Source of the DNA: Bacteroidales bacterium
GTDB lineage: Bacteria > Bacteroidota > Bacteroidia > Bacteroidales > GWA2-32-17
DNA length: 64,000 nucleotides
Direction: 5' to 3'
Assembly: GCA_013314715.1 (NCBI GenBank)
Contig: JABUFC010000010.1
Location: forward strand, 1 to 64,000
The position numbers were made by a program, and so were the translations under genes. Positions 1 to 64,000 of this stretch are shown here, piece after piece. Numbering within the stretch: the stretch's first letter is position 1; each line of letters starts with the position of its first letter. The notes below the pieces were generated by a model. The model was not told where the DNA came from. It saw nothing but the letters and a program-made list of their open reading frames with translations, and did not search any database.

Positions 1-40
1 TGCAAAAATGAAAAATAAAATGTAAGTATATCGTTTCATA

Positions 41-132
41 TCAATTGTTATTTATAGTTAGCTTATATATCATAGCTTCAAGCTTTTCGAGTTTTTGTTC
101 TAAATCTTTTATCTTTGCCAGTGCTACTTTTT
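41..132 (-). pseudogene. Possible gene remnant: C-terminal coiled-coil fragment
   Basis: Read on the minus strand, about 30 codons end at a TGA at 41-43. They encode a heptad-like, charged helix (KIKDLEQKLEKLEAMIYKL) followed by a short Asn-rich tail. An in-frame stop lies just upstream and there is no start codon, so this cannot be a complete gene. Short charged helices of this kind commonly end secreted fibre-like or structural proteins of Bacteroidota, so it may be the eroded 3' end of such a gene. With so few residues, chance cannot be excluded. Confidence 0.25.
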
Positions 133-212
133 ATTTTATAGTTGTTTCATGTATGCAATTTAATACAATAATCAAAAAAATCAAAAAAAATAATGTTAAT
201 ATATTGCGTTTC

Positions 213-356
213 GAGACATTTTTCAAAACTAAAAAAAACAGTATTCGTAATAGCAATAAAAAATCAATTTTATTTCAATAATTTAAAGATTGCTTCTTCT
301 ACTCAATTATTATGAGAGGAATCGCAATGAAAAAAAAAGAGTATTGCAAAAGTTTC
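213..356. repeat. MITE-like small repeat, copy A
   Basis: The stretch aligns by eye with 49796-49922 over most of its length. Shared blocks include AACAGTATT, ATCAATTTTATTT-like, CAATTAT and a common right end of the form AGAGT-TTGCAA-AGTTTC. The outer ends are imperfect inverted repeats (GAGACATTTTTCAAAAC against GAAACTTTTGCAATACTC). It encodes nothing convincing, and copy A is longer by an internal insertion of roughly 17 bases. This fits a non-autonomous transposon remnant, but no flanking target duplication was clear. Confidence 0.45.
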
Positions 357-435
357 AATTACTTCATTTTTGAAGTGTTACCAATTTCTACTTTTTTAAT
401 TTTAAAAAATTATTTTTGACAGATATGATTCTGTT

Positions 436-1161
436 TTAGATTTCTTCAACCATAATATTCAAATAATAATCTTTTGTAAGTTCGTAATATTTTTTAGTAT
501 AAATATGTCGTTTCTCAGACTCAATAATTAATTCATCGTATTCTAGGCCTTTCTTTTCTTTACCAAATTCTATTAAAATACGATGTGCTTCTTTTCCAAT
601 CTTTGGATATACTTTAGTTAGACGATGAACAAACCATTTGTTCGATTTTATTAAGTCAATAAAATACTGTAAATGCTCAATGGGCATAATTAAAGACACA
701 TGACCCGAAGCGTTTAATCGTTTTTGAGCAAATACAACTATATCGAATAAAGTAAGCAAATGAGCATGTCGAGCCAAAGTACGTTTTGCATCGGGGCTAA
801 TAATGGCATTCATAAAAAAAGGTGGATTACAAATGATGACATCGTACTTTTCTCGAACTTGTATAAAACGTTCAAGCGAAGTATGATAATATTTAATTCT
901 ATCATGCCAAGGTGAATTCCGAAAGTTTTCGACGGCTTGTTCAAAGGCATCTTTCTCCACTTCAATAGCCGTTATGGTAGCTTTGGTTCGCTGGGCACAC
1001 ATCAAAGTTAAAATACCTGTTCCTGTTCCAATATCTAAAATTCGCTTTGCATTCGAAACATTTGCCCAAGCTCCTAATAAAAAGCTGTCGGTGCCAACTT
1101 TATGTCCGCATTTATCTTGTTTTATTTCAAACTGTTTGCATTTAAACCATTGGTTTGCCAT
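436..1161 (-). CDS. trmN6: tRNA1(Val) (adenine(37)-N6)-methyltransferase
   Basis: A class I SAM-dependent methyltransferase of 241 residues. The SAM-binding loop is IGTGTG at residues 44-49. The catalytic N6-adenine motif NPPFF is at 112-116, followed by a conserved basic stretch (RTLARH, 127-132). This combination and length are typical of the YfiC/TrmN6 family, which methylates A37 of tRNA-Val; substrate identity is inferred from the family. The ATG lies one base after the stop of the upstream PorU2-like gene, so the two are probably co-transcribed. The linkage looks like simple operon packing, with no obvious functional tie. Confidence 0.9.
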   Translation of the reverse strand: MANQWFKCKQFEIKQDKCGHKVGTDSFLLGAWANVSNAKRILDIGTGTGILTLMCAQRTKATITAIEVEKDAFEQAVENFRNSPWHDRIKYYHTSLERFIQVREKYDVIICNPPFFMNAIISPDAKRTLARHAHLLTLFDIVVFAQKRLNASGHVSLIMPIEHLQYFIDLIKSNKWFVHRLTKVYPKIGKEAHRILIEFGKEKKGLEYDELIIESEKRHIYTKKYYELTKDYYLNIMVEEI

Positions 1162-1162
1162 G

Positions 1163-4100
1163 TTATCTCAATATATATAATTTTCCAAATCCATGTTTAA
1201 AAAAACGATCCGCATCGGTTGCTCTATGTTCTACTTCGTTGCCTCTATATCTGGCTTCTACTTGATAAAAATAGACGCCATTGGCTAATTTGTCGCCATA
1301 TTGATCGGTACCATCCCAAGCGTATTCAGTGATATTTCTACCAATATGCAAATTGCCCAATTCGTTTTTTCTAATTTCTTTAACAACTCGCCCCGAAATA
1401 GTAAAAATTCTTATTAAAATATCGTCTGGCACTTCAGCACCCGTTAAAGTAAAAACAAAACGTGTTGATGTACTAAATGGGTTCGGATAGTTTAACACAT
1501 AGCTAATAGTTTGCTTATTTATAACTTCAAAGCGTATAGTATAATCGTAAGAGCCACTAATGTTATTAGAAACATCTTTTGCCTGCACTCTTAACATATA
1601 ACGTCCATCGGCTAATGTTGGAGAATAAATTATTTTACAACTATTATGAGGTAATTGAGCAGGGTAAAACTGCATATTGTTTTCTGAATTGGTAAAATAG
1701 ATACGATGTTCAGCATTAGTTTCTAATTGAGTTAAATAAATAGCAAATAAAGAAGTGTCGTTTAAGGCTAAAAATTTGTTTTCATCTTTAAGTTGAATTG
1801 TAATGTTAGGCTTAGCTGAAACAATATCGCCATCTAATATTCGAACCCCGTCAAAAGTTACATCGAGCAATGGATTTACCTTATCGGATTGAACATAAAA
1901 TGCTTTTTCGGCAATATTATTAAAGTGAGTCTGTTCAAGCTGATCGTAAGTTGCCCAAGCTGGGTTTACACAATTTACTTCGTACCAAATATGATTAATG
2001 CCAGGATAGCCTATAGTATTAAACTGAATCGTATCAATTAACACATCACTGGCGGGATGTGTACGTAATCGTTTTGTAGCTATGGGTACAACGTTGTTGT
2101 TTTTATCCTGAATCCAATATTTTACCAACAAACTATCCATATCATAAGGACTTATATTCTGAGTGGCTACAGCGAATTTAATAAAATCGCCCTCTTGTAC
2201 GGTATCTTTATAAAAATAATATCCTTTTTCAGGATTTATAGCTGTTTCAGGAACTCCATCAAAAGTAATTTGCCAACGAACTAACTGGGTGGGTGTCTTT
2301 AATGAATCGTCTGATGTTTTTAAAGCAAGTCGCACATATGGATATATACTTGCATCTATGTAGTTATTTAAGGTGTATAAATCGAGTGTATCTTCGCCCA
2401 TTTGTTGAATTACAATAGAAGAATCGAAATTAGCTTTATAAGCGATAAGACTTAAATAATTCAAATCATTATTGGGTTGTTCTTTAGGTTTAGGCAACCA
2501 ATGTAATGTTTGCCATTGAGTAGAAGGACCAATCAAAGTAGAATATATATAACCTTCAGAATAGTTAACCGGTATATGATAAGTAAACGAAATAGTATCA
2601 TTATTTCCACCTACTCTTTCATACACAACATTATTATCACCTTTTTTACAAAAAAAGATATATGCCCCATTGTTAGGTATTGTTCTTATTTGAACAGCTC
2701 CTAACTGTTCAAGTGCCTGGTAGGCATTTTCGTTCCAATTAGTAAAATTTCCCGATAAAAAATTATAAGTCAAAATGTAATAGCCATTGGGTACTGTATC
2801 GCGAATAAAGTTTGCAAACAAATCGAAATGAGCAGCATCGGTAGGAAAAACGTAATAATGGTCGGGTCTATTTTTACCAGGGCAAATAGGATAATTAATA
2901 TGTCCGTAATTATTGCGATTGCTTTCCCATGGCATTATGGTTTGAGGATCGATAACTACCACCAACATAGCGTTTGTAGGCGAACAAGAACTTCGTTCTA
3001 TAATACCTTCAAGGTTGTACTGATAATCAAAATAACTACTGAATACCCCTAAGCCTCTGGTTTGACAATGCAATTGACGAGGTGTTGTAATAAAATCGAA
3101 CGAACGATAAGGTCTATTATATTCAATAAATTGATATCTATCTTTTTTAAACTGAAAATAATGAGCTTGCGACCAACCTGTTTTGCCAGGGATATAAATA
3201 AACGAACTTTCTTTCCAGTTAATATTTGATGTATTGTTTTGTAAAGCAACCCGCCAATAATATACTGTACAATCATTGAGTATAATCGGTGTTTTCCAAG
3301 TTACAACTCCGCCTTGATGATTAATAATAGCCGATTTTTTAAAAGGACTATTAAATAAGTCGGTAGTATCTATTTCGAATATATAATTCTGATTGGGTAA
3401 AAACGGATAACCTGTTGATGCTTTTAATGTAACTGTATCGTATGGATATATGGCAAATTCAGTTGGATAAACCGGTACAATATCGCTAATATTGATGGTA
3501 AAATCGACACAAGCCTCATTATTGGTTTCGCTATATTCAGAGATCCAATTACCGGCATCAACCTTAATACAAAAATGGTTTAACCCAGGTCCTCGGATAA
3601 GGTCTACTGGTAAGCGAAAAATAACTGTATCTTTATATAAACATTGTGAAAGAACTTTAGAAACTGTTTCAGATGAACCATCAGCAAAATTTCTTACTAA
3701 ATCAACTAAAAAAGGTTGTGTTACAGCTCTACCTATATTAGTAACAACTGCATGAACCTCAAAAGTATCTAGTTCGCTCGAAACAATAGAAGGATAAAAT
3801 GAAATATTCTGATTACTAATGGTAAGATCGGGTAAAATATTGACAGGTAATTTAATGGCAGGATCACCATGAAAAGTCATATCATAACATGTATTTTTCA
3901 TGTTAGTATTGTTACCATTTGTATTTAAAAGTTCAGTAATTGCTTCTTTAATAGAATATCCAACAGGTTGAGCAAAGTTTTTATAACTAATCTGACGATA
4001 AAATTCCGAAGAATATAAAAATAAATAACCTGCATTACCCAAATCGGTCGATGCCAGAAAGCCAATCGATCCTTTGTTGGGAATAATTACCCACTTTTCT

Positions 4101-6079
4101 GAAATACGCATATAATCGGGTAAATGAATATCACCCGACAAACAAGTATTAGCCAACAAAAACGGATATTTTCCATTATTACTATATGTCGATGGTTCGT
4201 CAATATTTTGGTCAAAACCTCCAGATGAAGCATGCCCAAAAAAATTCATGAGCCCACAACCATCGTTAATTAAATTACGAATAGAATCCGATACCGTAAT
4301 TTGAATAGGCAAACTTGTTGTTTTCAAAAATGTTTGAACAAAACCAGCATATAACGTATCTTCAATAATTTGTTCCAAGGACGATAAATAGCCCGCAAAA
4401 GTTATTTGTTCAGAAGTATTAACACCACCTCCAAAATGAAGAACACGTTTTTGCCATTCTTGCGTACCAGCATGCTCATGCTGTATAACTTTATTTAAAT
4501 AGGTTAACACATCTGTATTTGAAGTGGCAGCTAAACGCCCTATAGAATAAGCAGGTTTTTCTTCTCCACGAAAAGTAACAAGCAATTCGTCCGAAGGAGG
4601 TGTACCAAAAGTGGGGACTAAACATTGCGAAAAATAAACACTATTATTGCGAATCATTTCGCTGTGAATAGCCTTGCCAACAATAAAAACATGCTTAATC
4701 AAATTTGGATTTTCGTTATGATAATGATAAATAAAATTTCGAATAGCCAAAGGGTTTTTAGCTATTCCAAATGCATATTGATCGTAAAGTTGTTCAATAT
4801 CAACAATTAAACTTTTATATCCTGTTTGATTGCGATAATTAGCATATTGCACTGCTGATGAATTTAACTTTGCATGTGTAATAATAATATAATCGGCCTT
4901 TTCGGCATTATGAACATAATCGGTTAAATATTTACCCGGCAATACTTTTGCTTGATAAATGGAATCTTCAAAAGAGTAAAAGCAACGAACGGGCTCTACG
5001 CCATTAGGAATTAAAGCTTTATATTTACCACTATCGAACAACGTATTTATTTTCTTATGGTTTTGAAAATCCCACAAAACAAGATTACCATTATTCTGAA
5101 TGTCTATTTCAACATATATTTTATTGCTAGCAGTACTATTATATAAATCAAATTGTTGTCGAGCTTCATAAAATTCAAAAGTATGCGGATAATATAAACG
5201 TATATTCGATAAAACCAGTTTATCTGTAATAACATTCAAATCATCGACCGATTGCAGCAACAACTGACTTGTAGATGGTAAATTCCCGTTAAGTTGTATT
5301 GTTTTATTTATTTTTTTATAACCGGCAAAAACCGTATCTACTAATAACTGGTTATTAAAAAACAAATTTAAATGATGATTGCCTATACCTGTATATGAAG
5401 CATTAGAAGCACTAAAGCAGGTGAAATTTATTTGATAAGGAACAGCAACATTTGCAAAATTATCAGAAACAATATTATAACTTTGAGGAAGATTGAAGTC
5501 TGAATAGTTGGCAGCCCATCCCTCGGCAACGTTGTACCACGCCCCTATGTCACCATAAAAATATTGTGAACGGGCAGTGTAAATTCGTTCAACCATACAA
5601 TAAGTAGCCAACGATGATAAATGCGATTGAAAATCGGTGTCGTCTTCGACCGTAACTCTTTTATTGTTGGTAGATGTATTCCATGTTAAGTAATAATAAA
5701 TGGTGTCGTTAATAAGCGACATGTAAGGATTCACACAATCATTCGGATTATCATATAGTAAACTATCAAATTCTCCATCGTTGGCTTTACCAAAAAACTC
5801 TATATAATCGTTGGTATTAAAAATATCATCACTTTCGCCATGAACATAAATATATTGTTCTTCTCCTCTTGCAAAAACTTGAATATTTTTAGGTGAAATA
5901 TTGTTGATATTAAATCCTGCATTTACGAGTGTTTGACGGCTTATCCTATAAATACCCGTTTTAGCAATTGGGATTCTATAATATTTTTGGTTAAAATTAA
6001 CCCACTCATTACCAAATGACTGAGAGAATATTTGATTTATATAAAATATAAATATTATGCTAATAAAAAGTTTTTGCAT
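1163..6079 (-). CDS. PorU2-like type IX secretion sortase (gingipain-type C25 peptidase)
   Basis: A 1638-residue secreted protein with an N-terminal signal peptide (MQKLFISIIFIFYINQIFSQ). A C25 cysteine protease domain occupies roughly residues 390-770. The catalytic pair is visible as His616 in FFGHASSGG and Cys646 in ANTCLSG, 30 residues apart as in gingipains. A CARDB-like beta domain and long beta-rich regions follow. A C-terminal domain from about 1525, beginning NYPNPF with a FlgD-like GRVV and DG.D.YG.KLANGVYFY pattern, resembles a T9SS type A sorting domain. PorU itself (about 1100 residues) cleaves the sorting domain of T9SS cargo. This longer form is usually annotated PorU2 and its role is less defined. 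The alternative is a surface gingipain-like protease that is itself cargo. Confidence 0.82.
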   Translation of the reverse strand: MQKLFISIIFIFYINQIFSQSFGNEWVNFNQKYYRIPIAKTGIYRISRQTLVNAGFNINNISPKNIQVFARGEEQYIYVHGESDDIFNTNDYIEFFGKANDGEFDSLLYDNPNDCVNPYMSLINDTIYYYLTWNTSTNNKRVTVEDDTDFQSHLSSLATYCMVERIYTARSQYFYGDIGAWYNVAEGWAANYSDFNLPQSYNIVSDNFANVAVPYQINFTCFSASNASYTGIGNHHLNLFFNNQLLVDTVFAGYKKINKTIQLNGNLPSTSQLLLQSVDDLNVITDKLVLSNIRLYYPHTFEFYEARQQFDLYNSTASNKIYVEIDIQNNGNLVLWDFQNHKKINTLFDSGKYKALIPNGVEPVRCFYSFEDSIYQAKVLPGKYLTDYVHNAEKADYIIITHAKLNSSAVQYANYRNQTGYKSLIVDIEQLYDQYAFGIAKNPLAIRNFIYHYHNENPNLIKHVFIVGKAIHSEMIRNNSVYFSQCLVPTFGTPPSDELLVTFRGEEKPAYSIGRLAATSNTDVLTYLNKVIQHEHAGTQEWQKRVLHFGGGVNTSEQITFAGYLSSLEQIIEDTLYAGFVQTFLKTTSLPIQITVSDSIRNLINDGCGLMNFFGHASSGGFDQNIDEPSTYSNNGKYPFLLANTCLSGDIHLPDYMRISEKWVIIPNKGSIGFLASTDLGNAGYLFLYSSEFYRQISYKNFAQPVGYSIKEAITELLNTNGNNTNMKNTCYDMTFHGDPAIKLPVNILPDLTISNQNISFYPSIVSSELDTFEVHAVVTNIGRAVTQPFLVDLVRNFADGSSETVSKVLSQCLYKDTVIFRLPVDLIRGPGLNHFCIKVDAGNWISEYSETNNEACVDFTINISDIVPVYPTEFAIYPYDTVTLKASTGYPFLPNQNYIFEIDTTDLFNSPFKKSAIINHQGGVVTWKTPIILNDCTVYYWRVALQNNTSNINWKESSFIYIPGKTGWSQAHYFQFKKDRYQFIEYNRPYRSFDFITTPRQLHCQTRGLGVFSSYFDYQYNLEGIIERSSCSPTNAMLVVVIDPQTIMPWESNRNNYGHINYPICPGKNRPDHYYVFPTDAAHFDLFANFIRDTVPNGYYILTYNFLSGNFTNWNENAYQALEQLGAVQIRTIPNNGAYIFFCKKGDNNVVYERVGGNNDTISFTYHIPVNYSEGYIYSTLIGPSTQWQTLHWLPKPKEQPNNDLNYLSLIAYKANFDSSIVIQQMGEDTLDLYTLNNYIDASIYPYVRLALKTSDDSLKTPTQLVRWQITFDGVPETAINPEKGYYFYKDTVQEGDFIKFAVATQNISPYDMDSLLVKYWIQDKNNNVVPIATKRLRTHPASDVLIDTIQFNTIGYPGINHIWYEVNCVNPAWATYDQLEQTHFNNIAEKAFYVQSDKVNPLLDVTFDGVRILDGDIVSAKPNITIQLKDENKFLALNDTSLFAIYLTQLETNAEHRIYFTNSENNMQFYPAQLPHNSCKIIYSPTLADGRYMLRVQAKDVSNNISGSYDYTIRFEVINKQTISYVLNYPNPFSTSTRFVFTLTGAEVPDDILIRIFTISGRVVKEIRKNELGNLHIGRNITEYAWDGTDQYGDKLANGVYFYQVEARYRGNEVEHRATDADRFFKHGFGKLYILR

Positions 6080-7901
<1,822 letters not shown>

Positions 7902-7925
7902 TAAATAACTTAAATATAATTACCT

Positions 7926-9893
7926 ATGAAAAGATGTATCTTTTTTACATTAATGAGTTTAATTGTAGTTTTTAAGGGATATGCACAAAACAACGACCCC
8001 GTATTAATGACTATCAATGACAAAAAAATTACAAAATCGGAATTTGAACGCATTTTTCACAAAAACAACAAAGATTCAGTTACCGACGAAAAATCTGTAA
8101 GAGAATATCTAGACTTATTTATTAACTTCAAACTAAAAGTATTTGAAGCAATTGCCAATGGCCTAGACACAGCACAAAATTTTAAACAAGAACTTCAAAA
8201 CTATCGCAAACAGTTAACAGCTCCTTATTTTGTTGATAAAGAGACCGAAGAAAAATTAGTACGTGAAGCTTACGAACGCAAAAAAATACGCATACGCACC
8301 AGTCACATACTTATAAAAGTTCCTGAAAATGCTTCTCCTGCCGATACATTAGCAGCATACAACAAAGCCATTGATATTAGAAACCGCATCTTAAAAGGCG
8401 AAGATTTTGCCAAATTAGCTAACGAATTCTCACAAGACGATGTTAGCAAAATTAATGGTGGCGATATAGGCTACTTAACTGTTTTTACCACTGTACTCCC
8501 CTATGAAAATGCTGCTTATAGCTTAAAACCAGGCGAAATTTCGATGCCAGTCCGCAGTCAGTATGGTTATCACATTATTAAAGTTACCGACCGAAAAGAA
8601 AACCCAGGCGATGTTAAAGTTGCTCATATTATGGCATTAGTTGCCCGCGATGCCAGCGAAGAAGATGTAAAAAAAGCTGAACAAAAAATAAATGAAGCAT
8701 ACCAAAAACTTTTACAAGGCGAAGACTTTGCCAAAGTAGCCATGGATTACTCGGATGATAAAGCTTCTGCAAAAAGAGGCGGCGACCTGCCTTGGTTTGG
8801 TACCGGTAGAATGGTTCCCGAATTTGAAACCGCTGCTTTCGACACCAAAGTAGGCGAAATAACAAAACCATTTAGAACCGCATTCGGCTTTCACATTATT
8901 AAAAAAATTGAAACCCGTCCCATTGCAGCATTCGAAAGCGAACGCAACGATTTAGCACAAAAAATCGCTAAAGACCCAAGAGCTCAACAAAGTAAAAACG
9001 TACTAATCGAAAAACTAAAAAAAGAATATAACTATACGTTTAATAAGAAAAATTTAGACGAAATAATTGCATTTGTTGACACCAATTTATATAGCGGCAA
9101 TTTTAAAGCTCCCAAAACAGCTAAGCTTGATAAGCCACTATTTACTCTAAAAGACTCAACATACATACAAAAACAATTTGTGCAATATTTAAGCAACTAT
9201 AAATCTAAATCAAAAGAAAAAGCTACCAACGAAACAGCAAAAGAACTCGCCAAACAACTATATAAAAATTGGGAAAACGAAAAAATCGTAGCATACGAAG
9301 ATGCTCGATTAGAAACCAAATACCCTGCTTTTGCTAATCTTTTACAAGAATATCACGATGGCATTTTATTATTCGATTTAACGGATAAAATGGTATGGAG
9401 CAAAGCCATTAAAGATACCGTAGGATTAAAAGAATTTTACGAAAAAAATAAAAATAAATACATGTGGGATACCAGAGCCGAAGCTATTTGGATTACATAC
9501 GAAAATGATAAATGCAAAGATGCTTTAATTAAAGCAATAGAAAACAATAAAAAACAACAAACGATAGACGATATCTTAAAATCAATCAATAAAAAATCGA
9601 CCTGTCTAACCAAAAAAGACACTAAACTTATTAGCAAAGGCGAAATGCCTGGTATTGATAAAATAGCTTTCAACGAAGACAAAACACAAAATAAAAAATA
9701 TACTCTTTTCGAAGATAAAAAGCTAATTATTTACATCAATGCCATGGTTCCACCACAACCTAAACAATTGCACGAGACGAAAGGAGTTGTTACAGCCGAT
9801 TACCAATCATACTTAGAAAAACAATGGATTGACGAGCTTAGAAAAAAATATACTGTAAAAGTTAACGAAGAAGTTTTAAAACAAGTTAAATAG
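7926..9893 (+). CDS. Periplasmic peptidyl-prolyl cis-trans isomerase with two parvulin domains
   Basis: A 655-residue exported protein with signal peptide MKRCIFFTLMSLIVVFKGYA. A SurA-like N-terminal helical chaperone region (about 25-115) is followed by two parvulin (PpiC/Rotamase) domains. The first, about 121-223, contains RTSHILIK and GGDIGYL, with YGYHIIKV at its end. The second, about 228-331, contains KVAHIMAL and GGDLPWFGTGRMVPEFE, with FGFHIIKK. The long Lys-rich C-terminal half has no named domain that I recognise. It probably assists folding of outer-membrane proteins in the periplasm. It is the first of three adjacent chaperone-type genes and overlaps the next by one base. Confidence 0.88.
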   Translation: MKRCIFFTLMSLIVVFKGYAQNNDPVLMTINDKKITKSEFERIFHKNNKDSVTDEKSVREYLDLFINFKLKVFEAIANGLDTAQNFKQELQNYRKQLTAPYFVDKETEEKLVREAYERKKIRIRTSHILIKVPENASPADTLAAYNKAIDIRNRILKGEDFAKLANEFSQDDVSKINGGDIGYLTVFTTVLPYENAAYSLKPGEISMPVRSQYGYHIIKVTDRKENPGDVKVAHIMALVARDASEEDVKKAEQKINEAYQKLLQGEDFAKVAMDYSDDKASAKRGGDLPWFGTGRMVPEFETAAFDTKVGEITKPFRTAFGFHIIKKIETRPIAAFESERNDLAQKIAKDPRAQQSKNVLIEKLKKEYNYTFNKKNLDEIIAFVDTNLYSGNFKAPKTAKLDKPLFTLKDSTYIQKQFVQYLSNYKSKSKEKATNETAKELAKQLYKNWENEKIVAYEDARLETKYPAFANLLQEYHDGILLFDLTDKMVWSKAIKDTVGLKEFYEKNKNKYMWDTRAEAIWITYENDKCKDALIKAIENNKKQQTIDDILKSINKKSTCLTKKDTKLISKGEMPGIDKIAFNEDKTQNKKYTLFEDKKLIIYINAMVPPQPKQLHETKGVVTADYQSYLEKQWIDELRKKYTVKVNEEVLKQVK

Positions 9894-10768
9894 TGAACCC
9901 AACCCAATATGTTAAAATATTAACGTGGGCAATAGCTTTAGTATTGGGATTATTTTCTTGTAAACAAGAAAAACAGAACCTACCTAACGATAAAGTTATT
10001 GCTCGCGCCTTTGATCAATACCTTACACAATCGGATGTTGCTGAATTATTAATAGACGCTAAAAACAAAGAAGATTCTTTTTCAATTATTCAAACATACG
10101 CACAAAACTGGGCAAAGAAAAAAGTTTTATTACAAATTGCAGAAAAAAATTTATCTGCCGAACAACTCGATGTTTCAAAAGAAGTTGAAAATTTTAAAAA
10201 CAACCTACTCATTTATCGCTACCAGCAAGCTTATATTCAAGAACATTTAGATACTATTGTTAGCGACTACGAAATCGAAAAATATTATAACGAACATCAA
10301 AACGAACTAACACTTAACGAAAACATTGTAAAAGCACTTTTAATTCAAATTCCCCGAAGCTTTAATCAAATCAATAAACTTAAAAGTATTTACAAAAGCG
10401 AAAAAGCAGCTGATATTCAAGCATTAGATGTTATTTGTAACAAATATGCATATCAATGCAATAATTTCAACGACGAGTGGGTAAGCTTCGACAAAGTACT
10501 TAGCTATATACCCATTAATATTTCAAACCAAAACGATTTTTTAAAAAACAATAAAACCATTGAGGTCATTGATAGCAATTTTGCTTATTTCGTAAATATT
10601 AAAGATTTTAAACTCATAGGCGAAATAATGCCTAAAGAATGGGGCGCCAAACAAGTAGTAATTCCTAACATTCTTATACAACGAAAACTTAAACTTATAA
10701 AAGAATTAGAAAATAAATCACTCGAAGATTACATAAACAAAAATAAAGTAGAATTTTATTACCCATGA
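9893..10768 (+). CDS. SurA-N-like periplasmic lipoprotein, no parvulin domain
   Basis: A 291-residue lipoprotein starting with GTG, whose G is also the last base of the preceding TAG. A hydrophobic segment leads to a lipobox ending in Cys23 (GLFSC), so the mature protein is lipid-anchored. The helical body (QTYAQNWAKKKVLLQIAEKNL and similar) resembles the SurA N-terminal chaperone domain. No conserved rotamase motif (GYHIIK, GG.LG.F) is visible, so catalytic activity is not expected. Its place between two parvulin proteins suggests a helper in outer-membrane protein assembly. It overlaps the next gene by four bases (ATGA). No ATG alternative would keep the signal sequence. Confidence 0.75.
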   Translation: MNPTQYVKILTWAIALVLGLFSCKQEKQNLPNDKVIARAFDQYLTQSDVAELLIDAKNKEDSFSIIQTYAQNWAKKKVLLQIAEKNLSAEQLDVSKEVENFKNNLLIYRYQQAYIQEHLDTIVSDYEIEKYYNEHQNELTLNENIVKALLIQIPRSFNQINKLKSIYKSEKAADIQALDVICNKYAYQCNNFNDEWVSFDKVLSYIPINISNQNDFLKNNKTIEVIDSNFAYFVNIKDFKLIGEIMPKEWGAKQVVIPNILIQRKLKLIKELENKSLEDYINKNKVEFYYP

Positions 10769-12096
10769 ACCAATACATTTTTATTATTTTATTCGTACTA
10801 TTAAGCCACTTAGGCTACAGTCAAAAGCCCATCATTGACAAGGTTATTGCCGTTGTCGGAAATAATGCGATTCTTTTAAGCGACTTAGAAAATCAATACC
10901 ACCAAATGCCCGATAAAAGTAAATACGATCATATCGATTTAAAATGTAATATATTAGAAGAACTCATATATCAAAACTTCTTATTGCATCAAGCCGAAAT
11001 CGATAGTGTAACTGTTGGCGATAAAGAAGTAGAATCTGAAATGGAACGCCGCCTCCGTTATTTTATTAGTCAAATTGGTAGCGAAAAAAAACTCGAAGAG
11101 TATTTTAATAAATCGATAATTGACATTAAAGCCGACTTACGCAAATCGTTACGAAAACAAATGTTGGCAGAAAAAATGCAAGAAAAAATTACAGGTAAAA
11201 TAAAAGTGACACCTACCGATGTAAGAAATTTTTATAACAGTATCCCCGCCGACAGCATACCAACCATCCATGAACAAGTAGAATACCAACAAATTGTAAT
11301 TTACCCTACCATCAGCGAAAAAGAAAAAATAGAAGCCAAAGAAAAGCTGAATCATATTCGCGAACGAATACTAAAAGGCGAAAGTTTTTCGACCTTAGCC
11401 GTTCTCTACAGCGAAGATCCAGGAAGCGCCTTACGAGGTGGCGAATTAGGCTTTTTTACACGCAGCGACATGGTACCCGAATTTTCGGGAGCAGCATTTA
11501 AACTTAAAGAAGGCGAAGTTTCGCCCATTATCGAAACAGAATATGGCTACCATATTATTCAGCTTATCGAACGCAAAGGTGAACAAATTAATGCACGTCA
11601 TATACTTATTACCATTAAAAGCAATTTCGAAGAATTAATGAAAGCAAAAGCCAAAGCACAAAATATTTATCAAAAAATCATTTCAGATTCTATTACTTTT
11701 TCAAAAGCAGCTACAATTTATAGCATGGATAAAAATACAGCGTATAACGAAGGAATTGCTGTCAATATGATGAATAACACAACCCGATTTGATATAGACC
11801 AACTTGATCCAGCAACTGCAAAACAAATAGAAAACCTTAAATCCGGCCAAATAAGTCAACCCTTTGAATTTTCGAACGAACAAGGAAAAAAAGGATATAA
11901 AATCATAAAACTTAAAGCACGTTTTAAAGAACATAAAGCTAACCTCAAAGAAGATTACAATTATATTCAGCAATTAACACAAGAATACAAAAAACAAGAA
12001 GCAATAAAAAATTGGATACTCAATAAAATGAAATCGACCTACTTCACCATCGATGAAGAATATAAAAAATGTGAGTTTAACCTTTTAAAACTTTAA
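10765..12096 (+). CDS. SurA-like periplasmic chaperone / peptidyl-prolyl isomerase
   Basis: A 443-residue protein of SurA size and layout. A signal peptide (MNQYIFIILFVLLSHLGYSQ) is followed by the typical SurA start IIDKVIAVVGNNAILLSDLE. The helical chaperone domain spans about 22-165. The first parvulin domain, about 172-271, has GGELGFFTRSDMVPEFS and YGYHIIQL. The second, about 275-385, begins ARHILI but is divergent in its core. SurA escorts unfolded beta-barrel proteins to the BAM complex. Together with the two preceding genes this forms a conserved-looking chaperone trio. A MoxR ATPase gene follows five bases later. Confidence 0.9.
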   Translation: MNQYIFIILFVLLSHLGYSQKPIIDKVIAVVGNNAILLSDLENQYHQMPDKSKYDHIDLKCNILEELIYQNFLLHQAEIDSVTVGDKEVESEMERRLRYFISQIGSEKKLEEYFNKSIIDIKADLRKSLRKQMLAEKMQEKITGKIKVTPTDVRNFYNSIPADSIPTIHEQVEYQQIVIYPTISEKEKIEAKEKLNHIRERILKGESFSTLAVLYSEDPGSALRGGELGFFTRSDMVPEFSGAAFKLKEGEVSPIIETEYGYHIIQLIERKGEQINARHILITIKSNFEELMKAKAKAQNIYQKIISDSITFSKAATIYSMDKNTAYNEGIAVNMMNNTTRFDIDQLDPATAKQIENLKSGQISQPFEFSNEQGKKGYKIIKLKARFKEHKANLKEDYNYIQQLTQEYKKQEAIKNWILNKMKSTYFTIDEEYKKCEFNLLKL

Positions 12097-12101
12097 CCAC
12101 T

Positions 12102-13073
12102 ATGATACAAGCTACCGACGATATACAAGCAGTAAAACAATTACAACAAACCCATACCGCATTAAAGTCAGAGATTCAAAAAGTTATTGTTGGACAAGAA
12201 CAAGTTATTAATGAAGTCATTACCGCACTTTTTTCTAAGGGACATTGTCTATTAATCGGAGTGCCTGGCTTAGCCAAAACACTTTTAGTAACAACCATAG
12301 CTAAAGCATTAGGTTTAAAATATAACCGAATTCAATTTACACCCGATCTGATGCCATCTGATATTGTAGGAAGCGAAATATTAGACGATAGTCGCAAATT
12401 CAAATTTATTCAAGGTCCCATCTTTTGTAACTTTCTTTTAGCCGACGAAATAAATCGTACTCCCCCAAAAACTCAGTCTGCACTTCTCGAAGCTATGCAA
12501 GAAAAAACAGTTACTGCAGCAGGCAAACAATTCAAATTAGAAGAACCATTTTTTGTTTTAGCAACACAAAACCCTATCGAACAAGAAGGTACCTACCCGC
12601 TTCCCGAAGCTCAACTCGATCGTTTTATGTTTAACATTTTGCTCGACTACCCAAGTTTTGACGAAGAAGTAACCATTGTAGAGCAAACAACAAGCCTCAA
12701 AGAAGATAACATAAACCAAATTTTAACAGCCGAAGATATTATATATTTTCAAAATCTAATCTATAAAGTACCAGTAAATTCTAATGTAGTAAAATATGCT
12801 GTAAACTTAGCCTCTTGCACACGCCCATCACGCAACAACTCACACCCTTTAGCATCTAAATATATTACATGGGGAAGCGGACCACGTGCTTCACAATACC
12901 TTATCATTGGTGCAAAAACACATGCACTGCTTAATGGAAAATATAGCCCCGACATCGAAGATATTAAAGCCGTTGCTCACCCAGTACTTAGACACCGCAT
13001 TATACGTAATTACCAAGCTGAAGCCGAAGGAATTACAAACGATATGCTCATCGATGAATTGTTAAAACAATGA
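12102..13073 (+). CDS. MoxR family AAA+ ATPase
   Basis: A cytoplasmic AAA+ ATPase of 323 residues, the usual MoxR length. Walker A is GVPGLAKT (53-60), Walker B is LLADEINR (112-119), and the sensor/PEEAQLDRF region reads ATQNPIEQEGTYPLPEAQLDRFMF. MoxR proteins act as chaperone-like ATPases, normally beside DUF58 and VWA-domain genes. None of those partners is next to this copy; instead it sits between surA-like and ostA-like genes. Its target is therefore unknown, and an envelope role is inferred only from neighbours. Confidence 0.92.
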   Translation: MIQATDDIQAVKQLQQTHTALKSEIQKVIVGQEQVINEVITALFSKGHCLLIGVPGLAKTLLVTTIAKALGLKYNRIQFTPDLMPSDIVGSEILDDSRKFKFIQGPIFCNFLLADEINRTPPKTQSALLEAMQEKTVTAAGKQFKLEEPFFVLATQNPIEQEGTYPLPEAQLDRFMFNILLDYPSFDEEVTIVEQTTSLKEDNINQILTAEDIIYFQNLIYKVPVNSNVVKYAVNLASCTRPSRNNSHPLASKYITWGSGPRASQYLIIGAKTHALLNGKYSPDIEDIKAVAHPVLRHRIIRNYQAEAEGITNDMLIDELLKQ

Positions 13074-13103
13074 TACTGCAACTTAACAGTTTGTAAATAA
13101 CAA

Positions 13104-14672
13104 ATGAAATTTTTTTTATTCAATATTCAATATAAATTGTTCAAAATCATTAAACACTATTCAACTTATGGGTTAGCAATATTTTTTTTATTCATCTCCT
13201 TTACCCATACAGCCCAAAACATCAAAAAAATTGAGCTTGTAAATGCCAATCTTATTGATTACGACGAAATGCGATATGGAAAAAATATTCGCAGAATGGT
13301 TGGGAATGTAACTCTTAAACACGAAAATGCTATATTAACCTGTGATAGTGCCTATTACAATACCGAACAAAACGATGTTCAAATGTATGGCAATGTTCAC
13401 ATTAATTTTAGCGACACCATCCATCTCTATGGAAAATATATAGGATATTCGGGCAATACACGCATAGCCAAAGTTCGAAACGATGTTACTCTAACTCACA
13501 AAAAAGCTACACTCTACTGCGATTCACTTAATTACGATAGAACCACCCATATCGCTTATTATTTTAATTATGGTAAAATTATTAGCAACCAAAGTGTACT
13601 TGTAAGTCAATGGGGATACTATTATGCCCATTTACGCGATTTTGTAGCAGTTAAAAATGTTATTTTAACCCATCCACAATACAAAATGTTTAGCGACTCG
13701 CTAAGATATAATATACAAAGCGGTATTTCAACCTTTTATGGTCCATCAAAAATTATTGGCGACACCAACCTTATATATTGTGAAAACGGTTGGTACGATA
13801 CCAAAAAAGATATTAGTCGTTTTAGCAAAAATGCATATTTATGGAGTAAAAATAAACTACTGAAAGGTGATAGCCTATTTTATGACAGAGGCAAACAATA
13901 TGGTATTGCAACCAAAAATGTATCACTTATCGATAGCATCAATAAAATTATTATTAAAGGCAATTACGGACGTTATCATGAAAAACCCGATAAAGCTTTT
14001 ATGACCGATAGCGCTTTATTTGTTGCCATCCAAGATAGTACAGATACCCTTTACCTACATGCCGATACCCTTTACTATATAACAACAACCGATAGCCTAA
14101 AGTACTTAAAAGCATATTATCACGTTAAAATGTATAAAAACGATTTACAAGGCGCTTGCGATTCATTGGTCTATTCGGTCCGCGATTCTGTTATGGAATT
14201 ATTTAAAGTCCCTATTTTGTGGAGCGAACAACATCAACTAACTGCCAAACAAATAAAAATATTCTTTCGCAACGATTCTATCTTTAAAATATTCTTAAAT
14301 GATATTGCTTTTATCATTTCACACGAAGATTCATCACTCTTTAATCAAATAAAAGGTAAAACTATGACCGGCTATTTTAAAAACAACAAATTATATAAAG
14401 TTGATGTAAAAGGCAATGGTCAAACCATATATTACCCCAAAGACAATAACGAAATTATTGGAGCAAACAAAGCCGAAAGCTCTGATATAACAATATTTAT
14501 AGAAAACAATGAAATAAAAAAAATAATTTTTTTAAAACAACCGAATGCAACACTCTATCCCATAAACCAAATCAATCCTGTTGAATTCAGACTCGATTAT
14601 TTTAAATGGTACGAAAATATACGCCCGCTTAAAGCAGCTGATATATTCAAAAAAAATATAAATTTGCCATAA
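13104..14672 (+). CDS. OstA/LptA-like LPS export protein
   Basis: A 522-residue exported protein with a hydrophobic segment at about 20-38. It is followed by many OstA-type beta repeats (for example MVGNVTLKHENAILTCDSAYYN, then GNVHINFSDTIHLYGKYIGY). This repetitive 'build a layer, read a layer' pattern belongs to the LptA/LptD N-terminal jellyroll family, which forms the periplasmic bridge for lipopolysaccharide. It is longer than E. coli LptA (about 185 residues), as is common for Bacteroidota OstA-like proteins, and has no LptD barrel. lptC lies three genes downstream in the same run, which supports a role in LPS transport. Confidence 0.82.
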   Translation: MKFFLFNIQYKLFKIIKHYSTYGLAIFFLFISFTHTAQNIKKIELVNANLIDYDEMRYGKNIRRMVGNVTLKHENAILTCDSAYYNTEQNDVQMYGNVHINFSDTIHLYGKYIGYSGNTRIAKVRNDVTLTHKKATLYCDSLNYDRTTHIAYYFNYGKIISNQSVLVSQWGYYYAHLRDFVAVKNVILTHPQYKMFSDSLRYNIQSGISTFYGPSKIIGDTNLIYCENGWYDTKKDISRFSKNAYLWSKNKLLKGDSLFYDRGKQYGIATKNVSLIDSINKIIIKGNYGRYHEKPDKAFMTDSALFVAIQDSTDTLYLHADTLYYITTTDSLKYLKAYYHVKMYKNDLQGACDSLVYSVRDSVMELFKVPILWSEQHQLTAKQIKIFFRNDSIFKIFLNDIAFIISHEDSSLFNQIKGKTMTGYFKNNKLYKVDVKGNGQTIYYPKDNNEIIGANKAESSDITIFIENNEIKKIIFLKQPNATLYPINQINPVEFRLDYFKWYENIRPLKAADIFKKNINLP

Positions 14673-14687
14673 TTTAAAATTTACCCC

Positions 14688-15407
14688 ATGAACTCAACCG
14701 GTATCTTATATTTAATACCAACTCCCTTGGGTAATCAAATACAATCTTTTTTTTACGATTCATATTACATTGAAATTATTTCATCCTGCAGACATTTTAT
14801 TGTCGAAGAAGTTAAAACTACGCGTCGTTTTTTAAGAAAAATCATACCCCAATTTCCTATTGACGATTGTCAATTTTTAGTTTTCAACGAACACAGTTTA
14901 AAGCATCATTTAACCCTCTTTATTGACCCACTAAAAAAAGGATTTAATGTGTGTATGCTTTCAGAGGCAGGCTGCCCTGCAATAGCCGACCCTGGCTACC
15001 CTATTATTCTTGAAGCTCATCGACAAAAAATAAAAGTAAGCCCATTAGTAGGTCCATCGAGCATTATTTTAGCACTCATGGCTTCGGGCTTACCTGCTCA
15101 ACAGTTCAAGTTTAACGGCTATTTACCCGTTAAAGCCGAACCATTAAAAAACAAACTAAAAACACTCGAACATCAATCATTTCACGAAAATATTAGTCAA
15201 GTATTCATTGAAACACCTTACCGTAATCAAAATCTTTTTAACGAAATTATTCAAGTTTGCAACCCCAATTCATTACTATGTATTGCCTCTAATATTACCC
15301 AACCCAATGAATACATCCAAACTCTATCTATATCACAATGGCATGAAAATAGATGGGTCGCCGAAAAAAATCCTACTATTTTTATCTTATTTTCGGGTAA
15401 ACTATGA
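14688..15407 (+). CDS. RsmI-like SAM-dependent methyltransferase (tetrapyrrole methylase fold)
   Basis: A 239-residue member of the tetrapyrrole methylase fold family close to RsmI, which 2'-O-methylates C1402 of 16S rRNA. The start YLIPTPLGN, the SEAGCPAIADPGYP loop and the VGPSSIILALMASGLPAQQFKFNGYLP block are RsmI hallmarks. It is about 45 residues shorter than E. coli RsmI at the C-terminal end and lacks an obvious C-terminal HTH. Bacteroidota often carry such a short paralogue beside a canonical RsmI, so I do not assign the exact target. Its stop overlaps the WD40 gene start (ATGA). Confidence 0.8.
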   Translation: MNSTGILYLIPTPLGNQIQSFFYDSYYIEIISSCRHFIVEEVKTTRRFLRKIIPQFPIDDCQFLVFNEHSLKHHLTLFIDPLKKGFNVCMLSEAGCPAIADPGYPIILEAHRQKIKVSPLVGPSSIILALMASGLPAQQFKFNGYLPVKAEPLKNKLKTLEHQSFHENISQVFIETPYRNQNLFNEIIQVCNPNSLLCIASNITQPNEYIQTLSISQWHENRWVAEKNPTIFILFSGKL

Positions 15408-17443
15408 GAATAATATTTATCATATTATTTATATCATTGTATATTTCGATTTTTGGACAAACCGAACAGCTCTCACTACCTATTAAACACAATTCATACG
15501 TTACCCATTTAATTTTTAGCACCGACCGACGATATGTTTATACGGTTTCTAAAGACCAAACTATAAAATTATGGTATTTTTCGAGTGGCAATCTTGTAAA
15601 AACCTTTATAGGTCACACAAATACTATAAAAGCTATTGCAATAGATAACACAAATAGCTTTTTATTTAGCGCAGACGAAGGTGGAAATGTCTTTGTTTGG
15701 AATACTTTAACAGGAGATATTATCAAAAGAATCACAGCCTCTGCTTCAGTTGAAACTATTTTGTGGTGTGAAAATAATAAAAATCTCATTGTTAGTACTT
15801 CCGATGGTAAACTAACATGGTACCAATATCCTCAAATGAATATTATTGAAACTATATCTACCTCGCCCTTTATTGCAATTAAGATTTTAAAGGCAAAAGA
15901 CCCCAATTTTTATTTTGTTGGTTTCAAAAAATGTAATACTTGCAAACAAAATATTCTTCAAAATGGCAATGTACAACTTTTTGATGCATCAACTCATTCT
16001 TTTTTTCCCTTATGCAACTACACCGATGATTTAAGCAACCTTATACTTAGCCCCGATAGCAGTAAATTGGTATCAGCATCGTCCGAAAATTATATGATAC
16101 GCGTTTGGGACACTAATCGTTTATTGGAGGAAACCTCTATTAAAACCCCTACCAAACCTTATACATTATTCGTATCACGCACAAATAAAATGATTGGAGT
16201 AGGCTCTGCTGAAAATGGTGAATTACGAATTTACCGCTATTCGGGCGAAGAAATACTAAGTACAATCATAGATACTGGCTATGTTGTTTATGGCGAAATA
16301 AATAACGATATTACCCGTATTCACCTATTGAATAATTATGGGCAATTCAAAAAATACGATTTTAGCTTTAACCTACGTGAGGTTATGGGATATTATACCT
16401 CCATTATTAATGAAATTAACACCATTGCATACAACAAAGAAAATCAATTAATAATAATGGGTCTTAAAAACGGAATGACAAAGATTTTTGACCTTAAAAC
16501 AACTACATATAAAAATCTACCTTTTAAATTCAAGGCAAGTGTTAGTTATATTAGCACTTATCAATCATATATAGCAATAGTTTACGACCCAATTATTACA
16601 TACAACGAAACCGATAACCCTAATTTAGCAAATAATACGGAATCGGTTGCCATTATTTATGATATTCAGAAAGATAGCATTATAAAAAAATTCAACTATT
16701 CAAGCTCCTATATAACGTCCATTTTTGTTGCATCTGAACACCTTTTTTTAGGCTTTAACAATGGTAAAATAGAAATCTGGAACATCAAAGTCAACAAAAA
16801 AATAAATGAAATTCAAGCTTCGCCATACGATATACTTCAACTATATTATTCACCACATCAGCAAACTTTATACTCAAAAGATATTGACAACCGCATTTTA
16901 GTTTTTCAATTAAAACCCAGTAACCAAATTATTTTCTCTAATACCATAAACCTTAATGAACAAGAAGAACTTTATAGTTTTTTAAATAACCAATATGCTA
17001 CCAACCAAAAAATTAATTTTCAAGAAAAAAATTTTCAATATGCCAATAATGGTGCTCATTTCATAAATAAAGACACATGCATTATTATACAAAATAATAC
17101 AATAAAAGCCATAACTTTTAATAATAATATCATATGGGAAATCATACCCGAATGGACAAAACCTCTTTTTGTATTAAGCGATTCAACCCTTCATCGCATA
17201 TTTGTATGTGATAAACACGGCAATATTGCATTTTACAACTCAATTGATGGTAAATGGATTTGTAATTTGTATGTCAATCAAAACGACACATGGATTTGTA
17301 AATCGGAACAACATTACGACATCGAAAAAAGTTTAATTAACAAAGTTTTTACTATAAAAGGAATTAGCTTTGTTGATAGCAATCCATTAAAACATCAACG
17401 AATTGAACAACTACTACAAAAATTAGTTTTAATAAAAGAATAA
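15404..17443 (+). CDS. Secreted WD40 repeat (beta-propeller) protein
   Basis: A 679-residue protein with signal peptide MRIIFIILFISLYISIFGQ. WD40 repeats follow: VTHLIFSTDRRYVYTVSKDQTIKLWYFSSGNLVKTFIGH, then AIAIDNTNSFLFSADEGGNVFVWNTLTGDII, and further ones such as SPDSSKLVSASSENYMIRVWD and FLGFNNGKIEIWNI. This suggests up to two propellers. There is no T9SS sorting domain, so it is probably periplasmic. The gene overlaps the RsmI-like gene by four bases and is followed 12 bases later by lptC, so it is co-transcribed with LPS-export genes. Function is unknown; a scaffold role is a guess from fold and context. Confidence 0.85.
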   Translation: MRIIFIILFISLYISIFGQTEQLSLPIKHNSYVTHLIFSTDRRYVYTVSKDQTIKLWYFSSGNLVKTFIGHTNTIKAIAIDNTNSFLFSADEGGNVFVWNTLTGDIIKRITASASVETILWCENNKNLIVSTSDGKLTWYQYPQMNIIETISTSPFIAIKILKAKDPNFYFVGFKKCNTCKQNILQNGNVQLFDASTHSFFPLCNYTDDLSNLILSPDSSKLVSASSENYMIRVWDTNRLLEETSIKTPTKPYTLFVSRTNKMIGVGSAENGELRIYRYSGEEILSTIIDTGYVVYGEINNDITRIHLLNNYGQFKKYDFSFNLREVMGYYTSIINEINTIAYNKENQLIIMGLKNGMTKIFDLKTTTYKNLPFKFKASVSYISTYQSYIAIVYDPIITYNETDNPNLANNTESVAIIYDIQKDSIIKKFNYSSSYITSIFVASEHLFLGFNNGKIEIWNIKVNKKINEIQASPYDILQLYYSPHQQTLYSKDIDNRILVFQLKPSNQIIFSNTINLNEQEELYSFLNNQYATNQKINFQEKNFQYANNGAHFINKDTCIIIQNNTIKAITFNNNIIWEIIPEWTKPLFVLSDSTLHRIFVCDKHGNIAFYNSIDGKWICNLYVNQNDTWICKSEQHYDIEKSLINKVFTIKGISFVDSNPLKHQRIEQLLQKLVLIKE

Positions 17444-17455
17444 AAATCTCTATTT

Positions 17456-18028
17456 TTGTTGAACAAAACATTTTCTTCGTTGCAAACATTAAGACATATA
17501 ATTTACTTATTTCTATTATTTTACTGTTTCTCTTGCTCCAATAGCCTCGAAACAGTCAATTCTATTGTAAGCAGCGATACTATACCTGTTCTATCATCAA
17601 AAAACTTTTACCTTACACGTAGCGATTCTGGTATTATTGTTGTTAGAGCTCAAGCAAAAGTCGTAAAATATATCATTACGGCTAAAGATTCGTTTACCAT
17701 TTTTCCTAATGGCATTATAGTTGAAACCTTTTCAAATTATCCTCAAGTAGAAAGCATGATTTCTGCAAATTATGCCAAACATTACGAAAGTAAAAAACTT
17801 TGGGAAGTAAAAAATAATGTAATAGCACGAAACTATAAAGGCGATACCCTTTATACAGAATTGCTCTATTGGGACGAAAAGTCAAAAAAAGTATATAGCA
17901 ATAAATTTTGTAAAATAATAACTCAAGACGGACTACTGATTGGAAAAAACGGATTTGAAGCCGACGAAAGCCTTACCAAGTGGAAAGTCTTTAATACACA
18001 AGGAACTGTAAATGTCAAAGACCAATAA
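17456..18028 (+). CDS. lptC: LPS export ABC transporter periplasmic protein LptC
   Basis: A 190-residue protein of LptC size. The N-terminus is a hydrophobic signal with a lipobox-like Cys27 (CFSC), so it may be a lipoprotein rather than the single-pass form of Proteobacteria. The body contains the LptC jellyroll signature (FPNGIIVETFSNYPQVESMISANYAKHYESKKLWEVKNNVIARNYKGDTLYTELLYWDEKSKKVYSNKF). LptC links the LptBFG exporter to LptA. The only start that keeps the signal is TTG; the next in-frame Met lies in the mature domain. It overlaps the following small gene by 17 bases. The OstA-like gene upstream supplies the partner. Confidence 0.88.
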   Translation: MLNKTFSSLQTLRHIIYLFLLFYCFSCSNSLETVNSIVSSDTIPVLSSKNFYLTRSDSGIIVVRAQAKVVKYIITAKDSFTIFPNGIIVETFSNYPQVESMISANYAKHYESKKLWEVKNNVIARNYKGDTLYTELLYWDEKSKKVYSNKFCKIITQDGLLIGKNGFEADESLTKWKVFNTQGTVNVKDQ

Positions 18029-18206
18029 CAAAAGCATCATATTAGAACGAATGTGGTTAATAATTGCCATCATCACGCTTATATTAGCTATCATTGAATC
18101 GATAAGAAAACCATTTGAACAAACTTACCCTTTGTTTATTATTACGGGTATTAGCTTTTTTATGTTTTCGTTACGAAAAAGTATTCGAAAAAAAATTAAA
18201 TCCTAA
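18012..18206 (+). CDS. Small two-helix membrane protein, function unknown
   Basis: A 64-residue protein with two predicted membrane helices (MWLIIAIITLILAIIES and FIITGISFFMFSLR) and a basic C-terminus. It is embedded between lptC (17-base overlap) and the CBS/CorC gene (one-base gap), so it sits inside a translationally packed run, which argues that it is real. I recognise no named family. Small membrane proteins at this place between lptC and a CorC-type gene are seen in other Bacteroidota as far as I recall. Confidence 0.7.
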   Translation: MSKTNNKSIILERMWLIIAIITLILAIIESIRKPFEQTYPLFIITGISFFMFSLRKSIRKKIKS

Positions 18207-18207
18207 T

Positions 18208-19464
18208 ATGCAATATCTTAATATTATAATATTACTCATCTTATCAGGGATTTTTTCAGGCCTTGAAATTGCATTTATAACCTCTGATAAATTGCGACTT
18301 GAACTTGATAAGAAAAAAGGCAAATGGTATGCTCAAATTCTTAACCCTATATATCAAAACCCTAAAAAATTTATAGCTACTATGCTCATTGCCAATAATT
18401 TTGTTTTAGTTCTTTATGGTATTTTATTTTCACAATTTTTAGATGTTAAATTAAGCCTTTACACTCATAATACTTTTATTATTTTAATCTTAAGTACGCT
18501 TATTTCAACTGTAATTATTTTATTTCTTGGCGAATTTATTCCCAAAAGCTTATTTATGCTTAAACCCAATCCACTTTTATATATATTTGCAGTTCCATCC
18601 ATAATTCTATTTTACTTATTCTATCCTTTAACATGGTTTTTTATTCATTTGTCAAATTTAATTATTCGTTTGCTCTATGGTAAAAACAACTCAAAAAGCA
18701 CAGAATTGGTATTTAGTAAATTCGACTTATACCAAATGATAGAAAATTCGATCAACAACGACCAAACAAAAGAAGATATTAATTACGAATTAAAAATATT
18801 TCATAATGCTCTTACTTTCGATAAAGTAAAACTCAAAGAATGTATTGTTCCTCGCACCGAAATTGCTGCCGTAGAAATAAACAATTCAATATCGAATATT
18901 AAAGAAAAATTTATTGAAACTGGTTATTCCAAACTATTAGTGTATAAAGATAATATCGACAACATAGTAGGTTATATTCATATAGGCGATATATTTTCGA
19001 ACCCAGCCTCAATTCAATCTATTATTCGCGAAATTATTATTGTACCAGAAACCTTAACGGCTCAAAAATTACTTAGCGAATTTATTCAAAAGAAAAAAAG
19101 TATAGCTTTAGTAGTTGACGAATTTGGCGGAACTTCGGGCATTGTTACTATTGAAGACATTTTAGAAGAAATATTTGGCGAAATAAACGACGAACACGAT
19201 ACCGACGAATTAGTTGATAAAAAAATCAATGATAATGAATATGTTTTAGCAGGCCGACTTGAAATAGATAGCCTTAACGAAAAATATAACCTAAATATAC
19301 CCGAATCGCAAGAATACGAAACCTTAGCTGGCTTTATTTTATTCCATTACAATAGCATTCCTAAACCCAACGAAACCATTCAAATTCCACCCTTTAGCAT
19401 TAAAATATTAAAAGGAACAAATACAAAAATAGAACTTGTATTACTCAAAGTAGAAACAACATAA
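18208..19464 (+). CDS. HlyC/CorC (CNNM)-type membrane protein with DUF21, CBS and transporter-associated domains
   Basis: I start this gene at the ATG at 18208, one base after the previous stop (MQYLNIIILLILSGIFSGLEIAF). A longer frame from 18115 would overlap the small membrane gene out of frame and adds no family sequence. The 418-residue product has an N-terminal DUF21/CNNM four-helix membrane domain with the typical FSGLEIAFITSDKLRLE start. A CBS pair follows (VPRTEIAAVE; IALVVDEFGGTSGIVTIEDILEEIFGEINDEHD), then a CorC_HlyC domain at the C-terminus. Relatives handle Mg2+/Co2+ or, as GldE, are linked to gliding in Bacteroidota. Exact role is open. Confidence 0.9.
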   Translation: MQYLNIIILLILSGIFSGLEIAFITSDKLRLELDKKKGKWYAQILNPIYQNPKKFIATMLIANNFVLVLYGILFSQFLDVKLSLYTHNTFIILILSTLISTVIILFLGEFIPKSLFMLKPNPLLYIFAVPSIILFYLFYPLTWFFIHLSNLIIRLLYGKNNSKSTELVFSKFDLYQMIENSINNDQTKEDINYELKIFHNALTFDKVKLKECIVPRTEIAAVEINNSISNIKEKFIETGYSKLLVYKDNIDNIVGYIHIGDIFSNPASIQSIIREIIIVPETLTAQKLLSEFIQKKKSIALVVDEFGGTSGIVTIEDILEEIFGEINDEHDTDELVDKKINDNEYVLAGRLEIDSLNEKYNLNIPESQEYETLAGFILFHYNSIPKPNETIQIPPFSIKILKGTNTKIELVLLKVETT

Positions 19465-19471
19465 TGATATT

Positions 19472-19503
19472 AAAAAAGGGACTATATGCTTTAGCCCCTT
19501 TTA
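19472..19503. terminator. Bidirectional terminator between convergent genes
   Basis: An AAAAGGG...CCCTTTT hairpin with flanking A and T runs lies between the 3' ends of the CBS/CorC gene (+) and the GIN-domain gene (-), so it can stop transcription from both sides. Confidence 0.75.
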
Positions 19504-19510
19504 TTTTGTA

Positions 19511-20242
19511 TTATTGTACTGAACTACTTTGATCGGTTTTTATTTGCTTTATTTTAGGCTTTCCATCAATGTAAATGCTACTTCCATCCTCAATTATGGC
19601 CGATATTGAATCTTTTACATTTACTTTCAAAGAAGACCCATCTTTAACAGTAGCATTTGCTATTAATAGATTAAGCTTATCTAAACTTACACTGCTTCCA
19701 TCTTTTATATACATTTCGGACTTTGTCGCATTGCCTTCCACTTGAACACTACTACCATCACTCAGCGACATTTTCAAGTTATTTCCACTATATTTTAAAT
19801 TAGCATCGGCTCCATCTTTTAAATCTATTTGAAGCTTTTCAACCTTCAATGTATCATCAAACAAAACAATTGCTCCATTTCGAATAATTAAACTACTGAT
19901 ATTAGGAGAATACAATGTTAAAAGAGCATTTTTTCTTCGAAATACTTTCGGAGCATTAATCGTCAGTTGATTAGACGTTTGATGTAATTTAATATGATTT
20001 TTAAATGCCTCATCTATTGTCATTTTAGCATAAACGGAATCGCTACATTTCCAGTGAACTGTGATATTTCCCGAAATCATAATACTATTAAAACTGTTAA
20101 GTTTTATTTCATCTGTTACCGTTTTTCCAGAAGCAACTAATAAATTACTTTTTAGCTTGCTACTAAGAACAATAATCGCAATTAATGATAAAATAAATTG
20201 TAGCGAAATTGTAACTATCAAAAATTTTGTACTTGTTTTCAT
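19511..20242 (-). CDS. GIN-domain (DUF2807) exported protein
   Basis: A 243-residue protein with an N-terminal membrane/signal segment (FLIVTISLQFILSLIAIIVLSS). A head domain of the GIN/DUF2807 type follows (FNSIMISGNITVHW, then a beta solenoid). The C-terminal half repeats a DGSS/DGAD turn at residues 143, 162, 181, 201 and 219, a period of about 19, typical of a right-handed beta helix. Function of the family is uncertain; it is often called an auto-transporter adhesin head domain. The gene follows the GntR regulator by one base and belongs to the same unit as the ABC exporter, so it is probably an envelope-stress or exporter-linked product. Confidence 0.85.
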   Translation of the reverse strand: MKTSTKFLIVTISLQFILSLIAIIVLSSKLKSNLLVASGKTVTDEIKLNSFNSIMISGNITVHWKCSDSVYAKMTIDEAFKNHIKLHQTSNQLTINAPKVFRRKNALLTLYSPNISSLIIRNGAIVLFDDTLKVEKLQIDLKDGADANLKYSGNNLKMSLSDGSSVQVEGNATKSEMYIKDGSSVSLDKLNLLIANATVKDGSSLKVNVKDSISAIIEDGSSIYIDGKPKIKQIKTDQSSSVQ

Positions 20243-20243
20243 A

Positions 20244-20612
20244 TTACTTAATTTTATTAATAAATGTTTGAAAATATTGTTCTAAGTCATTTAAAGAGAT
20301 GCCTAATAATACCATTTGCTTAAAAAATTGTGGCATATCCCATTGCGTAAACTTTTGACGCAAATACGTTTTGGCTTTTTCTTTGCCATCTGCCGAAACA
20401 AAATAGCCTATACCGCGTTTATTAAAAATAATTCCTTCTGATTGAAGCAAATCATACGAACGCAATACTGTATTGGGATTTACTTCAAGTTGCACCGAAA
20501 GCTCTCGAACCGATGGTATTCGTTCAGCCTGAACCCATTTTTCAGTTAAAATATAGGCGCATATTTCATCGACTATTTGCAAATATATGGCCTGATTACT
20601 AGCAAATTGCAT
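20244..20612 (-). CDS. GntR family regulator, YtrA subfamily
   Basis: A 122-residue short GntR regulator with a winged helix-turn-helix at about 8-73. The helix RIPSVRELSVQLEVNPNTVLRSYDLLQSEG is followed by the wing GIGYFV. The C-terminal part is only about 45 residues, too small for a FadR or HutC ligand domain, which fits the YtrA subfamily that regulates a neighbouring ABC exporter. The permease gene ends three bases upstream. An inverted repeat in front of the ABC operon (22225-22250) is a plausible binding site and would make it autoregulatory. Confidence 0.9.
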   Translation of the reverse strand: MQFASNQAIYLQIVDEICAYILTEKWVQAERIPSVRELSVQLEVNPNTVLRSYDLLQSEGIIFNKRGIGYFVSADGKEKAKTYLRQKFTQWDMPQFFKQMVLLGISLNDLEQYFQTFINKIK

Positions 20613-20615
20613 AGT

Positions 20616-21386
20616 TTAACCCTCTCTTTCTTTAAGTTTAAAATATGCTGTTATTAAACACATAATAGCAACTACAAGCATAAAGATTTTTAAGCCCCAA
20701 ACTATCGATTCGGGATTTGATATTACAATACCATTAAAAGCAAACTCCTTTTCAGCCAAATCGTTTACAGGTAATAGAAGACGCCCCCATATATACAACC
20801 ATAAATTATGCAACATGCTTATAGAAAACAACACTAATAAGGTTTTAAAAAACGATAGTTTTTTGAACCAAGATGCACCTAAGAAAAAAACAGCATGAAC
20901 AATAAACCCAACAAAAAATAAAGTACCAATACTACTCCAGCTTTCACTACCAACAGAAAAATCTACAACAAAAAATGATTTGGCAATTACATACAATAAT
21001 ACAATTGAAAAGCGATATACAATATAACTCAATATAAGGTAAACAGGAAAAGTAAATAGCCATGCGGTTAAAAATTTTTCAAAAATTGAAGCTGGCAGTG
21101 TTAAAAAAGTAACAGAAGTATTTGGTTCTTGTAATTCTTTAAATGCCTCTGAAGCAAAAACCGCCCCCATAATAGAAAATGTAATAAGCATCGATACCTT
21201 AAACGATTGTAGTGTATTTGCAGGGTTTTGAGTTGTAAACAATATTAACAAGCTAATAGCAAAATTTATCCCAGTTGCTGCAATCATTGCTATTCGCCAC
21301 GATTTAGCAGATAATACCCACTGACGATGAATCAATAATTTGATTCTTTTTAAACTAAAATCATTGGTTTTCATACTTCTAAACAT
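20616..21386 (-). CDS. ABC-2 type transporter permease
   Basis: A 256-residue integral membrane protein with about six hydrophobic segments (for example WRIAMIAATGINFAISLLILF, LLVLFSISMLHNLWLYI and IFMLVVAIMCLITAYF). It is the membrane partner of the ABC ATPase encoded immediately upstream. The first ATG (21386) overlaps the ATPase stop by eight bases. A second Met at residue 5 (21374), four bases past that stop, is an equally good start. No substrate can be read from the sequence. YtrA-linked exporters often respond to cell-envelope antibiotics, which is family knowledge and not shown here. Confidence 0.82.
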   Translation of the reverse strand: MFRSMKTNDFSLKRIKLLIHRQWVLSAKSWRIAMIAATGINFAISLLILFTTQNPANTLQSFKVSMLITFSIMGAVFASEAFKELQEPNTSVTFLTLPASIFEKFLTAWLFTFPVYLILSYIVYRFSIVLLYVIAKSFFVVDFSVGSESWSSIGTLFFVGFIVHAVFFLGASWFKKLSFFKTLLVLFSISMLHNLWLYIWGRLLLPVNDLAEKEFAFNGIVISNPESIVWGLKIFMLVVAIMCLITAYFKLKEREG

Positions 21387-22209
21387 TTAAAAGTTTATTA
21401 ATTTTATCAGACTCATGAATAATAGCATTAAACAATAATTCAAAATCTATTTCAAAATTTTTATCCGTTGGTTGACTACAGATTGCTTTTATTCCGCCAA
21501 ATTGTTCTTCAAAATAAATTACCGATTCGTCAGATTTTTCTTTCAAACTAAAAAACAACTTATTTGAAATTGTTTCTAAATCAGCTGCAAAACGAATATA
21601 TCCATTATCGAGCACTATGATATAATCAATCAAACTCGATAAATCGCGAACCTGATGTGTAGAAATAACAATACACGAATCGTCGTGAATTTGCTGTGCA
21701 AGTAATTTTCTAAACTGACTTTTCGAAGGAATATCAAGTCCATTGGTAGGCTCATCCATCAATATTAACGACGCATTGGTAGATAATGCAAAAGCTATAA
21801 TAAACTTTTTCTGTTGACCATATGAAGCTTCATTAAGCTTCATGGCTGCATCTAATTCAAATTCTTTTAAGCATAGTTTAAACTTTTCGACTTCAATTTT
21901 TTGATAAAAAGGAGCATGAATATCAAAATACTTTTGCATACTAATAGCAGGCAGTTTAAAGGTTTCTGGAATAATATACAAGTCTTGCAATATGCTAACC
22001 GATCGGGTACTTATAGATTGTCCATTAAACTCAACACTACCACTATTAGCCATTAATACACCCGACAAATGCTTAAGTAATGTGGTTTTGCCGGCACCAT
22101 TAACACCAAAAAGACCATAAATATGGCCTCTTTTTAATTCCAAATTCAGATTATTAAATAATAATCTCTTTTTAGAATAACCAAATTTTAAATTTTGAAC
22201 GTTTATCAT
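21379..22209 (-). CDS. ABC transporter ATP-binding protein
   Basis: A 276-residue ABC ATPase. Walker A is GVNGAGKT (35-42). The signature is an unusual ASYGQQKK (128-135) in place of LSGGQ. Walker B is LILMDEP (148-154), and the H-loop is VISTHQ near 182-187. A C-terminal extension of about 70 residues probably contacts the permease. It is the first gene of the unit (ATPase, permease, GntR regulator, GIN protein), which has a clear promoter and operator immediately upstream. Confidence 0.93.
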   Translation of the reverse strand: MINVQNLKFGYSKKRLLFNNLNLELKRGHIYGLFGVNGAGKTTLLKHLSGVLMANSGSVEFNGQSISTRSVSILQDLYIIPETFKLPAISMQKYFDIHAPFYQKIEVEKFKLCLKEFELDAAMKLNEASYGQQKKFIIAFALSTNASLILMDEPTNGLDIPSKSQFRKLLAQQIHDDSCIVISTHQVRDLSSLIDYIIVLDNGYIRFAADLETISNKLFFSLKEKSDESVIYFEEQFGGIKAICSQPTDKNFEIDFELLFNAIIHESDKINKLLNV

Positions 22210-22224
22210 ACTATTTTATTTTTA

Positions 22225-22250
22225 TAGTGTACTATTATACTAATACACTA
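22225..22250 (-). promoter_or_regulatory. Inverted-repeat operator, probably for the YtrA-type GntR regulator
   Basis: The 7-base arms TAGTGTA and TACACTA are perfect inverted repeats separated by 12 bases, with further partial symmetry (CTA/TAG) inside. The site lies just downstream of the -7 box at 22251-22258, where transcription would start, so bound protein would block initiation. GTGTA/TACAC arms fit YtrA-subfamily operators. The regulator is encoded in the same operon, so autorepression is inferred. Confidence 0.6.
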
Positions 22251-22281
22251 CAAATGTATGACAATATTTTTAAACTACCAA
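22251..22281 (-). promoter_or_regulatory. Promoter of the ABC exporter/GntR/GIN operon
   Basis: On the minus strand TTG (22279-22281) is followed by exactly 20 bases and then TACATTTG (22251-22258), a full match to the Bacteroidota -33/-7 promoter. The transcript would start near 22244, inside the inverted repeat, about 35 bases before the ATPase start codon. Confidence 0.72.
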
Positions 22282-22450
22282 ATTTTTTTGCTTTTTTTTT
22301 AACTTTTCTATAAAGCTAAATTACAGAGATTTATAAGAATTTTAATAAACCTTAAAATGTAAATAATGAGCGATTGAAAATTAAATAAAGTAAAAATAGA
22401 ATTTTATCTTTCAATAATAAGATAAAGCAAACCTAAATTAATTTTTGTTT

Positions 22451-22882
22451 TTAAATATTTATTATGGTAGAACCAGTTGCAGGATGATGTATAATTTCAA
22501 TATTTGATCCAACTGGATATTTAATATGTATATCACTATTATTTGTTTTTATTGTGAAAGTTTTTTCTTCACCATTTACATTAAAGGAAACAACTAAAAC
22601 TTTATACATTTTAGATGAAAAGAAATTAAAAGCTTTTGAATGCTTTATAACTTTTGCTGTTATCCTAAGTCCATATTGACGAGCTGTTTTATTATTTCTA
22701 TCAATTTCAATCGCTTTCTTTAATAAAAGATAAGATACAAATCCAAATATCAGAATGCTTATTATAACCATAAATAATTGGCTCTTATCTATTGGAAATA
22801 AAATAGAAATAACTATTACAAAAACGACAAAAACAGATCCAAATAATCCAAAAAACCAAAATGGAGTAGATTTTTGCTGCAT
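22451..22882 (-). CDS. Membrane protein with DUF3592-like C-terminal domain
   Basis: A 143-residue protein with two N-terminal membrane helices (FWFFGLFGSVFVVFVIVISILF and LFMVIISILIFGFVSYLLL). A soluble beta-rich domain follows (GLRITAKVIKHSK...YKVLVVSFNVNGEEKTFTIKTN...YPVGSNIEIIHHPATGSTIINI). The pattern of helices plus a short module ending in YPVGS.IEI.H.P resembles DUF3592 proteins, whose function is unknown. The gene stands alone, with no operon partner. Confidence 0.65.
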   Translation of the reverse strand: MQQKSTPFWFFGLFGSVFVVFVIVISILFPIDKSQLFMVIISILIFGFVSYLLLKKAIEIDRNNKTARQYGLRITAKVIKHSKAFNFFSSKMYKVLVVSFNVNGEEKTFTIKTNNSDIHIKYPVGSNIEIIHHPATGSTIINI

Positions 22883-23040
22883 AAATTAAAAATTATAAAC
22901 AAACATAAGGTAAATATTTTAAATGTGCAACATTTTGTAAATTTATATATTAAAAGAAAAATTATTTTAACCAAGTAACATGAATAAACAAATTCAGCCA
23001 GGCTAATAAAAATATTAATATTTTCAGAAGAATAAACCCT

Positions 23041-23158
23041 ACACCCACCGTCATACCGAGCTTGTCGAGGTATAACCATACGCAAAACTAAATGGGCATT
23101 GGGGTCATTCTTCGACAAACTCAGAATGACAAGCAATTCGACAAGCTCAGAATGACAA
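23041..23158. repeat. Dispersed intergenic repeat (GTCATTCT...AGAATGAC type), copy 1
   Basis: A composite of hairpins. ATACC-(GAGCTTGTCGA)-GGTAT is followed about 50 bases later by GTCATTCT-N11-AGAATGAC, and then a further partial unit repeating TTCGACAAGCTCAGAATGAC. The same order of elements, with very similar spacing, occurs at 53767-53862. Such units are well known in many bacterial genomes and give spurious peptides containing LSLSKND and RQARYD when translated. Confidence 0.75.
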
Positions 23159-23190
23159 GAAATTTGAATTGATTACAAACATTTTATCGT

Positions 23191-23211
23191 TTACGCATAT
23201 CTAATGCGTAA
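23191..23211. repeat. Short palindromic repeat (REP-like hairpin), copy 1
   Basis: The perfect 8-base arms TTACGCAT and ATGCGTAA flank a 5-base loop (ATCTA). The same arms with loop TTCTA recur at 53719-53739, and a decayed copy lies at 53931-53945. It is always next to the GTCATTCT-type repeat. Confidence 0.7.
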
Positions 23212-23350
23212 TGTAGATTTAAGTGTTCTTTCTACATCCGATGAGTTATAATCATAATTAAATTTTAAACTTTTAATTATTTATTTTTTAAACTTATAAA
23301 TTTGGTTTTAAATCTGCCTTTTCTCATATCAAATATATTATTTAATCACC

Positions 23351-23358
23351 TATCTTTG
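23351..23358 (+). promoter_or_regulatory. -7 box upstream of the saccharopine dehydrogenase family gene
   Basis: TATCTTTG matches TAnnTTTG exactly and lies 20 bases before the ATG. No TTG stands at the expected -33 position. Confidence 0.45.
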
Positions 23359-23378
23359 CCTAAAATAAAATAAAACGT

Positions 23379-24716
23379 ATGAAACAAATATTAATATTAG
23401 GTGCAGGATTTTCGTCCACAGTAATGATTAAATACTTATTAGAAAAATCTGTAGAAAATAACTGGAAAATAACAGTTGGTGATGTTTCGCTTGAATTAGC
23501 CGAAAAAAAAGTTAATCATCACCCCAATGGTCGTGCAATTGCCTTCGATATCAACAATGAAGAACAGAAGCAATTAGAAATAGGCAATGCCGATGTAGTA
23601 ATATCATTTTTACCCGCAATGATGCATCCAATAGTGGCTCGCGAATGTTTAAAACAAGGTAAAAATATGCTAACAGCCTCCTATGTTTCACCAGAAATGA
23701 AAGCTCTAGCTCCAGAGGTGAAACAAAAAGGGTTAATATTTTTAAACGAATTGGGTGTTGACCCCGGTATCGATCATATGTCGGCAATGAAAGTTATCGA
23801 TCATATACGCTCACAAGGAGGTATTATGAAAGCTTTTTATAGCAATACCGGCGGATTAATAGCTCCAGAATCAGATAATAATCCATGGCACTATAAATTT
23901 ACTTGGAATCCAAGAAATGTTATAGTTGCCGGACAAGGAACAGCCAAATATTTTGAAAATGGAACCATCAAATATATACCATATCAACAATTATTTAAAC
24001 GTACCTTTAGAGTTAAAGTACTCGATTTAGGTGAATTTGATGTATATGCCAACCGCGATTCTTTATCTTATCGTGAAGTTTATGGTTTACAAGATATACC
24101 AACCATTTTCAGAGGGACTATGCGTCGTCCTGGATATTGTCAAGCATGGAATATATTTGTTCAACTTGGTATGACCGATGATACTTATATAGTTGAAAAT
24201 TCTGAAAATATTACTTATCGCGATTTTATCAATATGTATCTCCCGTACGATAATTCTTTAACAGTTGAAGAAAAAGTGTGTAAAATATTCAATCTTGATA
24301 TGAATTCGCAAGAATTACATCTTTTAAAATGGTCTGGAATTTTCGAAAAAAATATAGTGGGCTTAAAAGATGCTAGTCCAGCAAAAATATTGCAAAAATT
24401 ATTGGAAGAAAAATGGAGACTTGAGCCTGGCGATAAAGATATGATTGTTATGCAACATATTTTTAAATATGAAATAAATCAAGAACTTCATCAGATTACA
24501 TCCTCACTTGTAGTTAAAGGTAAAAACGAAATAGAAACTTCAATGGCAATAACCGTTGGCATGCCGGTTGCTTTTGCTACTGAAATGCTGCTCAAAGGAG
24601 AAATCAATCTTACGGGTGTTCATACTCCAGTAATACCTGAACTTTACAACCCTATTTTATCGAAACTAGAACAAATAGGAATTCATTTTATAGAAGAACA
24701 TCAGGTTATTAATTAA
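23379..24716 (+). CDS. Saccharopine dehydrogenase family protein
   Basis: A 445-residue NAD(P)-dependent enzyme. The N-terminal Rossmann motif is LGAGFSS (residues 7-13). The family signature LNELGVDPGIDHMSAMKVID has D128-PGIDH. A substrate domain contains FRGTMRRPGYCQAW, and the C-terminal part reads TSMAITVGMPVAFATEMLLKG. This layout matches the Lys9/saccharopine reductase branch, which interconverts saccharopine and aminoadipate semialdehyde in lysine metabolism. No lysine-ketoglutarate reductase gene is adjacent, so pathway direction and exact substrate are open. The gene is monocistronic, with its own -7 box and terminator. Confidence 0.85.
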   Translation: MKQILILGAGFSSTVMIKYLLEKSVENNWKITVGDVSLELAEKKVNHHPNGRAIAFDINNEEQKQLEIGNADVVISFLPAMMHPIVARECLKQGKNMLTASYVSPEMKALAPEVKQKGLIFLNELGVDPGIDHMSAMKVIDHIRSQGGIMKAFYSNTGGLIAPESDNNPWHYKFTWNPRNVIVAGQGTAKYFENGTIKYIPYQQLFKRTFRVKVLDLGEFDVYANRDSLSYREVYGLQDIPTIFRGTMRRPGYCQAWNIFVQLGMTDDTYIVENSENITYRDFINMYLPYDNSLTVEEKVCKIFNLDMNSQELHLLKWSGIFEKNIVGLKDASPAKILQKLLEEKWRLEPGDKDMIVMQHIFKYEINQELHQITSSLVVKGKNEIETSMAITVGMPVAFATEMLLKGEINLTGVHTPVIPELYNPILSKLEQIGIHFIEEHQVIN

Positions 24717-24740
24717 AATTGTAAACGTTAATACATAATA

Positions 24741-24778
24741 AAAGAAAAGGCTGAAACCATGTTTTCAGCCTTTTCTTT
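24741..24778. terminator. Strong bidirectional terminator
   Basis: A perfect 16-base stem (AAAGAAAAGGCTGAAA and its complement) with a 6-base loop lies between the convergent saccharopine dehydrogenase and ExbD genes. The A/T-rich outer stem supplies a U run in either direction. Confidence 0.88.
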
Positions 24779-24797
24779 TTAAATAATCATCAATACA

Positions 24798-25268
24798 TTA
24801 TTTACCTTTATTTCGTCCTGAATAGTTAATTTTAAGAGCATTTGCTTTTCTAAGTTCTTGTTTAAGGTCTGTAATAATACCCATCTTAGTATTAATATCT
24901 ACTTTTAGCGAAGTAGTTAAAAAAGGCACATCACTTTCTGGGCGTGCAGCTCTTTCTTTTTCGATAAAAGACTGAATATCAGAAAGCTTAGCAAAAGCAT
25001 CGTTTAATTGAATACGAGGTTCAGTTCCAAATATTTTTTGAAACTGCGGACGCGGTTCACCCACATAAATATAACTCACCAACGATTTCTTTTCAATCTT
25101 TTTGGCTTCCGAAATTTCAGCTGGTAACTTCAATTTTACTTTAAGTTCAACATCGCGCATTACTGTTGTTACCATAAAGAAGAACAAAAGCATGAAAATA
25201 ACGTCGGGCAAAGATGCAGTACTAATTTTGGGTGTACCACCTTTTGTTTTTTGCTTAAATTTTCCCAT
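24798..25268 (-). CDS. ExbD/TolR biopolymer transport protein
   Basis: A 156-residue ExbD/TolR protein: a short cytoplasmic start (KISTASLPDVIFMLLFFFMVTTVM) holding one membrane helix with the conserved Asp (LPD) before it, then a periplasmic domain. With ExbB it forms the proton channel that energises TonB or Tol-like systems. It is the last gene of a four-gene set and overlaps the preceding ExbD by one base (TAATG). The two ExbD copies differ, so they may form a mixed dimer within one ExbB pentamer; that is inference. Confidence 0.92.
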   Translation of the reverse strand: MGKFKQKTKGGTPKISTASLPDVIFMLLFFFMVTTVMRDVELKVKLKLPAEISEAKKIEKKSLVSYIYVGEPRPQFQKIFGTEPRIQLNDAFAKLSDIQSFIEKERAARPESDVPFLTTSLKVDINTKMGIITDLKQELRKANALKINYSGRNKGK

Positions 25269-25849
25269 TATTTATTTCCTCCTCCAATATTTTTAGGTTC
25301 AGCTTCGGAAATGCGTTGTGGGTAAATTTCATTAATGGCTTCACGTTGTTCTTGCGAAAGTTTATCGTAATCTTTACCAAACTTTTTCATAGCAAGTTCT
25401 TGTCGCAATTCATTATATGCAGCAACGAGCTCGTTTTGAACTTTTAGATACATTTCATACTTTGTACCACGGTCATTTTGCAACGAAATAACTTGCTTCG
25501 AAACAGGATATTGTCCAAAAAAAGGCACATTTGTCATCACCTTTTCGGGCATATTGGGATCGTCGTTTGGATTTTCGATAAATTCTTTTGCTTTTTTTCG
25601 TAAATCCTTAATATTTCCCCATTCGTTTTGAACAAGAAGCTGATTATTAGCATTTATTAAAACCGTAAATACATTACGCTTTTTTATTTCAGGTGGTTTT
25701 TCGGTGGTTTCGTCAATCCATGGTGGAAGTTTTCGTGACAATCCACTATCTACATCCATGGTTGTAGCCACCAAGAAAAATATCAAAAGCAGAAAAGCGA
25801 TATCTGCCATTGATCCTGCATTAATTTCAGGTATTTCTTTCTTTGGCAT
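25268..25849 (-). CDS. ExbD/TolR biopolymer transport protein, longer paralogue
   Basis: A 193-residue ExbD-type protein. NAGSMADIAFLLLIFFLVATTMDVDSGL contains the single membrane helix with the conserved Asp (MADIAF). The larger periplasmic part carries a helical, charged C-terminal extension (ELRQELAMKKFGKDYDKLSQEQREAINEIYP) not present in the neighbouring copy. It belongs to the ExbB, small membrane protein, ExbD, ExbD unit. Confidence 0.92.
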   Translation of the reverse strand: MPKKEIPEINAGSMADIAFLLLIFFLVATTMDVDSGLSRKLPPWIDETTEKPPEIKKRNVFTVLINANNQLLVQNEWGNIKDLRKKAKEFIENPNDDPNMPEKVMTNVPFFGQYPVSKQVISLQNDRGTKYEMYLKVQNELVAAYNELRQELAMKKFGKDYDKLSQEQREAINEIYPQRISEAEPKNIGGGNK

Positions 25850-25858
25850 AATTCTATC

Positions 25859-26167
25859 TTATTTAAATAATTTAGATATTTCTGCATAGATAGCAGCTAA
25901 AATGGTTCCAAAAAACATGATGTACAATGTAATAATAGAACCACCAATAATTTTAGATAGTTGTTCACCGATTTGAAACTTTTCGTAAACTTCGCCAGAA
26001 CTAATAAAATAGGATAATAAAAATATTAGTACTAGGCCTATCGTTCCAAAAATAGTGCTTTTACTATTTTTGAAATTCTTAATTAGGAACCAACCTGCGA
26101 AACCTAATACAAGCAGGATGGCCACAAAAATTAAGAAATATGTTAAATATAATGCTACATCAATCAT
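25859..26167 (-). CDS. Small three-helix membrane protein in the ExbB/ExbD unit
   Basis: A 102-residue integral membrane protein with three hydrophobic segments (YLTYFLIFVAILLVLGFAGWFL, IGLVLIFLLSYFIS and IITLYIMFFGTILAAIYAEI). It lies nine bases from the ExbD gene and eight from ExbB, so it is translated with them. I do not know a named family. Its constant place between ExbB and two ExbD genes suggests an accessory subunit of the proton channel, which is inference from context. Confidence 0.75.
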   Translation of the reverse strand: MIDVALYLTYFLIFVAILLVLGFAGWFLIKNFKNSKSTIFGTIGLVLIFLLSYFISSGEVYEKFQIGEQLSKIIGGSIITLYIMFFGTILAAIYAEISKLFK

Positions 26168-26175
26168 AATTGCTA

Positions 26176-27012
26176 TTATTTATTTTTACGTTGATAATGA
26201 ACTAAAATATCCATTAAAGAGATGGAGCTATCTTCCATAGAAATAACTAAGGTTTCAATTTTAGAAACAAGATAGTTATAGAATACCTGTAATATAATTG
26301 CAACAATAAGACCAAAAATTGTTGTTAACAATGCAACTTTAATACCACCTGCTACAATAGTGGGAGAAATATCACCAGCTACTTCGATAGCATCGAAAGC
26401 TTCAACCATACCAACAACCGTACCTAAGAATCCTAACATAGGTGCAAGTGCTATAGCTAAACTTATCCAGGTTAAACCTCTTTCGAGACCAGAGCTTTGT
26501 ACACTACCATAGGAAACAATTGATTTTTCAACTACATCGAGACCTTGATCGTAACGATCTAAACCTTGATAAAAAATACTTGCTACAGGACCACGGGTAT
26601 TGCGGCATACTTCTTTAGCAGCTTCTATTCCGCCGTTATTTAAGGCATCTTCAACTTTTTGTAAAAGTTTTTGAGTATTGGTTGTAGCCATATTAAGATA
26701 AATAATACGCTCAATAACAATAGCAAGACCAATGATTAAAAGGATTAGAATTGGGGTCATCCAAGGAACACCACCTTCGATAAATTTTGTTTTAAACACT
26801 TGATGTAACCCTTTTTCTTCGGGAACTGCCATTTCAGCTGCTGCAGTATCTGTTTGAGCAACTGGCTGTTCTTGTACAGCAGGTTGAGTTGTATCATCTA
26901 CCATTTGAGTATTGGTAGCTTGTTGAACCTGGGTAGTTTGACCCATTACCCAATTACTTGCTCCAAAAGTGAGCAAACTAACAACGGTTAAAAAAGAAAA
27001 AAACTTTCTCAT
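26176..27012 (-). CDS. MotA/TolQ/ExbB proton channel family protein
   Basis: An ExbB-type protein with an added N-terminal signal peptide (from MRKFFSFLTVVSLLTFGASNWVMG) and a Gln/Thr/Ala/Val-rich linker before the channel domain. Helix 1 is TPILILLIIGLAIVIERIIYL. The hallmark stretch LTWISLAIALAPMLGFLGTVVGMVEAFDAI precedes helix 3 (VALLTTIFGLIVAIILQVFYNYLV). I use the Met at 27012 because it begins the signal peptide; an ATG at 27024 would add four residues. It heads the energy-transducing unit; the partner TonB is not in the window. Confidence 0.92.
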   Translation of the reverse strand: MRKFFSFLTVVSLLTFGASNWVMGQTTQVQQATNTQMVDDTTQPAVQEQPVAQTDTAAAEMAVPEEKGLHQVFKTKFIEGGVPWMTPILILLIIGLAIVIERIIYLNMATTNTQKLLQKVEDALNNGGIEAAKEVCRNTRGPVASIFYQGLDRYDQGLDVVEKSIVSYGSVQSSGLERGLTWISLAIALAPMLGFLGTVVGMVEAFDAIEVAGDISPTIVAGGIKVALLTTIFGLIVAIILQVFYNYLVSKIETLVISMEDSSISLMDILVHYQRKNK

Positions 27013-27064
27013 TTGCATAAACATTTTAATTTAAGTTAATAATCATTCATTTTTAAATTCATTG

Positions 27065-27154
27065 CGGAGAGAGCGGGATTCGAACCCGCGATCCCGTTTG
27101 AAGCGGGATACACGCTCTCCAGGCGTGCTCCTTCGACCACTCGGACACCTCTCC
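27065..27154 (-). tRNA. tRNA-Ser (anticodon GGA)
   Basis: A class II tRNA of about 90 bases with an acceptor stem GGAGAGG...TCTCTCC and discriminator G. The anticodon arm is CACGC-CTGGAGA-GCGTG, giving anticodon GGA (reads UCC/UCU). The long variable arm ATCCCGCTTCAAACGGGAT pairs with itself, and the T arm is GCGGGTTCGAATCCCGC. No CCA is encoded. The long variable arm and G discriminator confirm serine identity. Confidence 0.97.
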
Positions 27155-27240
27155 ATACACCAAAAGTCAAAGAACAATTTTAGGCTGTGAAATTACAAAA
27201 TATAAATGGATATATAAACAAATTTTTGATATTTTTTTTC

Positions 27241-28272
27241 TTATTCTTCTGTCATTTCTCCTCTAATGGAATGTTGTAAATAATAACGCGATTCTTGATA
27301 ACTAAAACCCTTACTTAACACATACATCATTTTAGTAACTGCTGCTTCGGTAGTCATATCTTTGCCATCTATAACGCCCGCTTGCAACATTTCGCGGCTT
27401 GTTTCATATACGCCCATTTTTATACTCCCTACTAAGCATTGCGTTACATTTAATATACAAATTCCATTATCTATTGCTCTTTTTATAGATTTAATAAACC
27501 ATTCGTTGGTTGGAGCATTACCGGCTCCATAGGTTTCGAGCACAATCCCATTTAATCCATTTATATTCAATAAAGCATCAAATACTTGTTGTTGAATACC
27601 TGGGAATAATTTAACAATAGCTACATTTGAGTTTAAGTGATTATGGAAAATCGTTTCATTTTGCGAAGGATAATCGATATAAGGAAAATTGTAATGAATA
27701 TCGATGCCAGCAGTTGCTAAAAGCGGATAATTGGGCGATTTAAAGGCTTTAAATTGATCGGTACTATATTTTGAGGTTCGATTGGCTCTAAAAAGTTTGT
27801 TTTCAAAGTAAATACATACTTCAGGCACTGTGGGTTGTCCATTAGGCAATTTTGAAGCAGCTATGGTAATTGCTGTTAATAAATTTTCGCGTCCATCGGT
27901 ACGTATTTCGCTTATAGGCAACTGAGAACCTGTAAAAATAATTGGTTTATTAACATTTTCTATCATAAAACTTATTGCCGAGGCTGAATATGCCATTGTG
28001 TCGGTTCCATGCAAAATAACAAAACCATCGAACAATAAATAATTTTGCTTAATAATTGATAACATATTTTTCCAGAACTCGGGTGTGGTATTAGATGAGT
28101 CTATTAACGGCTTAAGCGAAATAGTATCAATTTGATATGGAAATAAGCTTAACTCTGGAACATGTTTAAAAATTTCAGAAATTTCTACAGGGACAAGTGA
28201 ATTTGTTTTTTTATCTTTTACCATTCCAATCGTTCCACCTGTATAAATCAATAAAATTTTAGTCTTATCCAT
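27241..28272 (-). CDS. ansA: Type I L-asparaginase
   Basis: A 343-residue cytoplasmic-type asparaginase hydrolysing asparagine to aspartate and ammonia. The first catalytic Thr is in YTGGTIG (11-16), the second in LHGTDTMAYSA. FTGSQLPISEIRTDGRENLLTAI is the family's conserved block. There is no signal peptide, which argues for type I over the periplasmic type II enzyme. It follows the TatD gene after three bases on the same strand, so the two are probably co-transcribed. Confidence 0.93.
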   Translation of the reverse strand: MDKTKILLIYTGGTIGMVKDKKTNSLVPVEISEIFKHVPELSLFPYQIDTISLKPLIDSSNTTPEFWKNMLSIIKQNYLLFDGFVILHGTDTMAYSASAISFMIENVNKPIIFTGSQLPISEIRTDGRENLLTAITIAASKLPNGQPTVPEVCIYFENKLFRANRTSKYSTDQFKAFKSPNYPLLATAGIDIHYNFPYIDYPSQNETIFHNHLNSNVAIVKLFPGIQQQVFDALLNINGLNGIVLETYGAGNAPTNEWFIKSIKRAIDNGICILNVTQCLVGSIKMGVYETSREMLQAGVIDGKDMTTEAAVTKMMYVLSKGFSYQESRYYLQHSIRGEMTEE

Positions 28273-28275
28273 TTT

Positions 28276-29046
28276 TTATTCTATTTTAAATAATTGTTGT
28301 GCATTATTCGATGTTTGTAATGCAACTTCCTCAAGGGTTAAATTCTTTAATTCTGCTATTTTATTAGCCATTATTTGAATATAAGAACTTTCATTACGTT
28401 GTCCTCTATATGGAACAGGCGATAAATAAGGAGCATCGGTTTCTAGTACTATATATTTAATAGGTATTTCTTTTACTACTTCTGCCATAGTAGCATTTTT
28501 ATATGTTACAACTCCACCTATTCCTAACTTAAAGCCAAGTGAAATAACTTCTTCGGCTTCTTTAATATTACCAGGGAAACAATGAAAAACACCTGTTAAT
28601 CCTAAATGCTGATATTGCTTTAATAACTTTATCAATTCATTTAATGATTTTCGCGAATGAATTACTAATGGCAACTTATAATGTTGTGCTAAAAAAAATT
28701 GTTCGACGAGTACTTCAGTTTGCTGTTCTATATATGTTTTATCCCAATAATAATCGAGTCCGCATTCGCCAATAGCAATAACATTATTTTTTTCAAGTGC
28801 GGCTTTCAATTGCTCAAGCTCTGTTTTATAATCTTCCTTAACCGATGTAGGATGAATACCCAACATAGGATAACAATACCCTTTATTTTGTTCGCACACT
28901 TCAAGCATTTTTTCTCGATGATGTCTATCTATATCGGGCACTAACAATTTTACTAAGCCATTATTTTTCGATCGTTGGAGCATTTCATTCCTATCATCAT
29001 CAAATTGCTCAAGATAAATATGTGTATGAGTATCTACAAATTTCAT
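28276..29046 (-). CDS. TatD family metal-dependent hydrolase / DNase
   Basis: A 256-residue TIM-barrel amidohydrolase. The metal-binding and active-site motifs are intact: VDTHTHIYLEQF at the start, GECGLDYYW, VIHSRKS, FHCFPG and ETDAPYLSPVPYRG. TatD proteins act as 3'-5' exonucleases in DNA repair and have been linked to D-amino-acid tRNA editing in some members. A TACGTTTG sequence (29051-29058) only five bases before the ATG would give an almost leaderless transcript if it is a -7 box, but no -33 TTG supports it. Confidence 0.94.
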   Translation of the reverse strand: MKFVDTHTHIYLEQFDDDRNEMLQRSKNNGLVKLLVPDIDRHHREKMLEVCEQNKGYCYPMLGIHPTSVKEDYKTELEQLKAALEKNNVIAIGECGLDYYWDKTYIEQQTEVLVEQFFLAQHYKLPLVIHSRKSLNELIKLLKQYQHLGLTGVFHCFPGNIKEAEEVISLGFKLGIGGVVTYKNATMAEVVKEIPIKYIVLETDAPYLSPVPYRGQRNESSYIQIMANKIAELKNLTLEEVALQTSNNAQQLFKIE

Positions 29047-29098
29047 TTTGCAAACGTACTAAAATTGTTAGAAAAATAAAATACACTTATCTTATTAT

Positions 29099-30226
29099 CT
29101 AAAGCTTTATTGCTAATGTATAAACTTTACCGGGCAGAGGCTTAATAAGACCATTGAATTCCATATTTAACAATAATACTGAAACTTTACTCACAGGCAT
29201 ATTGGCTGCTAGGGCAATAAGATCGATAGTAATATCACCTTTATCTTTCAATATTTCTATTATTTTTTTCTCATCTTCGTTTATTTCAAAAACAAGTGGA
29301 ATATTGTTTGGCTCATTCTTAACTTTAAAAGACCAGCCTAATACTTTACATATATCTTCGGCACTTTCTACTAGAGCGGCTTTATTTGATTTTATAAGAA
29401 AATTAGGTCCTTCGGAATAGGTATCGCTTATTTTTCCAGGTAATGCTAATACATCGCGGTTGTATGAGAAAGCTATTTCGGCGGTTATCATTGCGCCTCC
29501 ATCTCGCTTTGATTCAACTACTAAAGTTGCATCCGACATTCCAGCAATAATCCTATTACGTTTAACAAAATTTCCTTTATCAGGAGGTGTTTTCGATAAA
29601 AATTCGCTAATTAAGCCTCCATTATCGAGCATTTTTGCAGCAATTTTTTTATGTTCGGCGGGATAAATTTGATCTAATCCATGAGCAACCACCGCAACCG
29701 TTGGTAATCCGTTATCTAAAGCAGATTTATGTGCAGCTATATCTATCCCATAAGCTAAGCCACTTACAATTAAAACATTAAGATTATTATTTTTAAAATC
29801 TTGCATTATCTTATCGCAAAAAGCACGCCCGTAGTGTGTTGCCCGTCGAGTTCCTACAACACTTAAAACCTGAGGAGCATTAAATGGGATATTGCCCAAT
29901 GTAAAAATTGTAACGGGCCCATCTTCACAATGTTTTAATCGATAAGGATAATTTTCGTCGAGATAAGATAAAATTTGAATTTGATAAGTATCGCAAAATT
30001 TGAGTTCCTCTTCTACCCTTTTCCACAAATCGTTGCTATAAATAGTTTTTATTATTTTCTTAGCTAATACGTCGCTAATTCCAGGTATTTTATCTAAATT
30101 ATTTTTATTTTCTCTAAAAACTGCCTCTAAACCACCACAATAAGCAATAAGCCTTTTAGCATTAATATCGCCAATGCCAGGTATTAAAGTTATAGCAATT
30201 TTTAAAGCTCTCTGGTCGTTTATCAT
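29099..30226 (-). CDS. dprA: DNA-processing protein DprA
   Basis: A 375-residue protein that loads RecA on incoming single-stranded DNA during transformation. An N-terminal HHH motif (LIPGIGDINAKRLIAYCGGL and PGISDVLAKKII) is followed by the Rossmann-like SMF domain with GTRRATHYGR, SGLAYGIDIAAHKSAL, KRNRIIAGMSDATLVVESKRDGGAMITA and ALPG. A C-terminal winged-helix domain ends the protein (from about residue 310). The start ATG overlaps the upstream small gene's stop by four bases. No com genes lie nearby. Confidence 0.95.
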   Translation of the reverse strand: MINDQRALKIAITLIPGIGDINAKRLIAYCGGLEAVFRENKNNLDKIPGISDVLAKKIIKTIYSNDLWKRVEEELKFCDTYQIQILSYLDENYPYRLKHCEDGPVTIFTLGNIPFNAPQVLSVVGTRRATHYGRAFCDKIMQDFKNNNLNVLIVSGLAYGIDIAAHKSALDNGLPTVAVVAHGLDQIYPAEHKKIAAKMLDNGGLISEFLSKTPPDKGNFVKRNRIIAGMSDATLVVESKRDGGAMITAEIAFSYNRDVLALPGKISDTYSEGPNFLIKSNKAALVESAEDICKVLGWSFKVKNEPNNIPLVFEINEDEKKIIEILKDKGDITIDLIALAANMPVSKVSVLLLNMEFNGLIKPLPGKVYTLAIKL

Positions 30227-30726
30227 TCAAATTTCTCAAGTTTAATCTTTGAATATTGATTCAAAGCTGATAACATTTGATTTTTTATGTCTTTGCTGAT
30301 ACCTGTAATTGAAATAGGCTTATAACGAGCAATACCTTGCTTTGTTCTTTGATATATAACCAATTCTTGTCTCTGATTAGCAAATGCTTTTATAATTTCA
30401 ATTTTGTACAAATCCTTTTTTGGAATTTTCAGCATGTTATATTTGGGAACAATCGAAGTCATAGCATAAAATTTTATATGTATCATTTGAGGTTCTTCTT
30501 CATCATCATATATAATAATATTGTATTTCTTTTTTGATCTAAAAATCAGGTAGCCAATAAAACAAAGAGCAAAAAATACTGAATAAATCCAAGAAGGAAT
30601 TGGTAGTAAATAGGTAGCATAAATATCGTACAACAGACCTATGGCAATTAAAGCCATAAATACCATAGTTACAAAGGCTAATTGCCCTCTTAAACGAGTA
30701 TAATCTCCTTGATTATCTATTTTCAT
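30223..30726 (-). CDS. Two-helix membrane protein of unknown function
   Basis: A 167-residue protein with two adjacent membrane helices (LAFVTMVFMALIAIGLLYDIYATYLL and WIYSVFFALCFIGYLIF). A cytoplasmic beta-rich domain rich in Lys and Ile follows (MIHIKFYAMTSIVPKYNMLKIPKKDLYKIEIIKA), which could have a PH-like fold. I recognise no family. It overlaps dprA by four bases and follows proline dehydrogenase on the other side, so it is part of a mixed transcription unit. Confidence 0.65.
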   Translation of the reverse strand: MKIDNQGDYTRLRGQLAFVTMVFMALIAIGLLYDIYATYLLPIPSWIYSVFFALCFIGYLIFRSKKKYNIIIYDDEEEPQMIHIKFYAMTSIVPKYNMLKIPKKDLYKIEIIKAFANQRQELVIYQRTKQGIARYKPISITGISKDIKNQMLSALNQYSKIKLEKFE

Positions 30727-30738
30727 TTTATATATTTT

Positions 30739-31908
30739 TTATTTTATTTTTCTTTGATGTATAGCTTGTTCTATCAACTTTAATTCTCTGCTCACTTGTC
30801 CACCTATACTTTTATTTTCGTCGGCTCTTCGCAATAAATATGGTATAGTTATATTTACAGGTCCAAATGGTACATATTTAGCAACATTATATCCAGCATG
30901 AGCAAGATTAAATGAAATATGATCGCTCATACCGTATAGTTGAGAAAAATATACACGTTCATCATAGTTTTTCAGTTGTTTTTGAAGCATTAAATTTGCC
31001 AATAATGTACAACTTTTTTCATTATGACTACCGCAAAATATAGCAATACGATCCAAATGCTCCATACAAAAACGCAAAGCATTATCAAAATCGTTATCGG
31101 TATCTTGTTTTGTTTCATGTACGGGCGAAGGCATATTTTTTTCTTTTGCCCAAATTCTTTCTTGCTCCAAATAAGCTCCACGAACAAATTTTACTCCCAT
31201 AAAAATATTTTGCTCGCAAGCTTTTTGATACCATTCTTTAAGAAAAGCTAAACGGTCTTTACGATACATCTGGAGCGTATTAAAAACCACTGCTTTTTCT
31301 TTATTGTATTTCAACATCATTTGCCATAACACATCGTCAACAGCAGCTTGCATTGAAGTATATTCAGCATCAATCAAAATGGGGACATTATTTTCATAGG
31401 CTGCTTGACAAAGGTAATCGACCATTGCAACAAATGAGTCGTATTCTTTTTGTTCGAAAGAACTGAGTATTTGCTTATTCGAAACTTTTTCTAAAACTTT
31501 TACTCTACATAAAGCACTTGGTTTAAATACTGCAAATGCAATGGCTTTATTGGTGTGGGCTAAGTGAATAATTTCCATTACTTGTTTAAATGTTTTATCG
31601 GATTGTTCTTGCGAAGTAGTTTCTTCAGCCGCAAAATCGAGTACCGATTTTACTTTAAAATCGTTTAATTTATTTACTAAACGTAGCGCATCGTTTAAAT
31701 TTTCGCCTCCACAAAAATATCTATAAACAGTGGGTTTTACAGCCCATTTAATAGGGAAATGAATCCATAAAGCAAATTTAATAAGAGGTTTTGCTAGGGC
31801 AATAATCCACGACTTAAATATAACTCTAAATAAAAAACGTGATTGCTTTAATTCTTTCAAGCTTTTATGGGCAAAAGCATGCTCTACATTTTCAAATGAA
31901 AAATTCAT
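30739..31908 (-). CDS. Proline dehydrogenase
   Basis: An FAD-dependent TIM-barrel enzyme oxidising proline to pyrroline-5-carboxylate. I start it at the Met at 31908 (MNFSFENVEHAFAHKS), the usual start in Bacteroidota. The upstream extension to 31992 would run into the terminator of the buk unit. Conserved motifs include GVKFVRGAYLEQER, FCGSHNEKS, YGMSDHISFNLAHAGYNVAKYVPFGPV and PYLLRRADENKS. The product is 389 residues and lacks the P5C dehydrogenase half of PutA, so that enzyme must be encoded elsewhere. Confidence 0.93.
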   Translation of the reverse strand: MNFSFENVEHAFAHKSLKELKQSRFLFRVIFKSWIIALAKPLIKFALWIHFPIKWAVKPTVYRYFCGGENLNDALRLVNKLNDFKVKSVLDFAAEETTSQEQSDKTFKQVMEIIHLAHTNKAIAFAVFKPSALCRVKVLEKVSNKQILSSFEQKEYDSFVAMVDYLCQAAYENNVPILIDAEYTSMQAAVDDVLWQMMLKYNKEKAVVFNTLQMYRKDRLAFLKEWYQKACEQNIFMGVKFVRGAYLEQERIWAKEKNMPSPVHETKQDTDNDFDNALRFCMEHLDRIAIFCGSHNEKSCTLLANLMLQKQLKNYDERVYFSQLYGMSDHISFNLAHAGYNVAKYVPFGPVNITIPYLLRRADENKSIGGQVSRELKLIEQAIHQRKIK

Positions 31909-31964
31909 AATGCTAATATAACGAGCAAAAGTAGGAAAAATGTTAGATAAATTCAATATCAAAA

Positions 31965-31989
31965 AAAAGCCGACAAATAGCCGGCTTTT
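31965..31989 (-). terminator. Terminator after buk
   Basis: The AAAAGCCG / CGGCTTTT hairpin with a 9-base loop is followed on the minus strand by a run of eight T. It lies right after the butyrate kinase stop and before the proline dehydrogenase gene. Confidence 0.85.
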
Positions 31990-32008
31990 CAATATAGTTT
32001 GCTAATAA

Positions 32009-33085
32009 TTAGCGATATACTTTGGGTTCTACTTCGCCTCTTAATACCATTAAAGCGTTCATAGCTAAAGCTTTCATTTCGTCTTCTCCGGGATAAAGAA
32101 CAACAGGAGCAATAAACGAAACCATTTCTTTAACATATTCGACAAAATCTTTATCGTATGCAATTCCGCCTGTTAGTAAAATAGCATCTACTTTACCGTG
32201 TAATACAGCAGCCATTTCGGCGATAGCCTTTCCAACCTGATACGCCATTGCTTCACGAACTTTTTCAGCATAACGATCGCCATTTTTAACTCGTTGTTCT
32301 ACTTCGTAAGCATCATTGGTTCCTAAATAAGCCACTAATCCACCCTTACCCGTAATCATCTTTTTTACTTCCTCTAATGTATATTCTCCACTAAAACATA
32401 ATCTTGCTAAAGCGCCAGCAGGAAGGGTTCCAGTACGTTCAGGTGAAAAAGGACCTTCGCCATCAAGGGCATTATTAACATCAACTACTTTTCCTTTTCG
32501 ATGTGCACCTACAGAAATTCCACCTCCTAAATGAGCAACAATTAAATTTAATTCTTCGTATGATTTACCGATAGCATTAGCATGCGTTCGTGCAATAGCT
32601 TTCTGATTTAAAGCATGAAATATAGAAATACGTTCAAATTTTGGATGACCTGTAAAACGTGCTACCTCATCTAATTCATCAACAACAACAGGGTCGGCAA
32701 TGTAGGCCTTTGCATTAGGTATAAGACGTGCAATATCATCGGCCAAAATTCCGCCTAAATTGCTGGCATGTTGACCCAATTTGCCAATTCTCAAATCATC
32801 GAGCATAGCTGAATTCACCTCATAAACACCCGATGGTATAGGATTAACTAAACCACCTCGACCAATTACAGCATTTAATGTTTGAATATCGATATTAGCT
32901 TCTTTTAATTCTTTCAATATAATTTCTTTACGAAATGAATATTGGTCGATAAGTTTAGCAAAAGGAGCGAGTTCCTCTGAAGTATGTTTAATGTTTTTTG
33001 TAAATATAGCCTTATTATCTTCGAAAACAGCAATTTTAGTCGAAGTTGAACCTGGATTGATAGCTAAAATTCTAAATGAATTCAT
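32009..33085 (-). CDS. buk: Butyrate kinase
   Basis: A 358-residue ASKHA-fold acyl kinase that converts butyryl phosphate and ADP to butyrate and ATP. The start INPGSTSTKIAVFE is the butyrate kinase phosphate-binding motif (acetate kinase has NCGSSS). LIVAHLGGGISVGAHRKGKVVDVNNALDGEGPFSPERTGTLP and ILLTGGIAYD are also typical. The enzyme is encoded after ptb, with a strong hairpin between them, so buk may be made less than ptb or have its own promoter. Branched-chain acyl phosphates are also possible substrates. Confidence 0.95.
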   Translation of the reverse strand: MNSFRILAINPGSTSTKIAVFEDNKAIFTKNIKHTSEELAPFAKLIDQYSFRKEIILKELKEANIDIQTLNAVIGRGGLVNPIPSGVYEVNSAMLDDLRIGKLGQHASNLGGILADDIARLIPNAKAYIADPVVVDELDEVARFTGHPKFERISIFHALNQKAIARTHANAIGKSYEELNLIVAHLGGGISVGAHRKGKVVDVNNALDGEGPFSPERTGTLPAGALARLCFSGEYTLEEVKKMITGKGGLVAYLGTNDAYEVEQRVKNGDRYAEKVREAMAYQVGKAIAEMAAVLHGKVDAILLTGGIAYDKDFVEYVKEMVSFIAPVVLYPGEDEMKALAMNALMVLRGEVEPKVYR

Positions 33086-33139
33086 AATATTTGTTTTTAA
33101 ATTCTACTGTAAAAATAATCATTTTAAAATATATTCAAT

Positions 33140-33170
33140 AAAAAAAGTCCTGTAAAACAGGACTCTTTTT
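33140..33170 (-). terminator. Hairpin terminator between ptb and buk
   Basis: The perfect stem AGTCCTGT / ACAGGACT with a 3-base loop is followed on the minus strand by a T run, directly after the ptb stop codon. It may attenuate rather than fully block transcription into buk. Confidence 0.8.
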
Positions 33171-34070
33171 CTATTTCATAGCAGCGGCTAAAGCAATAGA
33201 CATCATTTTGCTCTTATCGCTATCGGCACGTGATGTAAGAACGATAGGAACTTTAGCTCCCATTAAAACAGCTGCCGAGCATGCATTTGCTAAAAATCCT
33301 AATGTTTTATACATAATATTTGCAGAAGCTATATTGGGACAGATAATTAAATCGGCATCACCGGCCACATCACTAACAATACCTTTGTGATGAGCAGCTT
33401 CTTTAGAAACAGCATTATCAACAGCCAAAGGACCATCGACTAAACAACCTTTTATCTGTTTACGACGGTTCATTTGAGTTAGCATTGCAGCATGAATGGT
33501 ATCTTCCATTTTTGGATTAACGGTTTCAACAGCTCCTACAACAGCTACTTTAGGGCAATCTACACCTAATTTATGAAATGCTTCAATGCTATTTTCAAGT
33601 ATTGCTACTTTATCTTCAAATTCAGGTGCGATGTTAACTGCAGCATCGGCAATAGCTAAAAGCTTATGATAAAAAGGAATTTCCATAAATGCAATGTGAC
33701 TAATTAAAGCACCTTTGCGTAGTCCTTTTTCTTTGTCTAAAACAGCTTTTAAAAGTGGTCCCGTAGCCACTAATCCTTTCATTAATATATCTCCTCTACC
33801 TTCTTTAATTAAAGAAACAGCAACGGCAGAAGCTTTAACGGGATCGGATTCTTGAACTATTTCAACACCATTAAAATCAAGATTTAATTTTGTGCAAATT
33901 TGATTTATGGCTTCTTTATCGCCTACTAAAATTGGTTCAATAATACCTTCTTTTCTTGCATTATAAACAGCCTCTAAAACTGGTTCATCAGCGGCAGCTG
34001 CAACTACTAATCGTTTTGTGATACCCGCCTTAGCTATTTGAACAAATTCATCTAATTTTTTAAATTCCAT
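33171..34070 (-). CDS. ptb: Phosphate butyryltransferase
   Basis: A 299-residue member of the phosphate acetyl/butyryltransferase family that converts butyryl-CoA and phosphate to butyryl phosphate and CoA. The start KRLVVAAAADEPVLEAVYNARKEGI and the block DILMKGLVATGPLLKAVLDKEKGLRKGALISHIAFME are Ptb features. The later motif LIICPNIASANIMYKTLGFLA... is shared with the acetyl enzymes. Assignment rests on the adjacent butyrate kinase. The distance to ackA is 22 bases, so the four acyl-phosphate genes are probably co-transcribed. Confidence 0.93.
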   Translation of the reverse strand: MEFKKLDEFVQIAKAGITKRLVVAAAADEPVLEAVYNARKEGIIEPILVGDKEAINQICTKLNLDFNGVEIVQESDPVKASAVAVSLIKEGRGDILMKGLVATGPLLKAVLDKEKGLRKGALISHIAFMEIPFYHKLLAIADAAVNIAPEFEDKVAILENSIEAFHKLGVDCPKVAVVGAVETVNPKMEDTIHAAMLTQMNRRKQIKGCLVDGPLAVDNAVSKEAAHHKGIVSDVAGDADLIICPNIASANIMYKTLGFLANACSAAVLMGAKVPIVLTSRADSDKSKMMSIALAAAMK

Positions 34071-34092
34071 AACTCAACTTAATTTATTTGCA

Positions 34093-35310
34093 TTAATAAA
34101 CCATATTTTTTGAAAAAACAATATTTACAGTATCGGTTGCTATTACTAACTCTTCGTTAGTAGTAACAGCCATAACTTTTACTTTTGAATCGTCGGTACT
34201 AATAACAACATCTTTTCCTTTTACGCCGCAATTTTTATCTTTATCGAATTTAACGCCCATAAATTCAAGTCCCTCACATGACCAACGGCGAATAATATAA
34301 TCGTTTTCGCCAATACCTCCCGTAAAAATAATTAAATCGACACCACCCAATGCAGCAGCATAAGCCCCAATATATTTTTTTACTCTATATGCATACATTT
34401 TAAGAGCAAGTTCTGCACGTTTATTACCTTGTTCCATAGCAGCATGGAGATCTCGCATATCCATCGAAATTCCACTTATTCCCAAAACACCGCTCTTTTT
34501 ATTGATAACATTGTTTAAGCCGTTGCAATCGAGTTTTTCTTTATCCATCAAAAATAATAATACACCAGCGTCAACATCGCCGACACGGGTTCCCATCATT
34601 AATCCTTCTACTGGTGTAAAACCCATGGAGCTATCGATCGATTTTCCTTGTTTAATAGCTGCTACCGAAGCACCATTGCCTAAATGACATGTAATAATAT
34701 TTATTTTATTAAAATCTAATCCTAGCATTTTACAAGCTTTTTGAGCTACATATTTATGGCTAGTTCCGTGAAAAGCATAACGACGAATTTTATATTTTTC
34801 ATAATATTCATAAGGTATTGGGTACATGTAAGCTTCGGCTGGCATAGTTTGATGGAATGAAGTATCAAAAACGGCAACCATGGGCACACCGGGTAATAAT
34901 TTTTCCATAGCGAGAATACCTTTAAGGTTAGCTGGATTGTGCAAAGGTGCTAATTCGATACAAGCCTCAATATCTTTTTTAGTTTTTTCTGTAATGAGTG
35001 CACTTTGTGTAAAGTTTTCGCCACCATGAGCTACACGATGTCCTACCGCAGCTATTTCGTTTAAATTTGTTAATACGCCATATTCTTTATCTACTAGGGT
35101 TTTTAAAATCCAATCGATACCTTCGGTATGACTTGGTATATCGCGTACCCATTTAACCTTATCTTTACCTTTTGCCTGATGTCCGAGTTCGCTATCTTTT
35201 AAACCAATACGTTCTAACAACCCTTTAGCTAATACGTCTGGTTCGCCTGACATGTCGAGTAATTGATATTTAATAGACGAACTCCCACAATTTAATACTA
35301 AAACTTTCAT
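34093..35310 (-). CDS. ackA: Acetate kinase
   Basis: A 405-residue acetate kinase that makes acetate and ATP from acetyl phosphate. The start VLNCGSSSIKYQLLDM is the family signature. VFDTSFHQTMPAEAYMYPIPYEYYEKYKIRRYAFHGTSHKYVA, ITCHLGNGASVAAIKQGKSIDSSMGFTPVEGLMMGTRVGDVD and IFTGGIGEND follow in the normal order. Its start lies 11 bases after the pta stop. With Pta it gives substrate-level ATP from acetyl-CoA. Confidence 0.97.
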   Translation of the reverse strand: MKVLVLNCGSSSIKYQLLDMSGEPDVLAKGLLERIGLKDSELGHQAKGKDKVKWVRDIPSHTEGIDWILKTLVDKEYGVLTNLNEIAAVGHRVAHGGENFTQSALITEKTKKDIEACIELAPLHNPANLKGILAMEKLLPGVPMVAVFDTSFHQTMPAEAYMYPIPYEYYEKYKIRRYAFHGTSHKYVAQKACKMLGLDFNKINIITCHLGNGASVAAIKQGKSIDSSMGFTPVEGLMMGTRVGDVDAGVLLFLMDKEKLDCNGLNNVINKKSGVLGISGISMDMRDLHAAMEQGNKRAELALKMYAYRVKKYIGAYAAALGGVDLIIFTGGIGENDYIIRRWSCEGLEFMGVKFDKDKNCGVKGKDVVISTDDSKVKVMAVTTNEELVIATDTVNIVFSKNMVY

Positions 35311-35321
35311 AGATTTTTATT

Positions 35322-36323
35322 TTATTTATTTATACATTGATTAACAGTTATGGCTACTAATTGAACGATATCATCAACCGAACAACCTCTTGAAAGGTCG
35401 TTGATAGGGGCTCCTAAACCCTGTAAAACAGGACCAATAGCTTGAGCACCTCCTAAACGTTCTACAAGTTTGTATCCAATATTTCCACTTTGCAAATCGG
35501 GGAATACTAACACATTGGCGTGTCCTGCCACAGTTGATCCAGGCGATTTTTTCTGTCCCACACTCTCAATAAGAGCTGCATCGGCTTGTAATTCGCCATC
35601 TATCTGCAAATCGGGACGCATTTGTTTCGCAATGTTAACGGCCTCAATAACTTTATCCGCTAATTCGTGTTTTGCAGAACCTTTAGTTGAAAAAGATAAC
35701 ATAGCAACTTTAGGAACATCGAGTCCGAGAATCGATTTAGCAGTTTGAGCACTCGAAATAGCAATTTCGGCTAACTGTTTTGCTGTTGGGTTAGGGGTTA
35801 TAGCAACATCGGCAAAAACAAACATGCCTTGATATCCTAAATCTTGTGCTTTAGTAATTAGAATCATACCACCCGAAACGACCGAAATGCCCGGAGCTGT
35901 TTTTACAATCTGCAATGCTGGACGTACTGTATCGGCAGTAGTATGCTCAGCTCCACTTACCTCACCATCAGCATCGCCTTTATATATCATCATTGGTCCA
36001 TAATAAATTGGGTCTGAAATCATTTTTTTAGCTTCTTCGTAAGTTATTCCTTTTTCCTTACGAAGCTCCAAAAAAGTTTGTACATATTCATCAAATTTTG
36101 GACTTGTTGATGGATTTATTATTGTTGCTTTTTCAAGATTAAGATTCCATTGTTTTGCCAAATAATAAATTTCATCGTTGTTTCCTAATAATGTAAGCTC
36201 GGCAATTCCTTCACGTAAAATAATATCAGCAGCTTTTAAAGTTCTTTCGCTATTACCTTCGGGTAAAACAATGCGAATTTTTTGCTGCTTTGCTTTATTA
36301 ACAATGGTTTCGAGTAAATTCAT
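35322..36323 (-). CDS. pta: Phosphate acetyltransferase
   Basis: A 333-residue compact Pta converting acetyl-CoA and phosphate to acetyl phosphate. It lacks the N-terminal BioD/DRTGG regulatory part of long enterobacterial Pta. Key stretches are RIVLPEGNSERTLKAADIILREG, YYGPMMIYKGDADGEVSGAEHTTADTVRPALQIVKTAPGI, AMLSFSTKGSAKHELADKVIEA, and VLVFPDLQSGNIGYKLVERLGGAQAIGPVLQGLGAPINDLSRGC. It leads the block pta, ackA, ptb, buk. A TAAATTTG -7-like box lies 42 bases upstream (36365-36372). Confidence 0.97.
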   Translation of the reverse strand: MNLLETIVNKAKQQKIRIVLPEGNSERTLKAADIILREGIAELTLLGNNDEIYYLAKQWNLNLEKATIINPSTSPKFDEYVQTFLELRKEKGITYEEAKKMISDPIYYGPMMIYKGDADGEVSGAEHTTADTVRPALQIVKTAPGISVVSGGMILITKAQDLGYQGMFVFADVAITPNPTAKQLAEIAISSAQTAKSILGLDVPKVAMLSFSTKGSAKHELADKVIEAVNIAKQMRPDLQIDGELQADAALIESVGQKKSPGSTVAGHANVLVFPDLQSGNIGYKLVERLGGAQAIGPVLQGLGAPINDLSRGCSVDDIVQLVAITVNQCINK

Positions 36324-36364
36324 AAAAAACTATTTTTTATATTTATATTGATTTTAGTAGGTTT

Positions 36365-36372
36365 CAAATTTA
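36365..36372 (-). promoter_or_regulatory. Candidate -7 box for the pta-ackA-ptb-buk block
   Basis: On the minus strand TAAATTTG fits TAnnTTTG and lies 42 bases upstream of the pta start. No TTG is present at the -33 distance, so it is a tentative call. Confidence 0.35.
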
Positions 36373-36518
36373 TTAAATAGTTTTTGAAACTCTTACCTTT
36401 TTTAATCATTATTCAATTTTTTAAAACTGATAAAAGACAACAGATATATTGCTGTTTATCAACAAATTGAAATATGATAGCGAAAAATATATGTTTAAAA
36501 ACAAGTTTTTAAAAACTA

Positions 36519-39500
36519 TCAACGGAGTAAATTTATTAAACCGTTCTTAGTCAATGTTTTATTACCATAAGTTATGGCTTTAACCGTATAAGCATAGGTA
36601 TCCATGTCTTGTTTCATTCCTTTAAATGTCCCATCCCATCCTTGATGCAAATCATCGGTTTCAAAAACACATTGTCCCCAGCGGTTAAATATTTTAAATT
36701 CTTGCAATTGTTTAATACCCCAACCACGCACATAAACCACATCGTTGTTGCCATCGCCATTGGGTGTGAAAGCAGTAGGTACGTCAATGCTATACTCTTC
36801 TTTCACTTCGATGTAAACGGTACCGGTAATTTGGAAACAATGCATAGAATCGGTTATAAGCACCGTATAGGTTGTATTTTGCAAAGGTTGAGCAATTGGG
36901 TTAGCACAGGTGGTACACGACAATCCTGTTGCAGGTGACCATTGATACGAAACTGTATTTTGATCAGAATTTGCCCATAAATTCACCTGTTCGCCAATAA
37001 TGATAGTTGTATCGGAACTATTATCAAGGCTTGGCTGTTGTTGAACAAATACCGATAACGATTGCGTGTTGCTACAGCCATAAGTATCATAAACAGTAGC
37101 CGTATATATTGTTGTACTGTCTGGTGAGGCATTGGGAAAATAAGAAGAAGGATTATCGAGGCCCTGAACAGGTTGCCAAATTATAGAATTTCCTCCCGAA
37201 GCCGATAACTGAACGCTGCTTCCATGACAAACTGCAACATCGTTTCCTAATTGGATTGTAGGCAATGGATATAAAATAAAAGGTTTTTTAATACTATCTA
37301 CACAGCCTATTTGACTTGTAACTACTAAATTTATGTAATAAGTCTGTTGTGTTTGCCCAGTATTAAAATAATAGTGTGAACTTGGTTGTTGTGCATTATC
37401 GCTGGAGCCATCGCCAAATGTCCAAACATAAGAGTCGGCTCCAGAACTACTGTTTGTAAAGCTCAAGGTAGCATGACCACAAGCAACACTATCGGAACTT
37501 CCATTGTCTTGCACATAAGAAAAATCGGCAAATACCTGATGAACATGCAAGGTATCAAAGGCCGATTGACAACATGTAGCATCGCTACAATAAATTAACG
37601 AAGGCACAAAATAACCGTTTGAAGGATAATAGTTATAGGTATGGCTTGTAGGAATTCCGTTAGATGTAGCACCATCGCCAAAATCCCAATTATAAATTAA
37701 AATATTTTGATTTTGTGTTACATTGAAGTTAACTGTTGCACCTTTACAAATAATTGTATCACTCATGGTGATTTCAGTATAAGGACCACCTACCGTAATT
37801 AGCAATGAATCTTTGTCTTTACATCCAAAACTTGTAGTAGCTTCGAAACTCAACCAATAATTTCCAGGCTGCGTATAATTATGAAAAGGTGTTTGCTGAA
37901 AAGCCACTCCACCATCACCAAAATTCCAAAGCCATGTAGGATTAAAGATAGTATCGGTATTATTAAATATGGTTATTGGAAAGGGATAACAATTTGTATC
38001 GGCATCTAATACACTAAACTGCACATTCATATCTTGAACTTGAACATAGTTCTGCACAACAACAGTATCTTTACAGCCAGGTAGGCTATTTTCGACATAT
38101 AATGTAACAGTATACCTACCCGTATCGTTATATAAATGATTTGGATTAACAGCTATTTCTAAGCCACTTCCATCGCCATAATCCCACGCATATTGCGTAA
38201 TATTTGGAATGTTCGAGATAAAATGAATGGTATCACCTAAACAAAGTGTATTGTCGAGACTCGAAAAGTTTGCTTGTATAAGATCCGCTTGCAAATATGC
38301 ATTAGTTGCTTTATTAGCGTAACAACCTAAAGCATCTACAACAGTTAAATCTACCGAATAATACCCAGGATTTGATATAGAAAAGGTAGGATTTTGAGCC
38401 GTTGATGTTAAATTACCCGGATTTAAAGTCCATTGCCAAGCAACCAACGTTGTATCGGCATGGCTTGTATCGGTTAATAATACATTATAAGGAACACAAA
38501 AATGTAATGGATTGCCTGTAAAACCAGGTTGTGGATAAAATACTCTAATGGTAACCGAGTCGCTATCCACACATCCAATATTATTGGATACTATCAAATA
38601 AGCAGTTATGGTATCAGAATGATTAGGATAATTATGAAAAACATATTGATGCTGAATTAAACTATCTACCAAAAAATCGGTATAACTCATCGTATGCGCT
38701 GCACCGTCTCCATATACAAAGGTAATTTGATCAAAATCTTGTGTGTTTTCTGTATTCATATAAACATGATTAGGACATGTTGGGCTTGTAATTTGCAAAT
38801 TGGCTTTAATATCTTTTATTTTGAGTGAAAAATTTTCTTCCCAAAAACACCCTGAACTATCGTTGTAAGCAATAAAATGTATATCGTAATTGCCACGTGC
38901 CGGATAGGTAAACCAAACGGTATCACCCAACGAATAAACGGGAGTTGCAAATTTGGTAGAATCGTCGTAAACCCCATCGCCATCCATATCCCAATACCAA
39001 CGGTTGGCTTGTTTTATAAAAGGCATAATTGCTCCAATCAAATAAGGATTTTGACATCCAACCATAATAGTATCTATTGTTCCGGTATAAGGACCATTCA
39101 GCACAAAAATGGAATCAAGAATAAGTGTATCATAACATCCATTATGGTTTAACATATAAGTTAACGAAATATAACCATTCCCTTGAAATGTTATATCGGG
39201 ATGTTGTTCATTACTATTGCCTACCACTAAATTGCTATCGTTCATAAATTGCCAACTATATGAATCAATGTAATTTGAGTCTGTCGAAAGGCTTATAAAA
39301 TGAACCGTATCGTTAGCACATCCACCCGTATAGGTATAAGAAACTTGGGGATGTTGATGTTCACCCACTTGTATTTGCATATTAGTTGTTGCCGTACAAC
39401 CTAAATCGGTAGTAACAGTTAAAGTAACATTGAAAACACCCGTGTCGGCAAAAGTGTGATTGGGGTTTTGCAAGTTTGAGGTTTGTCCATCTCCAAAATC

Positions 39501-40916
39501 CCACAACCACGATGTAAAATGCGTATAATTAGTATTACACGAACTACCATCGGTAAAAGATACCGGCAACGGCTTGCATCCCTCCTTAGGAGTAGCCTCA
39601 AAATCGGCTACTGGCTTTTCAACAATAACGGGAGTAGGGTTTTGATATGCACCTTGACAACCATGATTATCGGTCATAATAAGGCTAACATAATAGGTTC
39701 CATTATCTTGATAAGAATGACTTGGATTTAGTCCTGTTCCATTAGAATTATCACCAAAATTCCATTGATACGAAGTTCCATTAGTATTTACAGGATTAAA
39801 CGTAATAGGATTACCACACGAAAAAGTTGGAGTAAAATTAAATTGTGCATTGGGAGCAGAGCGCACATAAATAGTGCGATAAGCAGTATCCTGACATGGA
39901 GTACCGGGAGCCGCTATCATCATCACAGTATAAGAGCCCGATGTTGTATAAGTGTGGCTTGGATTTGACAAAGTACTGGTTCCACCATCACCAAACGACC
40001 ACAATGCAGTTGTACCAGCATCGTTTATAAACTGAACAATCTGATTTACACAAACCGTATCGCCCAAATTCGTATGAAAAGCAGCATTTACACTACTAAT
40101 ATTGATATAATTAGTGTAAGTAGTATCGTTTGAACAACCATATTGATTGGTTACTTCTAACGACACCGAATAAGTTCCTGTTTGCGTATAAGTATGTGAA
40201 GGATTTTGAGCAGTAGAAGTAGTGCCATCGCCAAAATTCCATAAATAGGTAAGGGAGCCCATACCCGTACTTTGATTGTTAAAATTTACAGTAAATGGAG
40301 CCGTACAGTTCGATGTAAAATCAGCCGTAAAAGCAACCTGAGGAATAGACGATACAATTACAGCCCCCTGTTGTGTATATGTAGAATGACAGCCATGTCC
40401 ATCGGTAATTTGAAGAGAAACCCCGTAGCCTCCCGGCTGTGTATATTGATGATTAGGATTTTGCTGATTGGAATTTCCTCCATCGCCAAAATCCCATACA
40501 AAGCTTGTAATTACAGTATCACCAGGTTGAGAAGTATTGGTAAAATTTACATTCAGAGGAACGCACCCCATTGCTGGATTTAATGTAAAACTAGCAGAAG
40601 GGTTTTGAAAAATATGAATATAATTTGTACGAACCATAGTATCAGACTGGGTTCCATTCGAAACAATAAGCGTAACCGTATAAGTGCCAGGATTTACATA
40701 ATTAGCGGTAGGATTTTGTAAATTAGACGAATTACCATTTCCAAAATTCCATTGATAGGTTAATGTCCCTGTACCTGTCGAATTATTAATAAAAGATATG
40801 GTCATAGGTGCACACCCTTGTGTAGGGCTAGCAGTAAAACTTGCATTCACTTGTGCTTGAACCAAAGAAGCCAGTAATAAAATATGTAGAATTAAAATTA
40901 AAGTTTTATTCATCAT
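36519..40916 (-). CDS. Giant PKD-repeat surface protein with type B T9SS sorting domain
   Basis: A secreted protein of about 1465 residues. I start at the Met at 40916 (MMNKTLILILHILLLASLVQAQ), which begins a clean signal peptide; a longer frame to 40943 adds nine unrelated residues. About 14 PKD-like modules follow, most with the W.FGDG...NP.H.Y..G.Y.V.L signature. Two Ig-like SPDS/TTIYTATV-type modules come next. The C-terminal sorting domain of the gliding-motility-associated type is FTPNGDGNNDVVYVRGWGIKQLQEFKIFNRWG...WDGTFKG. It is exported by T9SS and is probably a surface adhesin or glycan-binding protein. The repeats are similar in DNA and may be prone to recombination. Confidence 0.93.
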   Translation of the reverse strand: MMNKTLILILHILLLASLVQAQVNASFTASPTQGCAPMTISFINNSTGTGTLTYQWNFGNGNSSNLQNPTANYVNPGTYTVTLIVSNGTQSDTMVRTNYIHIFQNPSASFTLNPAMGCVPLNVNFTNTSQPGDTVITSFVWDFGDGGNSNQQNPNHQYTQPGGYGVSLQITDGHGCHSTYTQQGAVIVSSIPQVAFTADFTSNCTAPFTVNFNNQSTGMGSLTYLWNFGDGTTSTAQNPSHTYTQTGTYSVSLEVTNQYGCSNDTTYTNYINISSVNAAFHTNLGDTVCVNQIVQFINDAGTTALWSFGDGGTSTLSNPSHTYTTSGSYTVMMIAAPGTPCQDTAYRTIYVRSAPNAQFNFTPTFSCGNPITFNPVNTNGTSYQWNFGDNSNGTGLNPSHSYQDNGTYYVSLIMTDNHGCQGAYQNPTPVIVEKPVADFEATPKEGCKPLPVSFTDGSSCNTNYTHFTSWLWDFGDGQTSNLQNPNHTFADTGVFNVTLTVTTDLGCTATTNMQIQVGEHQHPQVSYTYTGGCANDTVHFISLSTDSNYIDSYSWQFMNDSNLVVGNSNEQHPDITFQGNGYISLTYMLNHNGCYDTLILDSIFVLNGPYTGTIDTIMVGCQNPYLIGAIMPFIKQANRWYWDMDGDGVYDDSTKFATPVYSLGDTVWFTYPARGNYDIHFIAYNDSSGCFWEENFSLKIKDIKANLQITSPTCPNHVYMNTENTQDFDQITFVYGDGAAHTMSYTDFLVDSLIQHQYVFHNYPNHSDTITAYLIVSNNIGCVDSDSVTIRVFYPQPGFTGNPLHFCVPYNVLLTDTSHADTTLVAWQWTLNPGNLTSTAQNPTFSISNPGYYSVDLTVVDALGCYANKATNAYLQADLIQANFSSLDNTLCLGDTIHFISNIPNITQYAWDYGDGSGLEIAVNPNHLYNDTGRYTVTLYVENSLPGCKDTVVVQNYVQVQDMNVQFSVLDADTNCYPFPITIFNNTDTIFNPTWLWNFGDGGVAFQQTPFHNYTQPGNYWLSFEATTSFGCKDKDSLLITVGGPYTEITMSDTIICKGATVNFNVTQNQNILIYNWDFGDGATSNGIPTSHTYNYYPSNGYFVPSLIYCSDATCCQSAFDTLHVHQVFADFSYVQDNGSSDSVACGHATLSFTNSSSGADSYVWTFGDGSSDNAQQPSSHYYFNTGQTQQTYYINLVVTSQIGCVDSIKKPFILYPLPTIQLGNDVAVCHGSSVQLSASGGNSIIWQPVQGLDNPSSYFPNASPDSTTIYTATVYDTYGCSNTQSLSVFVQQQPSLDNSSDTTIIIGEQVNLWANSDQNTVSYQWSPATGLSCTTCANPIAQPLQNTTYTVLITDSMHCFQITGTVYIEVKEEYSIDVPTAFTPNGDGNNDVVYVRGWGIKQLQEFKIFNRWGQCVFETDDLHQGWDGTFKGMKQDMDTYAYTVKAITYGNKTLTKNGLINLLR

Positions 40917-40988
40917 TGTTGAAACGCTTAAAAAACAGTGCAATTTACAAAAAATATTTTACTCATCATTTTTTTTAAAAAAAACTAT

Positions 40989-40996
40989 TACTTTTG
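40989..40996 (+). promoter_or_regulatory. -7 box in front of the TPP riboswitch
   Basis: TACTTTTG matches TAnnTTTG and would start RNA near 41003, four bases before the riboswitch P1 stem. The position agreement supports the call even though no -33 TTG is evident. Confidence 0.6.
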
Positions 40997-41006
40997 CGAC
41001 ATACAT

Positions 41007-41093
41007 CAATGGGGTGCCTTAATACAACGGGCTGAGATCATACCCTTTGGACCGGGACGGGTAATGCCGAGCCGGGAACGAAGACTCCCATTG
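41007..41093 (+). promoter_or_regulatory. TPP (thiamine pyrophosphate) riboswitch
   Basis: The Thi-box core is readable: GGGGTGCC at the 5' side, CTGAGATCATACCC in the pyrimidine-sensing helix, and GGGTAATGCCGAGCC with GGGAACGAAG in the pyrophosphate-sensing part. P1 closes with CAATGGG (41007-41013) and CCCATTG (41087-41093). It lies in the leader of a TonB-dependent receptor, so TPP should lower receptor synthesis. A hairpin directly after P1 (GACAATT/AATTGTC, 41093-41112) may be the expression platform. It lacks a U run, so control is more likely translational. Confidence 0.93.
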
Positions 41094-41130
41094 ACAATTG
41101 TAAAAAATTGTCTAACTAAAAAAAGTTTTT

Positions 41131-43515
41131 ATGAAAAAGTTTAGTTTTTTATTTGCAGCTGTGTTTCTGCATGTTTATGCTTTTTGTCAATTTTCAATCA
41201 GCGGTAAAGTCGTTGACGAAAACAATCAACCGCTAAGTTTAGCAAATGTAATGCTCGAAAACACTTTTATTGGTACTTACACCGATGTAAATGGTGATTT
41301 TTTGCTTAAAAACGTAAAAAAAGGGAGCTACAATTTAAAAATTAGTTTTATTGGCTATGAAACCGTTCAACAAAAAATTGAAGTAAATGCAGACATTACC
41401 AATTTAAATGTCACTTTAAAAAAAGCAGCATACATAGCTGATGAAATCATTGTACAAGCTACTCGAAGCGACAAAACCATGAGTGCTAGTCAAAGCTCAT
41501 TAAGTAAAGAAGCCATACAGCAAAATAATCCGGTAAAAGACATCCCTTATCTGTTAAGCATGACTCCATCAGTGGTAACCACATCCGATGCAGGTATAGG
41601 GGTTGGCTACACAGGAATTTCGATTCGCGGAAGCGATGTACGCCGCATCAATGTTACCGTAAACGACATTCCCCTTAACGATGCCGAATCGCATGGTGTT
41701 TGGTGGGTCGATTTACCCGACATAGCCGCCTCTACCGACAACATCCAAATTCAAAGAGGAGTTGGCAGCTCAACCAATGGAGCTGGTGCCTTTGGGGCGT
41801 CTATCAATATGCAAACACTTACCCTAAATAAAGATCCCTTTGCCGCATTTGACATAAACTACGGCAGTTTTAATACTTCGCGTTTAATGCTTAATACAAG
41901 CACCGGTCTTATCAATAATCATTTCAATGTAGATTTACGACTTTCAAAAATACATTCCGATGGTTTTATTGACCGTGCATCAAGCGATTTAAAATCGTAT
42001 TACTTCGCCGCCGGATATTATGCAAAATCAACCATGATAAAATTTATTAATTTCTCAGGATACGAAAAAACCTATCAAGCATGGTACGGAGTTCCTAGCG
42101 ATTCTATAGAAACAAACCCTACATTCAATCCATACACGTACGATAATCAAACCGATAACTATTGGCAAAGCCACTACCAATTGCACATTACGCACGAGTT
42201 TTCTGAACACTGGAATACCCATACAGCTTTTCACTATACCAAAGGTAAAGGTTATTACGAAAGTTATAGAGAAAGCAAAAAATACTCGAGCTTTGGTTTA
42301 AACCCTATTATCATAGGAAACGATACCATAACAAGAAGCGATTTTGTTGACCAAAAATGGCTTGACAACGATTTTTATGGTATTGTAAGTTCATTTAACT
42401 ACCACAAAAAAAGTCTTTTTGCTACTCTTGGCTTAGGTGCTAATCGTTACGAAGGCAAACATTTTGGTGATATTATCTGGGCTAAAATAGTACCCGATAC
42501 AATGGCTCAAAGCACAAGTAAAAAATATCGTTGGTACAACGGAACCGGCGATAAAAAAGATTACAATATCTACGCAAAAGTTAATTATCACTTATTAGCC
42601 AACCTTTCTGTTTATGGTGACATACAATTTAGAGCCATTGATTATGCTATTGGTGGTATAGACGACGATTTAAGAGACATTACACAATCGAAACAATACC
42701 TATTTTTCAATCCTAAATGCGGGTTTAACTATAACATTAGCAACCAACAAACTATTTTTGCAACTTTTGCAGTAGCACATCGCGAACCCGAACGCTCTAA
42801 TTTTACCGATGCTGATTCTGGAAAAGTTCCCAAACCCGAAAAATTATTCGACTACGAACTTGCATATCAATTTAAAAACGAAAATATTTTTGTCGGTATT
42901 AACTTATTCTATATGAATTATCGCGACCAATTAGTTTTAACAGGAGCTATCAATAATGTAGGTAGTCCTATTATGACCAATGTTGAAAATAGTTATCGCA
43001 GAGGTATAGAGCTTGAATTTGGTATGAACATCACGAAAAAACTTCTTTGGAATTTCAATTTCACCACCAGTCAAAACAAAATAAAAGAATTTGTAGCTTA
43101 TTTTGACGACTGGGATACATGGGGTCAAAGAGATACCATTTTAAAAAACACCGATATTTCTTATTCGCCCAACAATATTTTTTCTAATCAATTTATATAC
43201 ATTCCTGTTCATGGTCTAAAATTGATGCTTCAAACTAAATTCGTCGATAAACAATATTTAGATAATACTCAAAATCCTGAAACGATGCTCGATTCTTATT
43301 TAGTTAACAACTTTACCGTAGAATATAACTTTAATACCAAATGGGCAAAAGAATGTAAATTTCAACTAACTGCCAATAATTTCTTAAATAATAAGGTTTA
43401 TATCAGCAATGGTTGGGCATATACTTATTATTCGGGCAATAAAAAGGAATATATGATAGGATATTATCCACAGGCTCCTTTTCATGTAACAGCAGGTTTT
43501 TCGATAAAATTCTAA
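41131..43515 (+). CDS. TonB-dependent outer-membrane receptor, predicted thiamine importer
   Basis: A 794-residue TonB-dependent receptor. Signal peptide (MKKFSFLFAAVFLHVYAFCQ), then a carboxypeptidase-D-like regulatory domain (ISGKVVDENNQPLSLANVMLENTFIGTYTDVNGDFLLKNVKKGSYNLKISFIGYE). A plug follows (about 130-240: SVVTTSDAGIGVGYTGISIRGSDVRRINVTVNDIPLNDAESHGVWWVDLPDIAASTDNIQIQRGVGSSTNGAGAFG), then a 22-strand-type barrel ending in FHVTAGFSIKF. The TPP riboswitch in its leader points to thiamine or a precursor as substrate. TPP-controlled receptors of this kind are known in Bacteroidota. The energising ExbB/ExbD genes at 24798-27012 could serve it. Confidence 0.9.
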   Translation: MKKFSFLFAAVFLHVYAFCQFSISGKVVDENNQPLSLANVMLENTFIGTYTDVNGDFLLKNVKKGSYNLKISFIGYETVQQKIEVNADITNLNVTLKKAAYIADEIIVQATRSDKTMSASQSSLSKEAIQQNNPVKDIPYLLSMTPSVVTTSDAGIGVGYTGISIRGSDVRRINVTVNDIPLNDAESHGVWWVDLPDIAASTDNIQIQRGVGSSTNGAGAFGASINMQTLTLNKDPFAAFDINYGSFNTSRLMLNTSTGLINNHFNVDLRLSKIHSDGFIDRASSDLKSYYFAAGYYAKSTMIKFINFSGYEKTYQAWYGVPSDSIETNPTFNPYTYDNQTDNYWQSHYQLHITHEFSEHWNTHTAFHYTKGKGYYESYRESKKYSSFGLNPIIIGNDTITRSDFVDQKWLDNDFYGIVSSFNYHKKSLFATLGLGANRYEGKHFGDIIWAKIVPDTMAQSTSKKYRWYNGTGDKKDYNIYAKVNYHLLANLSVYGDIQFRAIDYAIGGIDDDLRDITQSKQYLFFNPKCGFNYNISNQQTIFATFAVAHREPERSNFTDADSGKVPKPEKLFDYELAYQFKNENIFVGINLFYMNYRDQLVLTGAINNVGSPIMTNVENSYRRGIELEFGMNITKKLLWNFNFTTSQNKIKEFVAYFDDWDTWGQRDTILKNTDISYSPNNIFSNQFIYIPVHGLKLMLQTKFVDKQYLDNTQNPETMLDSYLVNNFTVEYNFNTKWAKECKFQLTANNFLNNKVYISNGWAYTYYSGNKKEYMIGYYPQAPFHVTAGFSIKF

Positions 43516-43521
43516 AAAACT

Positions 43522-43560
43522 TACCATACCCGTTAAGCTAAAAAATTAGCGGGTATGGTA
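43522..43560. terminator. Terminator between the TonB receptor and alanine dehydrogenase genes
   Basis: A long stem starting TACCATACCCG and ending CGGGTATGGTA lies between convergent genes. On the minus strand it is followed by six T; on the plus strand the tail is only moderately T-rich. Confidence 0.8.
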
Positions 43561-43576
43561 TTATACTTAAATCAAT

Positions 43577-44803
43577 TTAAAATGCAGCTAAAAGCAGGTC
43601 TATAGGTTTATATTGTAAATCGAATATTTCGCCAATATATGGATTGGTTAAAATACCATTAAAAACATACACCCCGTTTCTATAACCCTTATTTTGTTTA
43701 ATTAGGTTATTGATAGAGCCAGCATATCCCAAATCAAGGATTAATGGTGCCAGAATATTACTTAAAGCATATGAAGCAGTTCTCGAAACTCGAGAAGCAA
43801 TATTGGGCACCCCATAGTGAACAACTCCAAATTTTTCAAAAACCGGACTTGCATGAGTAGTTAATCGAGACGTTTCGATGCAACCTCCCTGATCAATGCT
43901 AATGTCAATAACCACACTACCCTTTTTCATCAGTTTAATCATTTCCTCTGTAACGTAAAAGCGAGGTCCTTGCTCCAAAACACGCAAAGCTCCAATCAGA
44001 ACATCGGCTGTTTTAAGAGCATTAGCTAAAACAACCGGATGAATAACCGATGTATAAATTCGTTGACCAATATTATTCTGTAATCGCTTAAGCTTATAAG
44101 CAGAAGTGTCGAAAATTTTAACAATAGCACCTAATCCAAGTGCCGTACGGGCAGCATATTCGCCTGCCGTTCCAGCGCCAAGTATCACAACTTCCGAAGG
44201 ATTGACCCCCGTAATACCTCCCAACATCTCGCCCTTGCCATGATGAGCATTACTTAAATATTCGGCGGCAATCAAAATCGACGTATTACCAGCAATTTCG
44301 CTCATACTGCGAACAATTGGGTAACAATCGTTTTCGTCTTTTAGATATTCAAAAGCAATACAAGTAACTCGTTTTTGTATTAAACGTTGAATGTAATCTC
44401 TATTTTTTGTATGAACATGAAGAATCGATAATAATATTTGTCCTTCGTGCATCAAGCCAATTTCGGCATCAGTAAGGGGTGAAACTTTTACTAGCACATC
44501 CGATTGAGCAAAAATTTCCTCTTTATTTTTTACAATAATAGCTCCAGCATCGCTAAATTGATGGTCGAAAAAATTAGCTGCCTTACCGGCATTCGATTGT
44601 ATTAGCACCTCATGACCATTATTTATGAGCAAATCGACCGTTAAAGGTGTAAGGGCAATACGATTCTCTTCGTTGCTTTCTTCTGCTGGAATACCTATTA
44701 CAAATCGTTTAGAGGGGTGTTTAAATGCTAATTTTTCTTCTTGCGTTAATAATTCGGTTACTCTTAAAGTATCTGATTTAATGGTTGTTTTTTTGGGCGT
44801 CAT
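43577..44803 (-). CDS. ald: Alanine dehydrogenase
   Basis: A 408-residue AlaDH/PNT family enzyme interconverting alanine and pyruvate with NAD. FVIGIPAEESNEENRIALTPLTVDLLINNGHEVLIQSNAG is the N-terminal signature. The NAD-binding part is VVILGAGTAGEYAARTALGLGAIVKIFDTS. The block VIDISIDQGGCIETSRLTTHASPVFEKFGVVHYGVPNIASRVSRTASYALSN is diagnostic for alanine dehydrogenase as opposed to transhydrogenase. About 30 extra residues precede the domain, a form usual in Bacteroidota. It is the last gene of the porW, porX, tsaE, ald group. Confidence 0.9.
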   Translation of the reverse strand: MTPKKTTIKSDTLRVTELLTQEEKLAFKHPSKRFVIGIPAEESNEENRIALTPLTVDLLINNGHEVLIQSNAGKAANFFDHQFSDAGAIIVKNKEEIFAQSDVLVKVSPLTDAEIGLMHEGQILLSILHVHTKNRDYIQRLIQKRVTCIAFEYLKDENDCYPIVRSMSEIAGNTSILIAAEYLSNAHHGKGEMLGGITGVNPSEVVILGAGTAGEYAARTALGLGAIVKIFDTSAYKLKRLQNNIGQRIYTSVIHPVVLANALKTADVLIGALRVLEQGPRFYVTEEMIKLMKKGSVVIDISIDQGGCIETSRLTTHASPVFEKFGVVHYGVPNIASRVSRTASYALSNILAPLILDLGYAGSINNLIKQNKGYRNGVYVFNGILTNPYIGEIFDLQYKPIDLLLAAF

Positions 44804-44822
44804 GTTATTTTTTTTTGAAGCT

Positions 44823-45245
44823 TTATACGTTTATACTAATATATCGGTTTCCTTTTTCATTTTGTTCTATAAAAATTTTTAAAAATGAATATTGATTTAA
44901 TATGGGCTCGGCAATTTCTGGCCACTCCATAAAACAATAATTTCCTGATGTAAGATAATCTTCGAAACCAATCTCTATCAACTCATGCAAATTGGATAAA
45001 CGATAAAAATCGAAATGATATATTTTTTCGTCATTAGGTAATGGATATTCGTTAACAATAGCAAATGTAGGGCTACTCGCTAATGTACTAGATCCCAATT
45101 GCTTTGCCAATTCGGCTATAAGTGTAGTCTTACCTACACCCATTTCGCCATAAAAAGCCCATATACGAAAATGATTTGCGAGTTTTATTATTTTTGTTGA
45201 GACTTCCGATATTTTATTTATATCGGTATATTCTATTCGAATCAT
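44823..45245 (-). CDS. tsaE: tRNA threonylcarbamoyladenosine biosynthesis ATPase TsaE
   Basis: A 140-residue P-loop ATPase with Walker A GEMGVGKT (33-40). SSPTFAIVNEYPLPNDEKIYHFDFYRLSNLHELIEIGFEDYLTSGNYCFMEWPEIAEPIL is the TsaE hallmark region. TsaE activates the TsaB-TsaD complex that makes t6A37 in ANN-decoding tRNAs. It overlaps porX by four bases (ATGA), so it is translated with it. Its linkage to T9SS regulators recurs in Bacteroidota and is probably only operon history. Confidence 0.95.
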   Translation of the reverse strand: MIRIEYTDINKISEVSTKIIKLANHFRIWAFYGEMGVGKTTLIAELAKQLGSSTLASSPTFAIVNEYPLPNDEKIYHFDFYRLSNLHELIEIGFEDYLTSGNYCFMEWPEIAEPILNQYSFLKIFIEQNEKGNRYISINV

Positions 45246-46801
45246 ATTTTGGGTTTCAAGATAGCATATGGAATTAACATTTCATCTAAGCTGACCCCAC
45301 CATGCTGAAAAGTATCGCGATAAAGACCAACGTATTGGTTAAAATTATTGGGGTAAGCGAAAAAATCATTATTTAGAGCAAATATATACGATGCAGTAAC
45401 CATCGCTTTCGGAAGGTAGGCTTTAGAAGGTTCTTTAATCTCAAATACTTCTTTAGCATTATAGTTCATATTTCTACCTTGTTTATAACGTAAATTGGTA
45501 TTAAGATTACGCTCTCCTATTACTTTTACAGGATTCTCAACCCGAATAGAACCATGGTCGGTTGTAACAAAGAGAATATATTTTTCTTCTGCCAATTTCA
45601 TAAAAATCTCGAAAAGGGGGCTGTGCTCAAACCATGAATAAACAATACTCCGATAAGCTTCATCGGTGTTGGCAAGTTCACGCATGGTACGCGATTCGGT
45701 TTGAGAGTGCGAAAGTATATCAATAAAATTATAAATTATAACTCCTTGATTAAATTTTTGAAGTAAATTAGGCAACTGAGTAAGAAAATGACTACCATCA
45801 TGATTGGTGATAATTTTATTGAAAAAGAAGCTTTTTTTTATCCCCAAACGTGCACATTGTCTTTTCAATAGCTCTTCTTCGTACATATTTTTTAAACCTT
45901 CATCGTCGTCATTTTTCCAAATATCTGGAAAAATCTTTTCAATTTCAGAAGGCATTAAACCTGCAAACAGTGAATTTCGAGCATACGATGTAGTTGTTGG
46001 TAAAATGGCCGTATATAAATCAGTTTCAATTATAAAATTATTATATAACAATTTTGATATTGCTTCCCAATGATCGTAACGTAAGTTATCAATAAGAATA
46101 AGAGCTACTTTTTCGTATTGATTGAGCAAAGGAAAATATTTCTTTGACAATAAGTTTGACGAAATAAGAGGTAACGATTGGCGAGTATCTGAAAACCATT
46201 GTAAATAATTATTTTTTATGTATTTACAAAAAGTATGATTAGCTTCTATCTTTTGAGATTGCAATACATTGAGCATGCTTTCGTTATGGGTCAATTCCAA
46301 CTGTTGTTCAAAAAATAATATATTTTTATATATTTTTTTCCAATCTTCCAAATTTTGAGCATACATTATTTGTTGTGTCAGATGATTAAATTCGCTTTGA
46401 TATTGTTGAAGCGATTTTTCGCTAATTAACTTTACCTTTTCAGAAACTTTTTTTATAGCAAGCAATAATTGATTCGGATTAACGGGTTTTATTAAATAAT
46501 CAGTAATGTTAGCACCAATGGCACTATTCATTATATCTTCTTCTTCGCTCTTGGTAACCATAATAACCGGTAAGTGTGGCTTTATCTTTTTTACCTCATC
46601 GAGTACTTGTAAGCCACTTAAACCGGGCATATTTTCATCTAAAATTACTAAATCGTAGCTTGATTGCTTTATTAAATCTAATGCGTCGGTCCCGTTTGAG
46701 CATGAATGTAACTCATAACCCTTGCTTTTGAGAAAATGAAAATAAGGTGTCAACAAATCAATTTCATCGTCCACCCATAAAATATTAAAGCTAGTGCTCA
46801 T
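45242..46801 (-). CDS. porX: PorX, response regulator with PglZ phosphatase-like domain (T9SS regulator)
   Basis: A 519-residue regulator. The N-terminal receiver domain has Asp11-Asp12, phospho-acceptor Asp55 (LVILDENMPG) and Lys105 (LIKPVNP). A helical linker follows, then a PglZ-family alkaline-phosphatase-superfamily domain from about residue 200 (LILIDNLRYDHWEAI; TTSYARNSLFAGLMPSEIEKIF; VTTDHGSIRVENPVKVIGERNLNTNLRYKQGRNM). This receiver-PglZ architecture is PorX, which controls T9SS gene expression with a PorY sensor and a sigma factor in Porphyromonas and is reported to be a zinc-dependent phosphodiesterase. Metal ligands appear intact. The gene abuts porW (TAATG overlap). Confidence 0.95.
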   Translation of the reverse strand: MSTSFNILWVDDEIDLLTPYFHFLKSKGYELHSCSNGTDALDLIKQSSYDLVILDENMPGLSGLQVLDEVKKIKPHLPVIMVTKSEEEDIMNSAIGANITDYLIKPVNPNQLLLAIKKVSEKVKLISEKSLQQYQSEFNHLTQQIMYAQNLEDWKKIYKNILFFEQQLELTHNESMLNVLQSQKIEANHTFCKYIKNNYLQWFSDTRQSLPLISSNLLSKKYFPLLNQYEKVALILIDNLRYDHWEAISKLLYNNFIIETDLYTAILPTTTSYARNSLFAGLMPSEIEKIFPDIWKNDDDEGLKNMYEEELLKRQCARLGIKKSFFFNKIITNHDGSHFLTQLPNLLQKFNQGVIIYNFIDILSHSQTESRTMRELANTDEAYRSIVYSWFEHSPLFEIFMKLAEEKYILFVTTDHGSIRVENPVKVIGERNLNTNLRYKQGRNMNYNAKEVFEIKEPSKAYLPKAMVTASYIFALNNDFFAYPNNFNQYVGLYRDTFQHGGVSLDEMLIPYAILKPKI

Positions 46802-49527
46802 TATTGCTGCTTTTTCTTTAAAAACTTGCGTTTAAAAAACTTTTGATAACGCTCTATTTCGCCAGTAGATTGAAGCTTTGTATAATTATCGTCAGAGATT
46901 ACAAAATATTGATAATGTTTTTCATGAATGTTTTTAAATACAATATCCTGATTCTTACTAACATGCTTGTAATATTTAACCGCTTCTTTAAAATTTTTAT
47001 AGGGAAATACCTTGATATAGTAATACTTGTCGTTCCATATTCCATTTAGAATCTGAAAATCAAACATGCTAAAATAATCTATGTTATAACCAAATAAATT
47101 ATATTTTAATCGATTTATATCTGCATTTTTATCTAACAAAATTATAAACTGATAATTTGCATTTTCGTCATAACTGTAAAATGTATCTTCTGCCTCTTCT
47201 TTATTTTCCTCTGTTTGATTGTTGTTAGGAGTATTTTGTACAGTATTTGAATTGTTTTTATTTATACTTTGTTGTTTTATATTATTCTGACTTAAGGAAG
47301 CTAAATAATTAGGGTCAAAATTATTGAGCGAAGCTAATAAAAACTCCGCATGTTGTTTTTCCGAAGTACCCGGATATTTTTCAATGATTTCCGATAATTG
47401 ATTTTTATAATCATTAATTTTACCAAGTTTACCATCAGTCATAGCTTTGAGCAACTTAAATTTTAAAAATATGGGGGTATCTTTATATAGTGAATCAGCT
47501 GTTCTGTAATGATGAAATACCGTTTTAAAATCGTTGTCTTTGAATGAATCGAAAGCCTCTTCGTACAATGTCTTTATCTTCATTGTTTTTTCTTCTTCGT
47601 CTTTCAAATAATTAGGATTTGAAAGCATTTGAGCAAACTTACTATCAGGAAATTCATTAATTATTTTATTTTTATAACTTTCTACCTGAGAAGTTTGTTG
47701 CAAAATATTATGTAATCTATATAAATCGTAATATGTTAATAATTTATATGAAGTATTTGGAAAACGTTCGATTAGCGTTGTAAATTGTTTAATTGCTAAA
47801 TCATAGTCATTGAGTTGATTCATAGCAGCTTCACCCGATTTAAAATATGCATCTTCTAATTTTTTGTTCGACGCTTGCATTAATGAGTCAGTAAGGGGTA
47901 AATTTACTAAATAATATTCCCTTTGCTTAGGATTTAAAGCAACTTGCTGATTACCACTCTGAGTTTGAGTTGTATCTTCAGCATTGGCGGTTAATACTAC
48001 TGCTTTATTTTTACGACGCCAATCGTCTTCGAGCTTACGATTCCCCCATTTACGTTTAAATTCGGCCATCCCCATAGCTAGTGTCGAAGGATTGTAAAAA
48101 TACCATTTGCCACCAGAGGTTTGATTTGCCAAAGGATTTAAACTTTGCTGGTTCATAAACAGCATATTATTAGCCTGCTTTTGTTCTTCTTCTTGTTTAC
48201 GTTTTTCTTCGTCTATCAATCGCTGTATTATGTCGTCAATTATTTTATTCCGATCTTTTTCTGACATTTTAGCTAATCTTTGTAAACTATCTTCGGTTTG
48301 AATAATAATTAAATTATCAGCCAATGTATTTAAATTATTAGCCAAACTTTTTACACGTTTATATTCAGGATAGTTATTATCCATTAATGTTAACGAGGAG
48401 TCAAAATACGCCTGAGCCTTAACATAATCTTTCATATTTAAGTATATATCACCAACCGACATATACGAAATAGCTTTTTGATGATTGTTGCTTTTTGTAT
48501 TCTCGATGCTTTTTTTATAGTACATGAGCGCTTCGGAAGTATTGTTTTCTTTGTAATATAAATTGGCAATTGCATAGTATATCTGATCTGAATAATCTAA
48601 ATTTTTATCATCTTTAAGCATTTTAAACAATTCCTTACGAATCATATCGGCATTACCACCCTCGAAACATGTTGCCCTATTTATTTGAGCATTAAAAGTC
48701 ATTTCATAGCGATTGCTATATTTTATCGCTTGGGTATAATTTTCTGTTGCTTTAGACAATTGTTTATTATATTGATATAATTGTGCTAAAATGTAAAAAC
48801 TTCGAGCCTTTTCCTGTCGCTTACGGGTGAATTTTATGGCTGTGGTTAATTTAGATATAGCTTGAGTAAAATTTTGTTGTTTTATAAAGAGCTGAGCATA
48901 TGTTTGATTTAAAAATTTTCGGTACTTTTTAGGAAAATCTTTATCACCATCTACTCTATCGAGTAATGCCTTAGCATCTTCGTATTTTGTAAGTTGTATA
49001 TACGTTAATGCTAACCAAATACTTGCTTCGTATTTTATCGAACTCCATGTATATTCTTTTATTATATATTCAAAATCTTCTTCTGCAGCATACCAGTCAT
49101 GATTTACAAAATTTGCTTTGCCATGCAATAACCAACTATCGTCAACCCATTCGCAAAATTCGGTACGATTACGAAAAGCTTTTTGTCGAGGCGTCATGTT
49201 CGATTTTGCCTTTGGCCTAACTGTTATTGAATGCTTTTTTATAACAATAGCTGCTTTATCTTTTGCTCGTTCCATATCGGCAGAAGCCTGTTTCACAGCT
49301 TCGTCATTGAGTATGGCCATTACATTCAAAATTAGCGAATAATCGTCACTCGGATTGGCATTAATGCGTTTTATGGCTTGTTTATAAGATTCATTACCAT
49401 TAAAATAAGCATTGTAATGCGAAGTCAAATTATGATACGTACGAGAAACAAAAGTGTTCTTTTTAGTCGAACAAGACGATATCAACAAAAAAAGTAAAAT
49501 TGATATATAAACACAAAATAGCTTCAT
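46801..49527 (-). CDS. porW: PorW/SprE, type IX secretion TPR lipoprotein
   Basis: A 908-residue outer-membrane lipoprotein with lipobox ISSC near residue 19. The mature start TKKNTFVSRTYHNLTSHYNAYFNGNESYKQAIKRI is very characteristic of PorW/SprE. TPR repeats occupy the middle (for example KARSFYILAQLYQYNKQLSKATENYTQAIKYSNRYEMTFNAQINRA). A Gln/Asn-rich linker near 790-820 precedes a C-terminal domain (NYQFIILLDKNADINRLKYNLFGYNIDYFSMFDFQILNGIWNDKYYYIKVFPYKNFKEAVKYYKHV). PorW is needed for T9SS secretion and gliding and links the PorKN ring to the Sov pore. No other T9SS structural genes lie in the window. Confidence 0.95.
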   Translation of the reverse strand: MKLFCVYISILLFLLISSCSTKKNTFVSRTYHNLTSHYNAYFNGNESYKQAIKRINANPSDDYSLILNVMAILNDEAVKQASADMERAKDKAAIVIKKHSITVRPKAKSNMTPRQKAFRNRTEFCEWVDDSWLLHGKANFVNHDWYAAEEDFEYIIKEYTWSSIKYEASIWLALTYIQLTKYEDAKALLDRVDGDKDFPKKYRKFLNQTYAQLFIKQQNFTQAISKLTTAIKFTRKRQEKARSFYILAQLYQYNKQLSKATENYTQAIKYSNRYEMTFNAQINRATCFEGGNADMIRKELFKMLKDDKNLDYSDQIYYAIANLYYKENNTSEALMYYKKSIENTKSNNHQKAISYMSVGDIYLNMKDYVKAQAYFDSSLTLMDNNYPEYKRVKSLANNLNTLADNLIIIQTEDSLQRLAKMSEKDRNKIIDDIIQRLIDEEKRKQEEEQKQANNMLFMNQQSLNPLANQTSGGKWYFYNPSTLAMGMAEFKRKWGNRKLEDDWRRKNKAVVLTANAEDTTQTQSGNQQVALNPKQREYYLVNLPLTDSLMQASNKKLEDAYFKSGEAAMNQLNDYDLAIKQFTTLIERFPNTSYKLLTYYDLYRLHNILQQTSQVESYKNKIINEFPDSKFAQMLSNPNYLKDEEEKTMKIKTLYEEAFDSFKDNDFKTVFHHYRTADSLYKDTPIFLKFKLLKAMTDGKLGKINDYKNQLSEIIEKYPGTSEKQHAEFLLASLNNFDPNYLASLSQNNIKQQSINKNNSNTVQNTPNNNQTEENKEEAEDTFYSYDENANYQFIILLDKNADINRLKYNLFGYNIDYFSMFDFQILNGIWNDKYYYIKVFPYKNFKEAVKYYKHVSKNQDIVFKNIHEKHYQYFVISDDNYTKLQSTGEIERYQKFFKRKFLKKKQQ

Positions 49528-49594
49528 GTAAAAAAAACTTATGCAAAATAACTAAACTTTTATGAAATTATTGCATCAACTAATAAAAAAAAGA

Positions 49595-49692
49595 GGGCAA
49601 GCTACTTATATCGCACCGCTACAACCTCCTACCCTTGCTTCTTTCCAGACCTGGGGGAGTTCAGAGGGAGCTGGTCGTATAAGACTTGCCCG
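49595..49692 (-). ncRNA. ffs: Signal recognition particle RNA (4.5S, small bacterial type)
   Basis: The SRP core is clear on the minus strand: CCCAGGTCTGGAAAGAAGCAAGGG, the apical loop with the GGAA tetraloop and the asymmetric bulge that bind Ffh. The distal arms pair as a long hairpin: CGGGCAAG at the 5' side with CTTGCCC at the 3' side. At about 98 bases it matches the small bacterial form without an Alu domain. Its promoter lies just upstream (49696-49726). Confidence 0.95.
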
Positions 49693-49695
49693 ACA

Positions 49696-49726
49696 CAAAA
49701 GTACAACATTTTTTAGTTACTTGCAA
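49696..49726 (-). promoter_or_regulatory. Promoter of the SRP RNA gene
   Basis: On the minus strand TTG (49724-49726), then exactly 20 bases, then TACTTTTG (49696-49703). Transcription would start a few bases further on, matching the 5' end of the folded SRP RNA. This is a textbook Bacteroidota primary-sigma promoter. Confidence 0.85.
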
Positions 49727-49795
49727 GACTAAATCATTTTTTATTAACAAATAGCTAATTGCTTTGTATATAAATATATGATATTCATATATTAA

Positions 49796-49922
49796 GACCT
49801 TTGCAAAAACAAATTAAAACAACAGTATTGTTATTGCAATTAAAATATCAATCTTATTTTCAATATCTTATCAATTATGTGAACAAAATAGTAATGACAA
49901 AAAAGAGTTTTGCAATAGTTTC
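49796..49922. repeat. MITE-like small repeat, copy B
   Basis: A 127-base element aligned by eye to 213-356. Its ends are imperfect inverted repeats (GACCTTTGCAAAAAC against GAAACTATTGCAAAACTC). The shared core includes AACAGTATT, GCAAT, ATCAAT-TTATTTT, CAATTATGTGAA-like and AAAAAAGAGTTTTGCAA. TTTGCAAA-type ends occur on several insertion sequences of Bacteroidota, so this may be a small non-autonomous derivative. No coding capacity. Confidence 0.5.
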
Positions 49923-50142
49923 ATATTAACAGTTAAAAGATAATGACACAAACAATCGTAAAATTTAATTAATTATTCTTAACCAAGAGTAAATTTACTT
50001 AATTAAAAAAAATCCTTTGAAAAACAGACACATAAGTCTTACATTCAAAGAATTCTAAAAATCAAAAAAAAATTACATAAATTAATAAAAGCATGTAGGA
50101 CAAATTTATACACCATTAAACTATTTTTTTCTAACTTAAATA

Positions 50143-50173
50143 TTGACTTTTATCATAAAAAAAATTACCTTTG
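50143..50173 (+). promoter_or_regulatory. Promoter of the 50236-53599 gene pair
   Basis: TTG (50143-50145), 20 bases, then TACCTTTG (50166-50173), an exact Bacteroidota promoter. The start near 50180 gives a leader of about 55 bases. Confidence 0.82.
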
Positions 50174-50235
50174 TCAAAAAATAAAATATACAGGCAACCC
50201 TTTAGGTAATTTTACGTTTAATTAAAAAAAAGAAT

Positions 50236-52158
50236 ATGAAACATTTTTATATTACATCATTATTAGTTATTAGTTTTTTATGGTTAAACGCCCAGAACAT
50301 TGGTATTAGCAATGATGGTACTTTTACAACTCCACAAAGTCCATTGCATATTTATTGGACTTCAGATGGAAATTTATTACAATTGAGCCGTAGCAGCGCC
50401 GCTAATACAGGATTAACTTTTTCTGTGTCAAGCAACGATTATTCAATTTTGAATAGACAAAACAATGCACTTATTTTTGGAACCAATGCCACAGAACGAA
50501 TGAGAATTACGAATACAGGTAATGTTGGTATCGGTACTTCAGCACCCGCAACACAACTGCATACAACAGGCACCGTTCGTTTTGCAGGTTACTCCTCTGG
50601 AGCATCAGGAGCCATTCTCAGAACAAACAGTAGTGGTGACTTATCTATTACTAATTTTAGTGGAACGGCTACCGATGTTCTTTTAGGTTCTGGCTCTTTC
50701 GGTTCCATGAATTCATTAGCTTGGCAACTTACAGGTAATAGTGGTACAAACCCTACAACCAATTTTATTGGTACGACCGATGCACAAGATTTTATTTTTA
50801 AAACGAATAATAATGAGAGGATTAGAGTTTTTAGTAGTGGTGCCGTTAGAATTGGCTATGGTACGGCCGCAACAGATGCCTTACAAATAGGAGGTTACGG
50901 CTCAACAAATCCTACTATATTTATGGGTTCAGAAGGTGGGGCTCCAGGTTATGGTAGAATAGGTCTTTATGGTACAACTTATGGCACTTATAGTACAATT
51001 ATTAGAGGTGGCGGTCTAAGTTATTTTAATTCTGGGAATCAATATGTTTTTGGACAAACAACGGCTGTTGATCCATCAGATTTTGTTGGAATTGTAGGAA
51101 ATGCAACATATCCTTTTGCTTTGAATGCTTATACAAATCAAAATAATGCTAGTGCTATTTTTGGATATAACAACAGCACAATTGCAAGTATTAACGCTAA
51201 TGGTATTTATGGTTACACAACGAATAGTTCTGGTTCTGCTATTCTTGGTTTTTTAGATAATACGACAGCTGATGAAAATGCTGCTGGTATTTATGGGGCA
51301 ACGAATAACCCAAGTGGCGATGCAGGTTATTTTTCAAATTCTGCTGCTTCAAGTACTAATAATGGTAATGGGATATATACTTCTACTTCACAAAGTAGGG
51401 GTGCGGGTTTATTTTCAATAAATAAACATTCAAATGGAATCGCTATAATTGGCCTTGGTGGTAATTATTTATCATATTATACTTTAACAGGTGGAGCAGG
51501 TATAGAAGGAGTCAATAACACAGCTACAGGTTTGGGAAGCTATTTCAGAAATGATGTGTCAAATACTAATAGTAGCAGCGCAATTGCAGTTTATGCATAT
51601 AGTAATGCATCGAGAACTACTAATATTCAAGCTACAGTATATGCTAATTGTGGAATAGATAATGTTGCTAATAGATACGGTATTTATTGCAGGGGAAGAT
51701 TAACTGCAACTGGAACCAAAAGTAGTTTATTTAAAGCGAGCGATGGTACAACAAGATTACTTTATTGTACTGAAAGTCCAGAAGTTTGGTATGAAGATAT
51801 CGGTTTTGGTCAATTAAACAATGGTGTAGCAATTATTTATCTAGATACTTTATTTCTTGAAGCAGTAACAATAAATGAAAAACATCCTATGCATATTTTT
51901 ATTCAACTTGAAGGGAAATGTTCAGGTGGTGTTTATGTTGAAAAAGAATTTGATAAATTTAAAGTTATTCAAAATGATGGAAATGATAGTAATGCTTCAT
52001 TTTCTTATCGTGTAATTGCTAAACGAAAAGGAAATGAAGATGAACGTTTTGGAATATTATTGCCGATTAAAGAACCTGAGGTAACGATTAGAAAAAGTAA
52101 AACAAAGTCCAAAAAAGAAGATATTGTTTCTAAATTATATGTTAAAAAAAATAAATAA
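50236..52158 (+). CDS. Exported fibre/adhesin-like protein with tail-fibre type repeats
   Basis: A 640-residue exported protein (signal MKHFYITSLLVISFLWLNAQ). The N-terminal half has phage-fibre-like motifs: ERMRITNTGNVGIGTSAPATQLHTTGTVRFAGY, then NNERIRVFSSGAVRIGYG. A Gly/Asn/Ser/Ala-rich repetitive middle follows (NGIYGYTTNSSGSAILG, AGIYGATNNPSGDAGYFSN). The C-terminal module LLYCTESPEVWYEDIGFGQLNNGVAIIYLD...HPMHIFIQLEGKCSGGVYVEKE...FSYRVIAKRKGNEDERFG recurs on such proteins in Bacteroidota but has no name I can give. The end is Lys-rich, and no T9SS sorting domain is seen. It shares a promoter with the next gene. Confidence 0.75.
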   Translation: MKHFYITSLLVISFLWLNAQNIGISNDGTFTTPQSPLHIYWTSDGNLLQLSRSSAANTGLTFSVSSNDYSILNRQNNALIFGTNATERMRITNTGNVGIGTSAPATQLHTTGTVRFAGYSSGASGAILRTNSSGDLSITNFSGTATDVLLGSGSFGSMNSLAWQLTGNSGTNPTTNFIGTTDAQDFIFKTNNNERIRVFSSGAVRIGYGTAATDALQIGGYGSTNPTIFMGSEGGAPGYGRIGLYGTTYGTYSTIIRGGGLSYFNSGNQYVFGQTTAVDPSDFVGIVGNATYPFALNAYTNQNNASAIFGYNNSTIASINANGIYGYTTNSSGSAILGFLDNTTADENAAGIYGATNNPSGDAGYFSNSAASSTNNGNGIYTSTSQSRGAGLFSINKHSNGIAIIGLGGNYLSYYTLTGGAGIEGVNNTATGLGSYFRNDVSNTNSSSAIAVYAYSNASRTTNIQATVYANCGIDNVANRYGIYCRGRLTATGTKSSLFKASDGTTRLLYCTESPEVWYEDIGFGQLNNGVAIIYLDTLFLEAVTINEKHPMHIFIQLEGKCSGGVYVEKEFDKFKVIQNDGNDSNASFSYRVIAKRKGNEDERFGILLPIKEPEVTIRKSKTKSKKEDIVSKLYVKKNK

Positions 52159-52165
52159 TGTAATA

Positions 52166-53599
52166 ATGTTACGTTTTTTGATTATATTAATAATCATTTC
52201 ATACAAGTCTTTTTCTCAAGGTCTTATCATCAATGCCTCTAATTTTTATTTAACATCTAATTCTAATCTCATACTTTCTGATAATGCCAAATGGACAAAT
52301 AATGGCACTGTAACTTGTGCTAATGGTAGCAATGTAAAATTTTCAGGGGGTGGTAATCAATATATTAAAGGCACCAATACAACCACTTTTTCAAATGTAT
52401 ATACGTTAAAAACGAGTGGTTTCGATCATATCATCATGTTAACCGATGTTCGAATTTTTGGTACTTTATATTTACAAACGGGCAATTTTGATGTAACAAA
52501 TTATATTTGTGATTTAGATTATACTGGAAACGTATCTGGTGAAAATGAAAACGCACGTATTAGAGGTACCAATAGCGATGAAATGAGTGATGGCGGCGAA
52601 GGTAGCGGCATAGGAACCATCAAAGCTATACGCAATAACCCCAGTAGTAATGTTGCTGGCTTAGGACTTAACTTTACACCCACCATTGCCTTAGGCAACG
52701 ATACACGAATTGTTAGAGGTTGCAATGCACAACAAGGTACAGGTACATTCACCAGCAATTATAGCATTTTTAGATGGTATCGAATACAACCAGGTTCGGG
52801 AGCCTATACACCTATAACGGTAAACAATTTTTACTATTGGGGAGGAGTTAATAATTACGAATTAAATGGACATATTGAATCTGATTTACAAATGTTCCAA
52901 AAAGTTCAATATGGTGCAGGCAACCCTATTTATTGGCAACCAAGATCTACTACGGTTACTACTGGTAGCGACTATGTTAATAGTACAACCACCAACGATG
53001 CCATATCGCTCAATTATATTCTTATTACACTTGGAAGTACAAGTAAGCCACTCCCCGTTGAACTTATTTCTCTCATAGCTAATTGCGACGGCAACAAAAA
53101 TACGTTGACATGGCAAACGTTCAGCGAAACCAACAACAAAGGTTTTGAAATTCAAAAAAGTCCCGATGCACAAGAATGGGAAATCATTGGCTTTATTGAA
53201 GGACAAGGAAATAGCAACAGTATGATTACGTATTCTTTTAACGATATAAATCCCTACTATCCTAACACCTATTACCGCTTACTACAAATAGACAACAATG
53301 GAGAAAGCAAGTATTCGCAAATAGTACAAGCCACTTGCTCATCAGAAAACTACAACGAAGATTTTCAACCTATTATAAGCAACGGACAATTATCTTTTCT
53401 TATTCAAGGAATTCCTAATAATAACTATAAATTCTTACTTACTAACTCCATTGGTCAAACCTTATTTTCCAATAGTATGATTCTAAGTGAACCGATGCAA
53501 AACATAACTACAAATATTCCCGTAGCTGCCGGGATTTATTATTTTACTATGATTTCTGAAAAAAATATTATATCGAAACCTATTTTGATTAAGAATTAG
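52166..53599 (+). CDS. Secreted protein with T9SS type A sorting domain
   Basis: A 477-residue protein when started at the ATG at 52166 (signal MLRFLIILIIISYKSFSQG), seven bases after the previous stop. ATGs at 52124 or 52139 would lengthen it by 14 or 9 residues with a less typical signal. The body is beta-rich (GLIINASNFYLTSNSNLILSDNAKWTNNGTVTCANGSNVKFSGGGNQYIKG). LPVELISLIANCDGNKNTLTWQTFSETNNKGFEIQKSPDAQEWEIIGFIEGQGNS is the linker common before T9SS domains in Bacteroidota. The sorting domain ends in GIYYFTMISEKNIISKPILIKN. The function of the passenger is unknown. Confidence 0.82.
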   Translation: MLRFLIILIIISYKSFSQGLIINASNFYLTSNSNLILSDNAKWTNNGTVTCANGSNVKFSGGGNQYIKGTNTTTFSNVYTLKTSGFDHIIMLTDVRIFGTLYLQTGNFDVTNYICDLDYTGNVSGENENARIRGTNSDEMSDGGEGSGIGTIKAIRNNPSSNVAGLGLNFTPTIALGNDTRIVRGCNAQQGTGTFTSNYSIFRWYRIQPGSGAYTPITVNNFYYWGGVNNYELNGHIESDLQMFQKVQYGAGNPIYWQPRSTTVTTGSDYVNSTTTNDAISLNYILITLGSTSKPLPVELISLIANCDGNKNTLTWQTFSETNNKGFEIQKSPDAQEWEIIGFIEGQGNSNSMITYSFNDINPYYPNTYYRLLQIDNNGESKYSQIVQATCSSENYNEDFQPIISNGQLSFLIQGIPNNNYKFLLTNSIGQTLFSNSMILSEPMQNITTNIPVAAGIYYFTMISEKNIISKPILIKN

Positions 53600-53718
53600 T
53601 TTTTGTTTATCGTTTATTGTCGAGGGATGTTGGGGAGATTATTCACTTCGTTTAGTCGCTTCATTTTGCAACACAATGCAAATCTAAAGGCAATGACGTG
53701 AACGGGGCATTTTATCTT

Positions 53719-53739
53719 TTACGCATTTCTAATGCGTAA
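53719..53739. repeat. Short palindromic repeat (REP-like hairpin), copy 2
   Basis: TTACGCAT and ATGCGTAA flank loop TTCTA. Upstream bases (ATTTTATC) and downstream bases are also shared with copy 1 at 23191. Confidence 0.7.
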
Positions 53740-53766
53740 TCTGTGATAAAAATAAGTAATTCAAAT

Positions 53767-53862
53767 CAACCCTATACCCACCGTCATACCGAGTCTGTAG
53801 AGGTATAACCATTCACAAACCTAATGAGCATTGGGGTCATTCTTCGACAAGCTCAGAATGAC
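53767..53862. repeat. Dispersed intergenic repeat (GTCATTCT...AGAATGAC type), copy 2
   Basis: The sequence runs parallel to 23041-23128: CCCACCGTCATACCGAG, GAGGTATAACCAT, then ATTGGGGTCATTCTTCGACAA and CTCAGAATGAC. The two differ by a few bases only. Each half can fold as a hairpin. Confidence 0.75.
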
Positions 53863-53930
53863 GGGAAAAAGGTTGGACTCGACAAAAAAAGAAGCTTTTA
53901 TTCATCAACATTGGGATAACCACGATTTAT

Positions 53931-53945
53931 CGCATTTCTAATGCG
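53931..53945. repeat. Short palindromic repeat, decayed copy 3
   Basis: CGCAT, loop TTCTA, then ATGCG. Only five base pairs of the stem survive, because the left outer bases differ from the full form. Downstream TAATCTG matches copy 2. Confidence 0.5.
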
Positions 53946-54048
53946 TAATCTGGGTTCATCGTTCAACAATTGACATTTTGGGACGTTGTAAAATTAGAAA
54001 AATAGATATTGCAAAAAAAATAGCCTAGCAAATACAAAATGAGTATTA

Positions 54049-54501
54049 TTATTTATCTCTAAACAGCTTTACAGCTTCATTTTGATCGATGGGGATTTTT
54101 TTGGTAAAAATAAACTTACGCACCTTGACATAACCTTTGGCTTTAACACCAACTTTATTTTTTAGTAAACTTGCGGTTAAAGAAGTAATATTTCCCAAAG
54201 CTTTATCTATTTCAATTTCTATTCCAACAGGATACAATTGATTTGAACGAGGGGGTATTCGCAACTTGGTTGTTTTTTTTACCTTCCCTATTTCTTTTCC
54301 ATTCAGAGCTAAATCAAGCTTAATATCGGAAATAGTAAAACCAAACTTATTAGGGTTATTTACCGGTATCATTAACTCGAGATTTGCCTTGTTTTCGCCA
54401 ATATTTTTAAATTTGATGCTTTCAAATTTCTTTACTTCTACTTCATTTATTTTGCACGAAGTTAAAAAAGCTATAAATAATAAGGGGAATAATATTTTCA
54501 T
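54049..54501 (-). CDS. LEA2-like (LEA14-type) periplasmic lipoprotein
   Basis: A 150-residue lipoprotein with lipobox LTSC at Cys16. The single domain has the water-stress/LEA2 beta-sandwich pattern: LMIPVNNPNKFGFTISDIKLDLALNGKEIGKVKKTTKLRIPPRSNQLYPVGIEIEID. The NPN motif and the alternating strands are typical. LEA14-like lipoproteins in Bacteroidota have no established role. The gene follows the 5'-nucleotidase gene by ten bases on the same strand. Confidence 0.82.
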   Translation of the reverse strand: MKILFPLLFIAFLTSCKINEVEVKKFESIKFKNIGENKANLELMIPVNNPNKFGFTISDIKLDLALNGKEIGKVKKTTKLRIPPRSNQLYPVGIEIEIDKALGNITSLTASLLKNKVGVKAKGYVKVRKFIFTKKIPIDQNEAVKLFRDK

Positions 54502-54511
54502 TGCACTCCAT

Positions 54512-55939
54512 TTATTTATGTATTATTTCGCTACTTGTTGCACCAGCATAATTAGCTGATTTTATTTGTGAAAGAAACTTCATCAAAGCATCGGTGGTGG
54601 TCATTTTGGTTGATTGGCTTTCTCCTTGTTTGCCAAAACGATATGCATTGCATAAATAACTCCCCATTGCTACCGTATATACTTTATTTTCATCCAAAGG
54701 TTGATTGTTATTATCGAGCAATTCAATTTTTGCAATCTTATTAACATCGTTTAAATATACACGCGACTTAAATCCAGCAGAAAAAATATCTAACTTCCCT
54801 TCTTTATAATATCCATATTGAATCATTTCACGAAGATTTTCGGGTTTTAGTTTACAAATCATCAACTCGTTGCCAAATGGGTCTAATTCGTACAATTGCC
54901 GAACGGTTACTGCACCTTTGGGCAACATATGCACGCGAATACCACCCGAATTCTGAACTGCCAAATCGGTTTTGGCAATTCGCTGCAATGCATCGGTAAA
55001 CAATGAACCCAAAGCCATTTCGCCCTTAATGGTATCGCCTATATAGCCCACAATTTTCTTAAATTCGTCGTTGTTGTTATAAAATTCGACCTTACGTAAA
55101 AGTGCAGTATCGGGTTGAATATTTTTATTGATTGGCAGCAAGGTATCTTTAACTGAAACCACTTTCTTATTTACCACTTTTATCGTCATCATGCCCAGAT
55201 ATTTTAAATAATTCTCGGCTTGCACAATGGGGACGCCATTAACAACTTTCATGGGTTGTAATGCTTTATGCGAATGTCCTCCTACAATAGCTGTTATTTG
55301 TGGAGCTTGTAATGCCAACAACGAATCATTATCGACTCCCATATGCGATAATACAATTCGTACAGGATATTTTTTCAATGTTGGCAATATTTGAAGTGCC
55401 ATTTTTTTACCCTCTACAAATCCAAATTCTTTCACTCTATCGGGGTGGGTATCAGGAACCCCATGCTCTCCTACCTGCGTAATGCCTAAAACCGCCATTT
55501 CAATATCATCTATTTTAAAAACTTCAAATGGTTTTGGTTTAGAAAAATATTTTGGCATTTTTACCATATTGCTAACTACCACAGGATGTTTTAGTTCGGA
55601 GATTCGTTTAGCTAATACCTCGCCACCAAAATCAAATTCGTGATTACCAATAGTAGAAAGCGAAAATGGCAACATGTTCATTAAATCAATGATGGGAAAA
55701 CCCTTCTCGCTGTATTTATCCACTATTGGATTACCACTAAACAAATCGCCCGCCGAAAACAAAAACACATGCTTGTGCTTTGCCTGAATTTCTTTTACCA
55801 TGGTAGCCAAATAAGGCATTTTATCGATTTTACCATGCATATCGTTGACATGCAAAATAACGATTTCAGTTTCTCTTGCTGTCTGTGCAAAAAGAAAATA
55901 CGGAACAAAAATTAACAGAACGAAAAGTCTTTTTATCAT
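54512..55939 (-). CDS. Periplasmic 5'-nucleotidase/metallophosphatase (UshA family)
   Basis: A 475-residue exported enzyme. The signal peptide (MIKRLFVLLIFVPYFLFAQ) precedes a calcineurin-like domain with VILHVNDMHGKIDKM, FSAGDLFSGNP, TIGNHEFDFGG, VLSHMGVDND and IVGGHSHKAL, giving all the metal ligands. The C-terminal 5'-nucleotidase domain has QNSGGIRVHMLPKGAVTVRQLYELDPFGNELMICKL. It probably releases nucleosides and phosphate from nucleotides in the periplasm. Exact substrate is unknown, as the family also includes sugar-nucleotide hydrolases. Confidence 0.9.
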   Translation of the reverse strand: MIKRLFVLLIFVPYFLFAQTARETEIVILHVNDMHGKIDKMPYLATMVKEIQAKHKHVFLFSAGDLFSGNPIVDKYSEKGFPIIDLMNMLPFSLSTIGNHEFDFGGEVLAKRISELKHPVVVSNMVKMPKYFSKPKPFEVFKIDDIEMAVLGITQVGEHGVPDTHPDRVKEFGFVEGKKMALQILPTLKKYPVRIVLSHMGVDNDSLLALQAPQITAIVGGHSHKALQPMKVVNGVPIVQAENYLKYLGMMTIKVVNKKVVSVKDTLLPINKNIQPDTALLRKVEFYNNNDEFKKIVGYIGDTIKGEMALGSLFTDALQRIAKTDLAVQNSGGIRVHMLPKGAVTVRQLYELDPFGNELMICKLKPENLREMIQYGYYKEGKLDIFSAGFKSRVYLNDVNKIAKIELLDNNNQPLDENKVYTVAMGSYLCNAYRFGKQGESQSTKMTTTDALMKFLSQIKSANYAGATSSEIIHK

Positions 55940-55951
55940 AAATTAAATGTT

Positions 55952-57034
55952 TTAAAAACCTATTTTAATACCAATAAGACCTACTCCAATTGCTATAATT
56001 ATTTTAATGAATTTAATCCAAACAAAAGCCTTTTTATCTTCTGCTAATAATGGAATACCGGCATGCCCCTCCTGCACCAACGAATTAGCAAAAAGAATAC
56101 TAAAAGGTATCAATCCTTGCATAAATAATGTAAAAAAGAATAAATGAGGTCCTGAAATAGGAAGAATACCTATGAATATCGATAAAAGTAACATTAAAAA
56201 CAAATTATTTGAAACTAAATGGTCAATGGGGTAAATTAATTGCAAAATTTGAATGGCAAAAATAGTTCCAAACGACCACAAAAATAATCGAACAAAATGC
56301 TTTTTCAACACATGTCCCCAAATATGTTCTTTAAGAAAATGTTCTGGTACAGTCATTACGATAAACAAAGACACTAATGATAAAATAAAAAAAACTATCG
56401 ATTCAGGCGATAATAAATCATGTTCATGCTCAGCATGATCGGCATGTTCGGGGAATAAAATATTTAGCGTTAGTAAAACAATAATTGCCGTTAGAAATGC
56501 ACGCTCTATTGTAATTTTTCTAAAATTATGAGTAATATCTACCACATGAGTATGTTCAGAATGTTTACAACAATCTTCATCGTGCGTTTCAAAGTGTTTT
56601 TCTAAATTGACAGTTGGCTTCAACTTAATAACCATAAAAAGCAGTCCTAATAAAATAGCGGTAATACTTAACCAAAGGGTTAATTTGAAAGCTGTTTCGG
56701 GGGATGCTGAAAAAATAACAAAGGCTTCATCGCCAAAAGTAGCAATAGTAGCTCCTAACAGTGCAAAAAAGCCAAAAATATTATGAGAATACAATGAAAC
56801 CACTGCAAAAGTTCCAGCGCATCCGGGTGTTAAACCTAAAAAGATTGAACTTGAAAGCTGAAAAAAGTTGTTTTTAACTAACCCCTGATTCCATTTACCC
56901 GATGTTTTAACATTGATGTATTCGATAACAATCATAAGCATCAGTACAAAGCCCGATACCATCAATGTTTTTTGAATCAATTCAAACCATTCCCCATGCA
57001 TAACATTATTTTTTGCAAATCTAATAAAATTCAA
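55952..57034 (-). CDS. 10-TM permease with His-rich loops (putative manganese/metal exporter family)
   Basis: A 360-residue polytopic membrane protein with about ten hydrophobic segments. Two cytoplasmic or periplasmic loops are strongly His/Glu/Asp-rich: HFETHDEDCCKHSEHTHVVDITHNF near 148-172 and FPEHADHAEHEHDLL near 199-213. The motif FLGLTPGCAGTFAVVSLYSHNIFGFFALLGATIATFGDEAFVIFS is shared with proteins annotated as arsenic efflux or putative manganese transporter. The His clusters suggest a divalent metal substrate. Exact ion is not known. Confidence 0.72.
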   Translation of the reverse strand: MNFIRFAKNNVMHGEWFELIQKTLMVSGFVLMLMIVIEYINVKTSGKWNQGLVKNNFFQLSSSIFLGLTPGCAGTFAVVSLYSHNIFGFFALLGATIATFGDEAFVIFSASPETAFKLTLWLSITAILLGLLFMVIKLKPTVNLEKHFETHDEDCCKHSEHTHVVDITHNFRKITIERAFLTAIIVLLTLNILFPEHADHAEHEHDLLSPESIVFFILSLVSLFIVMTVPEHFLKEHIWGHVLKKHFVRLFLWSFGTIFAIQILQLIYPIDHLVSNNLFLMLLLSIFIGILPISGPHLFFFTLFMQGLIPFSILFANSLVQEGHAGIPLLAEDKKAFVWIKFIKIIIAIGVGLIGIKIGF

Positions 57035-57055
57035 AGCAAAGAAATAGGATTGTAG

Positions 57056-58180
57056 CTACTTTAACATTTTTTCAATAGCTTCCCAAAATTTTTCAGCAGA
57101 ATTATCCCACGAAAAAACCTGCACTCTACTAAAACCTTTTTCGATAAGCCTTTTTCGATAAGGTTCATCGTTGACCAATTGGGTCATTGCTTGAGCTATC
57201 TCTTGCACTGAGAGCGGATTAACTAACACAGCTGCATCGTCGGCTATTTCGGGCATAGATGTAAGGTTAGAAGTTATAACAGGCACACCGCATTGCATGG
57301 CTTCAACAATGGGTACTCCAAAACCCTCAAACAACGAGACAAACAACAATGCTGTAGCTCCCCCCATAAGCTTACTTGCTTCTTCGTCATTTAACCTACC
57401 GGTAAATACAATTCTTTCTTTGTGTACTACTTTCTGATAATCTTTTTCCATTTCTTTATCAGAAAACATCGCTCGTCCACCTATAACCAGATAATAATCA
57501 GATTTTTGTTCAGTCAAAAAGGCATCGAAAGCCAACAACATTCGCCCAATATTTTTACGTTTGTGCAACGAACCTAAATAAAAAAAGTAAGGTTTACCAC
57601 CGGTATATTTTTGTCGAATGGCGACTTTTTGCTCGTGCGATAATACACACACAGGTAAATTTGGTGCATTATACACCACATCAACTTTGTATTCAGGAAT
57701 ATTAAAATATGAATATAAATCTTTTTGCGTATATTCTGAAACAGCAATAATACGATGAGCTTTGCGGACAAATTTTGGAAAAAAGTAGCGATAATAAATT
57801 GAAGTAAGCAATGGTAAATTCTCGGGATGGTGCATAAAATTCAAATCGTGCACAGCGAGCAAAGTCGGAACTCTAGCCCTAAGCGACAAAAAATGATCGG
57901 GCGAAAAAAACAAGTCAATTTTATATTTTTTAATTATACGAGGCACGGTCAATTCAAACCATAGCACATACAAAAATGGATGACGTGCCGGCAAACCGGC
58001 AACGATAGGAATTACATTATCAGCGTAGATAAATTCCTGATGATACGGTCTATCGAACAAAAAATAAAAAGTGTGCTCAGGGTGATTTCTTACCACTTTT
58101 TGCATTAACTGATGCGTATAGAAACCTATTCCTTCAAGCTTTCCGTGTAATAATAACCGTGTGTTGACCAAAATATTCAT
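57056..58180 (-). CDS. GT4-type glycosyltransferase (group 1)
   Basis: A 374-residue GT-B glycosyltransferase. The N-terminal domain has GIGFYTHQL, and the C-terminal domain has YFFYLGSLHKRKNIGRMLLAFDAFL and the donor-binding motif SLFEGFGVPIVEAMQCGVPVITSNLTSMPEIADDAAVLVNP (E-x7-E type). It is expected to add a nucleotide-sugar-derived residue to a polysaccharide or glycolipid. No other polysaccharide genes are near, so the acceptor is open. It is transcribed alone between the permease and a T9SS gene. Confidence 0.9.
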   Translation of the reverse strand: MNILVNTRLLLHGKLEGIGFYTHQLMQKVVRNHPEHTFYFLFDRPYHQEFIYADNVIPIVAGLPARHPFLYVLWFELTVPRIIKKYKIDLFFSPDHFLSLRARVPTLLAVHDLNFMHHPENLPLLTSIYYRYFFPKFVRKAHRIIAVSEYTQKDLYSYFNIPEYKVDVVYNAPNLPVCVLSHEQKVAIRQKYTGGKPYFFYLGSLHKRKNIGRMLLAFDAFLTEQKSDYYLVIGGRAMFSDKEMEKDYQKVVHKERIVFTGRLNDEEASKLMGGATALLFVSLFEGFGVPIVEAMQCGVPVITSNLTSMPEIADDAAVLVNPLSVQEIAQAMTQLVNDEPYRKRLIEKGFSRVQVFSWDNSAEKFWEAIEKMLK

Positions 58181-58194
58181 CGCACAAAAGTAAT

Positions 58195-58224
58195 AAAAAA
58201 GGGCTGTCGTACCAACAGCCCTTT
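58195..58224 (-). terminator. Terminator after the 947-residue T9SS protein gene
   Basis: The GGGCTGT / ACAGCCC stem with a 7-base loop is followed on the minus strand by six T. Confidence 0.85.
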
Positions 58225-58244
58225 CATTATTAGATTTTTTTCAG

Positions 58245-61088
58245 TTATCGAACAATATTAATTTTTTGTGTAATAACTTGGTTACTGGTTACAACTTTAA
58301 CCATATACATACCTTGAGCTAAGTTAGCAACATTAGCCGTATTGGTATGGTTGAATTCAGCAACTTTTTGGCCGTTGAGGTTAAAAATTTCAATGCTTAA
58401 TGCATTGTCGTTTGCAACGGTTAAAGTATTCACTACAGGGTTGGGATATACAAAAACATTGCTCAAATTATTTGTATTTACATTACTACTTTCATAAACT
58501 TCAACTTTGTCAAGTAGCATGTAGAACATATCGGTGCAATTGTAATGACGGAAAGCAATGTAAATATTTTGACCGTTGTAAGCAGCTAAAGGAAGCATAA
58601 CTTCTTTGTAAATAGTATCAGCAGCTGTTAAAGTATAAGTATAAATGCTTGTAAAATTAGCAGGAGCATTTCCAGTTGTTGAAACTTCTACACCAAAATA
58701 TTCAGCTGGCCAATCAGGATCTTGTGGTGCAATGTGGCATTTTAAAACTATATTAGCATTAGCAATAGTTAATTGTGGAGTAATTAAATAGTTATTAGGA
58801 GTAAGTGCTCCGCTAGCCGAAGTCCATGAAGCCGAAACAGCAGCAACATCGCCATCATATATTCTCCAACCTTGTGTTGAAGCATTTCTGGTTTCCCATT
58901 TATTATTATCACCATCTGCATCTAAGTTAATCCAACATTGTGGAGGGAATACTGAACCTTCAAAACTTTCTGTAAATGGGAATGTATTATATGCATCGCA
59001 AGGCAATGTAAAGCTAACTGGCTGTGAAGTCCAATAACTTAAATCGCCATTACCACAGTCGGCTTGTATATATACATCGTAAGAAGTTCCTTGTGTTAAA
59101 CCTGTTAAAGTGTAAGGATTAGATGTTACATTTATCACCGTACCTGTACCATGTGTAAATCCGGCAGGTCCATACTCGATATTCCATGCTGTTTCGCTTC
59201 CTCCAGCAGTCCATATTAACTGAGCAGATGTAGTGGTAAGGTTGGTTACAGTTAGATTAGTTGGAGTTAAACACGAAGGGGGAGTACAACTAGAAGTAAA
59301 TGTAAAAAATGTTGAACCACCTGCGGGAGCAGAACCTTCAGCAAAAGTAGTCAATGTACCTCCGAAAGGATCTTTCAATGTAAAACCACATTCAGTATCG
59401 TAGCTACCACTATTAAATATTAATTCAACGTTAGCATTAGGGCATAACATTACGGTATCATTACCTGAAGTTCCAGTAGTTAATGTAAAATTACCAACTA
59501 ATATACCTTCTTGATTTATAGTAATACTTGCCCCATTCCAACCATCACCATAGCTATCGGTAAATTCTAAAATATAACCACATTTATTAGCAGGATTGCA
59601 ATGATCGGTTGTAAAAACAGTAGGACCTACCCAAACGGAATTTCCACCTGAATAAACAGCACGCATATATACATCGTAAGTATTATCAGCAATAAATCCA
59701 TTAAATGTAAAAGGATTTGTTGTAGTATTAAAAGTAGGAGTACCTGTTGGAGTAGTTCCGTGTAAAACGACTTCTATGTCCCAACTATCAGGTGAGCCTG
59801 ATGTTTGTGTCCAGTTGATGGTTGCTGAAACATCTGTTATATTAGTAACTGTAATATTAGATGGAGGAATATAACCAATCCATTCAGTAACCGATGCAGG
59901 CAAGCCATCGCCAGAAGCATTGGTGCAAACTACTTTAAAAGTATGATATCCAGGAGTAGAAACGGTCAATCCGGTAAAAGAATTCATTCCACCAATAGAC
60001 AAATCGTAAGTCAAACCATTTACTAAAACATCATCAACATAATATGAAATAGAAGTTATTGAAGCTAATGGATTCCCGGCAACGTCTAATGTAGGATTGG
60101 TCCAAGACACATCATACGTTAAAGCACCATTTGCATCAGGAACTACCGTTAAATTAGCAGGAGCAGCAGGAGCAGTTGGCGAAGCAGTTGTAGCTATTTC
60201 AATAACAGCAATTTTATTAGGATCCTGTTGGAAATTAGCTAAAATAACAAAATAACCTTGAACTAAAGTAGTAGAGCCACCCAATCCGCCAGCCAATGCC
60301 GCAGCGTCAACGCCAGATATAGTAGATAAATCGTGTGTTTCGTCAATGGTATTATTAGCAATATTATACTTTAACAATACTACATCTGAGGGCGTACCAG
60401 CTTGACTAAAAGCCCACAAATAAGGTCCGCCGGCTGAAGTACCATCGAAGGTAGTGCCATAAACACTTGCAAAAGCAGTAGGAGGGGTAATGGTTGCAAT
60501 AAGAGAGCCATCCATTTTATGAGAGCTCAATGTATTCCAATCGCCTGTCCAAAAGCCACCATTTCCACCGTCGAGTGTTGGGTCGTACGATAAGTGTCTA
60601 ACCGTTGCACCACCCATTGGAATAGTAGCCACTAAGGTTTTATTTACGAAATCCATTTTATAAATACTGGTAGAAGTAGCACCTGCACGTCCATAAAAAT
60701 AGGTACCATCATAAGCCAAATCTCGAATACCAGCAGCGACACCAGCAATGGTAAAAGAATCGAGCAACGTTCCATTTAAGTCGTACTTTCTAATATAGGC
60801 ATCTGCTGACCATTTAGCAGTATAAATGTATTGTCCATCGGTTTCAACAGCTTGTTGACCTGATGAATTTGCATTGAAATTGTACAATACATCCCATTGA
60901 GCCTTTGTTACATTGGCATGATGAATAGGCTTATTCAAAGAGGGACAGATTTCGCTTGGCGAAACTGTTTTTTTGATAGCTGATTTTGTAACTGCATCTT
61001 TTTTAGAAACAGCTTTTTGAGTTTGAGCAAATACCGAAGAAGCCATCAGCAAAACTCCTACGCTCAAAAATAGTAATTGTTTTCTCAT
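58245..61088 (-). CDS. Secreted FN3/Cleaved-Adhesin protein with T9SS type A sorting domain
   Basis: A 947-residue T9SS cargo protein. The signal peptide (MRKQLLFLSVGVLLMASSVFA) precedes a propeller-like N-terminal part (QAVETDGQYIYTAKWSADAYIRKYDLNGTLLDSFTI; LSYDPTLDGGNGGFWTGDW). FN3-like domains follow (about 305-400, 415-500, 612-690), with a module DSYGDGWNGASITINQ between them. A Cleaved-Adhesin-type domain lies at about 700-865 (ESFEGSVFPPQCWINLDADGDNNKWETRN...LITPQLTI...FGVEVSTTG). The sorting domain from about 880 contains VYPNPV, EIFNLNGQKVAEF and LAQGMYMVKV. Likely a surface adhesin or glycan-binding protein. Confidence 0.9.
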   Translation of the reverse strand: MRKQLLFLSVGVLLMASSVFAQTQKAVSKKDAVTKSAIKKTVSPSEICPSLNKPIHHANVTKAQWDVLYNFNANSSGQQAVETDGQYIYTAKWSADAYIRKYDLNGTLLDSFTIAGVAAGIRDLAYDGTYFYGRAGATSTSIYKMDFVNKTLVATIPMGGATVRHLSYDPTLDGGNGGFWTGDWNTLSSHKMDGSLIATITPPTAFASVYGTTFDGTSAGGPYLWAFSQAGTPSDVVLLKYNIANNTIDETHDLSTISGVDAAALAGGLGGSTTLVQGYFVILANFQQDPNKIAVIEIATTASPTAPAAPANLTVVPDANGALTYDVSWTNPTLDVAGNPLASITSISYYVDDVLVNGLTYDLSIGGMNSFTGLTVSTPGYHTFKVVCTNASGDGLPASVTEWIGYIPPSNITVTNITDVSATINWTQTSGSPDSWDIEVVLHGTTPTGTPTFNTTTNPFTFNGFIADNTYDVYMRAVYSGGNSVWVGPTVFTTDHCNPANKCGYILEFTDSYGDGWNGASITINQEGILVGNFTLTTGTSGNDTVMLCPNANVELIFNSGSYDTECGFTLKDPFGGTLTTFAEGSAPAGGSTFFTFTSSCTPPSCLTPTNLTVTNLTTTSAQLIWTAGGSETAWNIEYGPAGFTHGTGTVINVTSNPYTLTGLTQGTSYDVYIQADCGNGDLSYWTSQPVSFTLPCDAYNTFPFTESFEGSVFPPQCWINLDADGDNNKWETRNASTQGWRIYDGDVAAVSASWTSASGALTPNNYLITPQLTIANANIVLKCHIAPQDPDWPAEYFGVEVSTTGNAPANFTSIYTYTLTAADTIYKEVMLPLAAYNGQNIYIAFRHYNCTDMFYMLLDKVEVYESSNVNTNNLSNVFVYPNPVVNTLTVANDNALSIEIFNLNGQKVAEFNHTNTANVANLAQGMYMVKVVTSNQVITQKINIVR

Positions 61089-61113
61089 ATTATAAAATTT
61101 TAAATTTGCGAGA

Positions 61114-61142
61114 CAAATATAAAACTTTTTTTAATATAACAA
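61114..61142 (-). promoter_or_regulatory. Promoter of the 947-residue T9SS protein gene
   Basis: On the minus strand TTG (61140-61142), 18 bases, then TATATTTG (61114-61121), 26 bases upstream of the start codon. The spacer is a little short compared with the usual 19-21 bases. Confidence 0.6.
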
Positions 61143-61156
61143 AATGATTTTTGAAT

Positions 61157-61190
61157 AAAAAATGCCAGCAAAATAATCTTTTGCTGGCAT
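61157..61190 (-). terminator. Terminator after the formimidoyltransferase gene
   Basis: The perfect 12-base stem ATGCCAGCAAAA / TTTTGCTGGCAT with a 5-base loop is followed on the minus strand by a T run, 22 bases after the stop codon. Confidence 0.87.
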
Positions 61191-61211
61191 CATAAAAAGT
61201 TCTTTATTATA

Positions 61212-62909
61212 TTATTTTATTTTGCTATTAACTATTTCTAATATTTTTTTCTCTAATTCAATAGCTTTCTGTTCAATTTCAGCTCCTTGTGCTATAATAT
61301 GTTCAACAAATTTTTTATCTTCGTATGAACTGCAATTTATTTTTACATTGAGGTAAGCTCCCATTACACAACTACGAGCTGCAATGGCTCCAACACCTGC
61401 ATCTGTAACAGAGTTTGGATTACCAGAATCTGCCATTGCAAGCATTACTTCCATTGATTCATATGCTGTTTGCATCACTTTGAAAGGAATTTCAATAGCA
61501 TAGCGTGTAGCATTTTGTATAGCTTGTTTTCGGATAGCTTTTTCTTCGTCCGTTCCTTTAGGTAACGAAAATGCATCCATTATTTTATTAAATGCATGGG
61601 TATCTTCGTCAATCAAAAACAGCAGTTGTTCGTAGTATTTTTTACCTTTTTCTGCCCAATTGCTAAACTCTTCCCAACGCTCGTCCCATCCGGGTTTGTG
61701 TGATGAGAGATTAGCGACCATAGTACCCAATGCAGCTCCCATAGCTCCCATGGCAGCCGAGATAGACCCACCACCCGGTGCTGGCGATTCAGAAGCTGTT
61801 TCGTAAACAAAACCTTTCATGGTTAAATCAACCAACTTTTTCGATTTTGCTTCGTTTTCTTGCAGAATATATTCAATAATTTTCTTTTTAGGTTCAAACG
61901 GATAGAGCTCATTTAAGCCTAACGATTTTATGGCAATCTTCACAATTTCTTCATCGGGGATGCCAATGGAACGATGTTGTTTTTTTAGAAAATATTTACC
62001 AGCATCGAGCATTGCTTGAAGTGGTACGACACCTACTATTTCGCTACCAGTTACACGCACTCCACGTGCTTCGGCTTTTTTACAAACTTCTTCGAAAGCA
62101 ACATGCAAGGGTGTTACAGTAATATCGGTTAAATTTAGCGATACCTGTGCAATTCCAAATTCTTCGATATACCAACCAATGCCTTTTACAGCTTTTAGTG
62201 TACCCGGCTGCCATATTTCGTTACCATTTTCATCTTTTTTAATTTTACCAGTAAATGGATTTCCTTCTCGAACTGGACGTCCTTTTTCACGTACGTCAAA
62301 GGCAATAGCATTAGCACGGCGAGTAGAAGTTGTATTTAAGTTTACATTGTAAGCTATCAAAAAATTACGAGCCGAAACAGCTGTTGCACCTGTTTTAGGC
62401 ACAAATTCGGCTGGACCAAAATCGGGTTTCCATTCAGGCTTTTTGAGTTTATCGGGCAAACCTTCGTATTCGCCAGAACGAACGTATGCTAAGTTTTTAC
62501 GTTCGGGCGTAAATGCAGCAAACTCATAGCAGTAAATAGGATATTGCAATTCTTCGCCTAAACGTTTTGCCAATTTTCGAGCATATTCTACCGTTTCTTC
62601 CATGGTAATATTAGCAACAGGAACCAACGGACATACATCCATAGCACCAAAACGAGGATGCTCTCCTTTATGTTTAGTCATATCGATAAGCTCTTTTGCT
62701 TTTTTACCTGCTAAGAAAGCTGCTTCGCATACGGCTTCGGGTTCTCCGACAAAAGTAACGACTGTTCGATTGGTAGCTTTACCTGGGTCAACATCAATTA
62801 ATTTAACACCTTCTACAGATTCTATAACATCAGTAATCTGTTTAATTATGTCCATGTTGCGACCTTCGCTAAAATTTGGTACACATTCGACTATTTGTTT
62901 CATTGCCAT
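61212..62909 (-). CDS. Bifunctional glutamate formimidoyltransferase / formimidoyl-THF cyclodeaminase
   Basis: I start at the Met at 62909 (MAMKQIVECVPNFSEGRN); an ATG at 62936 would leave only a few bases of leader after the likely promoter. The N-terminal part (to about residue 330) is formimidoyltransferase, with VECVPNFSEGRN, GKATNRTVVTFVGEPEAV and KHKGEHPRFGAMDVCPLVP. The C-terminal part (from about 365) is the cyclodeaminase (ESPAPGGGSISAAMGAMGAALGTMVANLSSHK). Together they move the formimino group of histidine degradation to tetrahydrofolate and make 5,10-methenyl-THF. hutH and hutU are not in the window. The two activities are fused as in animals. Confidence 0.94.
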   Translation of the reverse strand: MAMKQIVECVPNFSEGRNMDIIKQITDVIESVEGVKLIDVDPGKATNRTVVTFVGEPEAVCEAAFLAGKKAKELIDMTKHKGEHPRFGAMDVCPLVPVANITMEETVEYARKLAKRLGEELQYPIYCYEFAAFTPERKNLAYVRSGEYEGLPDKLKKPEWKPDFGPAEFVPKTGATAVSARNFLIAYNVNLNTTSTRRANAIAFDVREKGRPVREGNPFTGKIKKDENGNEIWQPGTLKAVKGIGWYIEEFGIAQVSLNLTDITVTPLHVAFEEVCKKAEARGVRVTGSEIVGVVPLQAMLDAGKYFLKKQHRSIGIPDEEIVKIAIKSLGLNELYPFEPKKKIIEYILQENEAKSKKLVDLTMKGFVYETASESPAPGGGSISAAMGAMGAALGTMVANLSSHKPGWDERWEEFSNWAEKGKKYYEQLLFLIDEDTHAFNKIMDAFSLPKGTDEEKAIRKQAIQNATRYAIEIPFKVMQTAYESMEVMLAMADSGNPNSVTDAGVGAIAARSCVMGAYLNVKINCSSYEDKKFVEHIIAQGAEIEQKAIELEKKILEIVNSKIK

Positions 62910-62950
62910 AATTGGTTTATGCTTTAGTTTGAACAAATTTTTATTCGTTT

Positions 62951-62958
62951 CAAAAATA
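62951..62958 (-). promoter_or_regulatory. Candidate -7 box for the formimidoyltransferase gene
   Basis: TATTTTTG on the minus strand fits TAnnTTTG and lies 41 bases before the preferred start codon. No -33 TTG at the standard distance. Confidence 0.4.
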
Positions 62959-63024
62959 ACTAAAAAAAATAGTAAAGTTAATTTTTGAATTCAATTTTAA
63001 TGTGTTTTAAAACAATTTTCTTTA

Positions 63025-63594
63025 TTAAAATCGGACGCCGATACCTACATGTAAATGTATAATACTACCAGGTCCAAAAGAATACCACAAAACATCATCG
63101 AATAAATCATAAGTTTGATTATCCTTTAAAATCATTCTTGGAGCGGTCATTTTATTTATATTAAAACCTGCAAAAACATCTAGAGGAATTTTATCATTAA
63201 TATACCATTGATATCCTATTGCAGGTCCTCCACCGTAATTATAAAATGTAGTCAAATGCTTGGTCGACAGTGTATCGGTTGAAGTATAATAATGATACTC
63301 TAAATTGCTTTGATAAATACCCCCCATCAATTTCAATTGTAAATACAAGCCTTTTAAATTTTCAGAAAAAAAATAAAAACGCACAAAAGGATCAATACGC
63401 AAACCTTGAAAATATGCATAATAAATATTTAAATAGGACCCTATTGACCAATCTTTACGTTTTAATTGTTGTTCATATTTTATCCTTACTTTATTTACCA
63501 AGCCTAATGGAGCAACGGTTAATGTTTTAACCTGCCCCATTAAGCTAGAAAAATAAATTATCGTTAAAAGTATAATTATACTTTTTTTTATCAT
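63025..63594 (-). CDS. Predicted outer-membrane beta-barrel protein
   Basis: A 189-residue exported protein (signal MIKKSIIILLTIIYFSSLMGQ). Alternating aromatic and polar strands (KVRIKYEQQLKRKDWSIGSYLNIYYAYFQGLRIDPFVRFYFF, GGGPAIGYQWYINDKIPLDVFAGFNI) and a C-terminal strand ending in Phe (HLHVGIGVRF) point to a small eight-stranded barrel. The terminal Phe is the BAM recognition signal. No family is recognised. Its start overlaps the stop of the upstream T9SS cargo gene (ATGA), so the two are translationally coupled. Confidence 0.75.
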   Translation of the reverse strand: MIKKSIIILLTIIYFSSLMGQVKTLTVAPLGLVNKVRIKYEQQLKRKDWSIGSYLNIYYAYFQGLRIDPFVRFYFFSENLKGLYLQLKLMGGIYQSNLEYHYYTSTDTLSTKHLTTFYNYGGGPAIGYQWYINDKIPLDVFAGFNINKMTAPRMILKDNQTYDLFDDVLWYSFGPGSIIHLHVGIGVRF

Positions 63595-64000
63595 TGTTTA
63601 ACAAACTTATAATTATAGGCATTGCCATTTAAAAGCTTTATAGAAATAAAATAGATACCATTTTCTAAATTATCGACATAAATATAATTTTTGGAATTAA
63701 AAATTTTTTCTTGAATAAATTCTTTTCCATCAATTCCATATACACTTATTGCATCGATAGTTAACGATGTTGATTCAACTACTAAGTATTTTTGAGTTGG
63801 ATTGGGATATACATAAATACAATTATTTGGATTTGGAGTAATTTCAGATACTCCTAATAATATTGTATCGGAATAGGTTGAAGTACAATGTGCATTTGTA
63901 GCTGTGTAGGTATATATATAAATTCCATCTTGGTTATATTGATGATATGGTGCAAAATCGTTTGCAGTTTGACCATCGCCAAAATCCCAAAAAGAATTAT
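63591..64000 (-). CDS. PKD-domain protein with T9SS type A sorting domain (partial, 5' end beyond window)
   Basis: The minus strand is open from the right edge to a TGA at 63591-63593, too long for chance and not an artefact. The visible 135 or so residues begin in a PKD module (SFWDFGDGQTANDF...YHQYNQDGIYIYTYTATNAHC). A type A sorting domain follows (VYPNPTQKYLVVES, AISVYGIDGKE, NLENGIYFISIKLLNG) and ends YKFVKQ. It is therefore exported by T9SS. The rest of the protein, including its signal, lies outside the window. The last bases overlap the start of the barrel gene. Confidence 0.88.
   Translation of the reverse strand, partial: NSFWDFGDGQTANDFAPYHQYNQDGIYIYTYTATNAHCTSTYSDTILLGVSEITPNPNNCIYVYPNPTQKYLVVESTSLTIDAISVYGIDGKEFIQEKIFNSKNYIYVDNLENGIYFISIKLLNGNAYNYKFVKQ

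Follow-up and report, generated by a model that had tools for sequence, protein, structure and literature searches.

What does the RNA leader of a TonB-dependent receptor gene in a Bacteroidales genome (G000) sense? Leader and receptor lie in the 64,000-nt stretch of DNA analysed here, which we call the window, and the initial annotation, made from its sequence, named the leader a TPP riboswitch and the receptor a probable thiamine importer. The answer depends on one arm of the aptamer, which departs from the TPP class at positions where the ligand's pyrophosphate is recognized.

The leader element and its surroundings

The Thi-box core with its closed P1 can be seen directly in the sequence, as first described. 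It is preceded by a TAnnTTTG motif, which we take to be a -7-type promoter box, and followed by one TonB receptor ORF (Table 1). In all seven leaders that carry the variant aptamer, termed type A below, 7 to 10 nt separate the end of the box from P1. The predicted fold of the window leader comprises P1, the P4–P5 stems and a separate hairpin after P1; folding beats 197 of 200 shuffles, and the other 3 fold as well. The hairpin lacks a U run, and 18 bases separate it from the receptor's start codon (ATG, 41131), again as initially annotated. It occurs in some form in six of the seven type-A leaders, weakly in G001, and is absent from G007. The receptor was also said to stand alone, and it does: the adjoining long ORFs run on the opposite strand and PnuC is encoded elsewhere in the genome. 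A minus-strand ORF of 1474 aa (36519–40943), divergent from the receptor leader, reads by eye as a PKD-like repeat surface protein.

Table 1 Features of the leader and receptor gene in the window, and closed-arm loci of other Bacteroidales
Feature	Position	Strand	Basis or remark
TAnnTTTG box, -7-type promoter (assumed)	40989–40996	+	Direct reading of sequence
TPP-like aptamer, variant type A	41006–41094	+	RF00059, 39.1 bits; 7-sequence alignment
P1 (UCAAUG/CAUUGA)	41006–41011 with 41089–41094	+	Direct reading
P2	41012–41015 with 41042–41045	+	Part of type-A aptamer
J3-2 CUGAGA, pyrimidine (HMP) pocket	41032–41037	+	Intact in 7/7 type-A sequences
Rebuilt pyrophosphate arm (P4–P5), CCGG-GA-CGG-GUAAUG-CCG-AG-CCGG	41052–41075	+	Direct reading and alignment
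Post-P1 hairpin, GACAAUU/AAUUGUC	41093–41112	+	Predicted fold; GA common to hairpin and P1 3' strand
TonB-dependent receptor, 794 aa, OMthi-type	41131–43515	+	ORF, Pfam domains, similar receptors behind standard TPP aptamers
Closed-arm loci L045, L047, L048, L049, L077, L118, L119, L173, L205			Helix with one G.A mismatch

A low covariance score had been named in advance as evidence against a TPP riboswitch, and the search came out half that way: RF00059 matches the leader significantly (E 1.9e-6 in 301 nt, positions 41000–41094), yet its 39.1 bits fall short of the gathering cut-off of 54.3 bits, with a poor fit in the arm. The cut-off is missed because the P4–P5 arm departs at positions reported to be highly conserved. 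A scan of the window at Rfam gathering thresholds returned no TPP entry, only one tRNA and a Bacteroidales small SRP RNA (49591–49698, minus strand, 111.4 bits), which lies just upstream of a 908-aa ORF (46801–49527, minus strand). One other TPP match was obtained in the whole genome at E ≤ 10 (L052, 15.4 bits), and its sequence does not read like an aptamer. An assembly error was rejected as the source of the arm, which recurs in the assemblies of six other genomes. The leader element is real, conserved and more than chance, and it departs from a standard TPP riboswitch; annotation as a plain TPP riboswitch is ruled out as stated by the missed gathering score together with the changes in the arm.

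A standard pyrimidine half and a rebuilt arm

Type A resembles the TPP riboswitch (THI element, RF00059) in its P1/P2/P4 junction, P3, J3-2 UGAGA, L5 UAAU and place in a thiamine-gene leader. The window element has a standard pyrimidine half (GGGGUGCC, P3, CUGAGA, ACCC), and all seven type-A sequences contain P2, P3 and the UGAGA of J3-2 and keep the U-A-A-U loop of L5 as GUAAUG. The arm is different: where the standard form is CCU-GAU-(P5)-CGU-AGG, type A has CCGG-GA-CrG-GUAAUG-CyG-AG-CCGG. In thiM numbering (after PMC3764141; our alignment to thiM is ungapped and was made by eye), U59–A80 is replaced by G-C, C77 by A, and G60 faces a C, in all seven sequences. The 3x3 loop of the standard arm has become a 2x2 loop, an invariant tandem mismatch (GA/AG) with G opposite G and A opposite A.

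In the accessible text of PMC3764141, U59, A80, G60, C77 and G78 are counted as highly conserved TPP nucleotides. That paper describes the metal that coordinates the pyrophosphate as contacted by G60, C77 and G78, of which only G78 touches the pyrophosphate, and it is our basis for the role of U39–A43 in the pyrimidine pocket. The available portion of PMC4005666, which covers 11,056 TPP sequences, reports conservation to be highest in the ligand pocket and at the junction. The pyrophosphate site of RF00059 (U59–A80, G60, C77, G78) does not occur as such in type A; the letters at G60 and G78 are retained, so the arm is demonstrably rebuilt rather than demonstrably lost, and some metal or phosphate contact may survive. 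Of the name first given to the leader, the assignment to the TPP type and the standard pyrimidine half stand. The arm does not conform, and with C77 and U59–A80 replaced and the pyrophosphate-binding loop reshaped, TPP cannot be assumed to be the ligand.

In two genomes, G001 and G003, type A coexists with a standard TPP aptamer, located before a thi operon whose ThiE and ThiC were confirmed with Pfam models and whose first gene is presumably thi4. When type A is compared with the standard aptamer of these genomes, the pyrimidine half is alike at 39 of 42 positions and L5 at 6 of 6, whereas the arm strands are alike at only 12 of 22 positions in G001 and 14 of 23 in G003 (55–61%). The change is thus conserved, falls on ligand-contacting positions and separates type A from the parent aptamer of the same genomes.

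Conservation and rarity of type A

Among 60 genomes surveyed (G000 and 59 relatives), the weak matches in G001, G003, G004, G005, G007 and G008 are the same element as that of the window, which brings type A to seven genomes in one family and three genera. A receptor gene follows it in six of the seven. Arm positions are identical in all seven except for one P5 pair, G-C in four sequences and A-U in three; the elements of G004 and G008 are identical, and the covariation count therefore uses 4 and 2. All 20 pairs hold in every type-A row (100% of cells paired). Covariation within type A, with one pair changed on both sides and as many in 299 of 500 shuffles, is too thin to prove the structure alone. 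Between relatives, element identity is 72–97% compared with 22–51% over the 100 bases upstream (14 pairs, excluding G007 and the near-copy pair G004–G008); the means are 0.85 for the element, 0.37 upstream, 0.67 for the spacer and 0.57 for the first 300 coding bases.

When 393 genomes of the order were searched with a type-A model, at least four matches exceeded 108 bits (G004, G001, G003, G000), with the next at 67.5 bits; G005, G007 and G008 are absent among the matches listed. An exact-pattern scan of 84,980 species, from which the source genome of the window and its closest kin may be missing, produced 14 matches: five family members (G001, G003, G004, G005, G007), L098, and eight others whose sequences do not read like aptamers. 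L098 (46.0 bits) is the element of G053, which belongs to another family. Its arm is CCGG-GA-CAG-GUAAUG-CUG-AC-CCGG, with C at position 78, so that even the A-type loop is not fixed. The TonB receptor behind it is 51% identical to the window receptor. In a receptor tree it is placed away from the six type-A rows, including the window, that form a single clade (SH-aLRT 99).

The receptor and the thiamine genes of the family

The window receptor has Plug, barrel and CarbopepD_reg_2 domains above the Pfam cut-offs, and its sole match in the PDB was a SusC-homolog fragment. Receptors like it stand behind standard TPP aptamers in numerous further families of Bacteroidales, and the window receptor is 26–51% identical (median 45.5%) to 69 receptors filed automatically behind standard arms. 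Because of this likeness its identity as a thiamine receptor is well supported and it is a candidate importer, in agreement with the initial annotation. The nearest known system is OMthi (BT2390, Bacteroidetes), described in the available text of PMC5613172 as a TonB receptor under a TPP-type leader. The window receptor shares with the OMthi type its TonB domains and its similarity to receptors led by TPP aptamers, a likeness that rests on receptors behind standard aptamers and not on BT2390 itself. Unlike the OMthi system, the window has a variant leader, in a genome where TPK was not found and ThiL and a NadR-type kinase are present. The lone receptor had also been contrasted with the arrangement in Bacteroides; the same portion of PMC5613172 reports a single operon in most genomes surveyed, as that contrast supposed, but B. 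thetaiotaomicron itself has OMthi separate from pnuT-tnr3.

We compared thiamine genes in 11 genomes, ten from the family and G053. TPK was found in none of them, and a control Bacteroides gave a match. ThiL scores above cut-off in ten, the exception being G009, which is 74% complete; ThiC occurs only in G001, G002, G003 and G007, and ThiE/TenI is above cut-off in these four and G009. A search for pnuT and thi genes elsewhere, suggested at the outset, was successful in G000 for PnuC and ThiL and found no ThiC, ThiE or TPK there; a PF02581 match below cut-off, considered for ThiE, is PcrB. PnuC is present in eight of the 11 genomes and was not found in G002, G007 and G009. It is followed by a P-loop kinase ORF in the seven family genomes examined. 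In G000 it lies, on another contig than the window, beside a NadR-type kinase (C5:71981–72490; L143 2045–2554; AAA_28, NadR-like). The kinase is free of stops in G000, G001, G003, G004, G005, G006 and G008. Its gene is fragmented and interrupted by stops in G007, and the search found none in G002, G009 and G053.

The receptor was found at E ≤ 1e-60 in G000, G001, G003, G004, G005, G008 and G053, and not in G002, G006, G007 and G009. Its occurrence agrees with that of PnuC in ten of the 11 genomes (exception G006) and with that of the kinase in nine (exceptions G006 and G053, with the broken G007 copy taken as absent). PnuC exceeds the NCBIfam cut-off for NR transporters, whereas the kinase stays below the cut-offs of the NadR models, of which it matches a part; against PDB chains the two match only NR transporter and NadR proteins, a comparison that does not tell PnuT from PnuC. 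The NadR-type kinase behind PnuC, where no TPK was found, is a candidate for the thiamine kinase that would feed ThiL; NR salvage is an alternative role for it and PnuC. In G053 (L139), PnuC, ThiL and the receptor were found and neither TPK nor the NadR-type kinase was, so that the thiamine-phosphorylating step is missing from view. In G007 (L042 4574–5152), where no receptor was found, type A precedes a 13-codon ORF followed by thiS and thiC. This arrangement fits a thiamine signal and does not tell TPP from other vitamers.

Proposed mechanism and alternatives

Our preferred reading, to which we give a probability of about 0.5, is that the leader is a riboswitch of TPP descent whose phosphate-sensing arm has been rebuilt and that would serve as an OFF switch for a thiamine vitamer with changed phosphate recognition. 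A thiamine vitamer would bind the pyrimidine pocket, P1 would close and receptor expression would drop. Control would probably be translational, because the hairpin lacks a terminator-like U run. The hairpins of some relatives (G003, G005) can reach into P1 by pairing with its 3' strand, and hairpin and P1 would then be coupled. A model of the expression platform was sought in folds of the seven type-A leaders and set aside, as no pairing over the start codon common to them was found.

The pyrophosphate pocket is remodelled while the standard aptamer in G001 and G003 keeps its own, which suggests that the importer switch may read a different vitamer (thiamine or TMP), or phosphate in an altered way, rather than TPP through the standard contacts. 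According to the available text of PMC4112796, pyrophosphate is mandatory for thiM switching, and the KD cited there for TPP is 50 nM as opposed to 50 uM for thiamine, so the rebuilt arm is the expected site for a shift in phosphate preference. Imported thiamine would pass PnuC, be converted to TMP by the candidate NadR-type kinase beside pnuC, and be carried to TPP by ThiL, to which we assign this step because no TPK was found. The available part of PMC5613172 reports that the OMthi and pnuT operons of B. thetaiotaomicron showed no significant transcript change on thiamine and that the biosynthetic operon did change, a result that would fit control at the level of translation as well as some other signal.

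The same observations could also come from a working TPP riboswitch whose rebuilt arm binds the same Mg-pyrophosphate in another way, a reading we consider a serious contender and somewhat less probable than changed phosphate recognition. Since similar receptors use standard TPP aptamers elsewhere, an unchanged ligand would be the simpler history; P3 and L5 are nearly unchanged, the G60 and G78 letters remain, and a TPP signal would account equally well for the place of type A in G007, upstream of thiS-thiC. It is harder to see why such a switch would carry C77 to A, U59–A80 to G-C and a 3x3 loop turned 2x2 in 7/7 sequences when G001 and G003 keep standard aptamers for their thi operons, and the related L098 has even exchanged position 78 for C.

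We regard as improbable a decayed aptamer that binds nothing and leaves the receptor constitutive. The score below the Rfam cut-off and the transport operons of B. thetaiotaomicron, unchanged by thiamine at the transcript level in the available text of PMC5613172, would agree with decay, but the element is far better conserved than its flanks, its arm is nearly invariant with one compensatory change, and its pyrimidine pocket is intact in 7/7. Very improbable, finally, is a nicotinamide riboside module, with PnuC and the NadR-type kinase acting in NR salvage and an RNA that responds to a ligand resembling NR or NMN: the NCBIfam and PDB matches of the two proteins and their frequent co-occurrence with the receptor point that way, but standard TPP aptamers lead similar receptors, the pocket for the pyrimidine is intact, and the three genomes without a PnuC match (G002, G007, G009) all have ThiE/TenI-type matches, two of them with ThiC.

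A vitamer switch with a rebuilt arm would resemble the 'snuggler' variant riboswitch classes (PMC10043782, PMC7266159), rare kin of a common class with changed ligand-contact positions; in the available text of these papers the snugglers have proven ligands and none is named from the TPP class, whereas the type-A ligand is inferred from sequence. The literature, so far as its accessible text goes, treats TPP riboswitches as one class with one ligand. We found no natural TPP-derived class with another ligand in the accessible open-licence literature, and the available portions of PMC10043782 and PMC7266159 on riboswitch variants, and of PMC2258182, PMC6478431 and PMC4775224 on TPP or HMP-PP RNAs, name none. 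A natural rebuild of the pocket, before an importer gene and in two genomes beside a standard aptamer, makes the evolution of the scaffold toward other B1 vitamers directly testable. If the preferred reading is true, the annotation of TPP matches below the cut-off in Bacteroidales would change, and a salvage route of receptor, PnuC, candidate kinase and ThiL is pointed to in genomes where no TPK was found.

Other arms in Bacteroidales

The arm was read at 150 loci, 146 of them distinct (L053–L055 and L117 repeat L003, L006, L007 and L027; L056–L059, L064, L075, L078, L079 and L112 had been left out beforehand as second copies). With a standard arm defined as C or U, then G, at positions 77–78, there are 116 standard arms, 15 closed, 8 other, 6 type A besides the window, and L098. 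Automatic filing called 102 loci standard, including L076, which has A at 77 and was counted as 'other'; 17 unparsed loci (L046 has U-G) and L051 and L115 were judged standard by eye. L043 and L050 are doubtful members of the closed group (L050 keeps C-G). As 84 loci were chosen by type-A-model score (22 from the type-A-model scan of the order, L118 and L119, and 60 more) and L098 by pattern, these proportions are biased. A less biased set of 63 places in 60 genomes, in which close kin are over-sampled too, has 48 standard, 7 type A, 6 closed and 2 other arms.

The first ORF matches the window receptor above 150 bits behind 68 of 99 standard arms and more weakly behind two more (distinct loci with a gene call; the 17 by-eye loci lay outside the scoring and L076 is excluded); the remainder are thiC-like (8), thi4-like (7), thiD-like (4), thiM-like (3) and others or none (7). 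Receptors follow 11 of the 15 closed arms (thiC-like 2, thiD-like 1, another 1), all eight other arms, and five of the six type-A arms as well as the window, with thiC behind the sixth. In raw counts receptors thus follow most non-standard arms, but most standard arms likewise. On the receptor tree of 92 rows, which leaves out matches aligned over fewer than 400 residues, the label 'standard' requires 12 changes, and well-supported branches demand at least four of these; more than one change of the arm in Bacteroidales is therefore probable. The tree was made by a quick method: 36 of its 89 inner branches are weak, L076 carries the standard label and the L027/L117 receptor was entered twice.

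As read from their alignment, the closed arms outside the window are a second kind of remodelling of this pocket. Nine loci (eight distinct) share the form CCU-G-nn-CrG-GUAAUG-CyG-n'n'-A-AGG with small variations, in which the would-be pyrophosphate-loop bases pair with each other (AU, GC or UA at one pair; AU, CG, GC, GU or UA at the next). In this alignment 98.4% of cells are paired and covariation is 0.509, compared with a shuffled mean of 0.147 and 0 of 500 shuffles as high; the number of pairs changed on both sides, 3, does not exceed shuffles (222 of 500 as high). Behind these closed arms lie receptors and thiC-like genes, except in L205, where the ORF is of another kind. A broader scenario, which we offer as speculation and would sooner doubt than assert, is that the TPP scaffold gave rise on several occasions in Bacteroidales to pyrophosphate-independent RNAs, for the most part in front of thiamine receptors of the outer membrane; these would be the first natural class for thiamine or TMP, with type A as one conversion and the closed continuous-helix arms as others.

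Two further arrangements were seen among these loci. In L020 (G022) and L103 (G059) a standard TPP aptamer precedes an ORF that by eye is SAM-dependent methyltransferase-like, and in L160, near 98 and 291 (G178:C120:15726–16006), a tandem pair of TPP-like elements stands before a receptor gene.
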